Below, in pieces: positions 1-64,000 of a DNA stretch of 64,000 nt; the stretch's first letter is position 1, and every line of letters begins with the position of its first letter. The notes below the pieces were generated by a model. That model was given only the letters and a program-made list of their open reading frames with translations, was not told where the DNA came from and ran no database searches. Source of the DNA: a virus; the IMG/VR virus record IMGVR_UViG_3300044591_001861, positions 26,245 to 90,244 of that record. One strand, 5' to 3'. Position numbers and translations under genes: made by a program.

Positions 1-97
1 TAAGATGGTCTTCTGTATTTTCAGATTCTGACAACTGGTGAATACGGTCGATTGACCAATCACGGACTTGAATCGCCGCATTAATCGTTGTTTCCAT
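1..97 (-). CDS. Hypothetical protein, N-terminal fragment (cut by window edge)
   Basis: An open frame starts at the ATG at 97 and stays open for 32 codons to the window edge. The visible start reads METTINAAIQVRDWSIDRIH. It overlaps the end of the GIY-YIG gene by 17 bases, the close packing seen throughout this genome. No clear Shine-Dalgarno is visible. I do not recognise the product, and the fragment is too short for a domain call. It would be the next gene downstream of the nrdAB cluster. Confidence 0.5.
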   Translation of the reverse strand, partial: METTINAAIQVRDWSIDRIHQLSESENTEDHL

Positions 98-524
98 AAT
101 AATCTTTTCGGAAGTACCTTGAGAGGATGTTGCTATTGTAGAACGCTGGGGTTCCATCGTCAAGGGATTCTGTGAGGACATTATTTGTGAAGAGTTGCTT
201 TGTCTCTTCAAAGTTTGTTTTGCCCTTTGTTTTATGTAATGAGAGGATAGTTCTACTAAAACTTTCCCTACCATATTTTTCAACGTCTTCTTTAAGCTCT
301 GGACAAGACCCATAGTATTTTTTCCAATCAGATTCAGATTTTACTTTTCTTTTCTTTCCCTTAGGCGTTCTAAAAGAGAAGAAGTACTTCCTCCCAATAT
401 ATCTCCTTCCATTGGAATTATTGGTAATTAAATAAACAAAACCAAAATATTCTCCAATATTGGCGCTGCTAAAAGGATTTCCATTATAGATCCATGGATT
501 CTCATAGTCAATATCTATACTCAT
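81..524 (-). CDS. GIY-YIG family endonuclease (Seg-like)
   Basis: A 147-residue protein with a GIY-YIG nuclease core near residues 29-50: FVYLITN, then the YIGRKYF half of the motif. A basic insert (KGKKRKVK) and a W-x-x-Y-Y-G-S segment follow, and the catalytic Arg/Glu region is expected downstream (KYGRESFSR). T4 Seg proteins and I-TevI share this catalytic fold, which cuts DNA and often drives gene mobility. The ATG at 524 is preferred; a TTG lies one codon upstream. The start overlaps the end of the 53-residue gene upstream. It sits at the end of the nrdA-nrdB cluster, a region where T4-like phages often carry homing nucleases. Whether it acts in homing or in host DNA degradation cannot be told from sequence. 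Confidence 0.75.
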   Translation of the reverse strand: MSIDIDYENPWIYNGNPFSSANIGEYFGFVYLITNNSNGRRYIGRKYFFSFRTPKGKKRKVKSESDWKKYYGSCPELKEDVEKYGRESFSRTILSLHKTKGKTNFEETKQLFTNNVLTESLDDGTPAFYNSNILSRYFRKDYYGNND

Positions 525-669
525 CAATTATATCAAGAACTTCATTGAGATATTTATGAGCAAGTCCTTTCATGTCCATGTCGTGTCTAACATGTTCCTT
601 ATAAAGTTTATCCTTTAATCCTAAAATACGAACTTTCAATTCATCTTTAACTAATTGATTTTTAGGCAT
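508..669 (-). CDS. Small conserved-type hypothetical protein (53 aa)
   Basis: A 53-codon frame beginning MPKNQLVKDELKVRILGLKD and ending IIDEYRY. It is mostly helical and charged, with no recognisable domain. It overlaps the GIY-YIG start by 17 bases. The ATG directly follows the T-run of the terminator at 670-695. The left arm of that hairpin (AGAGGAGG on the transcribed strand) would be the only Shine-Dalgarno, about 18 bases upstream. Translation may therefore depend on whether the hairpin forms. Function unknown. Confidence 0.6.
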   Translation of the reverse strand: MPKNQLVKDELKVRILGLKDKLYKEHVRHDMDMKGLAHKYLNEVLDIIDEYRY

Positions 670-695
670 AAAAAAAGAGGAGTGCTACCTCCTCT
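670..695 (-). terminator. Intrinsic terminator downstream of nrdB cluster
   Basis: On the minus strand the sequence forms a 7-bp stem (AGAGGAG/CTCCTCT) with a 6-base loop, followed by seven T. It lies 3 bases past the stop of the 53-residue gene that follows nrdB. Its left arm also contains AGGAGG, a possible ribosome-binding site for the next gene. Confidence 0.8.
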
Positions 696-697
696 AT

Positions 698-859
698 CTA
701 TACAACATCATTATGTGTTTTACCTAACCATTCAGTTTGATAATCATAATCTCCAAACAAATATTCATCACATTCTGCTGCTTCTTGATATGCGTTCAGG
801 ATTTCCTGTTCACACCATTCATCATAATTGGAATCCTGCAAAAGTATTTTTGGTAACAT
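698..859 (-). CDS. Small acidic hypothetical protein (53 aa)
   Basis: A 53-residue acidic protein starting MLPKILLQDSNYDEWCEQEI and ending LGKTHNDVV, with two Cys and no known domain. The ATG at 859 lies inside the 3' end of nrdB (38-base overlap). A GGGGGT sequence about 12 bases upstream could serve as ribosome-binding site. An in-frame ATG at 883 is possible but has a poorer context. It ends just before an intrinsic terminator, so it looks like the last gene of the gp61-nrdA-nrdB unit. Function unknown. Confidence 0.55.
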   Translation of the reverse strand: MLPKILLQDSNYDEWCEQEILNAYQEAAECDEYLFGDYDYQTEWLGKTHNDVV

Positions 860-2003
860 CTTGTTTAATACCCCCAACAACATATGATTCTACCTCCGTT
901 TCCTGGGGTGCCACCTGGAGACCTTTAGAGGAAATCCAGTGCTGAGTCCAAGGAAGTGGGTTATTGTTTGCTGAAATATCATATTGGGGCTTTAGCCCAA
1001 TTGCTTTAATTCTTCTATTTGCGATCCACTCTACGTACTGCTGAAGAAGTTTATCATTAAGACCGATCATGCTTCCATCCTTGAACAGATAATCTGCCCA
1101 TTTTTTTTCTTCATTTACAGCAAGATCGAACATTTTGTATGTCCACTCTTCTTCTTCCTTCATAATTTGCTTCATTTCTGGATCATCACCATCACGCCAT
1201 TTATTCAGGATGTTCTGAGTAATAGCTAGATGTTGGTTTTCGTCTCTTGCGATAAGAGAGATGATTTTAGCGGATCCTTCCATAAGCTTAAGTTCACCGA
1301 ATGCGAAACTACAAGCAAAACTAACGTAGAACCTAATACCTTCAAGAATGTTAACGTTTGCGACTGCTCTATAGAGTTTTCTTTTAACATCATTGATCGT
1401 TTCTTTTGCATTGGAAACACCTTCAAGCCTGAACATCCAATCATTAGATGTTCCATAACTTTGTGCTGACTGAATAAAGTCATCATAAGATTCTGTCACG
1501 CTCTTAGCTCTTTCAAGAATACGTTCATCTGTGATGATAGTATCAAATACCTCAGATGGATCTGAGTATATATTCTTGATAATGTAAGTATATGAGCGAC
1601 TATGGATCATCTCCATAAATCCCCATACTTCCATACACGCTTCAAGTTCTGGCAAAGAACAGTAGGGAATAAATGCCATACCAGGACCACGACCCTGAAC
1701 AGAGTCAAGCATGATCTGATACTTTAGATTAGAAGTATAGATATGCTTCTGCTCAGGACGCAGGGTTTGATAATCTCCACGATCCTTCTGGAGAGATACC
1801 TCTTCAGGTCTCCAGAAGTATCCGAGTTGTTGAGTAGTCAGTTTATCAAAGATTGGATACTTATAAGAATCATATCTTTGAATTCCAAGTGGTTTGCCAA
1901 AAAACATTGGTTGTTTTTTGGTATCTACCTTTTCAGTGTTAAAAACTGTCATTCCTTTAATTTGGGTTTGATTTTCCTCTGCTGAAGAAATTTTAAACTG
2001 CAT
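822..2003 (-). CDS. nrdB: Ribonucleotide reductase class Ia, beta subunit
   Basis: This 393-residue protein is the radical-generating small subunit that works with NrdA to make deoxynucleotides. Metal-ligand segments of class I beta subunits are visible: the Glu of WRPEEVSLQ; the ELEACMEVWGFMEMIHSRSY block, whose His and Glu bind iron and whose Tyr is at the position of E. coli Tyr122; and the ARDENQH motif. Length matches T4 NrdB (about 388). The ATG at 2003 follows a strong AAAGGAGGA site. It lies 34 bases after nrdA. By family knowledge it boosts dNTP supply for phage replication. Confidence 0.97.
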   Translation of the reverse strand: MQFKISSAEENQTQIKGMTVFNTEKVDTKKQPMFFGKPLGIQRYDSYKYPIFDKLTTQQLGYFWRPEEVSLQKDRGDYQTLRPEQKHIYTSNLKYQIMLDSVQGRGPGMAFIPYCSLPELEACMEVWGFMEMIHSRSYTYIIKNIYSDPSEVFDTIITDERILERAKSVTESYDDFIQSAQSYGTSNDWMFRLEGVSNAKETINDVKRKLYRAVANVNILEGIRFYVSFACSFAFGELKLMEGSAKIISLIARDENQHLAITQNILNKWRDGDDPEMKQIMKEEEEWTYKMFDLAVNEEKKWADYLFKDGSMIGLNDKLLQQYVEWIANRRIKAIGLKPQYDISANNNPLPWTQHWISSKGLQVAPQETEVESYVVGGIKQDVTKNTFAGFQL

Positions 2004-2037
2004 ACTCTCCTCCTTTCACATGAATTATTTAATGGTT

Positions 2038-4341
2038 TTAAATTTTGCAAGATTCGCAATCATCTTCACTATCTGACGCTAGGATCTGACTAATTAGCGA
2101 ATCCATTTTTTCTTTGGTATCATCAACTACTTCATCAGTTTTAATGTCATAAGTATTTTGATAATATGAAGTCTTCCACCCGTACTTATATGTTGTTAAG
2201 AAGTCTTGTGCCATTACGCTAACAGGAACTTCATTATCTGGGTAATTTTCTGGATTATAGGACCAGTTTCCAGAAATCGCTTGATCGAAGAACTTTTGCA
2301 TAATAGCAACAATATGTATATACCCACGATTGCTAGGCATATCCCACAGAAGCGTATAATTGTTCTTAAGTGTTTGATACTGAGGAACAATTTGCTTAAG
2401 TGGACCTTTCTTCGACTTCTTAATGGACAAGTATCCACGAGGTGGTTCGATTCCATTGGTTGCGTTTGACACAACGGAACTGCTCTCCGATGGCATCTGT
2501 GCGGACAGTGTCGAATGTCGCAGTCCATATGCCAAAACACTGGCACGTAAACTTTCCCAATCATGTTGCAACTCAATAGAAGAAACTTCATCTACATCTT
2601 TTTTATAAGTATCAATTGGAAGAATACCATCAGCATACTTTGTACGACCAAAATATTCGCAATGACCCTTTTCCTTAGCAAGTTGATTAGATGACTTAAT
2701 TAGATAATATTGGAAAGATTCGGAAAGTCCATGAACGGCATCCCATGCTTCTTGAGAGTCATAATTAAATCCAAGTTTTGCCAAATAGTGCGCTAACCCA
2801 ATAAATCCTATACCAAGTGAACGACGTGCCTTAGTGGCGATTTCTGCCGCCTTTACAGGGTATTTCTGGTAGTCAACCAATTCATCAAGACCGCGTACTG
2901 AAAGATCACAAAGTTCTTCAAGTTCTTCATCAGACTTCACTTTACCAACGTTAATTGCAGAAAGAATGCAAAGTGCAATTTCGCCACTTTCATCATCAAT
3001 ATGTTGAATTGGATAAGTTGGTAGAGTAATTTCTTGGCAGAGATTGCTCATCTCAACTTTATCCTTAAATGAAGAATGAGAATTGCAATGATCAATATTC
3101 ATAATGTAAATACGACCAGTTTCTGCTCTCTCTTTTAAAAGATCCAGAATGAGTTCTTGAGCTCTGATAGTTTTTCTTGGAACAGATGTATCTCGTTCAT
3201 AATCCACATACATATCGTCAAATCTATCAGTCCCAAAAGCATCATACAGACCAGGAACGTCATGCGGAGAGAAGAGTGTGACCTCTGCATCTTGGATAAA
3301 TCGTTCATAGAAGAGTTTACTGATTTGGATAGAGTAGTCTAACTTGCGGACTCGGTTATCTTCAGTTCCTTTGTTATTTTTTAATACTAGGATATCTTCT
3401 ATTTCTTGGTGCCAGATTGGGAAGTGGACTGTCGCGCTTCCTCCTCGTATGCCATTTTGCGTACAGCAACGGACAGTTGCTTCAAACTTTTTGAGAAATG
3501 GTACAACGCCAGTGTGCTGGACTTCACCACCTCTAATTTTAGAGTTGATGCCGCGGATTCGACCTGCGTTGATACCAATTCCTGCTCTTTGAGCAACATA
3601 GCGACCAATTGCCATATCAGAACTGAAGATACTGTCAAGGGTATCATCAACATCAACAAGAACGCAACTTGCAAATTGGCGAAGTGGGGTTCTAACACCT
3701 GCCATGATTGGTGTAGGAATGTTGATTTTGTGCTTTGAGATTGCGTCATAATACCTCTTTACATATGACATTCTGGTTTCTTTTGGATACTCTGCAAAAA
3801 TTGTCAGAGCAATCATCATGTACATAAACTGTGGAGTTTCATATACTCCACTAGTGCTTCTATCTTGCACGAGGTACTTGTCAACGACTTGACGTAAACC
3901 TGCATAAGTGAAGAGATAGTCACGATCATGATCAATGAAACTATTAGCCCGTGCAATTTCTTCTTTAGAGTATTTGATGAAAATCTCACTATCATACACT
4001 TCAGCATTCACACAATTATAAATGTGCTGTTCAAGATTGGGAAGTTCTTTCATCTTCCCGTAAAGTTGTTTACGTACAGAAAAAAGAAGTAGGCGAGCAG
4101 CAACATACTGATAATTTGGATGATCAAGATCAATCAAATCAGATGCGGAACGAATAAGGATCTCTTGGATCTCTGCTGTGGTAATTCCATCATAAAATTG
4201 AATACCAGAAGTCATCTCAACTTGACTCGCAGAGACGCCTGCAAGACCTTTACACGCTTCTCCAACCATCAAATGCATCTTATCTAGGTCAAGAGGCTCA
4301 ATGCGACCATCCCTCTTGTTAACTTTTGTACCGTTGCTCAT
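2038..4341 (-). CDS. nrdA: Ribonucleotide reductase class Ia, alpha subunit
   Basis: A 767-residue catalytic subunit. It has an N-terminal ATP-cone-like segment (NKRDGRIEPLDLDKMH), the first active-site Cys in FASCVLVDVDD, the N-L-C-Q-E-I motif carrying the radical Cys and Glu, the substrate loop PSESSSVVSNATNGIEPP, and a C-terminal CESCKI tail for redox relay. It reduces ribonucleoside diphosphates together with NrdB. The start overlaps the gp61 stop by ATGA, with GGAAGA just upstream. The cluster order gp61-nrdA-nrdB suggests co-transcription. Nothing appears truncated. Confidence 0.97.
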   Translation of the reverse strand: MSNGTKVNKRDGRIEPLDLDKMHLMVGEACKGLAGVSASQVEMTSGIQFYDGITTAEIQEILIRSASDLIDLDHPNYQYVAARLLLFSVRKQLYGKMKELPNLEQHIYNCVNAEVYDSEIFIKYSKEEIARANSFIDHDRDYLFTYAGLRQVVDKYLVQDRSTSGVYETPQFMYMMIALTIFAEYPKETRMSYVKRYYDAISKHKINIPTPIMAGVRTPLRQFASCVLVDVDDTLDSIFSSDMAIGRYVAQRAGIGINAGRIRGINSKIRGGEVQHTGVVPFLKKFEATVRCCTQNGIRGGSATVHFPIWHQEIEDILVLKNNKGTEDNRVRKLDYSIQISKLFYERFIQDAEVTLFSPHDVPGLYDAFGTDRFDDMYVDYERDTSVPRKTIRAQELILDLLKERAETGRIYIMNIDHCNSHSSFKDKVEMSNLCQEITLPTYPIQHIDDESGEIALCILSAINVGKVKSDEELEELCDLSVRGLDELVDYQKYPVKAAEIATKARRSLGIGFIGLAHYLAKLGFNYDSQEAWDAVHGLSESFQYYLIKSSNQLAKEKGHCEYFGRTKYADGILPIDTYKKDVDEVSSIELQHDWESLRASVLAYGLRHSTLSAQMPSESSSVVSNATNGIEPPRGYLSIKKSKKGPLKQIVPQYQTLKNNYTLLWDMPSNRGYIHIVAIMQKFFDQAISGNWSYNPENYPDNEVPVSVMAQDFLTTYKYGWKTSYYQNTYDIKTDEVVDDTKEKMDSLISQILASDSEDDCESCKI

Positions 4342-5306
4342 ATTTTCTTCCAGGTAGTAAATTTAAGTTTTGCTTCTAATCCAGAATAAGTATTCAATTC
4401 TATCACAGACTGAACATCCAGTCCAGATAATATCATCTCATTAATATCCTTTTCTTTTATTGTTGAAGGCCAGATGACAACTTTTTGTCCCATTTCGATA
4501 ACGCGGGAAATTCTTGATAGGATTTCTCGATTACGTGGTTCGTTATCATATATCCAAATAGGATCGCTAATACCCCACTTACCAACATCACCATCAGCTC
4601 CACAAAGAGCAATCGCGTTTGAAATGAATGTTGAGTCAAATGGACCTTCGGTAATGTAAATTGGTTGTGCTTCATCGATTTCATCTAATCCGTAAACTTT
4701 TGGCGCATTATCATTGAGCATGATAGTTATGTATTTAATTTTTGAAAGACCTAATGCTCTTCCCTGAAGTCCTATTAAATTTTTCTTATAATATAGAGGA
4801 ATGATAATTCTTGGTTCATCATGCTTAATATCATCAAAAGTTGGTTTTAAAGTGTTTACCCACTCTTTAAAATTTTGCGCGTAATAGAATTTATTCGGGT
4901 TTAATTTTCTACTTTTTAGATAAGCATCAGAGTCAGGATTCTCTGATGCTTTTGGTAAGTTAATATTTTGTTTGAACTTTGGTTCTTCAAAATTAAATTT
5001 TGGTTCATTAGAAACAAAGTTTTTTCCTGTTTTTCCTTCTTTAAACTTTTCAAAAATATATTGTTTATGTATTTCAATATCAATATCTTTCAAAAAGTTA
5101 TTAAAGGATATGTTTAATCCGCAGTTATGGCATTTATAATTTGTATTATTTTTTACAGTATAAAGATATCCTCTTGCCTTATTCCTATTCTTTTGAGAAT
5201 CTCCACAAATAGGACACCTGAAATTGTAAAGGTTATTTTTGACCTTTTTAAACTTTTGAAATCTAGAAGAAATCAAACTGATGTACTTTACATCAATAAA
5301 ATCCAT
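4338..5306 (-). CDS. 61: DNA primase (T4 gp61-like)
   Basis: A 322-residue primase. An N-terminal zinc finger is clear (CPICGDS near residues 31-37, CHNCG near 58-62). A TOPRIM-like core follows, with the ITEGPFDSTF segment and a later acidic IYDNEPRN. T4 gp61 has about 342 residues and works with the gp41 helicase to lay down lagging-strand primers. The ATG at 5306 is chosen because the more upstream start is a TTG. It shares an ATGA overlap with nrdA. A candidate sigma70 promoter lies 22 bases upstream. Confidence 0.9.
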   Translation of the reverse strand: MDFIDVKYISLISSRFQKFKKVKNNLYNFRCPICGDSQKNRNKARGYLYTVKNNTNYKCHNCGLNISFNNFLKDIDIEIHKQYIFEKFKEGKTGKNFVSNEPKFNFEEPKFKQNINLPKASENPDSDAYLKSRKLNPNKFYYAQNFKEWVNTLKPTFDDIKHDEPRIIIPLYYKKNLIGLQGRALGLSKIKYITIMLNDNAPKVYGLDEIDEAQPIYITEGPFDSTFISNAIALCGADGDVGKWGISDPIWIYDNEPRNREILSRISRVIEMGQKVVIWPSTIKEKDINEMILSGLDVQSVIELNTYSGLEAKLKFTTWKKI

Positions 5307-5327
5307 AACCAATACTTAACTGTAAGT

Positions 5328-5356
5328 ACTCTACTCCAGAGAACGTGAAGCGTCAA
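5328..5356 (-). promoter_or_regulatory. Candidate sigma70-type promoter for gp61-nrdA-nrdB
   Basis: On the minus strand, TTGACG (5356-5351) and TAGAGT (5333-5328) are separated by 17 bases. The -35 matches 5 of 6 consensus positions and the -10 matches 4 of 6. The position just upstream of gp61 makes it the likeliest promoter for the nucleotide-metabolism unit. The -10 is weak, so confidence is modest. Confidence 0.4.
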
Positions 5357-5366
5357 GGATCCCAAT

Positions 5367-5489
5367 TCACAAATATTGTTTTGAATAAAAAGAAATTATA
5401 CTTGTCCACTTTACGACAGAATTCGTAACCTTTTGTAGAGAATAAGTGGTAAGTAATTTTTTTGCTTTGTTCTTGTATTCTTTTTTCAT
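5367..5489 (-). CDS. Possible small basic protein (40 aa)
   Basis: A 40-codon frame starting MKKEYKNKAKKLLTTYSLQK and ending FYSKQYL. It is lysine-rich at the N-terminus and amphipathic. It fills an otherwise empty 200-base gap between gp61 and the holin-like gene. A perfect inverted repeat (TTGGCA/TGCCAA, 4-base loop) abuts the ATG, and an AATAAATA late-type box lies about 25 bases upstream. No Shine-Dalgarno is visible. It may be real or chance. Confidence 0.35.
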   Translation of the reverse strand: MKKEYKNKAKKLLTTYSLQKVTNSVVKWTSIISFYSKQYL

Positions 5490-5505
5490 TTGGCAATTAT
5501 GCCAA
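5490..5505. repeat. Perfect inverted repeat upstream of small ORF
   Basis: TTGGCA and TGCCAA arms separated by ATTA, directly before the ATG of the 40-codon frame. It could be a short RNA hairpin over the initiation region or a protein-binding palindrome. Confidence 0.45.
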
Positions 5506-5512
5506 CACTAAA

Positions 5513-5941
5513 TTATTTATTTTTTATTTGTACTTGAGGAGAATCTGTGGTTAAAAAGTCTACCACCATATGCGATTGTGAAATAGCAAATGATACAACA
5601 GCAAAAACTCCAACAACAATCCAGCGATACTTTCCAAATTCTTCTAATTTGGATTCTACTTTTTCTATTCGTTGTATTACAGCTTTATGATCTTCTCTAT
5701 TTTCAGATTTTAATTCTTCAATCTGCTTTAAAAAATTCTCATCATTTCTGATAGTTTGATCTATTCTTTCATCATGTTTTGTGAGAATTGTTGCTATCTT
5801 ATTATTTGCTTCAGAAATCTTGTTAACTGCTACTTCCAACTTGTCCATCATTTGTCGTGATAGTTCTTCGTAGATATTAAATTTTGCTTCCAAAACATCC
5901 AATTTCGATAGGTCTGCTTTATTTCCGTTAAAAGGTGACAT
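5513..5941 (-). CDS. Coiled-coil protein with C-terminal membrane segment (holin/XhlA-like layout)
   Basis: A 142-residue protein. Residues 10-105 are predominantly charged helix with heptad character (LEAKFNIYEEL to VESKLEEFG). A hydrophobic segment WIVVGVFAVVSFAI follows near 107-120, then a short polar tail. A long coiled coil followed by one membrane span near the C-terminus resembles the XhlA haemolysin/holin-associated family, but I see no diagnostic motif. No other lysis candidate is visible nearby. It could equally be a membrane-tethered virion or host-interaction protein. Confidence 0.6.
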   Translation of the reverse strand: MSPFNGNKADLSKLDVLEAKFNIYEELSRQMMDKLEVAVNKISEANNKIATILTKHDERIDQTIRNDENFLKQIEELKSENREDHKAVIQRIEKVESKLEEFGKYRWIVVGVFAVVSFAISQSHMVVDFLTTDSPQVQIKNK

Positions 5942-5997
5942 TGTTTCTTGTATTAGATTATGTTATATGTCACCATATTTCATTACCTAAAATTTAT

Positions 5998-6222
5998 TTA
6001 TTTTTTAAATGATTTTACCCAATTTCTATATGTAACAGGAACTTTACGATAATCAACTTTTCCTTTTTTCCCAGTATATGCGCTAGTAATTCCAACTGGA
6101 AGATCTCTTCCTGCTGTGGGACCCAATGCTGAAGATTGTGATCCGAATCCACCTCCAGTAGACGGTGCATTTGCAACCATCATTTCTCTCAATAATTCTA
6201 TTACTTTATCTATCTTACTCAT
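5998..6222 (-). CDS. Hypothetical protein (74 aa)
   Basis: A 74-residue protein with a short helical start (MSKIDKVIELLREMMV), a Gly/Ser-rich middle and a basic C-terminus (RNWVKSFKK). It overlaps the next gene upstream by 8 bases, indicating translational coupling. It has no recognised domain. Position next to virion genes hints at a late function, but this is only context. Confidence 0.65.
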   Translation of the reverse strand: MSKIDKVIELLREMMVANAPSTGGGFGSQSSALGPTAGRDLPVGITSAYTGKKGKVDYRKVPVTYRNWVKSFKK

Positions 6223-6601
6223 CTTTTTTATAGATAGTTTGCAATTGCTTTAGGCAATTCAAATCAACTGGAATATCATGAATATAACATTTTGGAAATT
6301 GAGGTAATCTATTTAAAAATAGAATAAAGGTCTTTATTTGAGACCACATATCCTTTTCAATTTTAAAAAACAACATTGGAGTAGTTGCCTCTCCAAAGAT
6401 ATTATAAAGAACTATAAAATGATTAATTAACAGGTGAGTACGAAGCTCACCTGTTTTTTTATATCTCTTCAGAAGACGTTTAATATACTTAAAATGATTT
6501 AGATCTTTATCAAAATCATCTCTAGTTACTGCCTGAGGATTTTCATAATTTTTAATAGCAAATAACAAAAAGTTATCTTCATTCAATTCATTAAAGATCA
6601 T
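6215..6601 (-). CDS. Hypothetical protein (128 aa)
   Basis: A 128-residue protein rich in aromatic and hydrophobic residues, starting MIFNELNEDNFLLFAIKNYE. It contains a basic stretch (KRLLKRYKKTGE) and the segment HLLINHFIVLYNIFGEATTP. No catalytic motif is seen. It lies between a virion-type protein and the 74-residue gene, overlapping the latter by 8 bases. Proteins with this layout are common hypotheticals in T4-like cyanophages. Function unknown. Confidence 0.7.
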   Translation of the reverse strand: MIFNELNEDNFLLFAIKNYENPQAVTRDDFDKDLNHFKYIKRLLKRYKKTGELRTHLLINHFIVLYNIFGEATTPMLFFKIEKDMWSQIKTFILFLNRLPQFPKCYIHDIPVDLNCLKQLQTIYKKDE

Positions 6602-6608
6602 ATACTAA

Positions 6609-7376
6609 TCAAGCAGCGATTGTAAGAGTTGTTGTTCCAATACCAACACCTGATGTTGTACCTGCACCAGCAACATTTCTTAGAATGTCTGATGCAAAGG
6701 TCTTAGTTACAGCACCACCACCAGAGAAATCTGTGATAGTTCCGACCACACCTGCAGCAAGATTAATTGTCAGTATAGTTCCAATACCAGCACTTCCACA
6801 GGTAAATGCAAACGCAACACGGTTGCTAATTTGACCATTGAATGTTGTGTATGTGGTAAATCCTGCGTTATTAGTGTATGGATAAACTCCAGATGGTGCA
6901 AATACTGATGATGCGGTTGCAACAACAGATGTGGTAACAATACCAAGAGTATTAACACCAACTAGCAATACAGTTGCGCCAGCACCACAGAATACGGTCT
7001 CATTCCATACAACATGGACATAAGCGGTTTGACCATTTCTTCTAATTCTATTGGTCGCTCCAGCGCCAATAGAAATAGGTGATGCTTGATTAGGATCCTC
7101 AAAGAAAACAGCAACTGGGGTTGCTAATCCAAGTCCTCTTGAATGAGAACTGATGCCAGTTGTGTTTAAACCAGATACTGGAACCAAAACTTCATCATAG
7201 TAACTTGTTGAGAGTCCAGAATTTTCTGTAGTTCCGTAACGTCTATAAACCCAACCACGAACATCGGCAAAGCAATTCCAAGGCGTATTATTTCTATCTG
7301 CATCTGACAAATGCTTTGGAATATTATAATTATTTGCCGCTGTTTCAGTGGTTGTTGAAATGCCCCAGAGTGCCAT
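6609..7376 (-). CDS. Probable virion structural protein (255 aa)
   Basis: A 255-residue protein with almost no charged residues after residue 120 and many short Gly/Ala/Thr/Val beta-type stretches (for example VGTITDFSGGGAVTK). This composition is typical of phage head decoration or tail surface proteins. The N-terminus (MALWGISTTTETAANNYNIP) resembles short virion proteins of marine T4-like phages, but I cannot name the homolog. A perfect TATAAATA late promoter lies 38 bases upstream of the ATG, supporting late expression as its own unit. Confidence 0.75.
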   Translation of the reverse strand: MALWGISTTTETAANNYNIPKHLSDADRNNTPWNCFADVRGWVYRRYGTTENSGLSTSYYDEVLVPVSGLNTTGISSHSRGLGLATPVAVFFEDPNQASPISIGAGATNRIRRNGQTAYVHVVWNETVFCGAGATVLLVGVNTLGIVTTSVVATASSVFAPSGVYPYTNNAGFTTYTTFNGQISNRVAFAFTCGSAGIGTILTINLAAGVVGTITDFSGGGAVTKTFASDILRNVAGAGTTSGVGIGTTTLTIAA

Positions 7377-7413
7377 TCTTTTTACCTTTACTAAACTAAA
7401 ATTTATCTATGAG

Positions 7414-7421
7414 TATTTATA
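7414..7421 (-). promoter_or_regulatory. Late promoter TATAAATA
   Basis: A perfect T4-type late box on the minus strand, 38 bases upstream of the virion protein start at 7376 and immediately after the hairpin at 7425-7451. Confidence 0.75.
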
Positions 7422-7424
7422 AAG

Positions 7425-7451
7425 AAGGAGACCTTTAGATTTGGTCTCCTT
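7425..7451 (-). terminator. Hairpin (terminator-like) preceding late promoter
   Basis: A perfect 9-bp stem AAGGAGACC/GGTCTCCTT with a 9-base loop lies 37 bases after the stop of the 57-residue gene. The downstream tail is CTTTATAAATA rather than a T-run, so termination may be partial. The tail contains the late promoter. Confidence 0.6.
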
Positions 7452-7487
7452 AGATTAATATTTAATTTCTTATAATCTATAAAATAA

Positions 7488-7661
7488 TCACTTACAATCT
7501 CTAAGAAGTGCGGTTCTTACAGTCTGTGCAAGTAGATTGTCAATATCATTATCAGTTGTATTTACATAACGATCTAAAAGATCGCAGACAAGTTTCTTAG
7601 TGTTGCATGAATTTAATGCTGCAAAAAGAATTGGTTTTACTAGTTCTACAAATGCTCCCAT
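7488..7661 (-). CDS. Small hypothetical protein (57 aa)
   Basis: A 57-codon frame starting MGAFVELVKPILFAALNSCN and ending RTALLRDCK. A textbook ribosome-binding site (GGAGG, 7 bases from ATG) makes this a confident gene. It is helical, with three Cys and an N-terminal hydrophobic stretch, but no known domain. A CTAAATA late-type box lies 30 bases upstream. A hairpin follows its stop, so it appears to form a short late unit. Function unknown. Confidence 0.8.
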   Translation of the reverse strand: MGAFVELVKPILFAALNSCNTKKLVCDLLDRYVNTTDNDIDNLLAQTVRTALLRDCK

Positions 7662-7690
7662 GATAACCTCCGTATGAGTGGATTCAAAAG

Positions 7691-7698
7691 TATTTAGG
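7691..7698 (-). promoter_or_regulatory. Possible late promoter variant (CCTAAATA)
   Basis: A CTAAATA box 30 bases upstream of the 57-residue gene. It differs from NATAAATA by one base but recurs before several starts in this window. Confidence 0.4.
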
Positions 7699-7719
7699 AA
7701 TTTTACTTAATTTTAATAT

Positions 7720-10700
7720 TCAATCAAACCTTGAAGACATATTATCCTGCGCTCTTTGAGCAGCAGCACGACGTTTTGCTACTTTTTGAGCTGGAGATGC
7801 TGGAGCTCCATATTCACCAGCCTTAGGTGGTTTTTTGCCTGGTTCTTTTTTCTTTCCTCTTGGCTGAACTCCCAACCTACCAGACCCCATGCTCTTCATT
7901 ACGGATCTCATTACTTGAGATCTTGTATCATTACCACCCATTGTTCCACCTTTTACAGATGGTTTTCCAGTTTTGTAGTCCTTACCAGTCTCCTTTTCAT
8001 AACGATTTAATTCACTTACGAACTCTTCACCCATAGCATCCTGCTTACGTTGCTTCTTAGGATTCTTAGTTTTATCTGCAGAGTAGTTACTATCATCACC
8101 CTCAGGGTCTACAGAACTACGATGTCTTGTACTTCTTTCTTCATCATCCAGTTTTGAACGGTTGGACTTTGCCTCATCTGGAGAATATGTTCTACCACTG
8201 TTGTACCATTCTTTACCTACATGACCTCTCTTCTTAGCATCGGCAGAGGCTTCTCTACGCTTGAGTTTTCTGCGGTTTGCTTTGAAGTCCTTCATAGTCA
8301 TACCTTCTTCAATTTCAAATTCAACCTCTTCCATTTCCATTGGAAGTTTTCCTTGCTTTTGCAGCGCCAATTCTTGCCTCTGAAGCATTTGCTTCTTCTG
8401 GATCATCTTCTGACGATTAGCAAGTTGTTGCTTTCTGAGCATTTCCGCTTTCTTGTCTTCAGTACCAGAACCCTGCTGTTGCTGAGCACCAACTTGCTGT
8501 TGCTCTTGATCCATTGCCTCTGCAACTCCACTGAGAGGTAACTTACCTTGTTTTTGCTGAGCAAGTTGTTGACGTTGAAGCATTTGCTGCTTTTGAATCA
8601 TCTTCTGACGATTAGCAATCATTTGCTTTCTTTGAATATCGTCTTGCTTAGCAGTGGTTCCTGATGGAGGAGTTGTTTCTCTTCCAGGCAGTTGAGTTAC
8701 TGCTTCACCTAATTTTTTACCGCCGCGGCGGGCAGTGAGAACAGCGGCAATAGCAGCCTTTCTTCTTTCTTCCTTAGTTCTTCCTGCCAGTTGAGGAGAT
8801 TGAGAGGAATAGAAGTCTTTGATTGCTGTTCCCATATCAGTTTTAGCAGTGATCTTTTCATCAATTACTGCAACCTCTTCTTCCATTCTACGAGCAACAT
8901 TTCTAGCACCTCTAGAAACTGATCTTGCACCACTAGCAATTGCTTTCTTTAGTCCACTCTTAAGAGTGGATCCAATTCTAGAAAGCATTCCAGATTTCTT
9001 ACTGTCCTTCTTTGTAGAAGCTGTCTTATACTTAATTCTATAAGAACCAGAGGATTTTGTTCCTTCATCAGAATCATCATCACCCTTACCTGCTTGATAT
9101 CCTGCCTTTGCAGTTGAAGATACTTTTCCAGCAACTTCTTTTGCTTTTTCTCCTGCTGCTGCAGCTGCGGCGCCTGCTTTCTTAGCAGCACCAACTGCCT
9201 TACCTGCGACATATCCAGCACCATAAGCTACTGATTTACCTGCAGATTTAATTCTATCACCAACACTCTTTACAGTATCCTTTACTTTTTGAGTTTTTTC
9301 TGCTCTTCTTTCAGCTGTCTTATTTTTAGCAATTAGTTTTGCATTCTTCTTAGAAGTTGCAGCTGCCAATGCATAACGATCTTCTTCGACCAATAAACTT
9401 TCTAAAGAAATATCTAGAGATTCCGTAAGTACTTCTTGAATCTCATCAATATCATATCCCTCATCAATACACTCATAGAAGACTTCAGTTACAACCTCTT
9501 CAATTAGATCATTAGAAAGGAAATATAGTTCTGAATTTGTGAGTTCTTCAAGAACATGTTCAAACTCTTCACCTCTAACAAGTCTAGCAGCAAGTCTGGA
9601 TGCTCCACTTACTCCAGAAGCAAATCCTTTAGCAACAGTAGATGCTCCCTTTGCTGCCTTACCAATTGTCTTCCCAGTTTCACGAGCAGCACTCATTGCT
9701 TCTCTATGTCTTTTCATTCCCTTATTTACTTCTCTAGCAATTGCATCAAGAACAGGTCTTTTCTTTGGTTGACTTTCTTTTGCAGTGTCTACAGCTGCTT
9801 TTACTTCTGGTTTTGCTTCAACTTTTCTATTTTTCTTGACAGTAGATGACGGACCTTCAGAATCAATCTTTCTAGTTAAACCATACTTCTTTAAAGCAGC
9901 GTTAGTTGAACTCTGAACTTTGCTTCCCTTTGGACCCTTAAGAGGTGCTCCTGCTGCTTTCTTCTGTAAGCGTGTTTCTACTTTTTCAGTAATTACAGAC
10001 TCGTTAAGTTCAAAAATAAACTCAACAAAAGCATCTAAACCAAGTTCTTCAATTACAATTTCAACTCCCTCATCATTTAATCCCTCATTGAAGAAATATT
10101 CTGCTGCTACATTAATAGATTCATTAATAAATTCTTCAGTCAATTCAATAGATTCAATTATAACAGATTCCTCAAGTTTGGGGGAAAGATTGATGCACTT
10201 ATCTTTTCCGTTATAATTATTGACTTTTTTTTCTTTTACTTGATTTTTTTTTTGAATCTCAATATCATCAGATACTACTTCACGAAGATCTTCTCTCCAG
10301 TTTGAGAATCCCTCTTCAACCTTACCTTTTCTATTTGACATCGCATTGCCAATTGCTTTGCGGCGCTTCAAAAGATATTGGTCATTTTTATCTTTTTTCG
10401 CTGGAATTCCGTCATTATCAATATCACCTTTAGAATCTTCTTTACCTACTGGATCAAGTCCCTTACCAGAGGTAACTTTTGCAGTTTGACTACCTTTTTT
10501 TGCTTCTCCTTCATAAGGAGAACCATACTGAGTCATTTCAACTGAAGAAATATTTTTATTTGCTCTCAGTTGATTAATCTTTTCTCTGGTTGCCATACGA
10601 ACATATGACTTACCAGTAAGTCTATCAGTTACACGTACTTGATACTTCTTAGTTTCTACTTCTTCTTTAACTGGGGTAGATCCACCTCCTCCACCAGCAG

Positions 10701-11010
10701 GACCAATTCCAAGTTTTTCTTTAACTGCTTTCTTTTCAACAGCATTCATTGAAGTATTTGACATGTACTGATTGAATGCTTGCTCTAGAGGAACATCCTC
10801 TCTTCTTGCTCTATATCTAATATCATAAACTGCTTGGCGTACTCTCTTCATTTCACCTTCTTCACCACCGCCAGATGGAGCAGCACCTCCTTTCTTTTCT
10901 GGTCCAGATGGACTCGCTGGTGCTGATGCAGATGCCTTTCCAAGCTGTGGTTTAAACACCTCCTCAACGTAAATAGAAGAGATGTCATTAAAAATATTAT
11001 TGGTTGTCAT
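7720..11010 (-). CDS. Large basic virion/internal head protein (1096 aa)
   Basis: A 1096-residue modular protein with no catalytic motif. It alternates strongly basic, Ala/Lys-rich, histone-like stretches (near 590-640) with acidic helices (near 285-345 and 475-550, e.g. EEVVTEVFYECIDEGYDIDE). A calcium-loop-like GDIDNDG occurs near residue 200. Two copies of a Gln-rich helix (ANRQKMIQKxQMLQRQ) lie near 790 and 860. TKNPKKxRKQxAMGE near 985 is shared with the 489-residue protein at 14070. Many L/I-x-E sites suit prohead protease processing. I infer a head-internal or scaffold-type protein, not a proven one. A CATAAATA late box lies 33 bases upstream. Confidence 0.75.
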   Translation of the reverse strand: MTTNNIFNDISSIYVEEVFKPQLGKASASAPASPSGPEKKGGAAPSGGGEEGEMKRVRQAVYDIRYRARREDVPLEQAFNQYMSNTSMNAVEKKAVKEKLGIGPAGGGGGSTPVKEEVETKKYQVRVTDRLTGKSYVRMATREKINQLRANKNISSVEMTQYGSPYEGEAKKGSQTAKVTSGKGLDPVGKEDSKGDIDNDGIPAKKDKNDQYLLKRRKAIGNAMSNRKGKVEEGFSNWREDLREVVSDDIEIQKKNQVKEKKVNNYNGKDKCINLSPKLEESVIIESIELTEEFINESINVAAEYFFNEGLNDEGVEIVIEELGLDAFVEFIFELNESVITEKVETRLQKKAAGAPLKGPKGSKVQSSTNAALKKYGLTRKIDSEGPSSTVKKNRKVEAKPEVKAAVDTAKESQPKKRPVLDAIAREVNKGMKRHREAMSAARETGKTIGKAAKGASTVAKGFASGVSGASRLAARLVRGEEFEHVLEELTNSELYFLSNDLIEEVVTEVFYECIDEGYDIDEIQEVLTESLDISLESLLVEEDRYALAAATSKKNAKLIAKNKTAERRAEKTQKVKDTVKSVGDRIKSAGKSVAYGAGYVAGKAVGAAKKAGAAAAAAGEKAKEVAGKVSSTAKAGYQAGKGDDDSDEGTKSSGSYRIKYKTASTKKDSKKSGMLSRIGSTLKSGLKKAIASGARSVSRGARNVARRMEEEVAVIDEKITAKTDMGTAIKDFYSSQSPQLAGRTKEERRKAAIAAVLTARRGGKKLGEAVTQLPGRETTPPSGTTAKQDDIQRKQMIANRQKMIQKQQMLQRQQLAQQKQGKLPLSGVAEAMDQEQQQVGAQQQQGSGTEDKKAEMLRKQQLANRQKMIQKKQMLQRQELALQKQGKLPMEMEEVEFEIEEGMTMKDFKANRRKLKRREASADAKKRGHVGKEWYNSGRTYSPDEAKSNRSKLDDEERSTRHRSSVDPEGDDSNYSADKTKNPKKQRKQDAMGEEFVSELNRYEKETGKDYKTGKPSVKGGTMGGNDTRSQVMRSVMKSMGSGRLGVQPRGKKKEPGKKPPKAGEYGAPASPAQKVAKRRAAAQRAQDNMSSRFD

Positions 11011-11026
11011 TGTTGTAGAATTCGTA

Positions 11027-12292
11027 CTATTTCTTCTTATACTTATTTATGAAATTCTTAATTTCTTTTGTTCCCGTCATTTTCATTGTATATTCACGAT
11101 ATGCATCCGTTCCAACTTCTCTTTGGTCGGCAGGAACTCCAGATTTGTTAGTAAATCCACTTTGAATATTTCTTGTTTGAGGGACAAATGCTCCGTATGA
11201 TACGGGTTTATGATCCTCTTTATCTGCTGCTTTTTTAGATTCCACCACATCTTTAATCCAACATTTAAACATAATACTATCTTCAGTAACGCAAATCAAA
11301 TAATTTGTTCCTCTACGAATAATACGTCCAACTAGTCCAGTATTAAGATTTTCAACAATATCTCCAATTCTAAAAATGTTTTCTTGGATATAATTTTCAC
11401 GAAGGTTTTTCCAATCCAACTTAGGAGCAATTTCCCAAAGATTCCATCCCTCTTTAATATTCATTGCAGCACGAATGGTATTATAGAGTTCTTTTGCTTG
11501 TTTCTCATTGAATGTGGAAGGAACTCCTTTTCTAAAGGTTTTAAAATCTCCTTCTGCTGCGGCCTTTCTTTGCTTAGATGCAGACATACCAGACACATCA
11601 TCTTCAGAATCAGGATCCCTTTCCCCAGCAGAACGAACTTCTAAATTATCAAATTGATAGAGTTTACCATTATAATTATTGGAAAGTTTTTCAAACTCAT
11701 TAACTCTATCAGCACCACCTACAATTCTTACGTTAGTATATCCATCCATATGTGCCTTTTTAAGAACATCGAAGATGGTACGATTTGCCTGATCATTTAT
11801 AATTCTTTCACTATGCTGAGGAAACATTTGCCTCATAACAGAAACTTTAGTATCAGCATCTAATGGATTCTTTTTCTTATCCTGACTTCTTGATGGAACA
11901 ATAATATAATCACCATCATCAGAAGATGTTGCTACGGTATTTAAAAGTTTTTCATGTCCAGTTGTTGGTGGATTGAACCGCCCAAAAGCAATAGTTAAAG
12001 TTCCTTTTGTTTTTGGTACTGGAGGTGGACCTTCCACTTGAGGTTCTTGCTGAGACTGAACTTCTTTTGGAATTTCTTGATCCTTTACTTTTTTTTCTTG
12101 AGGAGGGTCTTGCTTTCCAATTTTTTGATTTTTATTATAAAACTTAAGTTTTCCACCCTCAGTCTTCGCTGTAAATTCTCCATTTTTATCGTACCATCCA
12201 CCATGCCCATCTCCAGTTAAACCGAGACGAGATGCTTGCTGAACAGCAAGAGACTTTGATGCTTCAGAAAGAAATTGTAAAAAACTTTTCAT
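11027..12292 (-). CDS. Nucleotidylyltransferase-domain protein with capsid-targeting-like N-terminus
   Basis: A 421-residue protein starting MKSFLQFLSEAS, which resembles the short capsid-targeting peptides of T4 internal proteins that end in an L/I-x-E cleavage site. A Pro-rich linker follows. A nucleotidylyltransferase fold begins near residue 92, with AFGRFNPPTTGHEKLL containing the T/H-x-G-H nucleotide-binding motif. GMSASKQRKAA near 230 corresponds to the family's second (ISxTxxR-like) motif. Related enzymes (NadM, CoaD, CTP transferases) join NMP groups to small molecules; the substrate here is unknown. The C-terminal 170 residues include a small beta domain (FRIGDIVENLNTGLVGRI). The start at 12292 avoids overlap with the upstream gene. 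A CATAAATA late box lies 21 bases upstream. Confidence 0.8.
   Translation of the reverse strand: MKSFLQFLSEASKSLAVQQASRLGLTGDGHGGWYDKNGEFTAKTEGGKLKFYNKNQKIGKQDPPQEKKVKDQEIPKEVQSQQEPQVEGPPPVPKTKGTLTIAFGRFNPPTTGHEKLLNTVATSSDDGDYIIVPSRSQDKKKNPLDADTKVSVMRQMFPQHSERIINDQANRTIFDVLKKAHMDGYTNVRIVGGADRVNEFEKLSNNYNGKLYQFDNLEVRSAGERDPDSEDDVSGMSASKQRKAAAEGDFKTFRKGVPSTFNEKQAKELYNTIRAAMNIKEGWNLWEIAPKLDWKNLRENYIQENIFRIGDIVENLNTGLVGRIIRRGTNYLICVTEDSIMFKCWIKDVVESKKAADKEDHKPVSYGAFVPQTRNIQSGFTNKSGVPADQREVGTDAYREYTMKMTGTKEIKNFINKYKKK
11044..11051 (-). promoter_or_regulatory. Late promoter CATAAATA
   Basis: A NATAAATA-type box 33 bases upstream of the 1096-residue protein gene, inside the end of the nucleotidylyltransferase gene. 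Confidence 0.55.
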
Positions 12293-12312
12293 TTTTTGTG
12301 TTGATATACTTA

Positions 12313-12320
12313 TATTTATG
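12313..12320 (-). promoter_or_regulatory. Late promoter CATAAATA
   Basis: A NATAAATA-type box 21 bases upstream of the ATG at 12292, just before the end of the upstream gene. It supports late expression of the nucleotidylyltransferase protein. Confidence 0.55.
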
Positions 12321-12321
12321 T

Positions 12322-13842
12322 TTATGTTCCGCCCCAAAGTCTGGGATCGATTCCTAGAGCATCTTGTAAATTACCAAGATTGTTTTTACTTCTTAACTTC
12401 ATCCAATTTCCTTTCAACTTACTCCAATTATTTTTCGACATAATATCAAAATATAGACGAGTAGATCCTCTACTTGGATTAACATTTTCTTTAGAAGTAA
12501 CATAGACAACTTGCTCATTCAAAATTGCTCTATCATAAAACATCTCTTTAAAATTTAAAGAATTATTTGGTTCTGATGCTTTAGTAAATCCCTTTTCAAA
12601 AAATAAACTTAATGCTCCAACATTGGGTCTATAGTCTCTTCTACTACTTCTATTAATAACCGTATTGGTTAAAAGATCATTTAACTGTGGCATTACTTGT
12701 CCAACAGAATTTCTATTTTTAAGTAAAGAAGTTAAATCATCATTTTGAGACAGAGATGCTTTTTTAATTTTAGATGGATCACAATTTTTAAAATAATTAA
12801 CTAAAGTTGTTATTGCAGCATTTTTATTTCCAGAATATCTATGATGATCTAAGGCATAACGACATATTTCTCTAAATTGACTTTCTTTAGATTTTGCAAG
12901 TATAGCAGCGGAGTACAATGGATATAAAGAAGATGTTTTTGATGCTTGAGGAGATGCTTTAGTAACTCCCCCCAGCATAGTGTAATATTCTCCAATATTT
13001 CCCTGACCCTTTGACCTTTTCCATTGATTTATTTCTCTAACGTTAGAAAATAAATCTTTTGGTTTTACGACATTTGGTGATGAACCAAATGCAGCATTCT
13101 TAACAGATACTTTTATTGAATTTCCCTCAACCTGCCTAACGCCTGGAGGAACTAGAAAATAATCAACTAAAGGATAGTTTGCACCTACTGGAAAATAAAC
13201 AGTCCACTTTGCAACTCCTCCTGGAATGTTTTCAACTCCAATCATTTTTCTTAGAGATGCCGATCCCGATAATCTTTTAAGTAAAGCATAAGCGGAAAAT
13301 ATTTCTATAGCTTCACTACCAAATTCTAAAATTCCATGAAAAGTAGTTGATAAATTTTTATCAAATTCGTCAAATGCTTTAGATACAACTGAGTTCCATA
13401 TTACACTATCCTCACCAATATATTTCTTAACTGCATCTTTAATAGCTGCTGGAGTCAGTCTTTTTCCCTCAATACCAATATCTTTTGGCTTCATCTTCCT
13501 GACTCTTTCAGATGAAGAAGTTCCTGGTTTTAAGACCAACCCATATGTTTTAGTTTGATCTACAAGAATTCCAACTTCACTTGATATTCTATTTCCAGAT
13601 ATTGTTGCTGACTTTTTCTTTGAAAAAACATAATTCTCAAGATATAGATTTTCTAAAATTCCATCAAATATAACTTGTCTCACACTTCTACTTCTTGGCA
13701 TATTTGAAACTTCATAAACAAATGTGCCATTTTCATTTATTTCAACAATACTATCTTCAGTGACGGAAATACTCCCCATATTATTCTGAGATAAGACAGA
13801 ACTTAAGATTGCAAAAATATTACTCTTTATAGAGTTTGCCAT
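12322..13842 (-). CDS. Hypothetical protein (506 aa)
   Basis: A 506-residue protein that I do not recognise. It starts MANSIKSNIFAILSSVLSQN and is mixed alpha/beta, with no P-loop, zinc motif or membrane span. Visible blocks include a conserved-looking FPVGANYPLVDYFLVPPG near 218 and a Lys/Ser-rich middle. It could be a nuclease or a virion protein, but neither is supported by motifs. It lies between tRNA-Ala and the nucleotidylyltransferase gene. A TCTAAATA box 26 bases upstream suggests late expression. Confidence 0.7.
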   Translation of the reverse strand: MANSIKSNIFAILSSVLSQNNMGSISVTEDSIVEINENGTFVYEVSNMPRSRSVRQVIFDGILENLYLENYVFSKKKSATISGNRISSEVGILVDQTKTYGLVLKPGTSSSERVRKMKPKDIGIEGKRLTPAAIKDAVKKYIGEDSVIWNSVVSKAFDEFDKNLSTTFHGILEFGSEAIEIFSAYALLKRLSGSASLRKMIGVENIPGGVAKWTVYFPVGANYPLVDYFLVPPGVRQVEGNSIKVSVKNAAFGSSPNVVKPKDLFSNVREINQWKRSKGQGNIGEYYTMLGGVTKASPQASKTSSLYPLYSAAILAKSKESQFREICRYALDHHRYSGNKNAAITTLVNYFKNCDPSKIKKASLSQNDDLTSLLKNRNSVGQVMPQLNDLLTNTVINRSSRRDYRPNVGALSLFFEKGFTKASEPNNSLNFKEMFYDRAILNEQVVYVTSKENVNPSRGSTRLYFDIMSKNNWSKLKGNWMKLRSKNNLGNLQDALGIDPRLWGGT

Positions 13843-13867
13843 AAAACTAAAAGGTTACGCTTTTAGA

Positions 13868-13875
13868 TATTTAGA
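13868..13875 (-). promoter_or_regulatory. Possible late promoter variant (TCTAAATA)
   Basis: A CTAAATA-type box 26 bases upstream of the 506-residue protein, directly after the 3' end of the tRNA gene. Weaker than NATAAATA. Confidence 0.35.
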
Positions 13876-13876
13876 A

Positions 13877-13949
13877 TGGAGAATAGGAGACTCGAACTCC
13901 TGACACCCGCCTTGCAAAGGCGATGCTCTACCAACTGAGCTAATTCCCC
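13877..13949 (-). tRNA. tRNA-Ala (anticodon UGC)
   Basis: A 73-base cloverleaf. The acceptor stem GGGGAAT/ATTCTCC has one G-U pair, the D-arm is AGCTCAGTTGGTAGAGC, the anticodon stem-loop is CGCCTTTGCAAGGCG with anticodon TGC, and the T-arm is CAGGAGTTCGAGTCTCCTA. The discriminator is A, and the 3' CCA is not encoded. It reads GCA and related Ala codons. It is the only tRNA in the window. A strong sigma70 promoter about 60 bases upstream suggests transcription by host RNA polymerase before late genes. Confidence 0.97.
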
Positions 13950-14011
13950 AGATGGATTAAGTGTGATATATCTCATAAGGACATAACAGGGACTTAACCT
14001 CTATCTTATAT

Positions 14012-14040
14012 AGTATAAAACCCCTCAACTAAAAAGTCAA
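14012..14040 (-). promoter_or_regulatory. Strong sigma70 promoter for tRNA-Ala
   Basis: On the minus strand TTGACT (14040-14035) and TATACT (14017-14012) are separated by exactly 17 bases; each hexamer has one mismatch to consensus. The start would be near 14005, giving a leader of about 55 bases before the tRNA. The promoter overlaps the hairpin at 14016-14045. Confidence 0.8.
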
Positions 14041-14045
14041 GGGGT
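14016..14045 (-). terminator. Hairpin/terminator overlapping the tRNA promoter
   Basis: In minus-strand RNA a 10-bp stem (ACCCCUUGAC with GUUGAGGGGU, two G-U pairs) closes a 6-base loop, followed by UUU-AUA. It lies 24 bases past the stop of the 489-residue gene. The weak U-tract suggests partial termination. Confidence 0.6.
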
Positions 14046-14069
14046 CGGACTAACTTCCTGATTTAGTTA

Positions 14070-15539
14070 TCAGTGCTTTTCGTCACCACTAGGTGGTTTT
14101 GCCTTTGCCATTCTAGTTCCAGCAGCATCGCCAAACTTATCTCTTAGAGAAATTTTTTCTCTTCTTGGAGATACATATCCAACTCCAGGAACTACACCTG
14201 TCTTACCAGCATCTCTTGCAGCATTTCTTGCTTCTGCTCTTGCTGCTGCTCTCTTACGATTTTTCTCGTAAGAACTCATTGCCTCATCAAGCCACGCTTC
14301 AAACTGTTCCTTAGCAATCTCACCCATTGCTTTTTGCTTACGGAGTTTCTTAGGATTCTTGGTTACGCCGCCAGGACCCTCTGAAGGATAGTCATGATCT
14401 TGAGTTCTTCCAACACCATGAACAGCACCAGATCTTGCTCTTTCTCTATCATTGGCAGTCATTTCACCTCTTCCGTAATGAGGACCACCTCTAAGAGATC
14501 TCCACATATGCTTCTCAGCGGACTTCACTTTTTTAGTTTTTTCTCCTCTTTGAGAATACTCAGATGCTGGTTTATTAGTTCTCTTACTAACAAGTTTTCC
14601 GTATGCTGCAGATGCTTTTGGAGTTTTACCGTAGGAACCTTCTGCTTCATCAAGATAAAACTCATACATATCATCCCAGGTGTAATCAGAAAGGTCATAA
14701 CCTTCTTCTACCAGAGCATCTACCCAGAACTCAAACTCTTCTTTATTAATTTCTGCTGCTCTTCTTGCTGCTTTGCTTCCCTTTCCAACATTAGAATATG
14801 ATTTTGGCCAATTGGAACCTGCTACTTTGCGATTGGGAGGAGTTCCCAGAAGTCCATCTTTATTAGAGCGTCTGATGTGCTTGATTAATGCAACATTATC
14901 ACCTTGACCTGCTTTTGCTCTACCAGAAGCATGAGTACGGTTAGCAATCATTTCTGCTGCTTTTGCTTTACCCTTTTCACTGGTAATTGCTTCATCAAGT
15001 TCTTCCTCACCGAGAATAATATTAATCGCTTCCTCATCAATCAGATTTGCCATCATCCACTCAGCATCTTCAAAAGTTTCTGCATATCCCTCAACATAGA
15101 GAAACTCAAGAATAGTATCAAACAGATCAAAAGACTCATCTCCCATATTGAGTTGCTTTTTCTCATTAGGAGTCAATGCTGCAGATCCTCTCTGTGCTCC
15201 TCTTGCTGCCTGCTTTGCTTTTACTGCAGGGTCTGTAGACTTATGGGCATAACCATGTAGACCAGGACTTGAAGAAGTAGTCTTACGGAAATCTCCTCTT
15301 TGCTTTCTAGCAAGATTTTCCCTTGCTTTTTGCTTTTCACTATCTCCGTAAGTTGGTTTGTCTGCAAGTTTAGTTGCTCTATCTGCTGCTGCACCACCAC
15401 CAGTTGACTTAGCAATTTTTTGGCGAATAGGTGCCTCATCATAACCACGCTTTGCCATCGCAGTTGCTTCATCAACTTCTTGAGGAGTATGCACTTCAGC
15501 ATACGCTTCCATTATGCCCTTAAAATCTTTGATGTCCAT
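14070..15539 (-). CDS. Probable internal head protein (489 aa)
   Basis: A 489-residue, highly charged protein with no enzyme motif. The N-terminus MDIKDFKGIMEAYAEV contains an I-x-E|A site like those cut by T4 gp21. A conserved acidic helix SFDLFDTILEFLYVEGYAET (near 137-156) is shared with the 177-residue protein at 31814. A second related segment (NKEEFEFWVDALVEEGYD) follows near 270. SKAARRAAEINKEE and TKNPKKLRKQKAMGE are cassettes shared with other proteins in this window. The rest is basic and low-complexity. A perfect late promoter lies 20 bases upstream. I infer a packaged or scaffold-associated protein. Confidence 0.75.
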   Translation of the reverse strand: MDIKDFKGIMEAYAEVHTPQEVDEATAMAKRGYDEAPIRQKIAKSTGGGAAADRATKLADKPTYGDSEKQKARENLARKQRGDFRKTTSSSPGLHGYAHKSTDPAVKAKQAARGAQRGSAALTPNEKKQLNMGDESFDLFDTILEFLYVEGYAETFEDAEWMMANLIDEEAINIILGEEELDEAITSEKGKAKAAEMIANRTHASGRAKAGQGDNVALIKHIRRSNKDGLLGTPPNRKVAGSNWPKSYSNVGKGSKAARRAAEINKEEFEFWVDALVEEGYDLSDYTWDDMYEFYLDEAEGSYGKTPKASAAYGKLVSKRTNKPASEYSQRGEKTKKVKSAEKHMWRSLRGGPHYGRGEMTANDRERARSGAVHGVGRTQDHDYPSEGPGGVTKNPKKLRKQKAMGEIAKEQFEAWLDEAMSSYEKNRKRAAARAEARNAARDAGKTGVVPGVGYVSPRREKISLRDKFGDAAGTRMAKAKPPSGDEKH

Positions 15540-15558
15540 TTTACAAATACTTTTTAGT

Positions 15559-15566
15559 TATTTATA
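15559..15566 (-). promoter_or_regulatory. Late promoter TATAAATA
   Basis: A perfect late box 20 bases upstream of the 489-residue gene. The whole leader from this box to the ATG is nearly identical to that at 32348-32374. Confidence 0.75.
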
Positions 15567-15582
15567 AAAATACCATATAGAG

Positions 15583-15756
15583 TCACTCAACTACTTGACT
15601 AATTGCATCATCAAGATCAGCAATCACTTCACGAAGTTCAAAGATACGAGGTGGAGTACTAATAGGATCTGTAGTATAACCCTTCTGAGCATCAAACAAA
15701 ACCTGACGAACTGCTGCAGCAGAACGTATATCCATTTCAACGGTTACTTTACTCAT
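15583..15756 (-). CDS. Small hypothetical protein (57 aa)
   Basis: A 57-codon frame starting MSKVTVEMDIRSAAAVRQVL and ending DDAISQVVE. It is acidic, with a probable beta-strand followed by helices. Its ATG overlaps the stop of the 71-residue gene by ATGA, strong evidence for translational coupling. It is the last gene of the unit downstream of gp41 and mazG. Function unknown. Confidence 0.7.
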   Translation of the reverse strand: MSKVTVEMDIRSAAAVRQVLFDAQKGYTTDPISTPPRIFELREVIADLDDAISQVVE

Positions 15757-15968
15757 GATTCTTCCTCAACTTGCTTATTAAATCCAGTAGATACTTTTTT
15801 CTTTTCTGCTCTTTTTTTGAGCACTAATCCAGAAAGAGATTCCATTACTTTAAGAATGTCTTCTGTTTTGCACCCTTCTCCAAGTTCAGATGCTACAAAA
15901 TGATATTTTGGAAAGAACTCTTCTGAAACTTCTTTATAATCTTCTAGAGTAATTGGTTTATCACTCAT
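15753..15968 (-). CDS. Hypothetical protein (71 aa)
   Basis: A 71-residue acidic/basic helical protein starting MSDKPITLEDYKEVSEEFFP and with a Lys-rich segment (KKRAEKKK) near the C-terminus. It overlaps mazG and the 57-residue gene by four bases each, so it is coupled within the gp41-mazG operon. No domain recognised. Confidence 0.7.
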   Translation of the reverse strand: MSDKPITLEDYKEVSEEFFPKYHFVASELGEGCKTEDILKVMESLSGLVLKKRAEKKKVSTGFNKQVEEES

Positions 15969-16381
15969 ACATCTCCCTCAACGCGATTCTCGGAACGATA
16001 GATATCAAAAGTTCCATTAGGATAACGAGCACTCAGTTTTTCATAGTTCATCTGAAGAACTTCTTCAAAATTAGTATCAAGAGCCATACATGCTTGAGCG
16101 AGATACCAACAAATATCTCCTAGTTCTCGTTTCAGATGAAAAATATTTTCTTCATTATATGGTTTTCCTTGAAGGAGAATTTTCTTTACAACTTCAGTAA
16201 ACTCACCTGCCTCAGCACTCATACCCAGAGCAGCGGTTACTAGACGAGGAACATCGGCATCATCACTTGCTTCAAGTTCACTAATACGAGCAAGAAGTTG
16301 TGCAACATCACTACTTGCAGGACTCGTTGTTTGACGTACAAAATCAATATACTTATTAGTGTCAATCACTTTATTAGTCAT
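15965..16381 (-). CDS. mazG: MazG-like nucleotide pyrophosphohydrolase
   Basis: A 138-residue protein with the all-alpha MazG signature. EAGEFTEVVKK near 74-84 and LKRELGDICWYLAQ near 104-117 supply the E-x-x-E and E-x-x-D metal ligands. MazG enzymes hydrolyse nucleoside triphosphates to monophosphates. Cyanophage mazG is a known host-derived auxiliary gene, proposed to affect (p)ppGpp or nucleotide pools, though its substrate is debated. It overlaps gp41 by ATGA, placing it in the replication operon. Confidence 0.88.
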   Translation of the reverse strand: MTNKVIDTNKYIDFVRQTTSPASSDVAQLLARISELEASDDADVPRLVTAALGMSAEAGEFTEVVKKILLQGKPYNEENIFHLKRELGDICWYLAQACMALDTNFEEVLQMNYEKLSARYPNGTFDIYRSENRVEGDV

Positions 16382-17754
16382 CAGAATTTAAATCCCTCAA
16401 ATGTTTTTTTAGGTTTTTTATCTTCATAATCATACTCTTCATCTTTTCCGTTGTCAAGGATATCATTCTGAGCAGATTGTTCGCAATCATAAAGACGCAT
16501 TTTAGCGCGGTCAATACCAATCACAAAACGCTTATGGATGGTTGGATCATTATAACGGTTCTTAAGTTGTTTTACAAGAATTTGTCCAAGTTCTTCTAGT
16601 TCTTCTGTAGAAATTAGAGCAAACATTAAGTCAGCAGTTGCAGGAAGACCAAATGATTCAGAAGTATCAGTCAGTTCAACATCAGAAGAACCATAACCAG
16701 AACGAGTGGTCTGAGTGGCACTTACAATAGGAACATTAAATTCTACAGCAAGACCACGAAGTTCTTCAGCGATTGCTTTCACAAAAGTATAAGAATTGAT
16801 ATTACTATTTCCTTTATACCTACTGGAAGCACAAATATTCAGATAATCAATGAAAATAATATCTGGTTTAAATGATTTCTTTAGAGCAAGTTCATTCAAA
16901 AGAGACTTGAAATGACCAGAGTGTGCTGATGCAGTTGGATACTCTTTAATGATTAATGTTCCCTGCGTCTTCTTTGCAATATTTGTGACTTTATTCTCAA
17001 ATACAGATTTGGGAAGATCTACAATATCTCGAATATTAACATTCAATAAGTTTGCATCAATTCGTTCAGCAATCTTTTCTTCTGCCATCTCCATTGTAAT
17101 GTAGAGAACGTTCCTCCCTTGCAGCAACACGGAGCTAGCGACGTGGCACATGAATAGAGATTTGCCGACACCTGTACCAGCAAGCGCGATATTAAGAGTC
17201 TTACAAGGTAACCCACCTTTTGTAATTTTGTTAAAGTAATCAAGATCAAATTCAATTTTCTCCTCTGTTCTGTGATAAGATTCATATCTTGTTTCATAAT
17301 CTTGTAGATAATCATGCCCAACGTGATTGTCAAATGAAACTGCAAGAGCATCTTGTAGGATGGAAGGAATAGCATCCCTACTCTTACTTCCATTACCATC
17401 AACTAGTTGGATTGATTCCATAAGTGCCAAATAAATGGCACGATCACGACACCACTTTTCAGTAGTATCAATCAACCAAGTTAGTTCTACAGGAACATTT
17501 TCAAGAGTGCTGACCAAATGGACAAGTTTTTGAAACTGCTCTTGAGTAACATCATTTCTTCTCTCAACTTCAATACACAGAATGTCTTTAGTTGGAATTG
17601 TATTATATTCTAAAAGAAATTTATTAATTTCTTGATATATAATTTTTTGTTCTGGATCTTCAAAGTATTCTTCTTTTAAGAATGGTAAAACTTTTCTTAC
17701 ATAATCCTCATTAAATAACAGGTTTCTAAGAATTAGAAACTCAACTTTCTCCAT
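16381..17754 (-). CDS. 41: Replicative DNA helicase (T4 gp41-like)
   Basis: A 457-residue DnaB-family helicase. It has an N-terminal helical domain, a Walker A AGTGVGKSLFM near residue 192, Walker B hydrophobics ending DIIFIDYLN near 300, and the downstream SATQTTRSGYG sensor region. T4 gp41 forms a hexamer on the lagging strand with the gp61 primase. The ATG overlaps the uvsX end by 14 bases. Length is close to T4 gp41 (475). Confidence 0.95.
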   Translation of the reverse strand: MEKVEFLILRNLLFNEDYVRKVLPFLKEEYFEDPEQKIIYQEINKFLLEYNTIPTKDILCIEVERRNDVTQEQFQKLVHLVSTLENVPVELTWLIDTTEKWCRDRAIYLALMESIQLVDGNGSKSRDAIPSILQDALAVSFDNHVGHDYLQDYETRYESYHRTEEKIEFDLDYFNKITKGGLPCKTLNIALAGTGVGKSLFMCHVASSVLLQGRNVLYITMEMAEEKIAERIDANLLNVNIRDIVDLPKSVFENKVTNIAKKTQGTLIIKEYPTASAHSGHFKSLLNELALKKSFKPDIIFIDYLNICASSRYKGNSNINSYTFVKAIAEELRGLAVEFNVPIVSATQTTRSGYGSSDVELTDTSESFGLPATADLMFALISTEELEELGQILVKQLKNRYNDPTIHKRFVIGIDRAKMRLYDCEQSAQNDILDNGKDEEYDYEDKKPKKTFEGFKF

Positions 17755-18748
17755 AACTAAATTCCTTACGTGCGATTTGATCTAGTTGTTGCATTACTTC
17801 TTCAGTGAAATACACTTCAGGTTCTTTCAGAATCTGCTTAGCATAAATCTTCTTACCATCAATTTCATAGCGTCCCGCTACATTCTTCCAGAGTCCACCA
17901 ATCTCACCAAGTTCCAGAAGACCATAGTAACGATCAAGACCGCGCTCATCATAATACAAACGGACTTCAACATCTTTATTCTCCTTACTCAAACGCGATT
18001 TAGCAGTCTTAGCCTTGATAATATTTCCGACCACTTCCGTTCCATCCTTCTCTTTCTTTTTGCTGAGATAGATAATCGTACTTGCTGCGTACTTGAGTCC
18101 AGAACCTCCCCCCATTTCTTTCGTTGGTACATAAGCTCCGATGACATCGTATGTATGATTTGTGACAATGAGTGGTACATTTGCTTGTCCTAATTTAAGA
18201 GTTAACATTCTGAAAGCGCCTTTGATAAGTTGCGATTTAGTCATATCACGAACTTCTTTATCATTCAGAACATCATTAATCTCCTTACTCGTAGAAAGCA
18301 TCCCCAAAGAGTCTAGCACAAACATGCAAGGATTGCGCTCTCCTTCAGGTTTTTTCATGTACAGATCTACCGCTTTGAGTGCTTTGTTACGAAACTCTTC
18401 AATTGTAACAACATTAACAACAACAAGACGAGAAGTATCAATTCCACGAGATTCTAATAGAGATTTAGTGATAGCAGCTTCAGTATCAAAATAGAGACAA
18501 TAACCATCGGGATTGGTATCAAGAAAATTCTTAACAACGGCGAGGCTGAAGAAAGTTTTTCCAGTAGAAGACTCTCCAGCAATAGCAGTAATCTTATTGC
18601 CAGATACACCACCAAATATGCTACCTGAAACCAGTGCATTAAAAATGTATGAACCCGTGTCAACATAAGTTTCTGTTTCATCAATATCTGAGGCAAGTTT
18701 GGTGTAATCATCACCAATTTCTTTTACAATATCCTTTAAGAAGTCCAT
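17741..18748 (-). CDS. uvsX: RecA-like recombinase UvsX
   Basis: A 335-residue RecA-fold recombinase. It has Walker A AGESSTGKTFFS near residue 56 and Walker B PCMFVLDSLG near 140. The loop that follows includes KSQLIKGAFRML. UvsX coats single-stranded DNA and drives strand exchange for repair and recombination-dependent replication; UvsY, at 38076 in this window, is its loader. It starts 30 bases after gp43 and has its own candidate promoter at 18770-18798. Confidence 0.96.
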   Translation of the reverse strand: MDFLKDIVKEIGDDYTKLASDIDETETYVDTGSYIFNALVSGSIFGGVSGNKITAIAGESSTGKTFFSLAVVKNFLDTNPDGYCLYFDTEAAITKSLLESRGIDTSRLVVVNVVTIEEFRNKALKAVDLYMKKPEGERNPCMFVLDSLGMLSTSKEINDVLNDKEVRDMTKSQLIKGAFRMLTLKLGQANVPLIVTNHTYDVIGAYVPTKEMGGGSGLKYAASTIIYLSKKKEKDGTEVVGNIIKAKTAKSRLSKENKDVEVRLYYDERGLDRYYGLLELGEIGGLWKNVAGRYEIDGKKIYAKQILKEPEVYFTEEVMQQLDQIARKEFSYGES

Positions 18749-18769
18749 AATATTTTTCCAATTAGTAAC

Positions 18770-18798
18770 AGTATAGCATTAGATAAAGAAAGCATCAA
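18770..18798 (-). promoter_or_regulatory. Candidate sigma70-type promoter for uvsX-gp41-mazG
   Basis: TTGATG (18798-18793) and TATACT (18775-18770) on the minus strand with a 17-base spacer. The -10 is identical to those of the tRNA and LSm-like promoters. It overlaps the end of gp43 and lies about 22 bases before the uvsX ATG. Confidence 0.5.
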
Positions 18799-21274
18799 GG
18801 GTGCTAGTTCTTTCAGAAGACCATCCGATTGCATTAAGAATGATTTTTAAAGGTTCAAGAAACCCTTTATCAAATTGCAACTCATAATCAACATATTTTT
18901 CTAATCCAAGTTCTCTTGGGAAGTCTTGAATGAAAGAGATAACATTTTCATGAATAATATTTGGTTTTTTGAGATAGCAAAACTTGACTTTTTCTCCATT
19001 TTGAATGAGAGAATACTTATTCGTAAGTTTTTTGTCCTTAATATAGTAATTAAAGAGCAATGCTCCCCTAACATGCATTGGAGTTTTGGGAGCATATATG
19101 TTTGAAAATGATTGATATTTCTGAATATCAGAAGCAGATCTTGGAAAAGAAACTTCCTCTGGAGAAAGTTTTTTAAACTTAGTCCTACATTCTTCAATGT
19201 AATTTATCACATCATCTTCAGTCCCATTCATCATAAGTTTAAGTGCATCCTTAATCATTTGACGACAAGGAGCTGGAGTTGATGATTTAACTGCTTCAAT
19301 TCCCATGATCTTCAGTTTGGGTTCAGAGTAACGAACACCTTCACTGTCCCAGACATTCATAATATAACGTTTCTTAGCAGTCCAAATTCCACGATCAGCA
19401 ATATTCTCACGCTTCATCTGCATCTTCTGCTCATAAGCATTCATGTATTCTGCCAATTCTTGGTAAGAACTTTCAATATATTTTTCAAGTTCCACCTTAG
19501 CGACCTTATCAAGGAAATTGACAACGCTCTCAGTAGTTTTCTCTCTGCCTTCGTATACACGGTCAACCAAAGGACCCATATGCATATAAATGGAATCAGT
19601 ATCAGAAGCAATGACATAATCAACACCCTCAGTTTTAAGAAGTTTGTTCATATAGTTATTCAACTTTTCTTCAATCCACCTAATAGCAACTTGACCAGAA
19701 AGAGTAATTGCTTCAGCATTTTCAAGTTTGTAATAACGGAAATATTGATTACCAATAGCACCATAAGCAGAGTTCAAAGAAATCTTCTTTGCCATCTGAA
19801 TATTGTTGCAGCGAGCAATTTCTTTTACAAGTTCTTTATTCTTGGTTTTCTCATACTGTTTCTTTGCCTCAATCATCTTCTTCTTAAAGATAACACGGTC
19901 CCCATACATTTTTTCCATAAGTTCTGGAAGGATTCCACGTATATCTTTTCGAAACATAGCTCCATTTGGGCACACTGCATAATCCTTATACATCTCAAGA
20001 GTAATTTCTTTCTTTAAGATTTTTTCTACAGATACATTTGGGCAACGTTCATCTACCAGAGTTTCTGGACTGATGTTTGATTGCATAATCAAATGTGGAT
20101 ATAGGGAGTTAAGGTCAAAGTTGACAATCCAATCATATACACCAGGAATTGGTTCTTTTACATAAGCACCCGCATACTTATCATTTTTTTCAGATTTGTC
20201 TTTTGGGGGAATAACGACGTTTCTTTTTTTCAAATAATTATAAATGATGTTATCCCACATACGGACTTGATAAAACACATCAACAAAGTTAACTTTTGCA
20301 TCAAATGCCATCGTAACTGCAAGTTCAATCAGTTTCATCTTGTCTTCCAAACGGTCAACAAGTTCTACGTCAATGATGTTGTACTCTACAAACTTTTGCC
20401 AACCTTTGGTATAAAAGTCCTTAAAAGTATCAAACTCAGAGTGATCCAGTTTCTTCTGACCCAATTCAACACTTGCAATATGATCTAGACGATATGATTC
20501 TTGAGCAGAATAAGTAAATTTTTTATAAAGATCAAGGTAATCCAGTTGAGTAATGCCACCAACATCAAAACAAATTTGTTGTCGGTTATTGACCCATACT
20601 TCATTTTGTGTTATGAGTCCCCATGGAGAAAAACTCTTCATTCTTTTCTCACCGAGAACGCGAGAAAGTCTGCCACAAATATATGGAATATCATAAAATT
20701 GAATGTTCCATCCAGTAACAACCTCAGGAACATTATTTTCCCAATAAAACAAAAACTTATTTAAAAGTTCATACTCGGAAGAACACTGAATATAATTAAC
20801 ATTACTCTGAGTATTTTTAAATGGACCATTTCCCCAAGTAATAATATTTTTTGTGGAATAATCCTGAATTGTAATCAGAAGTATTTCTTGGTCACATGAC
20901 TTTGGATCTGGGAATCCATTTTCAGAGGCAACCTCAATGTCAAGAGTTACCAACTTAATTTTATTGATATCAAATTTAATTTCATCCTCAGGATACTTAT
21001 CAGAAATGTATTGATAAACATACCTATCATTCCCGTAGATTTTAAATCCATCTACGCTATCATACTTTTTGTAGAACTCTCTACAATCTTTTACTAATCC
21101 TGGTTTTATTGCTTCAACGTATTCACCTTCAAGTGTTTTATATTTTGTTTCTTTATTTGATTTTACAAATAAAGTTGGAGAGTATTCCTCCTTAAACATT
21201 ACATGTTGCCCATTCTCATATCCGCGAACAAGAAACTTGTTCCCGATCATTTGTACGTTGGTATAAAATCTCAT
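18779..21274 (-). CDS. 43: Family B DNA polymerase (T4 gp43-like)
   Basis: An 831-residue replicative polymerase. The 3'-5' exonuclease motif I is LDIEVASENG near 108. The polymerase motif A is DLNSLYPHLI near 388, motif B is KKISLNSAYGAIGN near 490, and motif C is ASDTDSIYMH near 555. T4 gp43 has 898 residues, so this is slightly shorter, as usual for cyanophage homologs. The C-terminus ends in a short clamp-binding-like tail (TSTLDAFFI). It is coupled to the LSm-like gene upstream by ATGA. Confidence 0.98.
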   Translation of the reverse strand: MRFYTNVQMIGNKFLVRGYENGQHVMFKEEYSPTLFVKSNKETKYKTLEGEYVEAIKPGLVKDCREFYKKYDSVDGFKIYGNDRYVYQYISDKYPEDEIKFDINKIKLVTLDIEVASENGFPDPKSCDQEILLITIQDYSTKNIITWGNGPFKNTQSNVNYIQCSSEYELLNKFLFYWENNVPEVVTGWNIQFYDIPYICGRLSRVLGEKRMKSFSPWGLITQNEVWVNNRQQICFDVGGITQLDYLDLYKKFTYSAQESYRLDHIASVELGQKKLDHSEFDTFKDFYTKGWQKFVEYNIIDVELVDRLEDKMKLIELAVTMAFDAKVNFVDVFYQVRMWDNIIYNYLKKRNVVIPPKDKSEKNDKYAGAYVKEPIPGVYDWIVNFDLNSLYPHLIMQSNISPETLVDERCPNVSVEKILKKEITLEMYKDYAVCPNGAMFRKDIRGILPELMEKMYGDRVIFKKKMIEAKKQYEKTKNKELVKEIARCNNIQMAKKISLNSAYGAIGNQYFRYYKLENAEAITLSGQVAIRWIEEKLNNYMNKLLKTEGVDYVIASDTDSIYMHMGPLVDRVYEGREKTTESVVNFLDKVAKVELEKYIESSYQELAEYMNAYEQKMQMKRENIADRGIWTAKKRYIMNVWDSEGVRYSEPKLKIMGIEAVKSSTPAPCRQMIKDALKLMMNGTEDDVINYIEECRTKFKKLSPEEVSFPRSASDIQKYQSFSNIYAPKTPMHVRGALLFNYYIKDKKLTNKYSLIQNGEKVKFCYLKKPNIIHENVISFIQDFPRELGLEKYVDYELQFDKGFLEPLKIILNAIGWSSERTSTLDAFFI

Positions 21275-21543
21275 TTAGTTAAAGACTGGTACTTTTCAAG
21301 TAGTGTGGGTTTTGGATCTGATAGTGTAAGAATTTTATCAGAGTGTATCATAAAGATATCCTGACTGGTAAAATCTGACAACCATGCTTCTAAAGTGGGG
21401 GGAAGACCTTGTATTGGCGTAGCAAATTGATATGGTTTAGTCAATTTGCAATCGGGTTCTCCAATATCAGCAGAGACTTCTTCAATTGAGGATATTAATT
21501 TTGTGCCATCTAAAAGGCAGATTAGTTTTATATTTTCCATCAT
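21271..21543 (-). CDS. LSm-like small protein, paralog 1 (90 aa)
   Basis: A 90-residue protein. It begins with a strand-turn-strand IKLICLLDGTKLISSI, then a W-L-x(6-7)-F-x-I hairpin (AWLSDFTSQDIFMI) and DKILTLSDPKPTLLEKYQ. The same pattern occurs in the proteins at 21540 and 36195. The pattern looks like an Sm/LSm beta-barrel, known in Hfq-type RNA-binding proteins, but that fold is my inference. Its ATG overlaps the upstream stop (ATGA), and its own stop overlaps the gp43 start. It is probably co-translated with the polymerase. Confidence 0.75.
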   Translation of the reverse strand: MMENIKLICLLDGTKLISSIEEVSADIGEPDCKLTKPYQFATPIQGLPPTLEAWLSDFTSQDIFMIHSDKILTLSDPKPTLLEKYQSLTK

Positions 21544-21947
21544 CTGCAAGTCTTACAATCGTAGTTATCATCTTCCTTTGCTGCTGATTCTTCAGGGGGA
21601 TGATTCATTCCTTCGTTCCAATCCCTAGTTGAATTGATAACATCATTCTCATACATTTCAGCTAGCATATCTACTGGATCAGTAAACGTTACCACCCAAT
21701 CAGATACAACAGGAACTCGTGTGCCTTTTGCAAGTGGAATCCAAGGAAAAAGACTAATGTTAAAGGAAGTTTTTCCTGGAGTTAGTTGAGTTGGTCCCTG
21801 AGGATTTTGTTCCGTTTCAGGATCAATAATATTAACAAGACAAGGTTTATAAAAATAAAATCCCGCCAAGCGATCATCAACTATCATTTCTTGAACATCA
21901 GCAATGACAAATTGACCCGTTTTAATCAATGCAATTTTTACAGACAT
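21540..21947 (-). CDS. LSm-like small protein, paralog 2 with CxxC tail (135 aa)
   Basis: A 135-residue protein starting MSVKIALIKTGQFVIADVQE. The start at 21947 is fixed by GGAGGA six bases upstream. The core ends with FPWIPLAKGTRVPVV, then DWVVTFTDPVDMLAEMYEND, aligning with the other two LSm-like proteins. The C-terminal 35 residues are acidic and end in D-C-K-T-C-R, a possible metal or redox pair. It is the first gene of the unit leading into gp43, behind a strong promoter. Function unknown. Confidence 0.75.
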   Translation of the reverse strand: MSVKIALIKTGQFVIADVQEMIVDDRLAGFYFYKPCLVNIIDPETEQNPQGPTQLTPGKTSFNISLFPWIPLAKGTRVPVVSDWVVTFTDPVDMLAEMYENDVINSTRDWNEGMNHPPEESAAKEDDNYDCKTCR

Positions 21948-21968
21948 AATTCCTCCAATCTTAAACTC

Positions 21969-21997
21969 AGTATAGCAATAAAAAAGAGGGGAGTCAA
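21969..21997 (-). promoter_or_regulatory. Strong sigma70 promoter upstream of gp43 unit
   Basis: TTGACT (21997-21992) and TATACT (21974-21969) on the minus strand with a 17-base spacer, the same hexamers as the tRNA-Ala promoter. The -35 lies in the right arm of the terminator at 21980-22020. The start would be near 21962, 15 bases before the LSm-like ATG. Confidence 0.8.
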
Positions 21998-22020
21998 CTG
22001 GATTTTGCCAGTTTCCCCTC
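21980..22020 (-). terminator. Intrinsic terminator of hsp20
   Basis: Minus-strand stem GAGGGGA/TCCCCTC plus AACTGG/CCAGTT, with a 3-base bulge and 6-base loop, followed by six T. It ends the hsp20 gene and overlaps the promoter of the next unit. Confidence 0.85.
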
Positions 22021-22052
22021 CGTGGCAGAGCGCCGACGATATTCAATACTAT

Positions 22053-22487
22053 TTAGAACCAAACTTTTCTCTTATGATGCTCTGGAACAATCTTTCCTAA
22101 CTTAACTATAAGCATTCCGTTTTCAAATTTTACATCTCTTACTTCAACATCATCAGAAATAGTCCAAGAACGGTTAAACGCTCTTGTTGCTAGTCCTCTG
22201 TGCAAATACTCCGTCTCATTATTTGTTTCTTTTTGTCCCTCCACAAAAAGTTTATTGTTTTCAGTATATACAACAACTTCTTTTGGACTAAATCCTGCTA
22301 AGGCAACTTCCAAACGAAAATCTACATTCGTTTCTTTTACCAAGTTGTATGGAGGATAGTTAGTTTCTGTTTGATGTAGTGACCCAAATCTATGAAACCA
22401 CTCATCCATCCCAATAGAATATTTTTCTACATCATTTAAAAATTTTTCAATGTTTGCGACTTCGTATCTTGCTAAAGTTGGATACAT
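22053..22487 (-). CDS. hsp20: Small heat-shock protein (Hsp20)
   Basis: A 144-residue alpha-crystallin-domain protein. The domain spans about 50-140: VDFRLEVALAGFSPKEVVVYTE, then the G-x-L core in ENGMLIVKLGKI. It is an ATP-independent holdase that keeps unfolding proteins soluble. Hsp20 is a common marine cyanophage gene, proposed to protect host proteins or aid virion assembly. A strong AAGGAG site lies 8 bases from the ATG. It stands alone between two terminators with a TATAAT box upstream, so it is probably an independent unit. Confidence 0.95.
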   Translation of the reverse strand: MYPTLARYEVANIEKFLNDVEKYSIGMDEWFHRFGSLHQTETNYPPYNLVKETNVDFRLEVALAGFSPKEVVVYTENNKLFVEGQKETNNETEYLHRGLATRAFNRSWTISDDVEVRDVKFENGMLIVKLGKIVPEHHKRKVWF

Positions 22488-22546
22488 GTTTTTTCTCCTT
22501 TAAAAGCGAGTTTATTAGTAATGGACCCTTACGGCATCCACTACTA

Positions 22547-22552
22547 ATTATA
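22547..22552 (-). promoter_or_regulatory. Candidate -10 box (TATAAT) for hsp20
   Basis: A perfect TATAAT on the minus strand about 60 bases upstream of hsp20 and just after the regA terminator. I see no convincing -35 at 16-18 bases, so an activator-dependent promoter is possible. Confidence 0.4.
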
Positions 22553-22561
22553 CAAGAATAC

Positions 22562-22587
22562 AAAAAAAGCGAGGTAATGAACCCCGC
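22562..22587 (-). terminator. Intrinsic terminator of regA
   Basis: Minus-strand 7-bp stem GCGGGGT/ACCTCGC (one G-U) with a 5-base loop, followed by seven T. It lies 24 bases past the regA stop. Confidence 0.85.
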
Positions 22588-22610
22588 ACATTTTTGTATT
22601 GTTTTCCGTA

Positions 22611-23048
22611 CTATTTTGCAGTAGTTTCCTTCTTAGATCCAATATTATATTTTTGCTCTAAGATCCATTCTCCCTTATCCTTATAAGATAGAACTTTAAT
22701 TTGATTTAGAGGTGCAATATCTGCGATTGATTCTTCATTTACAATTCCAATAAGTCCCCAATCAGCTAAAAGACGAGCAATTCTATTTCTGCGCTGAACA
22801 TCATTTACAGTAAGATTAGCATGTTTACCATCAAGAGCAAACAATTCTTTAAAGTGGACAATATAGTACTTACCTTGCTTATGAAGAATGTGGCAAGATT
22901 GATAGAGTTTTTTCTCCTTTCTAGATGCAACTCCAATGCGAGTCAAAGTTTCACGAACTTTTAGGAAGTCATCTGGTTCGTTAAGAAGAACTTCCACCAT
23001 CATATTGGGAGACCAATTTACTTGGGGTTCAATTGTTTGATTAGTCAT
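22611..23048 (-). CDS. regA: Translational repressor RegA
   Basis: A 145-residue homolog of T4 RegA (122 residues). The segments DFLKVRETLTRIGVA, LYQSCHIL, YYIVHFKELFALDG and LLADWGLI match T4 RegA closely. RegA binds initiation regions of phage early mRNAs and blocks ribosomes; in T4 it represses gp44, gp45 and others and itself. The protein is longer than T4 RegA, mainly by an N-terminal segment and a Lys-rich C-terminal tail. It overlaps the gp62 stop by ATGA, and a terminator follows. Confidence 0.95.
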   Translation of the reverse strand: MTNQTIEPQVNWSPNMMVEVLLNEPDDFLKVRETLTRIGVASRKEKKLYQSCHILHKQGKYYIVHFKELFALDGKHANLTVNDVQRRNRIARLLADWGLIGIVNEESIADIAPLNQIKVLSYKDKGEWILEQKYNIGSKKETTAK

Positions 23049-23425
23049 TTTTTTCCGCCAGTTTCAAGTCGTTGTTTAATAAAATCGAGTTGTTGTCTTG
23101 ATAAAATTTTCAAACTTTGCAATGCTTTTTCATTACTATATCCATAGTACTGCTTAACGCATTCTAAATCTTTAACTTTATCTTTACGGAGCCAAGGAGA
23201 AAATCTCTTACGCTTCCTCAGTGTATTTATATAAAACAAATATTGCATGTCCTTATCCAGATGATGATTCATATTCATTTCATTAGCAAAAAGAATACAA
23301 TCAATATGACCAGATAAACATTTATTAACAATATATGGCGGATATTCTTTCTTACAATTTGGGTCAACATCAATCAAATTTTCTTTAGTAAAATTAATTG
23401 AGTTCAACCAGTCCTTCAATTCCAT
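23045..23425 (-). CDS. 62: Sliding clamp loader small subunit (gp62-like)
   Basis: A 126-residue protein in the gp62 position between dam and regA. With gp44 it loads the gp45 clamp. The KRKRFSPWLRK segment near 72-82 is the block most like T4 gp62 (RGKRYGKWAKL). It is shorter than T4 gp62 (187). The ATG at 23425 is chosen over upstream alternatives because the frame before it lies in the dam coding region and starts poorly. It overlaps dam by 32 bases. Confidence 0.85.
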   Translation of the reverse strand: MELKDWLNSINFTKENLIDVDPNCKKEYPPYIVNKCLSGHIDCILFANEMNMNHHLDKDMQYLFYINTLRKRKRFSPWLRKDKVKDLECVKQYYGYSNEKALQSLKILSRQQLDFIKQRLETGGKK

Positions 23426-24242
23426 AATTAAAAAGCAGTAGTTCTTTACGTTGTTTTTGCTCACGCATATATTCACCAACAGAACGCATCGTATAAGTTA
23501 AATCAAACTCAGCAGCATTCCAGTTCTTAAATCGATCCTTCACAAGTTGATCAGAATTATAACTAATCAATTGATCCATATTGTTAGCATCGCAATTAGT
23601 AGCAAACTTATCGTGATCAAATCTTTTGTGCATTGATCCCTTATTCCCATAGAGATTATCCTTAATATCATAAGGAGGATCGAGATACATAAAAGCACTC
23701 CTTTCTCCATCCATCAGATAATCGTAAGAGTAATTAGTTATACGCCAATTGGAAATTAGTTTTGCATACTCTGGCAGTTTCTCAATTCCTCGCATTGAAA
23801 AGTTGCTTTGTGATGCTTGAGCAGAAAATGATGAACTTTCTGTGAGACCAGAGAATGAACATTTATTGACAATATAGAAAGCAACAGCACGATCAAGACT
23901 TGATAGATCTTTGGCATTCACATGTTCCTTTGATTTAAGAAAAAGTTCTCTCGCAAGTTCGGGAGTATTGTAAGCAAGTTTACAATCAACCAATTCATTC
24001 TTCAAATCATTTCCAAACATCTGGAGTTGTTGCCAGAAGTTTACAAGTGGTTCATAAAGATCATTTACCCAAATTTTAAGGTTTGGATATTTTTTAGTAA
24101 TATAGATTGCAACACTTCCACCACCAAGAAATGGTTCACGGAATTCATCATAATTGCGAAGGTCTGGAAAATATGGTCCCATCTTTTCACAAGCACGGGA
24201 TTTTCCGCCAGGATATCTAAGGGGTGTTTTGAGAGATTTCAT
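23394..24242 (-). CDS. dam: DNA adenine methylase (D12 class)
   Basis: A 282-residue N6-adenine methyltransferase. The D12-class motifs are clear: RYPGGKSRACEKM near residue 9 (SAM region), REPFLGGGSVAIYI near 36, and the catalytic DPPY in YLDPPYDIKDN near 188. It methylates adenine, probably in GATC-like sites, protecting phage DNA or marking it. T4 also encodes a Dam, though at another locus. It overlaps both neighbours (26 and 32 bases). Confidence 0.93.
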   Translation of the reverse strand: MKSLKTPLRYPGGKSRACEKMGPYFPDLRNYDEFREPFLGGGSVAIYITKKYPNLKIWVNDLYEPLVNFWQQLQMFGNDLKNELVDCKLAYNTPELARELFLKSKEHVNAKDLSSLDRAVAFYIVNKCSFSGLTESSSFSAQASQSNFSMRGIEKLPEYAKLISNWRITNYSYDYLMDGERSAFMYLDPPYDIKDNLYGNKGSMHKRFDHDKFATNCDANNMDQLISYNSDQLVKDRFKNWNAAEFDLTYTMRSVGEYMREQKQRKELLLFNYGIEGLVELN

Positions 24243-24438
24243 AATCAGGTTTGTTGTACTTCAAATATTCAAAAAAGGTAAGTTTCATTTCTTTATGAGT
24301 CATACCACAGTGCTTTGCTGCTTGTGGTAGATTCATTTTAGAATAAAAGAGACCCTCATTTGCTTCACGCACATTTTCAGGAGTTGTTTTTACGGGAACT
24401 TCAATAAGAGATGCTTTATTGATCTTAAAAGGATTCAT
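24217..24438 (-). CDS. Hypothetical protein with HTH-like segment (73 aa)
   Basis: A 73-residue protein. The region SKMNLPQAAKHCGMTHKEMK near 34-53 has the spacing of a helix-turn-helix (L-x-x-A-A-x(3)-G-M-T). It could be a small DNA-binding regulator, but I cannot assign a family. It overlaps dam by 26 bases and the upstream membrane-protein gene by ATGA. Confidence 0.7.
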   Translation of the reverse strand: MNPFKINKASLIEVPVKTTPENVREANEGLFYSKMNLPQAAKHCGMTHKEMKLTFFEYLKYNKPDYEISQNTP

Positions 24439-24722
24439 TCAAATTCTCCAACTTTATTTGATTTAACATGAGGAGGTGTTGTATATTTTGGCACACAAGA
24501 AACCGTAATACTTGTCGATTTAGTTGCTTGTGCCATTTCTCGATATCCAGTACCAACATAAATCTGCCCACCAACTACAGCAACTGCCATAGTTCCCCAG
24601 AAAATATAATACCATCTGGACTTGACTTGATGCTTTTTGAGTTGATCAAGTTCTTCATGAATATCCTGATGATGAAACCTTAAAGGTTTTTGAATCAATT
24701 CTTTTAATTTTTTGTTTTTCAC
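24435..24722 (-). CDS. Single-pass membrane protein (95 aa)
   Basis: A 95-residue protein with a basic, His-rich N-terminus, then one hydrophobic span (YYIFWGTMAVAVVGGQIYVG, near 38-57), and a C-terminal domain of about 38 residues with one Cys. The positive-inside rule places the N-terminus in the cytoplasm. It is coupled by ATGA to gp44 upstream. The role is unknown. Confidence 0.7.
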   Translation of the reverse strand: MKNKKLKELIQKPLRFHHQDIHEELDQLKKHQVKSRWYYIFWGTMAVAVVGGQIYVGTGYREMAQATKSTSITVSCVPKYTTPPHVKSNKVGEFE

Positions 24723-25666
24723 TTGAATTCACATTCGCACATAAGTTCAGTAAGAGCAGCAAGAATATTAATTTCTTGATCCGCAACAAAAGCAACTTGA
24801 TACTGATATTTTGCAATAATCAGTACAGCAGCAGGAATAGATGCTGGAATCAAATTCTCATAACAAGCATCATAAACACGGCGTAACAATACAGAAGAAT
24901 CATTATCCATATTATTAACTACCCATTTACGTACTTCAGTAAAGTTCTTATCTTTAAGACTTTTGATAAGTTCATTTACTGCAATATCAGCAAAGGATGC
25001 AAGAATTGCAGAGTCAATTTTTCCACCAACAGAATACCTCTGACATTCATTCAGAACTCGCCTCCAGTCTGGAAAATGCTTGTTGATCAACTCAGCAATT
25101 ACTTTTTGATCATATTGAACACCTTCCTTATCCAAGATTGATTGAATTCTTTGGAAGAAACTTCCTGCAAGTAAGACTTTTTCTTTACCTTGAATTTTGA
25201 ATTCAACCACAGCACACCTGGAATGTAGTGGTTCGATAATTTTATTTTTGTAGTTACAGGTGAAGATGAATCTGCAGTTACCACTAAATTCCTCAGTAAA
25301 CGCCCGTAGGAGGAGTTGTACGTCGTTGGTTGTGTTATCTGCCTCATCAATGATGACGACTTTGTGTTTAGCAGTTGACGAAAGCGATACGGTCGAAGCG
25401 AAGTTCTTCGCATTGTTTCTGACAGTATCAAGGAATCTACCTTCGTCGGATCCGTTAATGACATAAAAATCTACTCCCAATTCATTACAAAGTGCTTTTG
25501 CTACAGTAGTCTTACCGCATCCAGCAGGACCAGCAAGAAGTAGATTCGGCACTTCTCCAGTATTTAGAAAGTCAATAAAGGTTTTCTTAATATTCTCAGG
25601 GAGAATACAGTCTTCAATTGTTTTGGGGCGATACTTCTCCACCCACAGAAATTCATCACGACTCAT
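24719..25666 (-). CDS. 44: Sliding clamp loader ATPase (gp44-like)
   Basis: A 315-residue AAA+ clamp-loader subunit. Walker A is LAGPAGCGKTTVAKA near 46-60 and Walker B is VVIIDEADN near 105. A sensor segment FIFTCNYKNKI and the SRC arginine-finger motif (HSRCAVVEF) follow. With gp62 it opens the gp45 ring on primed DNA. The upstream in-frame start is a TTG, so the ATG at 25666 is used, six bases after the preceding stop. T4 gp44 has 319 residues. Confidence 0.96.
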   Translation of the reverse strand: MSRDEFLWVEKYRPKTIEDCILPENIKKTFIDFLNTGEVPNLLLAGPAGCGKTTVAKALCNELGVDFYVINGSDEGRFLDTVRNNAKNFASTVSLSSTAKHKVVIIDEADNTTNDVQLLLRAFTEEFSGNCRFIFTCNYKNKIIEPLHSRCAVVEFKIQGKEKVLLAGSFFQRIQSILDKEGVQYDQKVIAELINKHFPDWRRVLNECQRYSVGGKIDSAILASFADIAVNELIKSLKDKNFTEVRKWVVNNMDNDSSVLLRRVYDACYENLIPASIPAAVLIIAKYQYQVAFVADQEINILAALTELMCECEFK

Positions 25667-25671
25667 AATTT

Positions 25672-26184
25672 TTATACCCAATCAGGTTTTCGTTCTGGCA
25701 TACGAAGATAATTAGATGCAACCCAAGGTTTGGATGCAATATACATCTTGTAAGCAGTAAAAGTGTCAATGCTTGTGTCAAGTTTATACTCATCTGGCAT
25801 AGCACGGGCAAATGAAGTTACTTCTGTAATTTTTCCCTTTGGAAAAAGGTAATAAGCATCCACAAGTGTTTTGTAACAAGCATGTATCTTATTATAGCGC
25901 AAAGCATACTCATCGCACAAATTAAGTCCGTGCTTAATCAACCAATAGGCATTATGGATATTTTCCATTGCCCATTTGGTGCAGGGATGATTACGAAAAG
26001 CACCTTTTTCAGTCCTGTAAGGAGTGTTATCAGTCTTATAAAGAAAACCATACCCATGACCCCAATTATCAGATGCCACAATAGAGAGCATCTGACAGCA
26101 CTCTAGGGGCATTTTAACAACGTGTTTGTCGGGTAGGCAGATAGCACTCTCAGCTGGCCAAGGAGAAGTTGCAAAAATGTTCAT
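25672..26184 (-). CDS. Hypothetical protein (170 aa)
   Basis: A 170-residue protein with a His/Cys/Trp-rich, mostly helical sequence: DKHVVKMPLECCQMLSIVA near 19-37, HPCTKWAMENIHNAYWLIKHG near 66-86, and LCDEYALRYNKIH near 88-100. Proteins with this DKHVVKM...NHPC/S...W pattern recur in phage genomes as conserved hypotheticals. The invariant-looking His, Cys and Trp residues suggest an enzyme, but I cannot assign a reaction. It sits between gp45 and gp44, hinting at a DNA-related role. Confidence 0.75.
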   Translation of the reverse strand: MNIFATSPWPAESAICLPDKHVVKMPLECCQMLSIVASDNWGHGYGFLYKTDNTPYRTEKGAFRNHPCTKWAMENIHNAYWLIKHGLNLCDEYALRYNKIHACYKTLVDAYYLFPKGKITEVTSFARAMPDEYKLDTSIDTFTAYKMYIASKPWVASNYLRMPERKPDWV

Positions 26185-26330
26185 TATAAGGGTTGCGGAC
26201 CACCAACAATTATAGCAGAAGGAACTTGTGCCTGAGCAATTTTTTTTGCTTGAGATTGACTTGTTGCATCAACCACAAGTTCTAGATATCTAGAATCTCC
26301 AGGAAGTTTGTATCTAACAGTGTATTTCAT
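26184..26330 (-). CDS. Small hypothetical protein (48 aa)
   Basis: A 48-codon frame starting MKYTVRYKLPGDSRYLELVV and ending IIVGGPQPL. The pattern suggests beta-strand, then helix (ATSQSQAKKIAQAQ), then strand. It overlaps the gp45 stop by ATGA and touches the next gene's start, so coupling strongly supports it. No known function. Confidence 0.75.
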   Translation of the reverse strand: MKYTVRYKLPGDSRYLELVVDATSQSQAKKIAQAQVPSAIIVGGPQPL

Positions 26331-26992
26331 TCAAAGCTAGAATCGGGTTCCAAAGCAATATAATATGTCAGATCATAATCAGTACTCTTAAAGCGTGAAA
26401 GAAGTTTTTTAGAGACAACGACTTCATACTTTCCAGGAAGAATCTTGATATTTTCAACCTTAAAGTTGAAAATAAACTGATCATCAGTTTCACCAACTAT
26501 AATAGAGAAATCATTCGAAGTGTCATTCTTCTTATCTCGAACAACAAGTTTAACAACACCCGCTTCCCCAACAGCAGAAAGGTCAGGAAGTTGATATACA
26601 GATGCTGCTTTAAGTAGTTTGTCAAGTTGCTGAGTACTCAGTTCAAAACAAACATCTTCAGAGGGAAGAACAATTGATTTTTCTGGAGGGGTAACAATAA
26701 CAGAAGGATCTGCAAAGAAATATTTGGACCTCATTTTACCTTCACGAATAACAGCGAAACTGCCATTATCAAAATCAAGTTCTGCATTTTGATGTAGAGC
26801 AAGTCCATTAAGGAATTGGTTCAAATCATAAATTCCAAAATCTTTAGGAATTTCTTCATCAATAATTGCTTCTGCAAGAATATTCTTCATCACAGAGATA
26901 GTGCGAAGAGAGTTGCCTTCCTTAAAAAGAATAGACTGATTGATGGAAGAAAAGTTCTTTAGGAGAGTCAGAGTTTTATCAGAAAGTTTCAT
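26327..26992 (-). CDS. 45: Sliding clamp (gp45-like)
   Basis: A 221-residue processivity clamp. The start MKLSDKTLTLLKNFSSINQS and the middle (YDLNQFLNGL, FFADPSVIVTPPEKSI) align with T4 gp45 (228 residues), as does the end ALEPDS. It forms a ring around DNA for gp43 and, in T4, is also the mobile activator of late transcription with gp55 and gp33. Late promoters throughout this window imply the same use here. It is followed by coupled genes leading to gp44. Confidence 0.95.
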   Translation of the reverse strand: MKLSDKTLTLLKNFSSINQSILFKEGNSLRTISVMKNILAEAIIDEEIPKDFGIYDLNQFLNGLALHQNAELDFDNGSFAVIREGKMRSKYFFADPSVIVTPPEKSIVLPSEDVCFELSTQQLDKLLKAASVYQLPDLSAVGEAGVVKLVVRDKKNDTSNDFSIIVGETDDQFIFNFKVENIKILPGKYEVVVSKKLLSRFKSTDYDLTYYIALEPDSSFE

Positions 26993-26997
26993 AATAA

Positions 26998-27444
26998 TCA
27001 GCGAGAGAATTCGGTAAGACCGTTATTTTGACGGGAATAGTGTCCATCAAAGTGGAGAAGGAGCATAGCATAGTGGATCACTTTAAGCAAATCACGCTTA
27101 TTACGTCCATCCTTATCGCCATAGCGACTGCCATACTTCAGGATATTTGCCTGACAGAAACCTGCTGCCAGTTTCTTTGCTGCCATCAGGTCAATAGTTT
27201 GAATGTCATCATAACCAGATTCATCACCACAATAATGACCGTGATAAGTGCTGGTTACATAATCCTGAATATCTTTCAGGATTTTATCTTCGTTGTATTT
27301 CCAAAGATGATTTTTAGATTCACTCATAGTAAGTTTAATTTCGTCAACAGAATGAATAGAAGGAATTTTTGAAAGGTTTAGTGTTCCATCTCCACCCTCA
27401 GATAAGGTGAATTTGAAACTATCGGAATAAGGATACTCGTCCAT
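26998..27444 (-). CDS. DUF3310-like protein
   Basis: A 148-residue protein. The C-terminal half matches the DUF3310 pattern of phage proteins: QTIDLMAAKKLAAGFCQANI, then LKYGSRYGDKDGRNKRDLLK and a closing helix. DUF3310 proteins are frequent in phages near nucleotide or replication genes; the reaction is not established. The ATG at 27444 is chosen because the longer frame begins at TTG inside a terminator hairpin. The N-terminal 60 residues look like a separate small domain. Confidence 0.75.
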   Translation of the reverse strand: MDEYPYSDSFKFTLSEGGDGTLNLSKIPSIHSVDEIKLTMSESKNHLWKYNEDKILKDIQDYVTSTYHGHYCGDESGYDDIQTIDLMAAKKLAAGFCQANILKYGSRYGDKDGRNKRDLLKVIHYAMLLLHFDGHYSRQNNGLTEFSR

Positions 27445-27450
27445 AATAAA

Positions 27451-27474
27451 GGGAAGGTCATAGTTTACCTTCCC
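27451..27474 (-). terminator. Hairpin after cobS-like gene
   Basis: A perfect 8-bp stem GGGAAGGT/ACCTTCCC with an 8-base loop, then TTTATTAT, lying 9 bases past the CobS-like stop. The weak T-run suggests partial termination. Confidence 0.65.
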
Positions 27475-27482
27475 CAATTATA

Positions 27483-28601
27483 TCAGAACGGAGCGGGTTG
27501 GTCAACGTATTCTACGGTCAGTTCAGGTTGAGACGGCATTTGAAAATCGGCATCCACTTTGTCATAGAGTTCCAGGAAAGACTGTTTGGTTTCGTCATCA
27601 AAGCGGTTCACGCACACTTGGATTGCCTTTGCCTTGTCTTGGAAGATGCTGTAAGCACGGATGATATGAACCAGACGGCGGGTGCTGATGATTTCTTCAA
27701 TACCTCCATCATAGAAGGTCTTACGGATAATATCTGCCCAGTCAACCAGGCGCTTACAGAAATCGCGGTCTTCTACCTGCAGATCCAGAGCAACGCCTTC
27801 CAGGATCTTCTGCTCAGTAGCAGGGGCAGGATAGGACTGCTCAAAGGTCACAGGGAAACGCTCAAGGAATGCTTCATTGAGCACGTTGGTGCCAATAAAA
27901 CGTCCATCATCAGAACCCTTACCCTTGGTGTTGGCGGTGGCGATTACATTGAAACCAGCAGCGGGTTTTACCCACCGACCAATCTTCTTCAGGAAGACAC
28001 CCTTTCCTTCAAGGATGGATTGGAGACACAGAATTTTGTTGCTAGCGAGGTCGATTTCGTCAAGAAGCAGGATTGCTCCTCGCTCCAGTGCCTCAATGAC
28101 GGGACCGTTGTGCCAAGCAGTATTCCCATCAACAAGGCGGAAACCCCCGATAAGGTCGTCTTCATCAGTTTCAATGGTAATGTTTACACGGATTAGTTCA
28201 CGCTTAAGTTGAGCACACGCTTGCTCCACACTGAACGTTTTACCATTACCCGACAGACCCGTAATGAACGTTGGATAAAAAAGACGGGACTGAATAATTT
28301 TTTTAATATCGTTAAAATTACCAAACTTGACGAAGGTATCATCTTTATCAGGAATGAGGTTTTGTTCCACAGCGGGGATGGCAGCAGGTGCTTGAAAAGT
28401 ACGTTCGATTTCTTCTACTTTTTGTTGTGTCACTTCAAGATTCCATTTGCCACGAGAAGTTTTATATTGAGAAAGTTTGTTAGTCACCGTTTGATAATTA
28501 GTATCATTCATTGCACACCAAGCACGAATATCACCAGAAGTGACACTGTTGCCATAAAGTGCTTGAAGTGAAGTACGAATGTAATCGGTGGAGACGGACA
28601 T
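27483..28601 (-). CDS. cobS: CobS/MoxR-type AAA+ ATPase
   Basis: A 372-residue AAA+ protein. It has Walker A TGLSGNGKTFSVEQ near 112, Walker B AILLLDEIDLAS near 172, a sensor-1 ATANTKGKG near 218, and arginine-rich sensor-2 (STRRLVHIIRAYS). Cyanophage copies are annotated CobS, the cobaltochelatase ATPase. The fold is equally that of MoxR ATPases, which pair with VWA-domain proteins. A VWA/HExxH protein lies about 1 kb upstream in the same transcription direction, which favours a MoxR-VWA machine over B12 synthesis. A terminator hairpin follows. Confidence 0.88.
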   Translation of the reverse strand: MSVSTDYIRTSLQALYGNSVTSGDIRAWCAMNDTNYQTVTNKLSQYKTSRGKWNLEVTQQKVEEIERTFQAPAAIPAVEQNLIPDKDDTFVKFGNFNDIKKIIQSRLFYPTFITGLSGNGKTFSVEQACAQLKRELIRVNITIETDEDDLIGGFRLVDGNTAWHNGPVIEALERGAILLLDEIDLASNKILCLQSILEGKGVFLKKIGRWVKPAAGFNVIATANTKGKGSDDGRFIGTNVLNEAFLERFPVTFEQSYPAPATEQKILEGVALDLQVEDRDFCKRLVDWADIIRKTFYDGGIEEIISTRRLVHIIRAYSIFQDKAKAIQVCVNRFDDETKQSFLELYDKVDADFQMPSQPELTVEYVDQPAPF

Positions 28602-28639
28602 GATTAAGTGGTTTGTTTCAACTGAAGTTATTATAGGGC

Positions 28640-28665
28640 AAAAAGAGGGGGGGTCTGAACCCCCC
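28640..28665 (-). terminator. Intrinsic terminator upstream of cobS-like gene
   Basis: Stem of six G-C pairs with a 6-base loop, followed on the minus strand by CTC and five T. It ends the unit containing the 61-residue gene. A TATAAT box (28635-28630) lies just downstream, before the CobS-like gene. Confidence 0.8.
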
Positions 28666-28669
28666 TGTG

Positions 28670-28855
28670 TCAGTTTGCCAACTGGTTCTTAAGACTTTCA
28701 AAGTAATCTTTTTTGGCAATCTTTCCTTTATATCCAGGATAATATTTTTCAACAAGTTTAGGCAAACCCATTGCTGCAATAGATCCAATTTCAGTCACCC
28801 AAATTTCTTTGGTATCAAATTTAATAACATGCTCGTAAGGAAATTTAGTCTTCAT
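28670..28855 (-). CDS. Small hypothetical protein (61 aa)
   Basis: A 61-residue protein starting MKTKFPYEHVIKFDTKEIWV. It has a mixed beta/alpha pattern and a Lys-rich end (GKIAKKDYFESLKNQLAN). It overlaps the end of the upstream 227-residue gene by 11 bases and ends before a strong terminator. No domain recognised. Confidence 0.65.
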   Translation of the reverse strand: MKTKFPYEHVIKFDTKEIWVTEIGSIAAMGLPKLVEKYYPGYKGKIAKKDYFESLKNQLAN

Positions 28856-29528
28856 AATTAATTTTATTTTCAATAATAGAATGACATTCTACCATAAATT
28901 GATGAAATGTTTTACCTGAGTAATTAAAAGAATCGTTCAACTTTGCCATCTGAACGCCTGTTTTTGAATTTCTCTCCCCCATTCCCAACTTTTTATAAAT
29001 TCTACCTCTTTGTTCTGCCCCCTCCTCATCACTTCTCTTTCTTTTCTTTCCAGTAGAACTGATTGCAGTAGGAGTATTTGTAGCAACTCCTTTTTTCTCT
29101 TTCATCTTAGATGCAACATCCTTTAGAGCACCAACAAATGCTCTAGCTTTCTGTCCAGGTTCTTTAATGCTTCTTTTTGGAGAACCTACAGTAATATCAT
29201 GAACCTCAGAATCTTTTTTAGCTCCAGTTTTATGAAACTGTTTTTTTAATTCTTTGGCATCAACTTTTTCACCCTCTTTATGTTTTTGTTTTGCAGTATG
29301 AGCAGCATAATCTCCAGGAGACTTATGAGTTCTTACCCAAACAGGAACATCCTTTCCACTCTTTTCTACTTTTGGATCTTGAATGGGACCCTTTTTTCTA
29401 AATCCAGCTCTTGCAACATCTTTTCTTGCAGCACCTTCAGATCCAGGAATTGGCATAGTGCCAGATTTCCCAGATCCTTTCATTTTCATTAATGTTCTCT
29501 CATCAAGGATTTCTTCCTGAAAGTGCAT
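28845..29528 (-). CDS. Basic probable virion protein (227 aa)
   Basis: A 227-residue, strongly basic, low-complexity protein (many Lys, Gly, Ser) with no enzyme motif. Its C-terminus contains SGKTFHQFMVECHSII, reminiscent of the M-K-S/T-F-x-Q-F head-targeting starts elsewhere in this window but placed near the end. A CTAAATA box lies 21 bases upstream, with a leader resembling those of other head proteins. I infer a late, DNA-binding or head-internal protein. Confidence 0.65.
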   Translation of the reverse strand: MHFQEEILDERTLMKMKGSGKSGTMPIPGSEGAARKDVARAGFRKKGPIQDPKVEKSGKDVPVWVRTHKSPGDYAAHTAKQKHKEGEKVDAKELKKQFHKTGAKKDSEVHDITVGSPKRSIKEPGQKARAFVGALKDVASKMKEKKGVATNTPTAISSTGKKRKRSDEEGAEQRGRIYKKLGMGERNSKTGVQMAKLNDSFNYSGKTFHQFMVECHSIIENKINYED

Positions 29529-29548
29529 CTTTATAAGTTCTTTTTATG

Positions 29549-29555
29549 TATTTAG
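29549..29555 (-). promoter_or_regulatory. Possible late promoter variant (CTAAATA)
   Basis: A CTAAATA box 21 bases upstream of the 227-residue gene, overlapping the stop of the VWA-protein gene. Confidence 0.4.
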
Positions 29556-31735
29556 ACTACAAGAGAAATAAACTCTCCAAGAACTTTTTTGTTTAGTTTT
29601 TTAGTTTTGAGAGATTTTACAAAAGCAGACTTGATTTGCGCTTTGGTTGCACATTCATGAACATCAAACTCAGTATCCTGAGAAAGCGCAGTTGCAGACA
29701 TTCCAAAGTAAGCATCATATCCAGATTTAGTAATAGTAAAACTCTTCAGTTTTTTCCAATCATTCTGAATTTTATCATATTCCTTACTATAGTTTTCATG
29801 ATACATGTTTACAAAACGTCCGAAGTTACGACCTTCAAGAACACGAATCCCAATAAAATTCATAGAAGAAAACTTATCTTTCAAGTTCCGAAGAAGAACA
29901 TCAGTAAAATTATGATATCCATAATCAAACATGTAAGTTGTTCCAATCTTTCGATCCCTAAGAAATGTATTCTGAGGATAGACACTAGCAATGCCCAGAT
30001 AAGGTTCTTTCTCCCAACGACGATTAACTTCCCTATGATAAGCAAGTTGATTTGCTTCACCATCAGTCAGAACAATACACTGAACCTTTTGCAGTTTATT
30101 TTCTTTCTGAAACTTAGGAAGAATTTGGTGAAGAGTGATTAGTGCTTCATTTAGTGGGGTTCCAGACAGACACAAACGATTAGGATATGTGTAAGGGCAT
30201 CGATAGGTATCACTAAAGCAATAGGCAAGACGCCAAATATTAAGCATTTGATTTTCCAATTCTTTACCAGAAACTTTACTGGTAAGAATATTCATCATAG
30301 AAAATGTCTCATCTACACAAAGCAAACTTTCCCTTTTCTGATAATGGGGAGTACGATCTGCCGCAAAATACTTTCCAGTTTCATAATCATACTCACCACG
30401 CCTCCACTCATTAGTGAAAGCATAAACCTCAAAGGGAATGGAAACTTTCTTACAGAACCAAACAAGGTTGAAGAGTTGCTTACAAGTATCAAGCATCACA
30501 TCGGACATAGAACCGCTCCAATCCAATACAAACACAAGTCCATGATTCTTACCATCAGGAATCACAGAAACTTTCTTAAAAAGGTCCTCATTGTATTTGT
30601 ATGTATGCAGGCGAGTAGTATCAAGAACACCTGTACGAGCAGTAGAGGAGCGGGCATACTGATCTGCTGCTTTACGGCACTCAAATTCTTTCACCAGATA
30701 ATTGACTTCTTTCTGAGCAGAAGATTTAAATTTTTTAAATTCAATGTCAGTCTCTTTATAGAGATCTGTAGGAACAATTCCTCTTTCCTCTGCAGTATTA
30801 TTTTGGATTTTTTGCTGATGAGCAAATGAGTCATTAATATCTTTATGAATATCAAAATTCATTCCAATAACCGTATCAAGATTTACCTGAGGAACTTCCA
30901 CATAAACATTATCATATCCACCCTCCTTTACAAGATCACGAATCTTATCTTGCAAAGAATCTGCGGTACGAACTTCTGGTTCATCCTCTTTACCTACAGA
31001 ATTTACTTGAGTTTGATCACCATGAGCAGTTCCACCATAAGAAGTGTCAGATTCTAGAGGTTGAGAGTTGTCACTATTCCCCTCTTGCTCAGAAGAAGAG
31101 TCATTGCTCTCCACAGATTCATTTCCAGAAGACTCAGAATTTCCTTGAGTTTCTTGATAATCAAGGTCGGAAACTTTTTGTTGCTCCTGTTCTTTCTTAC
31201 AGTACTTATAAAGTTCTTCTGCCGCAATCAGAGTATCTGCAAAAGTTTCAGACGCATCAATCAAATTAATGATTTCTTTCTCTTCTACATTAAAATTAAG
31301 AGGAATAAAATTCCCAATCTTAAAGTAAAGATTTACACGGTCGGCAAGATTAAAAGTAGAAATATTCTCATCAGCAATCTGAAAGAAATCATCTTCATTC
31401 AGTTCTTTATATCCATTGAAAAAAGTCTTTGCAAGACCAGCATATTTACGCTTCATCAGTTTCTCAATACGAGCATCCTCAACAACGTTTACAAACTGTG
31501 CAGGAACTTTTACATTTTCCGTCCAGTCCTCATCGGGAGTGAAGAGTGCATGTCCAACCTCGTGACCCACCAGAAGGTCATAGACGGTGTTGCTTGCCTT
31601 ATCCCACATTGGCAGGGTCAGCACACGAGTATGAACGTTAAAGCAGGCAGTCTCCACCTTCTTGTGCTCAACCACAAGGTCTTCGGTGGCAAGAAGTTTA
31701 GCAAGTTGGGACTTGATTTCGTGGCGGACGGTCAT
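29552..31735 (-). CDS. VWA-domain protein with HExxH motif (CobT-like partner)
   Basis: A 727-residue protein. Near residue 58 is VGHEVGHALF, a zinc-metallopeptidase HExxH motif. Near 190-240 is a Ser/Asn/Glu-rich acidic linker, as seen in CobT-type chelatase subunits. Near 405 a VWA domain begins with VFVLDWSGSMSD (D-x-S-x-S MIDAS), and the later VLTDGEANQ completes the metal site. Proteins with this layout work with MoxR/CobS AAA+ ATPases in metal insertion or protein remodelling. The ATG at 31735 is preferred over an upstream TTG that lies in a terminator. Substrate unknown. Confidence 0.88.
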   Translation of the reverse strand: MTVRHEIKSQLAKLLATEDLVVEHKKVETACFNVHTRVLTLPMWDKASNTVYDLLVGHEVGHALFTPDEDWTENVKVPAQFVNVVEDARIEKLMKRKYAGLAKTFFNGYKELNEDDFFQIADENISTFNLADRVNLYFKIGNFIPLNFNVEEKEIINLIDASETFADTLIAAEELYKYCKKEQEQQKVSDLDYQETQGNSESSGNESVESNDSSSEQEGNSDNSQPLESDTSYGGTAHGDQTQVNSVGKEDEPEVRTADSLQDKIRDLVKEGGYDNVYVEVPQVNLDTVIGMNFDIHKDINDSFAHQQKIQNNTAEERGIVPTDLYKETDIEFKKFKSSAQKEVNYLVKEFECRKAADQYARSSTARTGVLDTTRLHTYKYNEDLFKKVSVIPDGKNHGLVFVLDWSGSMSDVMLDTCKQLFNLVWFCKKVSIPFEVYAFTNEWRRGEYDYETGKYFAADRTPHYQKRESLLCVDETFSMMNILTSKVSGKELENQMLNIWRLAYCFSDTYRCPYTYPNRLCLSGTPLNEALITLHQILPKFQKENKLQKVQCIVLTDGEANQLAYHREVNRRWEKEPYLGIASVYPQNTFLRDRKIGTTYMFDYGYHNFTDVLLRNLKDKFSSMNFIGIRVLEGRNFGRFVNMYHENYSKEYDKIQNDWKKLKSFTITKSGYDAYFGMSATALSQDTEFDVHECATKAQIKSAFVKSLKTKKLNKKVLGEFISLVV

Positions 31736-31763
31736 AGGTTTGATTCGTATGAACTCATGATAC

Positions 31764-31789
31764 AAAAAAAGAGGGTGGTTAAACCCTCT
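31764..31789 (-). terminator. Intrinsic terminator of the 177-aa head protein gene
   Basis: Perfect 7-bp stem AGAGGGT/ACCCTCT with a 6-base loop, followed by seven T on the minus strand, 25 bases past the stop. Confidence 0.85.
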
Positions 31790-31813
31790 GATGTGCCAGT
31801 TTAAAAAGTGGAC

Positions 31814-32347
31814 TCAAACTCCTTTTACAGGCATTCCTGGTTTTGAAAGTATTTTATTATTAAGTTCTATCCCCTTTCTTTTCTGTGCATTTGTTTTTGG
31901 ACCCTTATTAACAAACTTCTCAAAATCATCTAGAGGATCTTCAGCATTATATCCAAAAGTTGCATGTTTTTCAACAATACTCTGCTTCCACTCTCCACTC
32001 ATATTTGCCATAATAGCAAGTGCTGCCTTGTTGGTATCTGCGTAACCTTCGGCAACTAGATGCTCAAGAATATGGTCGAAGAGGTCGGTTTCTACTTCTT
32101 CTTTGTTGAGTTCTGCAGCTCTCCTTTTTGCTTTGTTTCCTGCACCCCTATCTCTATTTGCTCCCTGAGTGTCTGCCCAATAATCCTTATTTCTTCTATT
32201 CATTTCACCACCAACACTACGTTCTTCTGGAGGAGCACTTCTTCCACCACGTTTTCTCATTGATCCAAATTTAGGATCTAATGCTTCATCAAGTTCACAA
32301 ACCTGATTATAAGCTTCTTGAAGGGCACGAAGTTCTTGCGAGTTCAT
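31814..32347 (-). CDS. Probable internal head protein (177 aa)
   Basis: A 177-residue charged protein. Its start MNSQELRALQEAYNQVCELD carries an L-x-E|A site. It shares cassettes with the 489-residue protein at 14070: KAKRRAAELNKEE near 86-98 (against SKAARRAAEINKEE), and DLFDHILEHLVAEGYADT near 102-119. The remainder is basic. It has a perfect late promoter 20 bases upstream and a leader almost identical to that of its relative. No enzymatic motif. I infer a head-packaged protein processed by gp21. Confidence 0.75.
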   Translation of the reverse strand: MNSQELRALQEAYNQVCELDEALDPKFGSMRKRGGRSAPPEERSVGGEMNRRNKDYWADTQGANRDRGAGNKAKRRAAELNKEEVETDLFDHILEHLVAEGYADTNKAALAIMANMSGEWKQSIVEKHATFGYNAEDPLDDFEKFVNKGPKTNAQKRKGIELNNKILSKPGMPVKGV

Positions 32348-32361
32348 TTTACAACTACTTT

Positions 32362-32508
32362 TTAGATATTTATAAAATAAGAAGCGTCCCCGTGTTGGAG
32401 ACGCTTCTTGAGTGCTTGGCGACGTGCCTTTGCTTGTCGGAGTGCTTGCGGTTTTAGTTTCCGCTTTTGCTCCTTCTTGGAATGATGGTAGCGGTTGGGG
32501 ACTTGCAT
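32362..32508 (-). CDS. Small very basic protein (48 aa)
   Basis: A 48-codon frame starting MQVPNRYHHSKKEQKRKLKP. Its middle is a run of Arg, Lys, Gln and Ala (ALRQAKARRQALKKRLQ), and it ends ASYFINI. The ATG overlaps the gp46 stop as TAATG, a strong coupling signal. Composition suggests nucleic-acid binding. The coding region contains the strong hairpin at 32379-32409 and the late promoter at 32367-32374, so the last third doubles as regulatory DNA. It is somewhat more GC-rich than its neighbours. Confidence 0.65.
   Translation of the reverse strand: MQVPNRYHHSKKEQKRKLKPQALRQAKARRQALKKRLQHGDASYFINI
32367..32374 (-). promoter_or_regulatory. Late promoter TATAAATA
   Basis: A perfect late box 20 bases upstream of the 177-residue head protein, five bases after a strong hairpin. 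Confidence 0.75.
32379..32409 (-). terminator. Strong hairpin/terminator after gp46
   Basis: In minus-strand RNA a 13-bp stem (AAGAAGCGUCUCC with GGGGACGCUUCUU, one G-U pair) closes a 5-base loop. The tail AUUUUAUAAAUA is only partly U-rich. It separates the recombination genes from the late unit downstream. Confidence 0.75.
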
Positions 32509-34235
32509 TAGTCTTGTGCTGATGTGGACATCATACGTGAAAAACCTTTGACTTTCTCGAACCTTATGACACTTTCAAATTTGTCATGCAGTTCAGACTT
32601 ATGAGAAATGACAAATATATTAGCATCCTTAATAACATAACGTATAATTTTAAGAAACTCTTCAGTTCCATATCCATCCAAAGAAGAATCAAAAACTTCA
32701 TCCATAATCAAAAGATTTGTATTGGTTGAATTTTTAAACTTTGCAACTTCTCTCCAGGTAAAAAGAAGTGCTAAGTCAATTCTTTGCTTTTCTCCCTCAC
32801 TAAAAGAACTATAAGAAAAGTCTTCATGAATTGGAGATTGAATGGTTTCGTTAAACTCTTCATCCAGAGTAAAGTTGATGTAAAAATCCATCATCTGAAG
32901 ATATCTATTAACTTGTTTATTAATTAGTGGTAGATACTTTTTGATGATTTTTGTTTTTACTCCTCCATCTTTTAAAAGACTATATGAAAAATCGTAGTAA
33001 TTAATTAATTCTTTTTTTGATGCGAGATCATCAAATACTTTTTGAAGATCTTTTTTAAAGGATTCTAACTTCTCATGTTCAGAATTTCGGTTTGCAAGGT
33101 TCTCGGTAAGAACTTGAATTTCATGTTCAAGTTTTCGGATTTGTCTCTGTAATCCGTTAATCTTAATATTGTTTTGAGAAATGCCATTCGTTAATTTTGA
33201 AATCTCCTTAGAAAGAGTAGTGAATTGACGCTCTCGCTCCTCTTCCTCTTTAATTGCCTCCTCCAGTTCTTTATAACCAGATTGCAACTCCTTTGCTTTA
33301 GATTGAGCGTCGTTAATTCTATTTATTCTGAAAACCTCCTCGATAGACTGGGTACAGGTGGGGCATACCGTATTCTCAGTGAAGAACTTATGTTCTTTAG
33401 TAATTGTCGATACCTTCTGAGAGATTTTACCCTTTAGATTTCCCAACTTACGAAGTTTTTCTGCGTACCCAACCAGATTGTCTTGCTTTCTAATGTACTC
33501 ACGAAGAGGTTCTTCTGTAGAAGAGTTTTCTTCAATCAAGTATTCAACTTCTTCCGACAAAGACTTGATAGAAACGTTTTTGTCGTCAATATCCTTCTTA
33601 CCTCTATTTTCAAGTTCTTCAATAAAACTTTGCTGCATCTGAACTTTATCTTTTACCGACTCTTTCTTCAATTCAAATGTTCTAATCTCTTCCTTTGAAG
33701 ACCGAATTTTTTCTTTGATAATGCTGTTCATTGAAGAAAAAATCTTAATATCTAAAAGATCTTCAATAACTTCTCTACGGTTTGATGCAGTAAGTTGCAT
33801 GAAAGGAACAAAATTACTGCTGCCAAGAATTACAATCTGAGTAAATGACCTGTAATTCATTTTCAAAACAGTTTGTTCAAACCATTTCTGCTGATCAACA
33901 GATGAAGCGTTTTGATCTATGAGAGAATCATTCTTGTATATCTCAAAAATATTTGGTTTGATTCCTCTACGTACTTTCCATTTAGTTTTGCCAATTGTAA
34001 ATTCAATTTCAACTAAGCAATCTTTTTCATTGGTAGAATTTACAAGTTGAGGTTTATTGATACCCCTAAAAGACTTACTAAAAAGAACGAATGTTAGTGC
34101 ATCGAGAACAGTACTTTTTCCTGCTCCATTCGATCCGATAATTAAAGTAGTTGTATTTTTCTGAAAATTAACTTCTGTAAATTGATTGCCAGTAGAAAGA
34201 AAATTTTTCCAACGAATTTTTTCAAATAAAATCAT
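32508..34235 (-). CDS. 46: Recombination endonuclease subunit (gp46-like, SbcC/Rad50 family)
   Basis: A 575-residue SMC-like ATPase. Walker A is IGSNGAGKSTVLDAL near 33. Long coiled coils flank a C-P-T-C zinc hook near 295. The signature SFSEGEKQRIDLAL lies near 478, followed by Walker B LLIMDEVFDSSLD. With gp47 it resects DNA ends and supports host DNA degradation and recombination-dependent replication. It overlaps the DUF3110 gene by 14 bases and the small basic gene by TAATG. Confidence 0.96.
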   Translation of the reverse strand: MILFEKIRWKNFLSTGNQFTEVNFQKNTTTLIIGSNGAGKSTVLDALTFVLFSKSFRGINKPQLVNSTNEKDCLVEIEFTIGKTKWKVRRGIKPNIFEIYKNDSLIDQNASSVDQQKWFEQTVLKMNYRSFTQIVILGSSNFVPFMQLTASNRREVIEDLLDIKIFSSMNSIIKEKIRSSKEEIRTFELKKESVKDKVQMQQSFIEELENRGKKDIDDKNVSIKSLSEEVEYLIEENSSTEEPLREYIRKQDNLVGYAEKLRKLGNLKGKISQKVSTITKEHKFFTENTVCPTCTQSIEEVFRINRINDAQSKAKELQSGYKELEEAIKEEEERERQFTTLSKEISKLTNGISQNNIKINGLQRQIRKLEHEIQVLTENLANRNSEHEKLESFKKDLQKVFDDLASKKELINYYDFSYSLLKDGGVKTKIIKKYLPLINKQVNRYLQMMDFYINFTLDEEFNETIQSPIHEDFSYSSFSEGEKQRIDLALLFTWREVAKFKNSTNTNLLIMDEVFDSSLDGYGTEEFLKIIRYVIKDANIFVISHKSELHDKFESVIRFEKVKGFSRMMSTSAQD

Positions 34236-34500
34236 GTTCTTCTATGTCATCAGGAGGTATAATAATATCGTCTGGAGTAATTACGGCATATTGGTAATCA
34301 TGAGATTCACATGCTTTAAGTATCAGATCATCATCAACTTCAATAACATGCATTTCTGGGTAACTTCTATCCTCAAGCATCATTGCGAATCTTGCGGCGT
34401 CATCCTCTTCTTGGAAGATATAAAGAACTTGTTCTCCATCTTCATTGGTGACGGAATAAGCTCCCTCTTCTTCTTTACCATCTACCGTAATTATAAACAT
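34222..34500 (-). CDS. DUF3110-like protein
   Basis: A 92-residue protein. VLYIFQEEDDAARFAMMLED near 31-50 and the following P-E-M-H-V-I-E-V-D match the DUF3110 pattern, which I know chiefly from cyanobacteria. The acidic C-terminus is less typical. A cyanobacterial-type gene between gp47 and gp46 supports a cyanobacterial host. The ATG at 34500 follows the gp47 stop closely. Function unknown in hosts and phages. Confidence 0.75.
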   Translation of the reverse strand: MFIITVDGKEEEGAYSVTNEDGEQVLYIFQEEDDAARFAMMLEDRSYPEMHVIEVDDDLILKACESHDYQYAVITPDDIIIPPDDIEEHDFI

Positions 34501-34502
34501 GT

Positions 34503-35537
34503 TTATACCATTTCGCAAGCTTCTTGATAAATTTCTCGAATAAGTCTTTGGACTATAGATTTGTCCAAATTAATTTCAGACTCTGTAATATATCTATCTA
34601 GAATTGAAATGGTATTTTCGGATTCAAATGCTTCAAATTCTTCAGATTCTTGAATTTGGAAATTTTCAACTACTTTTAATTCGAAAACATTTGAAGAATA
34701 TAATTTATCAATAAACTTTTCAAAATTTTTTTGACTTGTTTTCTTTCTTACAATAACTCTAACTATTTTATTTTCATATTCTCGTGCATCAAAAGTTTGA
34801 TGGGGAGTATCTTCATAATAAATGTTATAAAACATTCTGTATGGATTATCAATTGAAACGTGATCTAAAGTTTCGGTATCAAATATTGTAAATCCTCTAG
34901 AATCATTAACATCATTCCAATATATTTCGTATGGATTACCTAGATAGAAAATTTTTCCATCATCCGATCTAGTGTGATAGTGTCCAGAGAAAACACGGTA
35001 GAACTTCTCAAATAATTTACTGTCCATACCATCTTCCATAATGTGCCCTTTATGAGCTCTAAATCCGTTGAGCTCAAGGTGCCCCATCACACACTTGCAA
35101 GTTGTATTTTTAACAAGTTTAGTAGTCTCTTCCTCATTCTCTTGATTAATCCATGGTAAAAGTAAAATATCTAACCCACCAACATTAATTTGTGTTGCTT
35201 TATCATAAGTTTTAATATTATCAAATGATTTTAACAGAAGACTTGGAGAATTTACGTTGTTGGTATTCTTATAATAACAATCATGATTTCCAACAATCAT
35301 ATGAACATCATATTTTTTGAGTGGTTCAAAAACTACACGCTTTGCCCACTCTAAACTTTGATAATCTATTGACTTGCGGCTATCAAAAGCATCTCCCATG
35401 TGTATTACAGTAGTAATACCTTCTTTTTCTAATGTAGGAAAAAATACATTAGCGTAAAACTGCTCAAAATAGTCATGAAAAAGTTTTGATCCCTTTCTAC
35501 AACCGTAGTGGGTATCTGTAATAATTGCGACTTTCAT
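34503..35537 (-). CDS. 47: Recombination endonuclease subunit (gp47-like, SbcD/Mre11 family)
   Basis: A 344-residue metallophosphoesterase nuclease. The ligand motifs appear in order: DTHYG near 8, GDAFDS near 48, GNHDCY near 83, GHLELNG near 152 and GHYHTRS near 189. It is the nuclease partner of gp46. Length matches T4 gp47 (339). It begins one base after the gp55 stop, placing gp55-gp47-DUF3110-gp46 in one unit. Confidence 0.96.
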   Translation of the reverse strand: MKVAIITDTHYGCRKGSKLFHDYFEQFYANVFFPTLEKEGITTVIHMGDAFDSRKSIDYQSLEWAKRVVFEPLKKYDVHMIVGNHDCYYKNTNNVNSPSLLLKSFDNIKTYDKATQINVGGLDILLLPWINQENEEETTKLVKNTTCKCVMGHLELNGFRAHKGHIMEDGMDSKLFEKFYRVFSGHYHTRSDDGKIFYLGNPYEIYWNDVNDSRGFTIFDTETLDHVSIDNPYRMFYNIYYEDTPHQTFDAREYENKIVRVIVRKKTSQKNFEKFIDKLYSSNVFELKVVENFQIQESEEFEAFESENTISILDRYITESEINLDKSIVQRLIREIYQEACEMV

Positions 35538-36077
35538 TCAGTAGCGAAGTTTGGTGTATACGTTATCCTTAATAGAATTATATTCGCTATGGGTCATTCC
35601 GTCAATACCACTGTCATCAAAGAAAACTTCATCATAACCCGTTCTTTCTAAGATTTTATTTTTAATCTCTAACTGCTTCTTTTCTCTTTGGATTCTCCTC
35701 AGAAATGCGTAGTGAATAATCTGAGTGAAATAAGCAAAAGGATTTTGTGATTTCTCGGGATTAAAATTGTGAATGTATTGAACACAGTTTTCAATGCCAT
35801 CGGAAATCATATCATCCTTAAACATGTAATTGACAAAATTTGGTTTAAATGATAGATGAGTTGCAATTTTTAAAAAACACTCTCCAATATAATTGGTAAT
35901 TTGAGGTTTTGTATCCCAATGTTTGGAACGGTCATCTTTTGTAGGTATTCTACCATACTTTTGAATAAAGGTCCTTTCTACCTCGCCATGATATGCGATT
36001 AGTGCCGCAAGAAAGTCCTTGTTATTTACATAGTGTTCTGATCTTCTTCTTTTAGTCATTACCGTCGTTGTTATCAT
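35538..36077 (-). CDS. 55: Late-transcription sigma factor (gp55-like)
   Basis: A 179-residue sigma-like protein. YVNNKDFLAAL near 17-27 and the region-2-like block DDMISDGIENCVQYIHNFNPEKSQNPFAY match T4 gp55 ([28 protein letters not shown]), which directs host RNA polymerase to TATAAATA late promoters. Many such boxes occur in this window. The ATG at 36077 has AGG seven bases upstream; an in-frame ATG at 36059 is the alternative. A minus-strand promoter at 36104-36132 probably drives it. Confidence 0.93.
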   Translation of the reverse strand: MITTTVMTKRRRSEHYVNNKDFLAALIAYHGEVERTFIQKYGRIPTKDDRSKHWDTKPQITNYIGECFLKIATHLSFKPNFVNYMFKDDMISDGIENCVQYIHNFNPEKSQNPFAYFTQIIHYAFLRRIQREKKQLEIKNKILERTGYDEVFFDDSGIDGMTHSEYNSIKDNVYTKLRY

Positions 36078-36103
36078 TAGAATACCTAATTTATTATGTA
36101 GAT

Positions 36104-36132
36104 ATTATAACATTTACAGTTGAAAATAACAA
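36104..36132 (-). promoter_or_regulatory. Candidate sigma70-type promoter for gp55
   Basis: TTGTTA (36132-36127) and a perfect TATAAT (36109-36104) on the minus strand with a 17-base spacer. It lies 27 bases upstream of the gp55 ATG, next to an opposing promoter on the plus strand. Confidence 0.55.
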
Positions 36133-36136
36133 CAAC

Positions 36137-36166
36137 TTGACACTACCCTTCAAACTCCGTTATAAT
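36137..36166 (+). promoter_or_regulatory. Perfect-consensus sigma70 promoter on the plus strand
   Basis: TTGACA (36137-36142) and TATAAT (36161-36166), both exact, with an 18-base spacer. No plus-strand gene follows; transcription would start near 36173 and run antisense to the end of the LSm-like gene. A 13-base palindrome (36168-36180) lies at the expected start. Confidence 0.65.
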
Positions 36167-36167
36167 G

Positions 36168-36180
36168 TCTTTGTCAAAGA
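36168..36180. repeat. Palindrome at plus-strand transcription start
   Basis: TCTTTG-T-CAAAGA, an exact 6-bp inverted repeat immediately downstream of the plus-strand -10. The location is that of an operator. Confidence 0.45.
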
Positions 36181-36232
36181 TGATAAGAATTATATTAACT
36201 ATTTTTATAGAGCTTTTCTAATAGCTCTTTAG
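36173..36232 (+). ncRNA. Possible short antisense RNA
   Basis: Predicted from the plus-strand promoter and a following 6-bp hairpin (AGAGCT/AGCTCT, 36209-36228) with a short TTT tail. It would be about 60 bases and overlap the 3' end of the LSm-like gene at 36195. The terminator is weak, so a longer antisense transcript is equally possible. No conserved RNA family recognised. Confidence 0.25.
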
Positions 36233-36587
36233 CATCATTTACATTAGCAAGATATCCCATTTTCCTAGAGACAACAGTTTTGTTGCTTTTTATACTGTTT
36301 GTTTTTCTAACATAAGTTTGGTACATCATAATCATTTCAATATTTTTAGATTCGCTTACTGTAAGTACGTCATTCATATTGATAATAAACATATCTTCTG
36401 ATGATGTTTTTAACCATGGTTCAATCTTGTATCCAGCAACTCCTGATCTTCCTTTAATCTCACAAATGATTATTGGATTTGTGACTAAAAGCATAATTGA
36501 ACCATTTTCAGTATTGGGAGCAATCTTTGCAAAGATTTCTTCTCCTGTTTTCAACTTGACTGTTGCATAGAAATCGTCTTCGATCAT
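36195..36587 (-). CDS. LSm-like small protein, paralog 3 (130 aa)
   Basis: A 130-residue protein. Its first 85 residues follow the same plan as the two proteins upstream of gp43: ATVKLKTGEEIFAKI, then IEPWLKTSSEDMFIINMNDV, then LTVSESKNIEMIMMYQ. The C-terminal 45 residues are basic and helical. The pattern suggests an Sm-like beta-barrel, which is inference. It is coupled to uvsW upstream by ATGA and precedes gp55. The 3' end may be covered by an antisense transcript. Confidence 0.75.
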   Translation of the reverse strand: MIEDDFYATVKLKTGEEIFAKIAPNTENGSIMLLVTNPIIICEIKGRSGVAGYKIEPWLKTSSEDMFIINMNDVLTVSESKNIEMIMMYQTYVRKTNSIKSNKTVVSRKMGYLANVNDAKELLEKLYKNS

Positions 36588-38047
36588 TTCTTTAAATTAA
36601 TAGTAATTATTTCGTAATTAAAATTCTCTTCATTGTAAATTTTTATTCTTTCAATAAAATGATTTAAAGTATAATTTTTTCTTGAGTTATAAGTACAATC
36701 ATCAGCAATATCATATAGTATTGCTTTTGTTTTATTAGCACCTTTCCTTAAAACTCTACCAATGGATTGTAAATTTCTAACTCTAGATTTGCTTGGAGAT
36801 GCAAATATTACATTATGAAGATTTTTTATATTAATACCCGTTGAGAAAACTCCATAAGATGCAACAATAACTGCATCACTTTCCCTTTCTGTAATTTCTC
36901 TAACTTGTTCTCTCTCTGCGGTTGCAACTCCACCATGAACAAAAAACACTTTTCTATTATTGTGTTTGCTATTATTTATTAGATTAAATAATGGCTCACC
37001 ATGAGTTTCAATTCTCGAGAATAAAACTAATGTATTTCCCTTTAGATCTAATACAAGATTTTTAATAAAGTTATTTCTTTTTTCATGAGTAATTATAAAT
37101 TGAGTTTCATCTTCAAATGTTTCAAACTTTTTAGGTGGATGTTTTAATACTAGGCAACGAATATCCAACTTTGAAAGATGACCTTTCTCCATTAGTTCTG
37201 CAGTTTTTGTAACTTTATATGATGGACCAAATAGTCCTTCCAAAACCCACTTATGCGTTTGAGATCCATCTAATGTTCCAGTAAATCCAAATCTATATTT
37301 TGCAGAATGAAGTTTTGACATAATCCCAATTAAAGATTTGCTCTTGAAAAGGTGAGCTTCATCTCCAATCACAACATCAAATTCTTCGAAGAACTTTCTT
37401 TCTAGTTTATAGATAGATTGCCAGGTAGTAATTACAACAGGAAAATTATTAGTTTTTTCTCTACCAGAATAAATACGGTGGCAATATGTCTCAGCATCCC
37501 AACCATAATCCTGAAAATCCTTATACATCTGCTCTACAAGAGATGTCGTTGGAACAACTAAAAGGATTTTTTTCTGTTTATCTACAAAATATCTTACTAT
37601 TGAATAAATCATCAGAGATTTGCCTGAGGCAGTTGGTGATATCAATAGTTTTCGATTATATTTTAATGCATCGTATACTCCCTCTACTTGATAATCTCTC
37701 GGAGTATGGGAGCAAATAAATTTCATATAATCTTTTACGCCTTCATATGAAATATCTTCATTCACTTCATATGGAAGACCATAAAATTTATTTTCTTTAA
37801 ATTCATAAGAATAATTATGAAGATTTAATTTGTCAATTACTTTTGGCAACAATCCAACATATATCTCTCCCGTATGTACTGACAGAAGGCGAATAAGTCC
37901 ATCCCAGTGCTTACTTCTCATCTGGGGCATGAATTTTGCTCCTGGAACTTCAAACGTAAAATATTGTTGAAGTTCATACAAAACATGAGGTTCACATTCT
38001 AACTTAATGTAAACCTCATTCTTTTTATGGATTATTACATCACTCAT
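36584..38047 (-). CDS. uvsW: RNA-DNA and DNA-DNA helicase UvsW
   Basis: A 487-residue SF2 helicase. A small N-terminal domain (FMPQMRSKHWDGLIRLL) is followed by Q/motif I (SPTASGKSLMIY near 135), DEAH-type motif II (VIGDEAHLF near 230), motif III (FTGTLDG) and motif VI (QSIGRVLRKG near 440). UvsW unwinds R-loops and branched DNA and shuts off origin replication late in T4 infection. The ATG forms one arm of a palindrome, with a late promoter just beyond. Confidence 0.95.
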   Translation of the reverse strand: MSDVIIHKKNEVYIKLECEPHVLYELQQYFTFEVPGAKFMPQMRSKHWDGLIRLLSVHTGEIYVGLLPKVIDKLNLHNYSYEFKENKFYGLPYEVNEDISYEGVKDYMKFICSHTPRDYQVEGVYDALKYNRKLLISPTASGKSLMIYSIVRYFVDKQKKILLVVPTTSLVEQMYKDFQDYGWDAETYCHRIYSGREKTNNFPVVITTWQSIYKLERKFFEEFDVVIGDEAHLFKSKSLIGIMSKLHSAKYRFGFTGTLDGSQTHKWVLEGLFGPSYKVTKTAELMEKGHLSKLDIRCLVLKHPPKKFETFEDETQFIITHEKRNNFIKNLVLDLKGNTLVLFSRIETHGEPLFNLINNSKHNNRKVFFVHGGVATAEREQVREITERESDAVIVASYGVFSTGINIKNLHNVIFASPSKSRVRNLQSIGRVLRKGANKTKAILYDIADDCTYNSRKNYTLNHFIERIKIYNEENFNYEIITINLKK

Positions 38048-38067
38048 AGTTAATAATAATAACTATG
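38045..38067. repeat. Palindrome covering the uvsW start codon
   Basis: CATAGTTA and TAACTATG arms with a 7-base AT loop. On the minus strand the start ATG is the end of the 3' arm, so the RNA hairpin could hide the start. The stem is AT-rich and therefore modest in strength. Confidence 0.5.
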
Positions 38068-38069
38068 AA

Positions 38070-38077
38070 TATTTATT
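38070..38077 (-). promoter_or_regulatory. Late promoter AATAAATA (uvsW)
   Basis: A NATAAATA box 23 bases upstream of the uvsW ATG, abutting the palindrome. Initiation here would start within the far arm of the palindrome. Confidence 0.55.
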
Positions 38078-38513
38078 ACCCCAATCCAGACTGGAATCTC
38101 ATATATTCAATTGAATTTTTAATTTGATATGTTCTATTATGAATCATTTTTAATATGTCTTCAATATATTTTAGCATTACATCATAATAATCTACCTTAA
38201 GACCAACCTGTGATAATTTATCATCAGCATCCAAATAATTCTGCATGTCACTTTTATCTCTTACTTTTTTGGGAAAGGGATTCTCAACATAGACTTCAGG
38301 ATCTGCTCTTCCAGAATAATACTGATGCCTTTCGTGTTTTATTTTTCTTTTTTGCTGATCGGCTCTTTTTCTCAAAAGAAGGATATTATTATAAAGATCA
38401 AAATATTTTGCATGAAGTGCGGGTGTATTTAAAGACTCTGTATGTAAGTTGTCAATATCTATTTTTGAGTCTTTCTCCCACATTTTTTGGATCATTTCCA
38501 AATCAATACTCAT
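38076..38513 (-). CDS. uvsY: Recombination mediator UvsY
   Basis: A 145-residue protein at the T4 uvsY position beside uvsW. The central block RKIKHERHQYYSGRADPEVY matches the T4 UvsY RLDYYSGRGD region, and the helical C-terminus has the same spacing and length (T4: 137). UvsY helps UvsX displace the single-strand binding protein. The stop adjoins the uvsW late promoter. It overlaps the upstream virion gene by ATGA. Confidence 0.85.
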   Translation of the reverse strand: MSIDLEMIQKMWEKDSKIDIDNLHTESLNTPALHAKYFDLYNNILLLRKRADQQKRKIKHERHQYYSGRADPEVYVENPFPKKVRDKSDMQNYLDADDKLSQVGLKVDYYDVMLKYIEDILKMIHNRTYQIKNSIEYMRFQSGLG

Positions 38514-39079
38514 AATGGATTGCCTTTCCTGTCAAGTATATTATACATCATATATTTAAAAGTTACATCTGCTGTGAAATATTCAATGTCATTTGCTGTT
38601 GCGTCAAACTGGAGAGTTGACAAATAAGATGGAAACATAGATCTAAATCTTACTTGAAAGTTTGTATTTTGATTACTATTCAGTACAAGTAAAGTTCCAT
38701 CTGAATAAAGATTCATTTGAGATTTTGGTTGATCCTCAAAGTCTTTATTGTTATTTTGAAATTTATAAATTTCATTTAAACTTTCTGGAAATCCAATTCC
38801 TCTCATCCAATTTTGAATTTCCATGTAATTTGTCAAGTCCTCATCGACTAAAAACCGTAATGTAAAATCTTCAAATATTATCTTTTCTCCAGGAACAGGT
38901 ATATCAGTTAGATATGTTGGTTGATTAGCAACTCCCAAATTCATAGATGGGATATTTGCAGAGTTTGAAAAGAATGCAACCTTAGATGCTCTATTTAAGG
39001 TAAATCTAAACCCTATAGGAGCAAGGAAATTTCTATTTGATATCTGCTTATTTACAAATGAAGTGAATTCTTCTGCCAT
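38510..39079 (-). CDS. Tail-tube-like (gp19 family) virion protein
   Basis: A 189-residue protein. The layout NRFT/FRFTLNRASKVAFFSNSA, then IPVPGEKIIFEDFTLRFLVDED and WMRGIGFPES is typical of T4 gp19-family tube-fold proteins. It differs clearly from the main tube protein at 44754. It could be a tube initiator or a baseplate or head-neck component; I cannot decide. A CTAAATA box upstream and the gp23 terminator before it suggest its own late unit. Confidence 0.65.
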   Translation of the reverse strand: MAEEFTSFVNKQISNRNFLAPIGFRFTLNRASKVAFFSNSANIPSMNLGVANQPTYLTDIPVPGEKIIFEDFTLRFLVDEDLTNYMEIQNWMRGIGFPESLNEIYKFQNNNKDFEDQPKSQMNLYSDGTLLVLNSNQNTNFQVRFRSMFPSYLSTLQFDATANDIEYFTADVTFKYMMYNILDRKGNPL

Positions 39080-39090
39080 CTTTTTCTAAT

Positions 39091-39098
39091 TATTTAGA
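39091..39098 (-). promoter_or_regulatory. Possible late promoter variant (TCTAAATA)
   Basis: A CTAAATA-type box between the gp23 terminator and the tube-like gene, 12 bases upstream of the ATG. This is close for a promoter, so it is tentative. Confidence 0.3.
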
Positions 39099-39099
39099 T

Positions 39100-39124
39100 A
39101 AAAAAAGGGTGCCTTTCGGCACCC
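39100..39124 (-). terminator. Intrinsic terminator of gp23
   Basis: Perfect 7-bp GC-rich stem GGGTGCC/GGCACCC with a stable GAAA tetraloop, followed by seven T on the minus strand. It closes the most highly expressed late unit. Confidence 0.92.
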
Positions 39125-39146
39125 CCTGAAACCTTTGTGAAATGGA

Positions 39147-40562
39147 TCACATGAGGTTCTTGATTTGTACTCTTCTGTAGTAACGGTTCTTGTTGACAGT
39201 GAGAGCACCCAGACCCTGATCTGAAGCATCGCCATGTGCAAATGGGTTTGCAACCAGACCATAACGGGTCTTGAAGCCAATCTTTGGCTGGAAGGTGTTT
39301 TCTCCAACTGCACGTACCATCTGGAGAGGTACATAAGGGCAGTAGAAGAGACCTGCGTCGTAAGGTGAAGAACCCTTGTAACCAGCAACGTAGTACTGAG
39401 TTGCAGCACTGTTTGCTGAATAAGGATCGATATAGACGCGGAACTTGCCCATCAGAACGCCAGCAAAAGTATTGCCAGTGTCATCAACGTTCAGGTTAGC
39501 GTTGAGTGCAGGGGTGTAATCTAGAACACCAGCCATGCTCAGTGCTGAAGCAACGTCAGCGGAGCAAAGGATGATGTTGCCCTTTCCTCTACGAGTTCTT
39601 TGTGCGATTGCGTTAGCATCACGCTCGATTTGGAACAGGAGACCCTTGAACTTCTCAACACTCCAACGTCCGTTTGAATCAACGTCAAGGTCAAAGATAC
39701 CCTGAGTTGCAACGTTAGTAGCAGCGCCTTGCTCAGCAACCTTATAGATGGTTCTGATGACTTCGCGGTTGATTTCAGCAAGAATTTCGCTAGACAGAAT
39801 GTTAGCGAGTTCTGCTTCAGCATTAAGACCATGAATTGCCTTCAGGTCTTGTGCAAGCTCAAGGCTGTACTCTGCTTTCAGAGCGCGTGACTTTGCTTCA
39901 ACAAGAACTTTCTCGATTGAGAATGCCATCTCGTTGAACTGAGGACCACCATCAACGCCAAGATTCTCAGCGTCTCCAGTTCTCATACCCTGACCAACGT
40001 TATACAGGGCTTGGTCTTGGGTTGAAGTTGGGTTCAGAATACCTGGATTTGATCCAAGTTGACCGCTGGTAGTACCCATACCTACGTTAGGTGCAGTTGA
40101 ACCTGCGGTATTACCAACACCAGTGAAGGAACCAGCGAATGAAGTATCTGCTTCGTTGAACAGTGCTTCAGTTCCGCTCTGGCTATTGTAGCGTGAACGC
40201 ATTGCGAAGATGAGTCCAGTAGGACCGTTCATTGGTTGAACGCCTGCGAGGTCATAAGCGACCAGATTAGGCATTGAACGTCTGATCAGTGAGATCAGAA
40301 CAGGATCGAAACCTGCAACAGGACCACCTGCAACAGCACCACCACCATATCCACCACCACCAGCAGCGCCGTTAGCAGCATTGGTTGGGGTTTCGGTGAG
40401 GAATCCTTGCTGAGCAAAGGATTGCTCTTCTCTTAGAAATCTTTCTTGGTTTTCGAGCAGGACAGCGGTTACGGCTCTTCTGTGTGAATCCTTGATTGGA
40501 TCAAGACCTTCATAGTTCAGAAGGGGTGCCCACTTTTCCTGCAGATGCTCGGAATGGAACAT
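39147..40562 (-). CDS. 23: Major capsid protein (gp23-like)
   Basis: A 471-residue capsid protein. The N-terminal region up to FLTETPTNAANG (near 50-62) looks like the propeptide cut by the gp21 protease at L-T-E. The HK97-type core follows, with FAMRSRYNSQSGTEALFNEAD, FSIEKVLVEAKSRALKAEYS and the conserved LGVDGGPQFNEMAF. Late transcription probably comes from the gp22 or gp21 region. A clear AGAGG site lies nine bases from the ATG. T4 gp23 has 521 residues. Confidence 0.97.
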   Translation of the reverse strand: MFHSEHLQEKWAPLLNYEGLDPIKDSHRRAVTAVLLENQERFLREEQSFAQQGFLTETPTNAANGAAGGGGYGGGAVAGGPVAGFDPVLISLIRRSMPNLVAYDLAGVQPMNGPTGLIFAMRSRYNSQSGTEALFNEADTSFAGSFTGVGNTAGSTAPNVGMGTTSGQLGSNPGILNPTSTQDQALYNVGQGMRTGDAENLGVDGGPQFNEMAFSIEKVLVEAKSRALKAEYSLELAQDLKAIHGLNAEAELANILSSEILAEINREVIRTIYKVAEQGAATNVATQGIFDLDVDSNGRWSVEKFKGLLFQIERDANAIAQRTRRGKGNIILCSADVASALSMAGVLDYTPALNANLNVDDTGNTFAGVLMGKFRVYIDPYSANSAATQYYVAGYKGSSPYDAGLFYCPYVPLQMVRAVGENTFQPKIGFKTRYGLVANPFAHGDASDQGLGALTVNKNRYYRRVQIKNLM

Positions 40563-40615
40563 TTGCTTTTACCTCTTTTAAAAAAGTGTGTTTTTGGGTT
40601 TGATTAATATTAAAT

Positions 40616-41788
40616 TCAGTTTTTGGCAACAACTGAAAGAGCTTTCAGATAAGCATTCATTGAATCTGAGTGATACTCAGTTGCAACGTCTACTCCTTCA
40701 GAAAGAGTTTCAGATTTTGCTGATTGAGTTGTTGATTTTGAAGGGAAATATGATTCCTTCAAAGTCTCCAGTTTCTCACGATATTGTGACTCACTTTCAA
40801 ACTCAACACTTTCGGCAAGTGAAGCGAGCTTTTCCTTCTGAGAAAGTGCTAGACCCTCAGAAATTTCATCAAAGATTCCATCAGCAACCGACTCGGAGAG
40901 ACGCTTGTTGAGTGAAATGTTCTTCTCAATTTGCTCGTTGAGTTTTGTCTCCATATCATCAAGTTTTTCTACCATGCTCTCAAGCACATCATATTTATCT
41001 TCAGGGATTGATACATAATGATCTTCAAAAAGTCCTTTCAGACCAGTCATGAAGGACTCACTGAGTTCTTCCTTCAGACCGCTTTGAACGGAAAGTTGAT
41101 TTTCTGAAATCCATTCGTCAGCAACGTATTCCAGATAAGCGTCAACACGCTCCTGGAGTTCTGACTTAATTGATTCTACAGTTTCAACTAATCTCTGCTC
41201 ATAAGCAGACTCATATTCTTCTTCTAGAGTTTCGCGGATTTCAGCAACTTTTGATCTCAGAGCAGATTCAAAGATAGTTTTTGCTTTATCTTTGAATTCC
41301 TCTGAAAGATCTGCCTCATCTCCAGCATTGAGGAGAGCATTTACGTCATCTTCAATATCAAATGACTCTTCAATCTCTTCCTCTTCCTCTTCCTCTTCCT
41401 CTTCTTCCTCTACTTCTTCAATTTCTTCAGTAGATTCGGAATCATCTTCGAGTTCTTGCTCTTCATCAAGAAGATCTTCGTCATCAACTTCCTCTTCCTC
41501 TTTAACAGCACCAGACAGTTTCTGCATAGAATCTGCACCTTTGGCGCCACGAGTAACTACATCACTAACAGTCTTTAGTGATGGTTCTTTAAGTTTTGAT
41601 GAATCATCATCAGACTTATAGTTTTCTGGAGTAGGTCCACCAAGATCTTCCCAACTACCTGTTTGTCCAGGAGCAATACCTGTAGTTAGCTTTGGCATAG
41701 CTTCTGCAGGTTTTGCACCAGAATTTACGGCAGTTTTGGATTGCTTAGTGCCTGCTTCCATTTCTTGTAATTGATTGCCACGAGACAT
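40616..41788 (-). CDS. 22: Prohead core scaffold (gp22-like)
   Basis: A 390-residue, very acidic, mostly coiled-coil protein in the gp22 position. An almost uninterrupted Glu run near 125-142 is encoded by a tandem (GAAGAG)n tract. Long helices follow, and the C-terminus carries a short hydrophobic KALSVVAK. Scaffolds form the prohead core and are degraded by gp21; many L/I-x-E sites fit that. It is longer than T4 gp22 (269). It has tandem late boxes upstream. Confidence 0.9.
   Translation of the reverse strand: MSRGNQLQEMEAGTKQSKTAVNSGAKPAEAMPKLTTGIAPGQTGSWEDLGGPTPENYKSDDDSSKLKEPSLKTVSDVVTRGAKGADSMQKLSGAVKEEEEVDDEDLLDEEQELEDDSESTEEIEEVEEEEEEEEEEEEIEESFDIEDDVNALLNAGDEADLSEEFKDKAKTIFESALRSKVAEIRETLEEEYESAYEQRLVETVESIKSELQERVDAYLEYVADEWISENQLSVQSGLKEELSESFMTGLKGLFEDHYVSIPEDKYDVLESMVEKLDDMETKLNEQIEKNISLNKRLSESVADGIFDEISEGLALSQKEKLASLAESVEFESESQYREKLETLKESYFPSKSTTQSAKSETLSEGVDVATEYHSDSMNAYLKALSVVAKN
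41370..41425. repeat. TCTTCC/CTT simple-sequence tract in gp22
   Basis: A tandem hexamer and trimer repeat (coding (GAAGAG)n on the minus strand) producing the poly-Glu stretch of gp22. Such tracts can change length by slippage. Confidence 0.75.
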
Positions 41789-41826
41789 TTGAACTCTCCG
41801 ATTTACCTTTGTATTAAATCTATATT

Positions 41827-41834
41827 TATTTATA
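41827..41834 (-). promoter_or_regulatory. Late promoter TATAAATA (gp22)
   Basis: A perfect late box 39 bases upstream of gp22, overlapped by a second AATAAATA at 41823-41830. Confidence 0.75.
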
Positions 41835-41853
41835 ATTTGAAGAATTACACCAC

Positions 41854-42507
41854 TTATAGTGAATTTAAGAAGTCGTTGAAAAGATTAATCTTATTTTCTT
41901 CAAGTTGTTTTTGATCTACTAAACTATTGATTTTTTTATATGCTTGAGAAGCATACTTCTCACGAAGAATACCTCCATCCCATACCCATTCTTTACCTTC
42001 CATGATTCCCTGAACAAAAGCATCAGGTGCAGAAGGATCTGCAACAATATCTGCTGCAGTTGCAAGCATAAAGTCTTCACCGACTTCTTTATATCCTTCT
42101 CTATGATTTTCTTTCAGAGATCCGATTCCCCGAGAAGATACGCCAAGAGTAACTCCGTCCTTGAGAAGTGACTCTGCAATTTTACCCATTGGAGTGGATA
42201 GAATTTGTGCTTTACCGATAAAATTATTTCCTTCACGATAGAGTTCAATAATTTTATGTGATACTCTATCCAGATTTATAGTTGGACCATCAGGATGTCC
42301 AAGTTCACCAAGAGCACGTCCTTTTTCAACATATTGTTCAGTATAACGCTTTACTTCACGTTCCATAATGGACATAGGATACATCCTTCCATTACGGTTA
42401 ACACATTCTGCTTGAAGAAAAGGACCCTTAACGAAAAGTTTTTGTTGTTTTCCAGTTCCTTCTGTAAGAACTTCTACCTTTTCGATTTCTTCTCTGATTA
42501 GTTTCAT
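41854..42507 (-). CDS. 21: Prohead maturation protease (gp21-like)
   Basis: A 217-residue serine protease of the herpes/T4 prohead type. The His is in GELGHPDGPTIN near 67 and the Ser in LGVSSRGIGSL near 127. It cuts head proteins after L/I-x-E motifs once the prohead is built. The N-terminus KLIREEIEKVEVLTEGTG and the QAECVNRNGRMYP block match the family. It is adjacent to gp22 and gp23, its main substrates. Confidence 0.95.
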   Translation of the reverse strand: MKLIREEIEKVEVLTEGTGKQQKLFVKGPFLQAECVNRNGRMYPMSIMEREVKRYTEQYVEKGRALGELGHPDGPTINLDRVSHKIIELYREGNNFIGKAQILSTPMGKIAESLLKDGVTLGVSSRGIGSLKENHREGYKEVGEDFMLATAADIVADPSAPDAFVQGIMEGKEWVWDGGILREKYASQAYKKINSLVDQKQLEENKINLFNDFLNSL

Positions 42508-42513
42508 TTTTTC

Positions 42514-42783
42514 TTAGTTAGTAAGTCCTACTTTAGCGGCTTTCACAGAAGCAGACGATGCCCAGATAACATATGATGGGGGTTTTTCTAAAAATTCTAC
42601 AGTTGCATTTGGCATAGTAAATGTTGCAGTGTCTGCTGCTCCAACTGTACTAGCAATACTAACTGTAGCTACACCACCAGATCCGTTATATAGTCTTACG
42701 CAAGTTGCGTCAGAAATACTTGAACCTGCTCCAGCACTTGTACCAAGAGCAACTTCAGTTGCTATTACCTTTGTCCTTTGCAT
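42514..42783 (-). CDS. Small beta-rich virion-like protein (89 aa)
   Basis: An 89-residue protein of Ala, Thr, Val and Ser, with few charges: VRLYNGSGGVATVSIAST, then TATFTMPNATVEFLEKPP. The composition is that of a small virion surface or decoration protein. It sits between the gp67-like gene and gp21, has an AATAAATA box 26 bases upstream and lies six bases before gp21. T4 has no obvious counterpart here. Confidence 0.75.
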   Translation of the reverse strand: MQRTKVIATEVALGTSAGAGSSISDATCVRLYNGSGGVATVSIASTVGAADTATFTMPNATVEFLEKPPSYVIWASSASVKAAKVGLTN

Positions 42784-42808
42784 CGTTATAATAAAGTCTT
42801 ATAGTAGT

Positions 42809-42816
42809 TATTTATT
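42809..42816 (-). promoter_or_regulatory. Late promoter AATAAATA
   Basis: A NATAAATA box 26 bases upstream of the 89-residue virion-like gene. Confidence 0.6.
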
Positions 42817-42835
42817 ACTTATTTAACTTGAGGTA

Positions 42836-43027
42836 TTATTCCTCATCAATAATCTCTTCTTCTTCATCTCCCACATCTCCTGCAGGATCTCCAAAAAGTT
42901 CATTAGCAACTTCAGGTCTAAGACCATCAACTCTATCTGCTGCCTTTGCAAATAACATTTCTTTAATTTTATCGCTAATGCTTGATGGGGACTCATCAGC
43001 AATAATCATGTCCATAAGTTCGTCCAT
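42836..43027 (-). CDS. 67: Prohead core protein (gp67-like)
   Basis: A 63-residue acidic protein in the T4 gene 67/68 position between gp20 and gp21. The helix ISDKIKEMLFAKAADRVDGL is followed by ELFGDPAGDVGDEEEEIIDEE. T4 gp67 is a small acidic core protein cut to internal peptides by gp21, and this composition fits. The ATG at 43027 is preferred over an upstream TTG. Assignment rests on position and composition. Confidence 0.7.
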   Translation of the reverse strand: MDELMDMIIADESPSSISDKIKEMLFAKAADRVDGLRPEVANELFGDPAGDVGDEEEEIIDEE

Positions 43028-43055
43028 TTTAATTACCAAGTTAATTAATTTCTAT

Positions 43056-43063
43056 TATTTATA
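43056..43063 (-). promoter_or_regulatory. Late promoter TATAAATA
   Basis: A perfect late box 28 bases upstream of the gp67-like gene, overlapping the end of gp20. Confidence 0.65.
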
Positions 43064-44717
43064 TTTCCCCTCCAGAAGGAGGTTCTACTGCAGATGCATC
43101 AATTTCTGGTTCGACTGGAACTTGTCCAGATTGTCCATCTATAGAATCGCTAATAGGTTCTCCTGTTTCTGGATCAACTGGAGCATTTGGATCTGGAATA
43201 ATTCCCTCTTCAATTTCTTTTTGAATGATCATATCTTGCTCAACTATTTCTTGATCAGTTTGACGTAGAATTTTACGTCTAACATAATCTTGTGAGTAAT
43301 ATTTTCCAATATATGGTTCCGCAGTTGCTGCAAGGTTCAATCTTTCTGTAAGAAGTTCTGCTTCTTTTAACTCTGAGAAATGATTATCATATAAGAAATC
43401 ATATTGAATATGTTGGGACATTTTATCCCAATCTTCTAGAGTAATAATATTCTTGAGAATTAATTGAGTTTTTAACATGTCATTAAACATGTTAGAGAAT
43501 CTCTTTCTTAAGCGTCCTACAAATTTTGTGAATTTAAGTTCATCTCTAAGAATTTCTGATGAACGTCCGAGATTAAATCCACCCTCTCCCTCCATTCTTG
43601 ATGGGGGAACGTTTAATGACCTATAAAGTTTGCTTTGAAAATACTTAATATCAGTAATCTCTCCAAGATTTTGACCACCTGGAAGTGTAGTAATTTCTGT
43701 TCCTCTTCCACCTTCTCTACGTGGTAACCAAAAATCTTCAAGCATACTCATAAACTTCTTATCATCACGAACTTCCCCAGTTGATGCATCGTATACTAAC
43801 TTGTTACGATAGCGCATCATAACATCACGTAAATATTGTTCTGCTTTTGCTTTAGGGAGATTTCCAACATCAATATAGAAAATACGACGCTCTGGTGCGC
43901 GAGATAATCTGTAGATAACAAGAGAATCTTCAATCATACGAAGTTGATTGAGAGACTTAATTGCTTTGTGCAAATATGAAAGCACTGTTCCCTTATTTCT
44001 ATCTAAAAGTCCAGAATTGCAATATGTAATTGCATCTTTTGCAATTTTTATTCCACCACCAGAACTGGAACCCGAATTATTTGCACTACCAATCTGTCCT
44101 GCAGTTTTTGGTAAATATAGAAAATATTCATCAATTTCAGGAAAATCCAGATCAGTTGTATTTTCTTGAGTTTTTTTCGCAATGGCAAATCTATCATCAT
44201 CAGTCTTTCTTTGTTGTCTTACATAACGCATTTTCATTGCGTCAATATATCTTAGCTCTTGTATTCCTTCTTGTGGATTTTTAATATCAATTACTTTATG
44301 ATAGTAAAGTCTTCCATCAACGTACCAATTTCTATAAATTTCATGAGATTTTTTATTAAAATCTAATAGTTCTAAGATTCTTTTAAATTCTTCTCTTATT
44401 TTTCTTTTTATTCCATCACTAGCATTTAAGTTTGAAAGTTCAATTTCTACTGGAGTATCATACGTATCCGATACAATTGCCTCGCTAATAATATCTTCAA
44501 TTGCACTATCAACTTCTGGATGAAGTGCCATTTCACGATATCTTTTAATTAGATCAAATTCTGTCCTATAAACACCTTCTATATCTACATACGAACCAAA
44601 AAACCCACTAGTCAGATAATGGTCAACCCCATCCTCATTATTAGGTGGAACGGGGGAGACTATGTTATCTGACTGTTGGGCCTTATCCTCAATAGAGAAT
44701 CCAAATAATTTTGCCAT
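43059..44717 (-). CDS. 20: Portal protein (gp20-like)
   Basis: A 552-residue portal. The family blocks VDSAIEDIISEAIV near 75, YVDGRLYYHKVID near 131, DSLVIYRLSRAPERRIFYIDVGNLPK near 263 and LPGGQNLGEITDIKYFQ near 342 are all visible. Twelve copies form the head vertex through which DNA is packaged. A Pro/Glu-rich C-terminal tail of about 50 residues is typical of cyanophages. A late box lies 31 bases upstream. Confidence 0.97.
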   Translation of the reverse strand: MAKLFGFSIEDKAQQSDNIVSPVPPNNEDGVDHYLTSGFFGSYVDIEGVYRTEFDLIKRYREMALHPEVDSAIEDIISEAIVSDTYDTPVEIELSNLNASDGIKRKIREEFKRILELLDFNKKSHEIYRNWYVDGRLYYHKVIDIKNPQEGIQELRYIDAMKMRYVRQQRKTDDDRFAIAKKTQENTTDLDFPEIDEYFLYLPKTAGQIGSANNSGSSSGGGIKIAKDAITYCNSGLLDRNKGTVLSYLHKAIKSLNQLRMIEDSLVIYRLSRAPERRIFYIDVGNLPKAKAEQYLRDVMMRYRNKLVYDASTGEVRDDKKFMSMLEDFWLPRREGGRGTEITTLPGGQNLGEITDIKYFQSKLYRSLNVPPSRMEGEGGFNLGRSSEILRDELKFTKFVGRLRKRFSNMFNDMLKTQLILKNIITLEDWDKMSQHIQYDFLYDNHFSELKEAELLTERLNLAATAEPYIGKYYSQDYVRRKILRQTDQEIVEQDMIIQKEIEEGIIPDPNAPVDPETGEPISDSIDGQSGQVPVEPEIDASAVEPPSGGEI

Positions 44718-44747
44718 GAATAAAGATTAGGTTTCTTTCTACTGTCC

Positions 44748-44755
44748 TATTTATT
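44748..44755 (-). promoter_or_regulatory. Late promoter AATAAATA (gp20)
   Basis: A NATAAATA box 31 bases upstream of gp20, overlapping the end of gp19. Confidence 0.6.
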
Positions 44756-45410
44756 AGAGTAGTGAAGAAGGACCATCATTGATTTCAAAATACTGAACTT
44801 GGAATTCAACAGTGAATTCTTCAATAGTATCTGAACTATCATATGATAGATCGATCTGAGATACGTTTGTTGGGAAAATATCATACATTTTGTATGATCT
44901 AAGAACAGTCGCTTGACCGTCTCCAGTAGCACTAAATCCAGGACCCTGAGCAGAAATGCTATTTACAACTTTGGTCCCTTCCTTCGCATTGCTTCTTCCC
45001 AGTTGATAAACAATCGCATTCTTCATGTAAGAAGTTGGATTTGATGCTCCAGTAGCGTTATCTAACTTGCTGAGGAGATTCATCCATGCCTCGAAAGCAT
45101 GTCTGATCTTAAAGTCCTCATCGTTAATAACGGTAACTGTCCAAGTATCAAAGGTTCTATCACCAGCAACCTTAAGAATTCTTCCTCTGAAGGGAACATC
45201 AATAGGAGCAACGTTTGAAGCTGGCAGAGCAGCTGCTTTACAAAGGAATCTAAAGTCTACCTTTGACTCACTATCCCACTGAGATTGAACTTCTGCGGGG
45301 AAATCATCAAGGGCAACTTCAAATAAGTTTGGTCTTGCACCACCACCAGCTAGTCTATTTTTGAATGATGATATATTCTTTATAGATGGTTTGTTAGTGG
45401 AATCAGCCAT
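44754..45410 (-). CDS. 19: Tail tube protein (gp19-like)
   Basis: A 218-residue tube protein. The blocks RPNLFEVALDDFP, RFLCKAAALPASNVAPIDVPFRGRILKVAGDR and the C-terminal EFTVEFQVQYFEI match the T4 gp19 family (163 residues) with small insertions. It polymerises into the inner tail tube. A strong AAGGAGG site lies upstream. Order gp18-gp19-gp20 is as in T4. Confidence 0.95.
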   Translation of the reverse strand: MADSTNKPSIKNISSFKNRLAGGGARPNLFEVALDDFPAEVQSQWDSESKVDFRFLCKAAALPASNVAPIDVPFRGRILKVAGDRTFDTWTVTVINDEDFKIRHAFEAWMNLLSKLDNATGASNPTSYMKNAIVYQLGRSNAKEGTKVVNSISAQGPGFSATGDGQATVLRSYKMYDIFPTNVSQIDLSYDSSDTIEEFTVEFQVQYFEINDGPSSLL

Positions 45411-45448
45411 TTTTTAATCCTCCTTTCCGTTTTAGTTATTGGTTAAAA

Positions 45449-47956
45449 TTAAACTCTACCAGCCACTTCTTCAAAGCTGACTCCAGTTCTGGTAGCAACA
45501 AATGTTAGAGTGACATAGTTAATAGATTTAGCTGGTTTCAGATAAATGTCAGCTCTAAATTCATTATTATCAATAATGTCAGGAGTGTTATTTGTTTCAT
45601 CACAAACAACTAGGAATCCGTAGAGACCTCTCTTTGCCTGAACCTCACGTAGATATGGTTCAACAATGTTGATGAAGTTAGCTCTTGTAATTTCATCGTT
45701 GAGTTCGAAGAGTTGTGCTTGTGCGCTTCTCTCCAGTGCTTGCTCAACAGTGAGGAACAGTCTACGGACGTTAATTCTATCAAATGCTGATGCATAACCA
45801 AGACCTGTTTTATCGCCAAAGAGAAGAGTTCCAATTCCTGGTTGAGTAACAATTGCGTTGATTCTCTGAGGATAGAGTTGATCTCTTTGTGCCTTATTTG
45901 GATTATATGCAAGTTTAATTGCATTATTCAGAATACCTCTTTGCTGTCCTGCAGGTGAGAACCAAGGATATGCAAAGATTGAAGTTCTTACGCAAAGACC
46001 AGCAATGTCTCCATTTGTTGGAATATAGCGGAACTTATTATTGAATCTATCATAAGTGTACTTATAACCAGTATCAAATACTGCATATGATGATGATGGC
46101 ATTGAACTATAGAATTCAATGATATTATCTGTCTGAGTATCTGAGTTTGTAATGTCAACAACATCCGCCCTATGAGGAGAAATCATTGCCATGCAATCTT
46201 TTCTATCTTCAGCAATTGCAATCAATTCTTGAGCTTTTGCTTGAGATTCAAACTTATTGCCAAGACCAGGACCCATGAGAAGATAATCTAGAGGTACATC
46301 ATCTCTATTTTCAAATGTTCTATATGCACTGATAAGATCTCCTAGAGTTGCTGCAAGACCACCTTCGTTATTTTCTCCAGAATAATCTTTTCCACCACCT
46401 AAGGTATAGGAAACATTACCCATTACACTAAATGTAATGTCTTGTGCTGGTTGGTTCCAAAGTTGATCAGCAAGGTCTCCTAAGGTGTACTGAGCACCTC
46501 CAGAAGCTCCCATTTCTACAGTATCACTGAATCCAGATCTATATACTGTTTCAGAAACAACTCCGTTATCTGATGGGTTATCTCCAGCATAAAGATATCT
46601 TGAATAACGTGCAAGGTAATCCTTCCACCAAATTTTCTGAGGAGCATTTACTGCTGATGTTGCATCACTTGCTTTAGATAGAGAAACATGCTTCTCGAGA
46701 AGAGCTCCTTTAATTCCAGTTACTGTTCCTAAATCATCAATAACTGCAATATGCATTGCATCATTTCTAGAGTTTCTCTCTTGTGCCCAACGGGTTGTTG
46801 TTGGTTTTGGTGCAATAGATCTCCAGAGAATATTTGTATTCTGAAGTCTAATATACTGCTGATCATACCAGTCTTTTGCACTTTCAATATTGAAAGTTGA
46901 AATTCCACTAATTGAAGTGGTTCCCTCTCCAACTTGTGTAAGAGTTACTCTGTTTCCTGGTCTAAATGCAGTTGTCTGATTCTTATCTGCATAGTTAATG
47001 AAGATCTCGGACGCTCCAATAGCAATCTGACGAGTGAAACTTACTGCAATACCAGTTCTGATATTTGCAACAGTTGATCCAATAGTGACAAATGTGCCAC
47101 CAACAGAAACAACAGATGCTGATCCATAAAAATCAGATGTTGTTGATCCAAGACCAGCAACGGAAATTACATCATTTGGAGATACATCAAGAGTTGAATT
47201 TACATAAACTCTATTTGTTACTCCAACTCCAGATGCTCCCTCATTATATGCAGTAGTAGTCTGTCTTACATTCTGAATATCAGTGTAAGGGTCTCTTACG
47301 CGGGATACAATCTTAACTTCAAGATCGGTTCTTTCTACAGTTGTTGTAATACCAGTAATGATTCCTTTGAGGACACCATCAAATGTAGCTGCTTGTCCTC
47401 TTCCTGGTAGTTTTTGATCTTCCAGTTTAAAACTAATTCCAGCTCCTACTGAAATTGCAACTCCAACCTGCCTGAGATTAGTAGTCTTGATTCCAATAAT
47501 CTGATCTGCTTTATCGTCAATAAAAGCAATTTTCAGATTATTTGCCCATGTTCCTGGGTTTTTAGCAACAAAGATGTAATCGGCAATATCGTCTGCCCAA
47601 TTTGCATCATAATCTTCAAAGTTCTTGATGATTACATCATCAGTTCCAATTCCTGTGCTAATAGCGTTAGCATTGTTTAGGTTATCTCCAGAACATCTGG
47701 TAACCTTTAGAACGCCGCCATATGAAAGGAAGGATGATGCGGTCATCCAAAATTCGTACTGACCATCTGTAGTTTGTGGTTCTCCAAATACATCAATCAG
47801 TTCACTTTCGGTTGTAATATCTACTGGTTCTTCAACTGGACCTTTAGGGAAAGGTCCAGCAATAGCACCAATATTGTCAAGTACATTATCAGCTCTTCCT
47901 ACAGTTAAATCAACCTCCCTGATTAGTACTCCAGGAGATAATTGAGGAGTCGCCAT
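45449..47956 (-). CDS. 18: Contractile tail sheath protein (gp18-like)
   Basis: An 835-residue sheath protein, larger than T4 gp18 (659). The N-terminus (LSPGVLIREVDLT) and C-terminus (FAYPWFSPAGQQRGILNNAIKLAYNPNKAQRDQLY, later QLFELNDEITRANFINIVEPYL) are the conserved sheath core. Extra beta-rich inserts near 170-330 probably form surface domains. A late box lies 33 bases upstream and a GGAG site close to the ATG. Confidence 0.96.
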   Translation of the reverse strand: MATPQLSPGVLIREVDLTVGRADNVLDNIGAIAGPFPKGPVEEPVDITTESELIDVFGEPQTTDGQYEFWMTASSFLSYGGVLKVTRCSGDNLNNANAISTGIGTDDVIIKNFEDYDANWADDIADYIFVAKNPGTWANNLKIAFIDDKADQIIGIKTTNLRQVGVAISVGAGISFKLEDQKLPGRGQAATFDGVLKGIITGITTTVERTDLEVKIVSRVRDPYTDIQNVRQTTTAYNEGASGVGVTNRVYVNSTLDVSPNDVISVAGLGSTTSDFYGSASVVSVGGTFVTIGSTVANIRTGIAVSFTRQIAIGASEIFINYADKNQTTAFRPGNRVTLTQVGEGTTSISGISTFNIESAKDWYDQQYIRLQNTNILWRSIAPKPTTTRWAQERNSRNDAMHIAVIDDLGTVTGIKGALLEKHVSLSKASDATSAVNAPQKIWWKDYLARYSRYLYAGDNPSDNGVVSETVYRSGFSDTVEMGASGGAQYTLGDLADQLWNQPAQDITFSVMGNVSYTLGGGKDYSGENNEGGLAATLGDLISAYRTFENRDDVPLDYLLMGPGLGNKFESQAKAQELIAIAEDRKDCMAMISPHRADVVDITNSDTQTDNIIEFYSSMPSSSYAVFDTGYKYTYDRFNNKFRYIPTNGDIAGLCVRTSIFAYPWFSPAGQQRGILNNAIKLAYNPNKAQRDQLYPQRINAIVTQPGIGTLLFGDKTGLGYASAFDRINVRRLFLTVEQALERSAQAQLFELNDEITRANFINIVEPYLREVQAKRGLYGFLVVCDETNNTPDIIDNNEFRADIYLKPAKSINYVTLTFVATRTGVSFEEVAGRV

Positions 47957-47988
47957 GTTTTTCTCCGTAATCTCAGTTTATCTGAAAA

Positions 47989-47996
47989 TATTTATT
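47989..47996 (-). promoter_or_regulatory. Late promoter AATAAATA (gp18)
   Basis: A NATAAATA box 33 bases upstream of the tail sheath gene. Confidence 0.65.
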
Positions 47997-48035
47997 AAAA
48001 AGTATATTTTCAATGGGGAAACGATGCATGAACAC

Positions 48036-48281
48036 TTACCAATCTGGATATTCCCAAACTGTGTTATCTAATGCTGATTTTTGTGGGTATAATTTTCTAC
48101 TTTTTTTGATTCTTTTTATTGTACATTCTTTGCATTCATAAGAATATGATGAAGGAACAGATCCTCTATCTTTTCTAGTTCTATAAAAAGAGTCGATTAA
48201 ATTTTTTATTTGACCGCAAGATCTACACTTTCTATCGTTTAATAGAAGATGACCTAATCTTATTTGTCCATCTAAGTCCAT
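48036..48281 (-). CDS. Small zinc-finger protein (81 aa)
   Basis: An 81-residue protein with paired C-x-x-C knuckles: CRSCGQ near 18 and CKECT near 48. A spacing like this, with F-Y between and a basic helix after, is the zinc ribbon often seen in HNH or endonuclease VII-type phage proteins. No HNH catalytic motif follows, so it may be a stand-alone zinc-binding domain. The ATG overlaps the gp17 stop (TAATG), implying coupling to the terminase. Confidence 0.75.
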   Translation of the reverse strand: MDLDGQIRLGHLLLNDRKCRSCGQIKNLIDSFYRTRKDRGSVPSSYSYECKECTIKRIKKSRKLYPQKSALDNTVWEYPDW

Positions 48282-49927
48282 TAGACATAATCCCACATAT
48301 AGGACATATCACCATATTCATCAGAAAACCATCTGTCTCCATCAGAATCTACAAAACTAGAATTATCTAATCCATCAACAACAAAACCAAATGGTGACAT
48401 ATCTTGTTCTATTTGATTTTTTTGCTCTTCATACAATCTCTTTCTAATATCTTGATCAGTGAGTTCTTTAAAGTAATCTTGTGCAACTAGCCATGCATAA
48501 ATTACAAGACACATTGCAAGGTCATCATTACATCCATCTTCAGCTTCAAATGAATTGTTTTTCTGTATAAAGGTTGTTAACTCTGCTATGATTTCATAAT
48601 CATTAAAAATAAGTTTATCTTCCTCAATTAAAGTTTTTAAATTCAGTGAACCAACTTTTTTTACAGTTTTGGACATCTTAACGCCAAGTTGCGTTTTCTT
48701 ACCAGAAAATCCTTGCCCAACAATTTGACCAGCTCTACCTCTCATAGAACACATGAGGACATTTTGATATTCTAAATCATAATGCAATAAAGATGCTACC
48801 TGATCACCTATATCATTTACCTCACAAAGAATGTATGCGCGGTTATAATTTTTTGCTACTTCATAAATGATATTTGGAAATAGCATTGGTTTAATCTCAT
48901 TGTTTCTATATTTTGCGACAACTTTATGTGGAAATTCAGTTATATCAACTACGACAAAAGCTGAATAGTCCTCACTGACTCCTCTTGCAACGTCAACTGT
49001 AATAATATAGTCGTGTCCTTGAACCACGTCCTCATAAACATCTAGACCAGCATTCCTTTTTATTGGATTATCATACACTAAATTTCTCAATTTGCTTGGC
49101 GCAATTAGTGTATCGACTGATCCTAAGAATTCACATTCAAACTCAATTTTGAATTGTTGTTCTGAAGTGTTGTTAATTGTTTGTTCTTTCCAGGCAGCGT
49201 CTCTTCCAGGAACTTCTGACCAATGAACATCAGTTGGTACGTATTCATTTTTTCCCTTTTCCGCATCATGCCACATTCGGTAGAAATGATTCATACCGTG
49301 TGGCGTAGATACTACAATAACCTTAGTATTTTTACCAGATGAAATTGTTGGGTATACGGATGCAAAGAAATCGTCAGCAATATGATTTGGAACGAAAGCA
49401 AATTCGTCCAAGAACAAGATATTAAATGACATACCTCTTACTGCTGATGCAGAAGTTGAAGCAGCAAGTATTTTTGATCCGTTTTCTAATTCAATATTTC
49501 CTTTATTCCAAGCAATAATTCCCTGCTGCATCCATTTTGGTAAATTTTCATATGCTGTTGCAAGTCTACTTAAAAGTTCTCTAGCAGTTGCAGCCTTGTT
49601 TGCAAGAATACCAATATTGACACTATCGTTAAAAATTAGATAATGTAAGAGATAAGAAACTACAGTTGTAGATTTGCCTGTCTGGCGAGGCATTTTACAA
49701 ATGTTAAATCTATGTTTATGAAAGTTATTAATTAACTTTTCTTGAAAGTGGTATGGATGAAATTGAGTTAATCCCTCATCAAGAGAAACAATTTTAATAT
49801 AATTATTTGCAAAATAAACTGGATCATCTTTACACTTAACAAATTCTAAAATTTGTTCCTGACTAAATTCAATTTGAGTATTTGCTCTTTTTAAATTTGG
49901 ATTGCCAAGATATACATTATCAGTCAT
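48281..49927 (-). CDS. 17: Terminase large subunit (gp17-like)
   Basis: A 548-residue packaging motor. The ATPase has Walker A CKMPRQTGKSTTVVSYL near 79 and Walker B ILFLDEFAFVP near 172. A coupling motif is VVSTPHGMNHF. The C-terminal RNaseH-type nuclease is marked by ITVDVARGVSEDYSAF near 315 and later acidic residues. It cuts and pumps DNA through gp20. T4 gp17 has 610 residues. Confidence 0.97.
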   Translation of the reverse strand: MTDNVYLGNPNLKRANTQIEFSQEQILEFVKCKDDPVYFANNYIKIVSLDEGLTQFHPYHFQEKLINNFHKHRFNICKMPRQTGKSTTVVSYLLHYLIFNDSVNIGILANKAATARELLSRLATAYENLPKWMQQGIIAWNKGNIELENGSKILAASTSASAVRGMSFNILFLDEFAFVPNHIADDFFASVYPTISSGKNTKVIVVSTPHGMNHFYRMWHDAEKGKNEYVPTDVHWSEVPGRDAAWKEQTINNTSEQQFKIEFECEFLGSVDTLIAPSKLRNLVYDNPIKRNAGLDVYEDVVQGHDYIITVDVARGVSEDYSAFVVVDITEFPHKVVAKYRNNEIKPMLFPNIIYEVAKNYNRAYILCEVNDIGDQVASLLHYDLEYQNVLMCSMRGRAGQIVGQGFSGKKTQLGVKMSKTVKKVGSLNLKTLIEEDKLIFNDYEIIAELTTFIQKNNSFEAEDGCNDDLAMCLVIYAWLVAQDYFKELTDQDIRKRLYEEQKNQIEQDMSPFGFVVDGLDNSSFVDSDGDRWFSDEYGDMSYMWDYV

Positions 49928-49932
49928 AAAAG

Positions 49933-51207
49933 TTACCTTTGTTCAATCCAGTTCAATACTGCAAGTGCTTTTTTGTTGGTATTTGGAGATGCACAAGCAA
50001 GTGTATAAGTGTCACTAATTGTTCCAATGCCACTTCTACCTAACTGAAGTGCTGCTTTAATATCAAGATCAACTAACGCACCACTACCATTAATTACAAA
50101 ACCACTCAAAAGATCACTTCCACCAGATACTGCAGTTTGAGTGATATTATACTGCATAAAGGAGTTTGGATCGGGATGATTTACCCAAGTTCCTCCAGTC
50201 AGTGTTGCATTTTGTAGAAGTTGCCAATAAACATTCGTATTGTCATCAGTTGCTGCCTGTAATGATCTCAAGAGCATTACACCAGTTAGATTATTGGATT
50301 TTAAACGAATGCTTATAATTGGATAGAATGTATTTGCTGATGCCATCGTTGTCCCTGTGATGGGATTTGATATGCTCAAAAGAGTTCCGAGTTTTTCTGG
50401 TTCTCCTTCCTGAATAAGAGAATTAGAACCCTGATACATGTAATGAGTTCCTGCAACACCAGTTACATTTTCTATCTCAAGTCTAATAGGCAAGAAAGGA
50501 GTGGAACACCAAACTCCTGGGTTGGTATTTGCATTATCAAAAGTATGAGATGCAACAGTCTCATTCTTCATTAACCAAGCAAATTGAATTATACCTGCAC
50601 CATACCATTCATAATTGATGGAAATCATTTGTTGTTTTGTTGGATCTGCAGTTACTCCAGTCCACCCATTACCATCAAACTTCTCACCATTCCATTCATC
50701 TCTGTATACTCTGGTTTCTGTAACAATTCCAGTTACACTACTACGGAGCACATAAGAATATGTTCCTCCATCATCCTCAAAATAAACACCGTTGTTTTCA
50801 TCAAACAATCCAAATCTTCTACGAATACCTACTTTTGGTTGTTCTAGACGAACTGCGAATGCGAGTGTTGCACCTCTGCCAGGAATGTATCTCATCACAT
50901 TCTTGGTTTGGCGAATTACTTTGCTTCCTGTAGTGGAACCAACTTGCATTATAACATTACTGGCATTTGCATTAAATGTTGCAGTTCCAACTCCAACTAC
51001 TCTTTCATCCCATACATCAGTCTCTTTACCATACTGGAAGGTGTTGAAGAATACTGTTTGATAAGGAGATATTTTGAATCTGTTGTTGTTGGTAAATTGA
51101 GGTCTCCAGTCTGTCTGGTTTCCCCAGTGATCTGCGATATTATAAACTTCAAATAAAGATCTTTCTTGATTTAGAAAGTCTTGTTCGTTCTTATTCCATA
51201 TAGCCAT
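49933..51207 (-). CDS. Probable virion structural protein (424 aa)
   Basis: A 424-residue, mainly beta protein that I cannot name. The N-terminus (AIWNKNEQDFLNQERSLFEV) is followed by long beta-rich stretches (for example VFFNTFQYGKETDVWDERVV), low in Lys and high in Asn, Thr and Gly. Composition and position (between gp17 and the gp16 region) suggest a head or tail surface protein. It has no fibre-like repeats. Confidence 0.75.
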   Translation of the reverse strand: MAIWNKNEQDFLNQERSLFEVYNIADHWGNQTDWRPQFTNNNRFKISPYQTVFFNTFQYGKETDVWDERVVGVGTATFNANASNVIMQVGSTTGSKVIRQTKNVMRYIPGRGATLAFAVRLEQPKVGIRRRFGLFDENNGVYFEDDGGTYSYVLRSSVTGIVTETRVYRDEWNGEKFDGNGWTGVTADPTKQQMISINYEWYGAGIIQFAWLMKNETVASHTFDNANTNPGVWCSTPFLPIRLEIENVTGVAGTHYMYQGSNSLIQEGEPEKLGTLLSISNPITGTTMASANTFYPIISIRLKSNNLTGVMLLRSLQAATDDNTNVYWQLLQNATLTGGTWVNHPDPNSFMQYNITQTAVSGGSDLLSGFVINGSGALVDLDIKAALQLGRSGIGTISDTYTLACASPNTNKKALAVLNWIEQR

Positions 51208-51210
51208 AAA

Positions 51211-51528
51211 TTAAATCCACTCTAATTTTCCTGGATGATATCGTTTTGCGTTTTGAATATTAAAATTCTTTTCTTCCGCAGGATAGATATTATGGACAAT
51301 TGCTCCAGGATAGTTTCCTTGAAGTTGTTCTCCTAATTCCTGTTTAGATGGAACTCCTGTTTTTGTGACAAGTTCAAGTCTATATATGCTGCCTTGCCAC
51401 ATAACATCGGCAACGTAACTTTCCCCCACTTGCTGAGGTTGTTCTGGTTGTGAGTTGATGTAGAGATTTCCGTTGAAATCTCCTGAGATGTTTACTGACT
51501 CAGATAGAAACTGTTTGAAACTTTTCAT
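51211..51528 (-). CDS. Head-targeted-like small protein (105 aa)
   Basis: A 105-residue protein starting MKSFKQFLSESVNISGD, nearly the same targeting-type peptide as the nucleotidylyltransferase protein (MKSFLQFLSEAS). The body is a small beta/alpha domain (VMWQGSIYRLELV, then NYPGAIVHNIYP). This domain also forms part of the 759-residue protein next door. The ATG at 51528 is used rather than an upstream GTG. Function unknown. Confidence 0.75.
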   Translation of the reverse strand: MKSFKQFLSESVNISGDFNGNLYINSQPEQPQQVGESYVADVMWQGSIYRLELVTKTGVPSKQELGEQLQGNYPGAIVHNIYPAEEKNFNIQNAKRYHPGKLEWI

Positions 51529-51533
51529 TTTAA

Positions 51534-53813
51534 TCACCACTTAACCTTGTTTGCCCAGTATGCTGCAGACATTGGACCTTTATCAATGTTTTTTGCATGT
51601 CTTGTTTTAAATCTTTTACGTCGACTTGCATATTCTTTAGATTCTCCTTCTTTTTTGGGGGAACCTTTTACACCTCTTTGCCCAAAACGAATAATTTTTT
51701 CTTTTCCATCTGAACATGCCTTGACAACATGAGATTTGCCAGTCAGAGAATCACCAACTGCTTGTGCTTTTGGTTTATTGCATTTCATTTTATCTTTATC
51801 AATTGATTCTGCAAATGCTTGGAGAATTTGCTCGCCTGGCATAATATTATCTGCTTTAAAGTAAGTTACCTTACCTCCTGGATAGATCTTATTAATTTGA
51901 TCTTGAACTTCCCCTCTATTAGGCATTTTTGAATTTGGGAAGAAGATCTTTAATGAGTAAAAAGATCCTTTCCAGGAAACATAAACTAATAAAAGATTTC
52001 CGCGTGCAGATTTTAGGGATACTGCCTCTTCAATTTGCTCTCCCATTGGTTTCACATAATTTTTATTTGGGCCTGGTTTTGCTGCACTTCCTCCAGCTGG
52101 TTTTTCATGATGGTCTTCTCCACAGGTTATGCAAGGAGACTGTCCACACTTACAATTACACTCTTTCTTTTCTTCTTTTACTAGAGGATCTGGTTTGATA
52201 AGATCTACAAATTCTACGAAAGGATTTCCATTTGCATCAGTAACAACAACACTTTCATTTGCAGATTTCCATCCACCACCTGCTTTCTTATATTCTTTAG
52301 CAGCCCAACCATTTGCATAAGCAGAAGGATATACATCAAACTTTGCTTTTGCCTTTGCCTTCATCTTAGACCAAAGTGAAGGATTAGTGGGAACGTTCTT
52401 TTCATTAAGAACTTCTGCTTCCATCTCAAGTAAAATTTTATCTACTAAAGAAGGTTCATAACCAGCATTAACGACTCCTGTTTTAATGCTTCCTTTTGCT
52501 AATGATGGTCCAGTTGTTTTTCTTTCCGCTGCTGCTCTCTCACCCTCAGTAGATCCTCTCTGAGCAAGAGTTCTAATCTTAGCAGCACGATTTTGTTCTC
52601 TATGCTTTTTGGGATCAATTGCCGCTGGAATTGCACTTTCAGGAACACAATTAGGAACTTCTTTCTTACCCTTCTTCTTCATCCCCACTTGCTTGTAACC
52701 TTTCCAACACGCTTCTTCAATCTCGGATTCCCCGCTTTCAAGATAGTCCGCTGCAGTATCAATATAATCTGCCGCTTTGGTAATCTTTGATTGCACCCAT
52801 GCCTCTAAATCACCTTCGCCTTTATTAACTTTATTCTTCAGTCTCGAAACTGCTTTAGAAATAGTTTCAAGTTCAGATCTTGCCATTGAATATTCTTCAT
52901 CTTTAATTGAAACTTTATCCCATGCTTTTTCGCCATAAGCACATTCTGAACGGATTTCTCTCTTATCACAAAGCGGACAATATCTTTCCTCTTCACCACT
53001 CATATCATGCTCATGTTCTTCTGTTCTTGCTGCTCTCATATCCTGCCTTGCTCTCATCACATCATCTCTAGAAATAGCACCCCTAGTCCATGGATCCTCT
53101 GCAGCGGCTTTAACTGCTTGTGATCTTGTTAATGGTTTTGGTTTTACCGCATTTGGTTTATCCTCACCATACTTCGCAGTGGATTTTTTAGATCTGGTTG
53201 GTACATAAACCTTCCCTCCACTACCAGTTGTTCCAATCTGCTTTCTTCCTTTTATTTTATCAACTAGATCACCGACTAAACCTTCTTCAATATTATTAGA
53301 AGACATGATTGGTTTTCCTCCCTTTCCTTTGCGATTTGCTACAGGATCTGCTTTTCTTTTTCTTTTTACTGAAGCAGCAATCTCACTCTTAGACATTTTT
53401 TCTGCCTTTTCATTTGAAAGACATTTTGGTTTTGGTTCTCCAGGTTCACGCGCACATGGTCCAATTGCTTCACCTTTAGTGTTATATCTCTTCCAATTTC
53501 CTTCGGGATGATCTTTATCAAACCAGTTTCTTAGATCTTCATATGCTATTTTCTTTTTACTATGTTTAATTTCCCCTTTTTGTTTAGCAATCAATTTATT
53601 TGAATATTCCTGAGCATGGGATGTGCTAGAAACATTCTCATCTGGAATTCCTTTTTTAGCAGTATCATAAATGTCAATATCACCATCAGCATCACGATCA
53701 ACATACTGAACTGTTGCATGATGAACCAACTGCTTTAAATCCAGATTTGGATCCAGCTGATGTTGTTTTTTTGGAAGATGGGGTGTTTTGTGAGAAAATT
53801 TTGGAGTTTTCAT
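51534..53813 (-). CDS. Large modular virion-associated protein (759 aa)
   Basis: A 759-residue basic, modular protein. It has a calcium-loop-like DRDADGDIDIYD near 40 and a segment GPCAREPGEPKPKC near 115. A zinc-type CPLCDK lies near 275 and the helical EAWVQSKITKAADYIDTAADYLES near 340. A module YPSAYANGWAAKEYKKAGGGW sits near 505, and a Cys cluster ECNCKCGQSPCITC near 555. The W-x-G-S-x-Y domain shared with the 105-residue neighbour follows near 615. Several modules recur in marine T4-like virion proteins, but no function is known. The ATG overlaps the upstream small gene (ATGA). Confidence 0.75.
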   Translation of the reverse strand: MKTPKFSHKTPHLPKKQHQLDPNLDLKQLVHHATVQYVDRDADGDIDIYDTAKKGIPDENVSSTSHAQEYSNKLIAKQKGEIKHSKKKIAYEDLRNWFDKDHPEGNWKRYNTKGEAIGPCAREPGEPKPKCLSNEKAEKMSKSEIAASVKRKRKADPVANRKGKGGKPIMSSNNIEEGLVGDLVDKIKGRKQIGTTGSGGKVYVPTRSKKSTAKYGEDKPNAVKPKPLTRSQAVKAAAEDPWTRGAISRDDVMRARQDMRAARTEEHEHDMSGEEERYCPLCDKREIRSECAYGEKAWDKVSIKDEEYSMARSELETISKAVSRLKNKVNKGEGDLEAWVQSKITKAADYIDTAADYLESGESEIEEACWKGYKQVGMKKKGKKEVPNCVPESAIPAAIDPKKHREQNRAAKIRTLAQRGSTEGERAAAERKTTGPSLAKGSIKTGVVNAGYEPSLVDKILLEMEAEVLNEKNVPTNPSLWSKMKAKAKAKFDVYPSAYANGWAAKEYKKAGGGWKSANESVVVTDANGNPFVEFVDLIKPDPLVKEEKKECNCKCGQSPCITCGEDHHEKPAGGSAAKPGPNKNYVKPMGEQIEEAVSLKSARGNLLLVYVSWKGSFYSLKIFFPNSKMPNRGEVQDQINKIYPGGKVTYFKADNIMPGEQILQAFAESIDKDKMKCNKPKAQAVGDSLTGKSHVVKACSDGKEKIIRFGQRGVKGSPKKEGESKEYASRRKRFKTRHAKNIDKGPMSAAYWANKVKW

Positions 53814-53965
53814 TCAACTGGTTTTGATTTTGTCTTTTCACCTTTTGCTCTCTTTTTTCTCGCAGCGCAATGGGCACGTTGAGAAAATCCTTTTGGATTT
53901 GAGCAATCAATACTCTTTTTATATTTATTAGACCAATCTTCTTGAAATTGTTTAAATGTCTTCAT
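53810..53965 (-). CDS. Small basic protein with MKTFKQF start (51 aa)
   Basis: A 51-codon frame starting MKTFKQFQEDWSNKYKKSID. The second half (DCSNPKGFSQRAHCAARKKR) has two Cys and one His and is strongly basic, suggesting nucleic-acid or metal binding. The MKTFKQF start parallels the neighbouring head-targeting-like peptides. Coupling is tight: it overlaps the gp16 end by 14 bases and the 759-residue gene by ATGA. No known function. Confidence 0.75.
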   Translation of the reverse strand: MKTFKQFQEDWSNKYKKSIDCSNPKGFSQRAHCAARKKRAKGEKTKSKPVE

Positions 53966-54401
53966 TTTTTGTTTGTTGTTTAAGAAGTTTTGCTAATTCT
54001 GCAGTTGAACCAACAAATAATGCATTTGTTACATTAGTTGGACCTTTTGATTGCTTTTCTTCTTCAATATCTTTTAGTTTTTTCTGTAAATCCATTAACT
54101 TATCTGTAGCATCTGCTACATTTTTAATTAATTGTCCAGCAACTTCATATGCTCTGGGCATTTCACTTTCTTGAGCAAGTTCAAGAATTCCATTAATTGC
54201 CTCTTGACCTTTTTCTATTAAAGAATATAAATTACCTCTAGTATATTCATAGTCTTTTTTTATGTGATCAGATTCTGTAGACTTTGATATTTTTTCAATC
54301 TTCTCAACAGAAGTCTCAGAAACTTCCACTGGAGAAATTTCTGAAACCTCATCATTGGAAAGTCCAAATGTTTGATTTAGGCTGTCAAAATTTTTTTTCA
54401 T
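53952..54401 (-). CDS. 16: Terminase small subunit (gp16-like)
   Basis: A 149-residue mainly helical protein in the gp16 position between gp15 and gp17. Helices DHIKKDYEYTRGNLYSLIEKGQEAINGIL and MPRAYEVAGQLIKNVADATDKLMDLQKKLKDI are followed by TNVTNALFVGSTAELAKLLK, matching T4 gp16 (IQNATVFMGSPTELMDEI). It recognises DNA and stimulates gp17. The ATG at 54401 follows the gp15 stop within three bases. Confidence 0.9.
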   Translation of the reverse strand: MKKNFDSLNQTFGLSNDEVSEISPVEVSETSVEKIEKISKSTESDHIKKDYEYTRGNLYSLIEKGQEAINGILELAQESEMPRAYEVAGQLIKNVADATDKLMDLQKKLKDIEEEKQSKGPTNVTNALFVGSTAELAKLLKQQTKNEDI

Positions 54402-54402
54402 A

Positions 54403-55398
54403 TCAGAAAGATGAATTGAATCCAAAATCATCACCGTAACTTACAAGCGCATCATCAGCTGCTGTTATCTTATAAATTTGCGATCCAAGTAGATGATTTG
54501 TTATTCTTGTTCCATAAGAACCTCTTGTAACATTCAATTTGTTTCCTGTTTTACTAGTTACAAATAATGTCTCATTGTCTATGGAAATGTATGATTTAAC
54601 TGGAATATTTGTAGCATCGGATACTTCAAAGACTGCATCTGAAATTTGAATATCTGTCTCTAGAACCGCAACAGTTTGATTTGCGAGTGAAGTAGTTGCT
54701 TTTGGTTCTGAAGTATAAGTAACATCTCTGTTTGTAGAATTTGCACCTCCAGAAAGATATCCAATAGAAACTTTTTTGATGATATCTTTTTCGACACCAG
54801 TTGCAATTGGGCCAAACAGATAAGTTTTTGCATTGAACTTTAAAGTATAAATTAATGCTCTTCGAGTTGAAAAATCTCCCTCATAGTCATCTTCCATTGT
54901 AATACCTTCAAGGGTTATTGGAATATCTCTTTTTTCTCCAATAGTATCAAGTAAATCAACCGTAAGAGTATATGATGGTTGAAAATAAGGAACAATTTGT
55001 TCAATAATTTGCAACATATCATCATTTAATTTTGTCATTATACTCATTTCAAATTGCATGGTGTATGGAACAGGCATGTATGCCTTTCTTAAATCACCTT
55101 CAGAAGTTTTTGAAATAAATGTTTGAGTTGTTTGTAGTTTTCTAGAAACGTCATAAAATAATCCGTTAAATTCAAATGACATTCTTGGCAATGTAATTTG
55201 AACTGGATTGTTTAAATCATCTGGAGACTCTCTAAGTCTTGATAAAAACTTTTGAGTGGGACCATATGCTAAAGGAACCTTAACAACTTCGACAACATTA
55301 CCACTATTGTCTGTTTTCTTTATCTGTATATTATTAAATAAGGTTCCAAAAGTTACAATAGTTCTTCTTAGAGTCTCGTGATAAAAATATTCAAACAT
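54403..55398 (-). CDS. 15: Tail sheath stabilizer/completion protein (gp15-like)
   Basis: A 331-residue protein. The start MFEYFYHETLRRTIVTFGTLFNNIQIKK and the QIVPYFQPSYTLTV segment match T4 gp15 (MFGYFYNSSFRRYATLMGDLFSNIQIKR; VEQILPYFQPHF). gp15 caps the tail and joins it to the head. About 60 residues more than T4, mostly a C-terminal beta domain (SYISIDNETLFVTSK). Confidence 0.93.
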   Translation of the reverse strand: MFEYFYHETLRRTIVTFGTLFNNIQIKKTDNSGNVVEVVKVPLAYGPTQKFLSRLRESPDDLNNPVQITLPRMSFEFNGLFYDVSRKLQTTQTFISKTSEGDLRKAYMPVPYTMQFEMSIMTKLNDDMLQIIEQIVPYFQPSYTLTVDLLDTIGEKRDIPITLEGITMEDDYEGDFSTRRALIYTLKFNAKTYLFGPIATGVEKDIIKKVSIGYLSGGANSTNRDVTYTSEPKATTSLANQTVAVLETDIQISDAVFEVSDATNIPVKSYISIDNETLFVTSKTGNKLNVTRGSYGTRITNHLLGSQIYKITAADDALVSYGDDFGFNSSF

Positions 55399-55431
55399 AA
55401 TTCTTAACTTATTATTTACTATTTAACAAAT

Positions 55432-56835
55432 TTATGGTGTTCCAAATGGATTTTTCTCACTGAAATCCAGTATTTCATTAGCTGCAATTTGAATCTCATC
55501 ATTTGCAGCATAAATATCTGCTCTATTTAGTTCATCCTCTGGGTCTGCAAGATTTTGCAGGGCATCTTCTGAAATAACATATGTTGCCCCAGAATCTTGT
55601 CCTATTAAAGTTTCTCCAACAATAAACTCTCCAGTAATATTTGAAACTTCAAGAAATCTTGAAATTGCATTCCAAGATTTTACTCTTGCTAATGTACTAC
55701 TAATACTTCCTACAATAACTTCATTATATTCATATTTTCCAGATCCAATTAATACTGGCGATCCTATCGCAATAGTTGGTATTGCACTGTATCCCAATCC
55801 TGCATTAATAATCCTAATTTCACGTACAGATCCATTTTCAATAATGGCTCTAGCTTGTGCGGATACTGAAGATATTCCTGTAAAAGTTACAGATGGTGCA
55901 TTTGCGTATCCAGATCCCCCACTAGTAACTGTAATAACACCTACAATTCCATCTCCTATAGTAGATGTTGCAGCAGCTCCAACTCCACTGTCACTGTAGA
56001 ATGCAATACCTGGAGCAACTGTATATCCAGATCCTACATTAATCATTTCTATTCCCTGAACTCTTCCAAGAGTTTCGTCAACCTCACAGAAATCAACAAT
56101 ACCATAAATCATAGTTGCAATTCCAGATGCTGTTCTGCCTCCTGTAGGAGCAGATGAGAATCCAATAGTTGGAACTGAAGAGTAACCACTTCCTCTATTT
56201 GTCACTGTTGCAAATCTGATACCACCATTGACAATGCTTGTTATTGCAGTTGCAGTCGAACCAATGCCAATCATTTTAAGAGTTCTAATACTTGCAATAT
56301 CTTCAGTATTATCGTCTATTTCTTGAATTCCAGTATCAATTACTTCATCTCCATATCTAAAGAGTTCGCACTGTAATTCATAGACATAATTTTTTTGAAG
56401 TTGATAAAAAGGTTTTTCATGCTCAACATATTTAATTTCAAAAATTCTATCTCCAAGAGGAAACCATATCAAATCTCCTTCTTTTGGTCTCTTAGATGTT
56501 TTAATATTTGGTAAACCAGAAATCAAAGGAGTTATATAAGTTTCAAATCTTTCTTTAGATATTATAAGAGTTAGGTCATCAAGTTCTTGAATTCCAAATT
56601 TAGATAAAATAGTACCTTGTCCGCCATATCCGTTAAAATTATCTACATATGCTTCTAAAGGATATGCATTTTTAAACTCAGATTCTATAACTTCTCTTAT
56701 TACAGTTCTTTCTGTAATAAATTGTCTTGGTATGTAATAAACTTCAACTCCATACATTCTAAGTTGTTCATTAATAAGATCTTGTACTAGGTTCTGCTCA
56801 CCCTTTGAACCCTGAAGAAAGAATGGATTTAACAT
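55432..56835 (-). CDS. 14: Neck protein (gp14-like) with inserted G-x-G-Y repeats
   Basis: A 467-residue neck protein, much longer than T4 gp14 (256). The start (MLNPFFLQGSKGEQNLVQDL) and the end (NEILDFSEKNPFGTP) match the family. The extra length is a beta-type insert near 205-360 with at least four copies of G-x-G-Y-x(3)-P (GSGYSSVPT, GSGYTVAPG, GSGYANAPS, GLGYSAIPT). gp13 and gp14 close the head and bind the tail. The insert probably forms a surface domain. Confidence 0.92.
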   Translation of the reverse strand: MLNPFFLQGSKGEQNLVQDLINEQLRMYGVEVYYIPRQFITERTVIREVIESEFKNAYPLEAYVDNFNGYGGQGTILSKFGIQELDDLTLIISKERFETYITPLISGLPNIKTSKRPKEGDLIWFPLGDRIFEIKYVEHEKPFYQLQKNYVYELQCELFRYGDEVIDTGIQEIDDNTEDIASIRTLKMIGIGSTATAITSIVNGGIRFATVTNRGSGYSSVPTIGFSSAPTGGRTASGIATMIYGIVDFCEVDETLGRVQGIEMINVGSGYTVAPGIAFYSDSGVGAAATSTIGDGIVGVITVTSGGSGYANAPSVTFTGISSVSAQARAIIENGSVREIRIINAGLGYSAIPTIAIGSPVLIGSGKYEYNEVIVGSISSTLARVKSWNAISRFLEVSNITGEFIVGETLIGQDSGATYVISEDALQNLADPEDELNRADIYAANDEIQIAANEILDFSEKNPFGTP

Positions 56836-56839
56836 ATTA

Positions 56840-57682
56840 TTATCCGATCATGTCTAGAGGTGGAAGTTCGTATGTTGATGACATCTTATCCATGATGACA
56901 TCAATTTCTCTTTGTCCATCGTCAAACAATTGTCTTCCATTCAATTCAACTCCACCAGGAAGTTTAACTCCCTGAAATTTAATAAGATTTTGTCCCCATT
57001 GTCTTTTAATTAATGCGGTTAAATATGGTTTTAAAAATGAATCATTCCAAACTCTAGAATAATCTCCAGGATCCATCATTCTATAACAGTCTATAATAAT
57101 ATAATGACCAACTTGTAAACTAGACCAATCAATATCAAGATATAATCTATCCTGCCTCTTATTAAAACGTATTTGCTTCTGTGTAGTTAATAACCAATCA
57201 ATATCTTCAAGATATCTTTTTACCATTGAATATGAAAGTAATTCAGTCGAACCCCAATAGTAAATATCATTTAAGAACAATTGATATTTAATACCAAACA
57301 TTCCACTTGATACTGAATTAGATCCTTCAAAATGAAATATTTTATTTACTCCTATTACATGAGAAGGAACTTGTAAATAATTACTATTTTCGTAGTAATT
57401 GAAAGTTACTGTTGTTGTACCTATACCAGCACTAGCTGATGTTGATGCTATGCCAACCCCAGTGATTCCTTTTGCCCTACCTCTATCAATATCTTCTTGT
57501 CTGACTTGATATTTTAAATATGTTTGATAAACCCCATCAAAATGTCTTTCTTGAAAGAGTTGTAGGGCATCATCGACAAGATCGTCAATTTGCTCATCAG
57601 CAATATTAATCTCTAATACTGGAGCTCCCAATTTTCTTAAACAATAATCGACAAGTTCTTGTCTTGAAGATGGTTGTGCCAT
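56840..57682 (-). CDS. 13: Neck protein (gp13-like)
   Basis: A 280-residue neck protein. LVDYCLRKLGAPVLEINIADEQIDDLVDDALQLFQERHFDG near 12-52 is the conserved gp13 start, and LKPYLTALIKRQWGQNLIKFQGVKLPGGVELNGRQ near 220-255 the conserved end. A Gly/Ser-rich segment (GIASTSASAGIGTT) interrupts the middle. It acts with gp14 at the head-tail joint. T4 gp13 has 309 residues. Confidence 0.95.
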   Translation of the reverse strand: MAQPSSRQELVDYCLRKLGAPVLEINIADEQIDDLVDDALQLFQERHFDGVYQTYLKYQVRQEDIDRGRAKGITGVGIASTSASAGIGTTTVTFNYYENSNYLQVPSHVIGVNKIFHFEGSNSVSSGMFGIKYQLFLNDIYYWGSTELLSYSMVKRYLEDIDWLLTTQKQIRFNKRQDRLYLDIDWSSLQVGHYIIIDCYRMMDPGDYSRVWNDSFLKPYLTALIKRQWGQNLIKFQGVKLPGGVELNGRQLFDDGQREIDVIMDKMSSTYELPPLDMIG

Positions 57683-57733
57683 GTTACAACTTGATTATAG
57701 GACTACAATTTAAAAATCAATATACTATCTATA

Positions 57734-58000
57734 TTATTTCAATAGGTTCCTTAGGAGAGATTTAATTTCATCCAAGTCATCCTTAAGATTTGTAATATTA
57801 GACTCAATGGATTCTATTCGTTTGGTTTCTGATTCTTTAATTTTTTTCAATTCAATATAAGTTTTATATTCATCATAATTTGTATTTAAAATGGCATTTG
57901 TCCTCTCATCTCTTACTAAGTTTGGATGCCCTTCAACAAAACTGAAGTTTAATAATTCAGGAGGAAGTTGACCTTCCTCACTGTTACTAATGTTATTCAT
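57734..58000 (-). CDS. Coiled-coil hypothetical protein (88 aa)
   Basis: An 88-residue protein with a short N-terminal segment and a C-terminal coiled coil (IESIESNITNLKDDLDEIKSLLRNLL). N-terminal LPPELLNFSFVEGHPNLVRDE contains a FVEGHP-type block. It lies six bases after the giant tail protein, so it may be an assembly factor or trimeric attachment piece; this is context only. Confidence 0.7.
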   Translation of the reverse strand: MNNISNSEEGQLPPELLNFSFVEGHPNLVRDERTNAILNTNYDEYKTYIELKKIKESETKRIESIESNITNLKDDLDEIKSLLRNLLK

Positions 58001-58006
58001 AGATTA

Positions 58007-61000
58007 TTATGCAAGTGATATAATTCTCAGATCTCTCAATCTGGGTGGATATGCTTGATTGGAAGAAGAACCAATTAATTTAATACTATAATATTTAAAG
58101 TTTGGTAGATTATCAATTGTAAACTCATAATCTTTGTAAATGATTTCATTACTCAAGAAACCAGTTGATTCTGCGTATGCAACTTTATCATCTGGAGTTC
58201 CATCGCTGTTTTCAAGATTAATAACCTGACCAGATTTGATTTTGTTATTAAATCCTGGGAATGGATAATAAACGGGCTCTTCAGTAGGTTCATCCATAAT
58301 TGCATATAAAGCTCTTAAATCAGCAAAAGAATTAATGTGTGCAGTGAGTAGAACCTTAATTGAAGATGCTGGAACTTCCAGTGTTATTGGGTTTGTAGCA
58401 TAAACAAAGGCAGATGGATCATTAGCGAGAGTAGAAACTCTAAAATCTTGAGTATAATTTTGAATTGGTTTGTTAACCCTATTACTGATGAAAATCATTC
58501 CAACTCTATCAAGATCAATTACTGGAGAGATGTTTTGATCAGAGCTATTTAATGTCATTTCAAGTGTAAATGACTTATTTCCAGGCATATCACTGAGATA
58601 TTGAAGTTCATTTTGCTTAGATGCAACAATTCTTGGCGTTGAAAGATAAGTATTATTGTCTAAACTAATATCTTCATACCCAACATCAAGGTAAGGAGAT
58701 TCAATTCCATCGACACTTGAACCAGTTACTGTTCTAATCTTAGCAGTTACAGAAGTATCTGCTGGTTTCATTACCTGAACAATAGGTTTAACAATTTCAA
58801 AAGGAATATTTTGTGTAGCAAAGATGTTAGATCCTCCAGCACTCTTCTTAGCAAATGGATATAATGCAGGAAGTACTCCAGATCCGCTTCTATCAACTTG
58901 ACCCTGAGGTAAAGATGATGTTTTTCCTGCTTGAGAAGTATCAATCTTAATATAATAAGAATCAATATCTACAGTTCTGGTAATTGTAGAATCTTGTAGA
59001 GTGTGTATCTTATTAATTCTTCTCAGAGAAATGCCATTCACCTCATACTTCATAACATTTGTTCCAGATTGATAAGTAAATGATAGAGTATCATCAATTC
59101 CTCTGGTAATACCAGTTAAAGTATTATCATCAACTCCAGTATATGCAATTATTTCTTGATCAATTTTTACATAACCTGGATTTGATTCGCTAACTGGAAG
59201 TCCCTCAAATTTTAAGAATGCACTTTCTCCAGTATCTGGATTTATAATCATATCTGTTAGTATAATATCACCAGTTGATGCTCTATCATATTCAAAATCT
59301 AAATTGGAAGCATCAATATCAGAGTAGCATCCTGTAATTGAAACGCTGCTGGACTTGAAGTGCATTCCGTGATTTTTGTGATTTACCAAAACATGGAGAC
59401 CATCGCTATCTTCATAATCTGGAGTAATTGATTGAATTGTCACTCCACCACCAAGGGTTGAATTTAAATCAGTACTTCCGATTCCTGCAGCAATGAATCT
59501 AATAGTATTTCCAACTCCAGTTAAGAATGTTCCTTGAACTTGATCTAAAATAATCTCATTAAAACCACTAATATTGGAAATTGATAGTCTTAGATTTCTT
59601 CCTAAAGTTGATCCACCAAGAGATGATATTGTTACAACATCTCCAACTTTATATCCAGTTCCTCCAGAATTGATAGTTGCTCCTAAAGCAACTACTTCTC
59701 CACCAGAAATAGTAATATTTGCAGTAGCATTTTTTCCAGTTCCAGTTACACTAACCAAACTTACATTTGAATAGTATCCATTAACATATCCTGTTCCATT
59801 ATTGATAATGCTCAGGGTGCTACTTGCAACACCAGCTTTAGCGACATAATTGCCAGTTCCATTAGAACTTCTTTGAATGACTGTGTTGCCAAATTGCAAA
59901 TTATTATCCTGAACAGTAGATCCTAAACCAACTCTAATTCTTCTTGAATTGAAGACCAGAGAATCTGTCAAGAGATTGGCAATCTGCTTGTTACCAACAT
60001 TTAAATCTGGGTTATAGAAGTTAACCTTTCCTACTGTTGAGGTAAATTTAGCTTTGAATAGGGTAAATTTAAGATCTTCATATTGACTTGCATCCCAAGT
60101 ACTTCCATTTTGTGATTTAAATAGAGATCCTAGTAATGGTTGTTGAGTGACAACAATTTGCTGAGACTGTGGTAGTGATAATGTACTCACATCAATCTCT
60201 CCCATTCTAGAGATCCAAACATTATACTCATTTGATTCTGACATTAGAACCAGAGCATGTTCTGCTCCACCCTTTAGATATACTGGTGATGGGAAAGTAA
60301 TTGTTGTTGCAACACTTCCATCTTCAGATAAGTTAATATCCTTCGGTTGAATAATAACTTCACTAAAAGGATATACATCAGTTTGTGGTAATCCAAGTTG
60401 CATTGGACGCAACTGAACAACAACTGGTAATTTTGCATCCTTTGTTCTAAAGAATACTTCAACTTTGGTTACATAAATTCCATTTTCTTCTTCAACAAAG
60501 AAAGATTGTGCAAGAGGGTCAAAACGGCACCATCCCCATTTTCCATATCTATATTTCCATGAATATGGCCATCCATACCAACCTCTCACTGAGGTTGAAA
60601 CTGTGGTTGTCGTTTCAGAAACCTGCTTAGATTCTGTTAAAGTCTCAGAAGTAATCTTTGCATTTCTAGTAGTCTGAATAGTTTCTTGGATAGTTTCAAG
60701 TTTTCCACTTGCTTCATAAATTTCTTCACCACTGGTCTGAGTTACTCCAGGTATTTGTGAGTTAACAGAACTACTAGTCAGTCTAAACGTTTTCTTTCCA
60801 GTTTCAAAAGTTGGATTCGATGGAACGTTTGGATTTGGAATGAAATAAGAACCATAGACTGCTCCAACAGCATCTGTTACCAACTTAACATCTGTTATTC
60901 TAGCTTCTGCACCACTTGTTTGTCCTCTTAATATCATTCCTGGACTTACATATCCATAATAATTTCCAAGTGCTTGTTCAGCAAGACTACGAACGTCGAC

Positions 61001-64000
61001 ATTCAGAATTGTAGAAGTTGTAGAATATTGTTCCTGTATTAATGTATTATTATCTTTATCGTATGGATTTACGTTAAAGATATCAGTTGGCGAATTAAAT
61101 GGACCAGTTCTATGATTTGAAGATGCTAATCTAAATTTGATTTGAACATCAGTAATTCCTGGAGTTGGGTCTGTAGATAAAGATGTTGTCTGAACAATAC
61201 CAGTAACTGTTTCTCCAACTTGGAATACTCCAGAGCTCATTTGAACTTGAAGAAGTTTTGGAATAACAAATTTATTAAGATCTTGACCATCAAAGAAAGC
61301 ATATACTCTTGTAAATGGTTTAAATCTACTTCCAATAAATTCAACGTTCCTAGATCTCATAAATGGAACAACTTCTGTAGAAATTACAGAATCCCCAAGA
61401 GATACTGTTTTTACTTCTTCTGTAAGTTTTTGCTGAGTACCTGTTCTTGTTGAAGTACCTGTCTTTGTAGTTGTTGTTGCAACCTGAGTTGCAACACGTC
61501 CCCAATATCCACCATACCAAGGATATCCCCAATAGTATCTGTTATAATTCCAACCATGCCAACCATAATAATGTCCCCAATAACCATTATAGTATGGGAA
61601 TCTATTCCAATTCCATCCATAATAACCTCTATTCCACCACTTACTGCCCCACCACCAACGTCCTCCATAATAACGACGACTGCTAACCGTAGTTGTAGTT
61701 GTTTCTCCAGTCCAAGTTGTTTCCCATGCTCCCCAACTTACTGGACTTAATCCAGTTTGAGGGTCCCAACCCTGAGCAATAAGTTGTTGCTGTGTCTGGG
61801 TAAAATTATCAATCTCAACATTCTTGGCATCAACTCTAACTTGATCTACCCAAGTATCTGATGATGGGAATAGTATTATTGTACCAGTATATGAAACTAC
61901 AAGGAACGGAGTTATATTTTCTGTTCTCGTTGCATATGGATTTTCAACTTTAACAACATCTTCATAGTCAAGAGATATAAGTTGACCTGTTCTCTTAGAT
62001 CCATTGCCAATGAGATCTGTTACATATTGAGCATCTGCAAGTGGATTTAGGGTTGAACCAATTCCAACTAAAGATTTTGATCCAATAATGAGGTCAATCT
62101 GTGTAGTATATGGTGCTGGTCTCAACTCGGAATTTTTAGTATCGATACTATTTTTTACAATAGTACTCTTATTTTGAGAACTTGTTGTTGTAAAATCATC
62201 TACAAAGAATCCAGACTTAAATCTATCAAGACCGTTAGAATCCTTAATCTTAAGATTTTCAGTTGCAGACTCAAGTAAGTTTAGTGAAGTATATTTTTCA
62301 AGATTTCTTACTCTTTCTTCAAGTTTTGCAATATCTCTCATTCTAAAGCGTTTATGATCGGTTAGATCAATTGAAACTCTAGATGCATCGCAGAGATATG
62401 GTTGAATTGAAATGGTTGCAACTTCCATTGCTCCATCTACAGATGCTGGTTCTTCAGGCATCTCCGCTGGAGTTCCTTTATTTAATTGGAAAACACCATC
62501 TTTTGTTAGATATATTTTATCAATTCTTGGTAAATAATATGAATATGATGCGACAAATGATTCATCACTTGCTAAAACGTGCTTGGTGCAATTGTTTATT
62601 TCATTAAATGATCTTCCTAAAAATTCAAATGGAGATCTATCAGTAATATTAATATCGAATGGTTTTACTCTTAAACGTCCATCAATAATATCTGCATTGT
62701 TTACAGTTTCTTTCGCAAATGTAATTGTACAATAATCAAACTGACTGTAAGAGTTTGCAGTTACAATATCACCAGTATCTGAAGGTGAGAATTCTGCAGT
62801 CTCATAAATTACCCTCAGTTTTCCTTTTGGTTCTGGAGAATTTGCATTTCTCCTTAAAGATGTATAATCATATAAAGTATCTCTTTGTCCATAATCGAAT
62901 GAGAAATTAGCAATAATATTTCTACTACCAGCGTTTACTGCTTGAGATACTGCAGTTACTCCAGATTCTTTAAATCTTATTGGTTCTAATTCTTGTAGTA
63001 TATTTTCATTTAGATAACTAAACTCTACTCTAACGTCATCAATCTTAGAAACAACAACTCCAACAGCTCCACTTATTTCTCCTATAAATTCTTCTCCAAC
63101 TATAAGTTCCTGAGTTGTTGCTGAAGATCCACTAAGATTTGATAGGATTATTGTAGGTAAAATAGGATCATTTGTATTTGTTGATTCTAAAATAGAGTAT
63201 ACCTTTGTTACATCTGGAACTAATAGGCAAAGATCTTCATCCTGAATTCGAGTTCCGTATGGATAACTTGTACCATATGAAAGACCATCATTAAGAGTTG
63301 TGGTTCCTATTCCAGATGAGATATCTCTAGATCTATCAAATACAAGACTGTTAATTCTTTTTTTAGATTTTGTCTTGCTGGTAACATTAATTTTTCTCAA
63401 AGTAGCAATTAATCTGCAATTTGAAGCACTAGTATTTGCTAGACCAACTATAGTTAATTGTTTTTGTCCACTTTCAAAGACAAATCTATCTGGGGTTAGG
63501 ACTTCAAATTGACCAGAAGAAGTTGTTAAAACATATCTTTCCTCATCAAAAGGTAGGAATGTTTCATTATCTCCTGCTGTAATTGTATTGGTTTGATTTG
63601 CACTGATTGTAATTGGGAATTCTTTTCTAACTGTTAGATTTGATTCTGTTAAATCTACGTTAGCTATAAATGGTCGCGGAAGGTTTGTATATAAAGTATT
63701 ATCTCCAGAAGGTAAGAATCTTGAGGAGAGTAGAGCAAAATCCTTAATATCCATTTGTGACTGTGGCAATCCACCATCACAAATATTTGTCACTGTAGTT
63801 ATACCAGCGACTATAATTTCTTTTTCGTTTACTGTAAGTACTTTAGATAAAGTTTGAGCAGTGTGTCCAACTTTAGTATATGAAACTAAATTTCCAGGTT
63901 TTACAATATTTGTAAATATAATATCTTGACTATCTGTTACTCTAACTGTCGAAATTCCTACTCCACTACCATTATTTCTTTCTTGAGTTATAAGTACATC
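58007..64000 (-). CDS. Giant tail structural protein with Trp/Tyr/Gly-rich tract (5' end off window)
   Basis: An open frame runs from the stop at 58007 to the window edge without interruption: 1997 residues visible. The GTG at 63793 is internal, because the frame stays open upstream. It is mostly beta, Thr/Ser/Asn-rich. The block YYLPRIDKIYLTKDGVFQLN, then DHKRFRMRDIAKLEERVRNL and EKYTSLNLLES, resembles DUF4815-type phage structural proteins. An exceptional Trp/Tyr/Gly-rich tract is at 61496-61678 and a smaller one near 60520-60585, each flanked by Thr-rich strands. G-x-G-Y repeats occur near 59630-59810. It is probably a baseplate- or fibre-associated protein. Confidence 0.88.
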   Translation of the reverse strand, partial: DVLITQERNNGSGVGISTVRVTDSQDIIFTNIVKPGNLVSYTKVGHTAQTLSKVLTVNEKEIIVAGITTVTNICDGGLPQSQMDIKDFALLSSRFLPSGDNTLYTNLPRPFIANVDLTESNLTVRKEFPITISANQTNTITAGDNETFLPFDEERYVLTTSSGQFEVLTPDRFVFESGQKQLTIVGLANTSASNCRLIATLRKINVTSKTKSKKRINSLVFDRSRDISSGIGTTTLNDGLSYGTSYPYGTRIQDEDLCLLVPDVTKVYSILESTNTNDPILPTIILSNLSGSSATTQELIVGEEFIGEISGAVGVVVSKIDDVRVEFSYLNENILQELEPIRFKESGVTAVSQAVNAGSRNIIANFSFDYGQRDTLYDYTSLRRNANSPEPKGKLRVIYETAEFSPSDTGDIVTANSYSQFDYCTITFAKETVNNADIIDGRLRVKPFDINITDRSPFEFLGRSFNEINNCTKHVLASDESFVASYSYYLPRIDKIYLTKDGVFQLNKGTPAEMPEEPASVDGAMEVATISIQPYLCDASRVSIDLTDHKRFRMRDIAKLEERVRNLEKYTSLNLLESATENLKIKDSNGLDRFKSGFFVDDFTTTSSQNKSTIVKNSIDTKNSELRPAPYTTQIDLIIGSKSLVGIGSTLNPLADAQYVTDLIGNGSKRTGQLISLDYEDVVKVENPYATRTENITPFLVVSYTGTIILFPSSDTWVDQVRVDAKNVEIDNFTQTQQQLIAQGWDPQTGLSPVSWGAWETTWTGETTTTTVSSRRYYGGRWWWGSKWWNRGYYGWNWNRFPYYNGYWGHYYGWHGWNYNRYYWGYPWYGGYWGRVATQVATTTTKTGTSTRTGTQQKLTEEVKTVSLGDSVISTEVVPFMRSRNVEFIGSRFKPFTRVYAFFDGQDLNKFVIPKLLQVQMSSGVFQVGETVTGIVQTTSLSTDPTPGITDVQIKFRLASSNHRTGPFNSPTDIFNVNPYDKDNNTLIQEQYSTTSTILNVDVRSLAEQALGNYYGYVSPGMILRGQTSGAEARITDVKLVTDAVGAVYGSYFIPNPNVPSNPTFETGKKTFRLTSSSVNSQIPGVTQTSGEEIYEASGKLETIQETIQTTRNAKITSETLTESKQVSETTTTVSTSVRGWYGWPYSWKYRYGKWGWCRFDPLAQSFFVEEENGIYVTKVEVFFRTKDAKLPVVVQLRPMQLGLPQTDVYPFSEVIIQPKDINLSEDGSVATTITFPSPVYLKGGAEHALVLMSESNEYNVWISRMGEIDVSTLSLPQSQQIVVTQQPLLGSLFKSQNGSTWDASQYEDLKFTLFKAKFTSTVGKVNFYNPDLNVGNKQIANLLTDSLVFNSRRIRVGLGSTVQDNNLQFGNTVIQRSSNGTGNYVAKAGVASSTLSIINNGTGYVNGYYSNVSLVSVTGTGKNATANITISGGEVVALGATINSGGTGYKVGDVVTISSLGGSTLGRNLRLSISNISGFNEIILDQVQGTFLTGVGNTIRFIAAGIGSTDLNSTLGGGVTIQSITPDYEDSDGLHVLVNHKNHGMHFKSSSVSITGCYSDIDASNLDFEYDRASTGDIILTDMIINPDTGESAFLKFEGLPVSESNPGYVKIDQEIIAYTGVDDNTLTGITRGIDDTLSFTYQSGTNVMKYEVNGISLRRINKIHTLQDSTITRTVDIDSYYIKIDTSQAGKTSSLPQGQVDRSGSGVLPALYPFAKKSAGGSNIFATQNIPFEIVKPIVQVMKPADTSVTAKIRTVTGSSVDGIESPYLDVGYEDISLDNNTYLSTPRIVASKQNELQYLSDMPGNKSFTLEMTLNSSDQNISPVIDLDRVGMIFISNRVNKPIQNYTQDFRVSTLANDPSAFVYATNPITLEVPASSIKVLLTAHINSFADLRALYAIMDEPTEEPVYYPFPGFNNKIKSGQVINLENSDGTPDDKVAYAESTGFLSNEIIYKDYEFTIDNLPNFKYYSIKLIGSSSNQAYPPRLRDLRIISLA

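Follow-up and report, generated by a model that had tools for sequence, protein, structure and literature searches.

What is a run of 61 residues made up largely of Tyr, Trp and Gly doing inside a giant tail protein? The question is raised by a window of 64,000 nucleotides, here meaning the whole stretch of DNA that was analysed, from an uncultured, cyanophage-like virus (IMG/VR record IMGVR_UViG_3300044591_001861). The segment, hereafter slot 1, is located as follows:

61496..61678, minus strand: W/Y/G-rich tract (slot 1), residues 706-766 of the open reading frame in the window, equal to residues 1347-1407 of the full protein.

Its 183 bases encode 61 residues, RRYYGGRWWWGSKWWNRGYYGWNWNRFPYYNGYWGHYYGWHGWNYNRYYWGYPWYGGYWGR, with the composition Y15 G13 W13 R7 N6 P2 H2 S1 K1 F1, and our recount agrees exactly with the length and the numbers of Trp (13), Tyr (15), Gly (13), Phe (one) and His (two) given in the initial annotation. 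Trp and Tyr make up 28 of the 61 residues, as against 4.6% of the rest of the protein (binomial p ~1e-21, or ~2e-18 once all positions are allowed for), and no other stretch of the protein comes near the tract in W/Y density. The Gly residues (21%) are interspersed with Tyr and Trp, never more than two in a row; eight residues are basic and none is acidic, and no tandem DNA repeats were found within the tract. A Pfam search returned no match between the tract and known families of carbohydrate-binding modules, DUF4815 being the sole match of the protein.

The window ends where the 90-kb virus record ends, and the gene that carries the tract is cut there. Because of this cut, the GTG that opens the 1928-aa reading frame at 58007-63793 is not the true start of the gene; a second contig, L003, which shows no mismatch to the window over 5784 bases, encodes the whole protein of 2569 aa. 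The gene, its recognizable domains and its neighbours are:

58007..64000, minus strand: gene for the VrlC/DUF4815 baseplate protein (PF16075, phrog_358), C-terminal 1997 codons, the 5′ end being cut by the contig end.
61835..62566, minus strand: DUF4815 match (Pfam), residues 410-653.
60032..60523, minus strand: conserved DPLAQ domain, residues 1091-1254, most like PDB 9euf (phmmer i-Evalue 8e-19 to ORF65 of Staphylococcus phage 812, and Foldseek).
57734..58000, minus strand: small virion structural protein adjoining VrlC (phrog_473).
56840..57682, minus strand: neck or head-tail adaptor protein in the gp13 position (phrog_211), in the same order in Synechococcus phage S-SM2.
55432..56835, minus strand: neck protein gp14 (PF11649).

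The match to PF16075, for which the curated Pfam cut-off is 30 bits, scores 75.6 bits in the window part (E 3.5e-21) and 194.3 bits in the full-length protein, and the match of the window protein to phrog_358 scores 1426 bits. ORF65 of phage 812 is the only sequence relative among solved structures (phmmer to PDB 9euf, E 7.6e-26; profile, E 7e-51), and HHalign aligns the protein with gp106 of Listeria phage A511 (99.9%, E 9e-38), itself 56% identical to the phage 812 protein. A Foldseek search with the model described below matched the phage 812 protein over 869 columns (E 2e-15); matches past phage 812 and other VrlC proteins, pore-forming toxins included, were far below significance. On these comparisons we identify the protein as VrlC (DUF4815, phrog_358), homologous to A511 gp106 and phage 812 ORF65, and the giant tail protein of the initial annotation can be named as a baseplate protein. 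The gene order points the same way: gp13 and gp14 lie downstream of VrlC in the window, and the gp8 side, cut off here, is present in cyanophage relatives, the same gene in Synechococcus phages being named VrlC and placed after gp8. T4-like phages of picocyanobacteria and SAR11 have VrlC among their core proteins. In cyanophages and SAR11 phages it is regarded as part of a double-layered type of baseplate (PMC7029224). The family and its baseplate role were thus already known. In a limited literature search of incomplete coverage, we found no description of the aromatic-glycine slot, of a second slot that covaries with it or of their repeated origin, and nothing relevant on aromatic tracts in phage tails; the novelty for phages claimed at the outset stands to that extent.

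Across 74 aligned homologs, slot 1 lies between the conserved motifs WGAWETTWTG and TGTxTRxGT; in most of them it is filled by a Ser-, Thr-, Arg- or Gly-rich stretch of about 20-60 residues, with no aromatic tract. AlphaFold models of medium confidence were obtained for the window protein (residues 405-1285, monomer, pLDDT 64, pTM 0.5) and for a homolog with a short slot, L041 (monomer, pLDDT 67, pTM 0.5). The predicted strands, and the second aromatic segment to which one of them leads, are:

61676..61723, minus strand: Thr-rich β-strand entering slot 1, residues 691-706 (AlphaFold).
61370..61492, minus strand: 41-residue Thr-rich β-strand leaving slot 1, residues 768-808 (AlphaFold; 42 residues in L041).
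60596..60736, minus strand: 47-residue β-strand leading to slot 2, residues 1020-1066 (AlphaFold; 43 residues in L041).
60521..60586, minus strand: second aromatic segment (slot 2), residues 1070-1091, RGWYGWPYSWKYRYGKWGWCRF, just ahead of the conserved DPLAQ motif.

The tract, which was originally placed between two Thr-rich strands, is flanked by just such strands in the model and has itself a pLDDT of about 22-31. In the L041 model two strands, of 16 and 42 residues, meet in a two-residue β-turn at slot 1, and the tract occupies the place of this turn in the window model. The strand after slot 1 and the one before slot 2 are nearly equal in length, which suggests an antiparallel pair carrying the two slots together at its far end, a placement based on the strand lengths and on the co-variation of the slots. 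If extended, arm strands of about 41 and 47 residues would span roughly 130-150 angstrom.

A composition so odd raises the suspicion of an artefact. However, the tract is letter for letter identical in two other contigs, L003 and L010, and is kept in a relative, L002, that is 91% identical over the region. Between the tracts of L002 and the window 21 codons differ, of which 14 are silent and seven are replacements; dN is 0.07 and dS 1.4, the latter near saturation and estimated from few silent sites, and their ratio resembles the one in the flanks. Among the aromatic positions, L002 departs from the window at F732H and Y763W only. This codon-level comparison indicates that the tract is under strong purifying selection. 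The reading frame is open throughout, as had been claimed, and whereas tract-less relatives with a clean repair of the frame had been named as the mark of an error, relatives at 60-91% identity keep the tract and distant ones carry other in-frame residues, of different length. A sequencing or assembly error or a frameshift is rejected on the identical copies and on the selection. For the tract as such an error, or as the target of a diversity-generating retroelement, nothing speaks beyond the composition itself, and neither a reverse transcriptase nor a second DNA copy of the tract was found in the 90-kb record, which is incomplete; the probability that any of these accounts for the tract is close to negligible.

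Slot 2 of the window protein, a segment of 22 residues not noted in the initial annotation, is W/Y-rich (RGWYGWPYSWKYRYGKWGWC), and rich in Trp, Arg and Lys. Other homologs have at this site poly-Pro, PRPRP, Arg-rich, Gly-rich or collagen-like sequences, and the W/Y densities of slots 1 and 2 across homologs are correlated (Spearman 0.64, uncorrected for kinship, the number of independent events being three). The site is variable in several further respects. Long PRPRP or poly-Pro tracts are found in L081 (Synechococcus phage S-SCSM1), L055, L060 and L061, and a collagen-like GAQGATG repeat in L039. A long insert before DPLAQ in L075 includes LKSVQQAYVDYLGRRPETGGEQYW, which we take to resemble a DUF4214-type domain. 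In L056 (1904-7502), L071 (5066-10630) and L076 (5084-10645), and similarly in L058, L063, L066 and L078, slot 2 is the point at which VrlC is divided between two genes: the first gene ends with SDxxLKKNIxxIDNALNRLLNI, the start of a Peptidase_S74 chaperone (a weak match, below the cut-off), a separate small gene of about 80 aa holds the rest of the S74 domain (E 2e-10), and the second VrlC gene begins with DPLAQ; a chaperone domain spread over two genes is unusual. Lastly, a Cys stands a few residues ahead of DPLAQ in the window (60527-60529) and in L137, L141, L171, L173, L099 and L103, in the forms GWCRFDPLAQ, YGCPWWDPLAQ and GYCYWDPLAQ, and recurs in two separate aromatic lineages.

A query with the tract region brought in further tract-bearing relatives (L097, L098, L099 and L103-L105). 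Scans of the viral collection with DNA patterns blind to the protein family (YYGYWGxYY and YYGYYGYYG) led again to slot 1 of VrlC, and to a separate lineage (L137, L141, L171 and L173); the matches to a WGWGWxW pattern were mainly chance ones in GC-rich DNA. Outside VrlC, the same sort of tract occurs in another tail protein, a phrog_350 match of 837 aa encoded at L144:7536-10046 (minus strand) and L157:1-1500, with the W/Y/R-rich stretches RRYYGYYGYYGGYNYAWWRYRYRYSYGWYWNRW and RWGGWRWRYWWNSSWFYGYSY, and a non-VrlC reading frame of 295 aa on the minus strand of L123 has a Y/G/W-rich stretch, YYSPYYYGFGWYNPYWYGGYWGYPYYGWGYYGGYYGYYGYG. An aromatic tract in slot 1 is missing from all 19 phage records examined, of which 18 are isolates or environmental genomes and one is a single-cell marine virus. 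In host genomes, the tract region matched one Prochlorococcus single-cell contig, the VrlC of which is without the tract. As a sign of the host, psbA was sought and found neither in the record of the window nor in the tract-bearing contig L065; photosystem genes are present in L012, a relative without the tract.

A tree was built from 63 sequences with the slots left out. Parsimony needs three changes on it to account for aromatic slot 1, against a mean of 12.8 and a minimum of 9 in shuffled data; they correspond to the window clade and the L137 clade, each with a support of 1.0, and to L057, and slot 2 is aromatic in all three as well. By tree parsimony, the aromatic tract arose at the same site about three times. 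Residue order is kept beyond composition for most pairs in the window clade (shuffle z mostly 3-13), but not between L099 or L103 and L025 or L005 (z near 0), and between origins z is mostly 0-3. The 15 tracts collected are 15-67 residues long. Asp and Glu are absent from them, Phe occurs once and Ala twice; the lack of acidic and aliphatic residues is partly helped by the delimiting score, which penalises both. Their net charge ranges from 0 to +10, the tracts of L036 and L065 having no charged residue, and a net positive charge is not conserved among relatives. The YYG units of L137 and L141 look as if made by slippage.

The tract is real, selected and has about three origins at the same spot, and is therefore likely to be an adhesive patch in contact with the host or with adjacent parts of the tail. 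A composition of Tyr and Trp that leaves out Phe and aliphatic residues suits a contact through stacking and hydrogen bonds more than it does a hydrophobic core. Since relatives place poly-Pro, Gly-rich, collagen-like or fibre-like sequences and the start of Peptidase_S74 at slot 2, this slot fits an outward-facing, exposed end. We consider that there is about an even chance that the tract is a flexible aromatic-glycine cap at the arm tip of the VrlC pyramid protein and binds the host surface. Trimers of A511 gp106 form the pyramids of the double-layered baseplate, which reorient to the cell wall on adsorption (PMC9863714, PMC11406892). The tract would be the flexible tip of the long β-arm of a gp106-like VrlC, in which two long Thr-rich strands of similar length connect to the two variable slots. 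Were the protein trimeric, like A511 gp106, each tip would gather three copies of both slots, with Trp and Tyr together contributing about a hundred side chains, and the clustered slots may form a disordered, multivalent adhesive cap; as the pyramid turns down on adsorption, this cap would hold the phage to host sugars or to the outer layer, gripping by stacking and hydrogen bonding. We infer here the common arm tip of the two slots, the trimeric state, the surface exposure and the adhesion to the host. Points that speak against this reading are the shorter slot 1 connector and the missing arm insertion of phage 812 ORF65, the medium confidence of the monomer models, and the lack of the tract in every phage record sampled.

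The main rival places the contact within the virion: the aromatic tips would bind each other or other tail proteins, locking arms, pyramids or fibres. Tyr, Trp and Gly with some Arg and Asn and no acidic residues is the composition of self-associating sequences, which the tract matches, and residue order is conserved in most of the window clade. That slots 1 and 2 turn aromatic together in three lineages is expected if they touch, and self-association and a host-binding cap explain this joint change equally well. However, tract length and charge vary over the ranges given above while the core is conserved, and relatives must assemble with quite different slots; we hold self-association to be rather unlikely, though well ahead of the readings that follow.

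The slots could instead be near-neutral spacers, low-complexity fillers drifting by slippage, in which aromatic, Pro, Gly and Arg versions are equivalent. The many slot compositions, from poly-Pro and PRPRP to Arg-rich and Gly-rich, and the slippage-like YYG units of L137 and L141 are what such drift would leave. It is disfavoured by the strong purifying selection, with its aromatic-for-aromatic changes, and by the repeated joint origin in both slots; the window tract has no tandem repeats, moreover, and Phe, aliphatic and acidic residues are excluded from the tracts. We judge drift improbable. Even less probable, by our estimate, is a cationic, Trp-rich, membrane-active segment that perturbs the outer membrane in the manner of indolicidin and lactoferricin-type peptides. 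The eight basic and no acidic residues of the window tract, the Trp, Arg and Lys of its slot 2 and the YWRRRWWRRRYW of the L005 tract would suit such a segment, but since the tracts of L065 and L036 are uncharged, charge is not a conserved feature.

Returning to the host-binding cap, a broader proposal is more tentative and in our estimate somewhat less likely to be right than wrong: that contractile-tail phages repeatedly evolved a tip class of its own, a disordered Trp/Tyr/Gly cap formed where two slots meet at the end of the pyramid arm, serving as a general multivalent glue for host surfaces rather than as a folded, specific receptor-binding domain. If true, it would be a natural example of virion adhesion by disordered aromatic sequence. 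Independent lineages install the same aromatic-glycine chemistry and slot 2 follows, which marks a precise site of the baseplate, and by what means and at what point these phages take hold of the cell becomes a testable question.

How does the tract protein compare with known systems? A511 gp106 and phage 812 ORF65 (PDB 9euf, 9eui) are baseplate proteins that share its DUF4815 and DPLAQ domains, but at 1151-1152 aa, as against 2569 aa, they are without the large insertion between slots 1 and 2 that lengthens the arm. Their slot 1, of about 50 aa, has only a mild aromatic patch (A511, VNRWWLHGGNYYSDEARY), and the connector at this site is shorter in ORF65 than in the tract protein. The VrlC proteins of Synechococcus phages S-SM2, S-SCSM1 and Bellamy are homologous over the whole window protein (44-47% identity), stand in the same gp8-gp13/gp14 setting and have variable slots at the same two sites; neither slot is aromatic, however, slot 1 being Ser/Thr/Arg/Gly-rich and slot 2 Pro-, Arg- or Ser/Thr-rich. 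The gp38-type adhesins of T-even phages form a glycine-rich, low-complexity, variable tip of a tail appendage, in which poly-Gly motifs make up a glycine sandwich. The tract resembles them as a low-complexity, Gly-containing variable tip, but belongs to a different protein and, on inspection, contains none of these motifs. The tract is like aromatic-rich, prion-like self-associating segments and Trp-rich peptides in its Tyr/Trp/Gly/Arg composition and predicted disorder; it differs from them in that its charge is not conserved and in that it is built into a virion protein, at the end of a strand.
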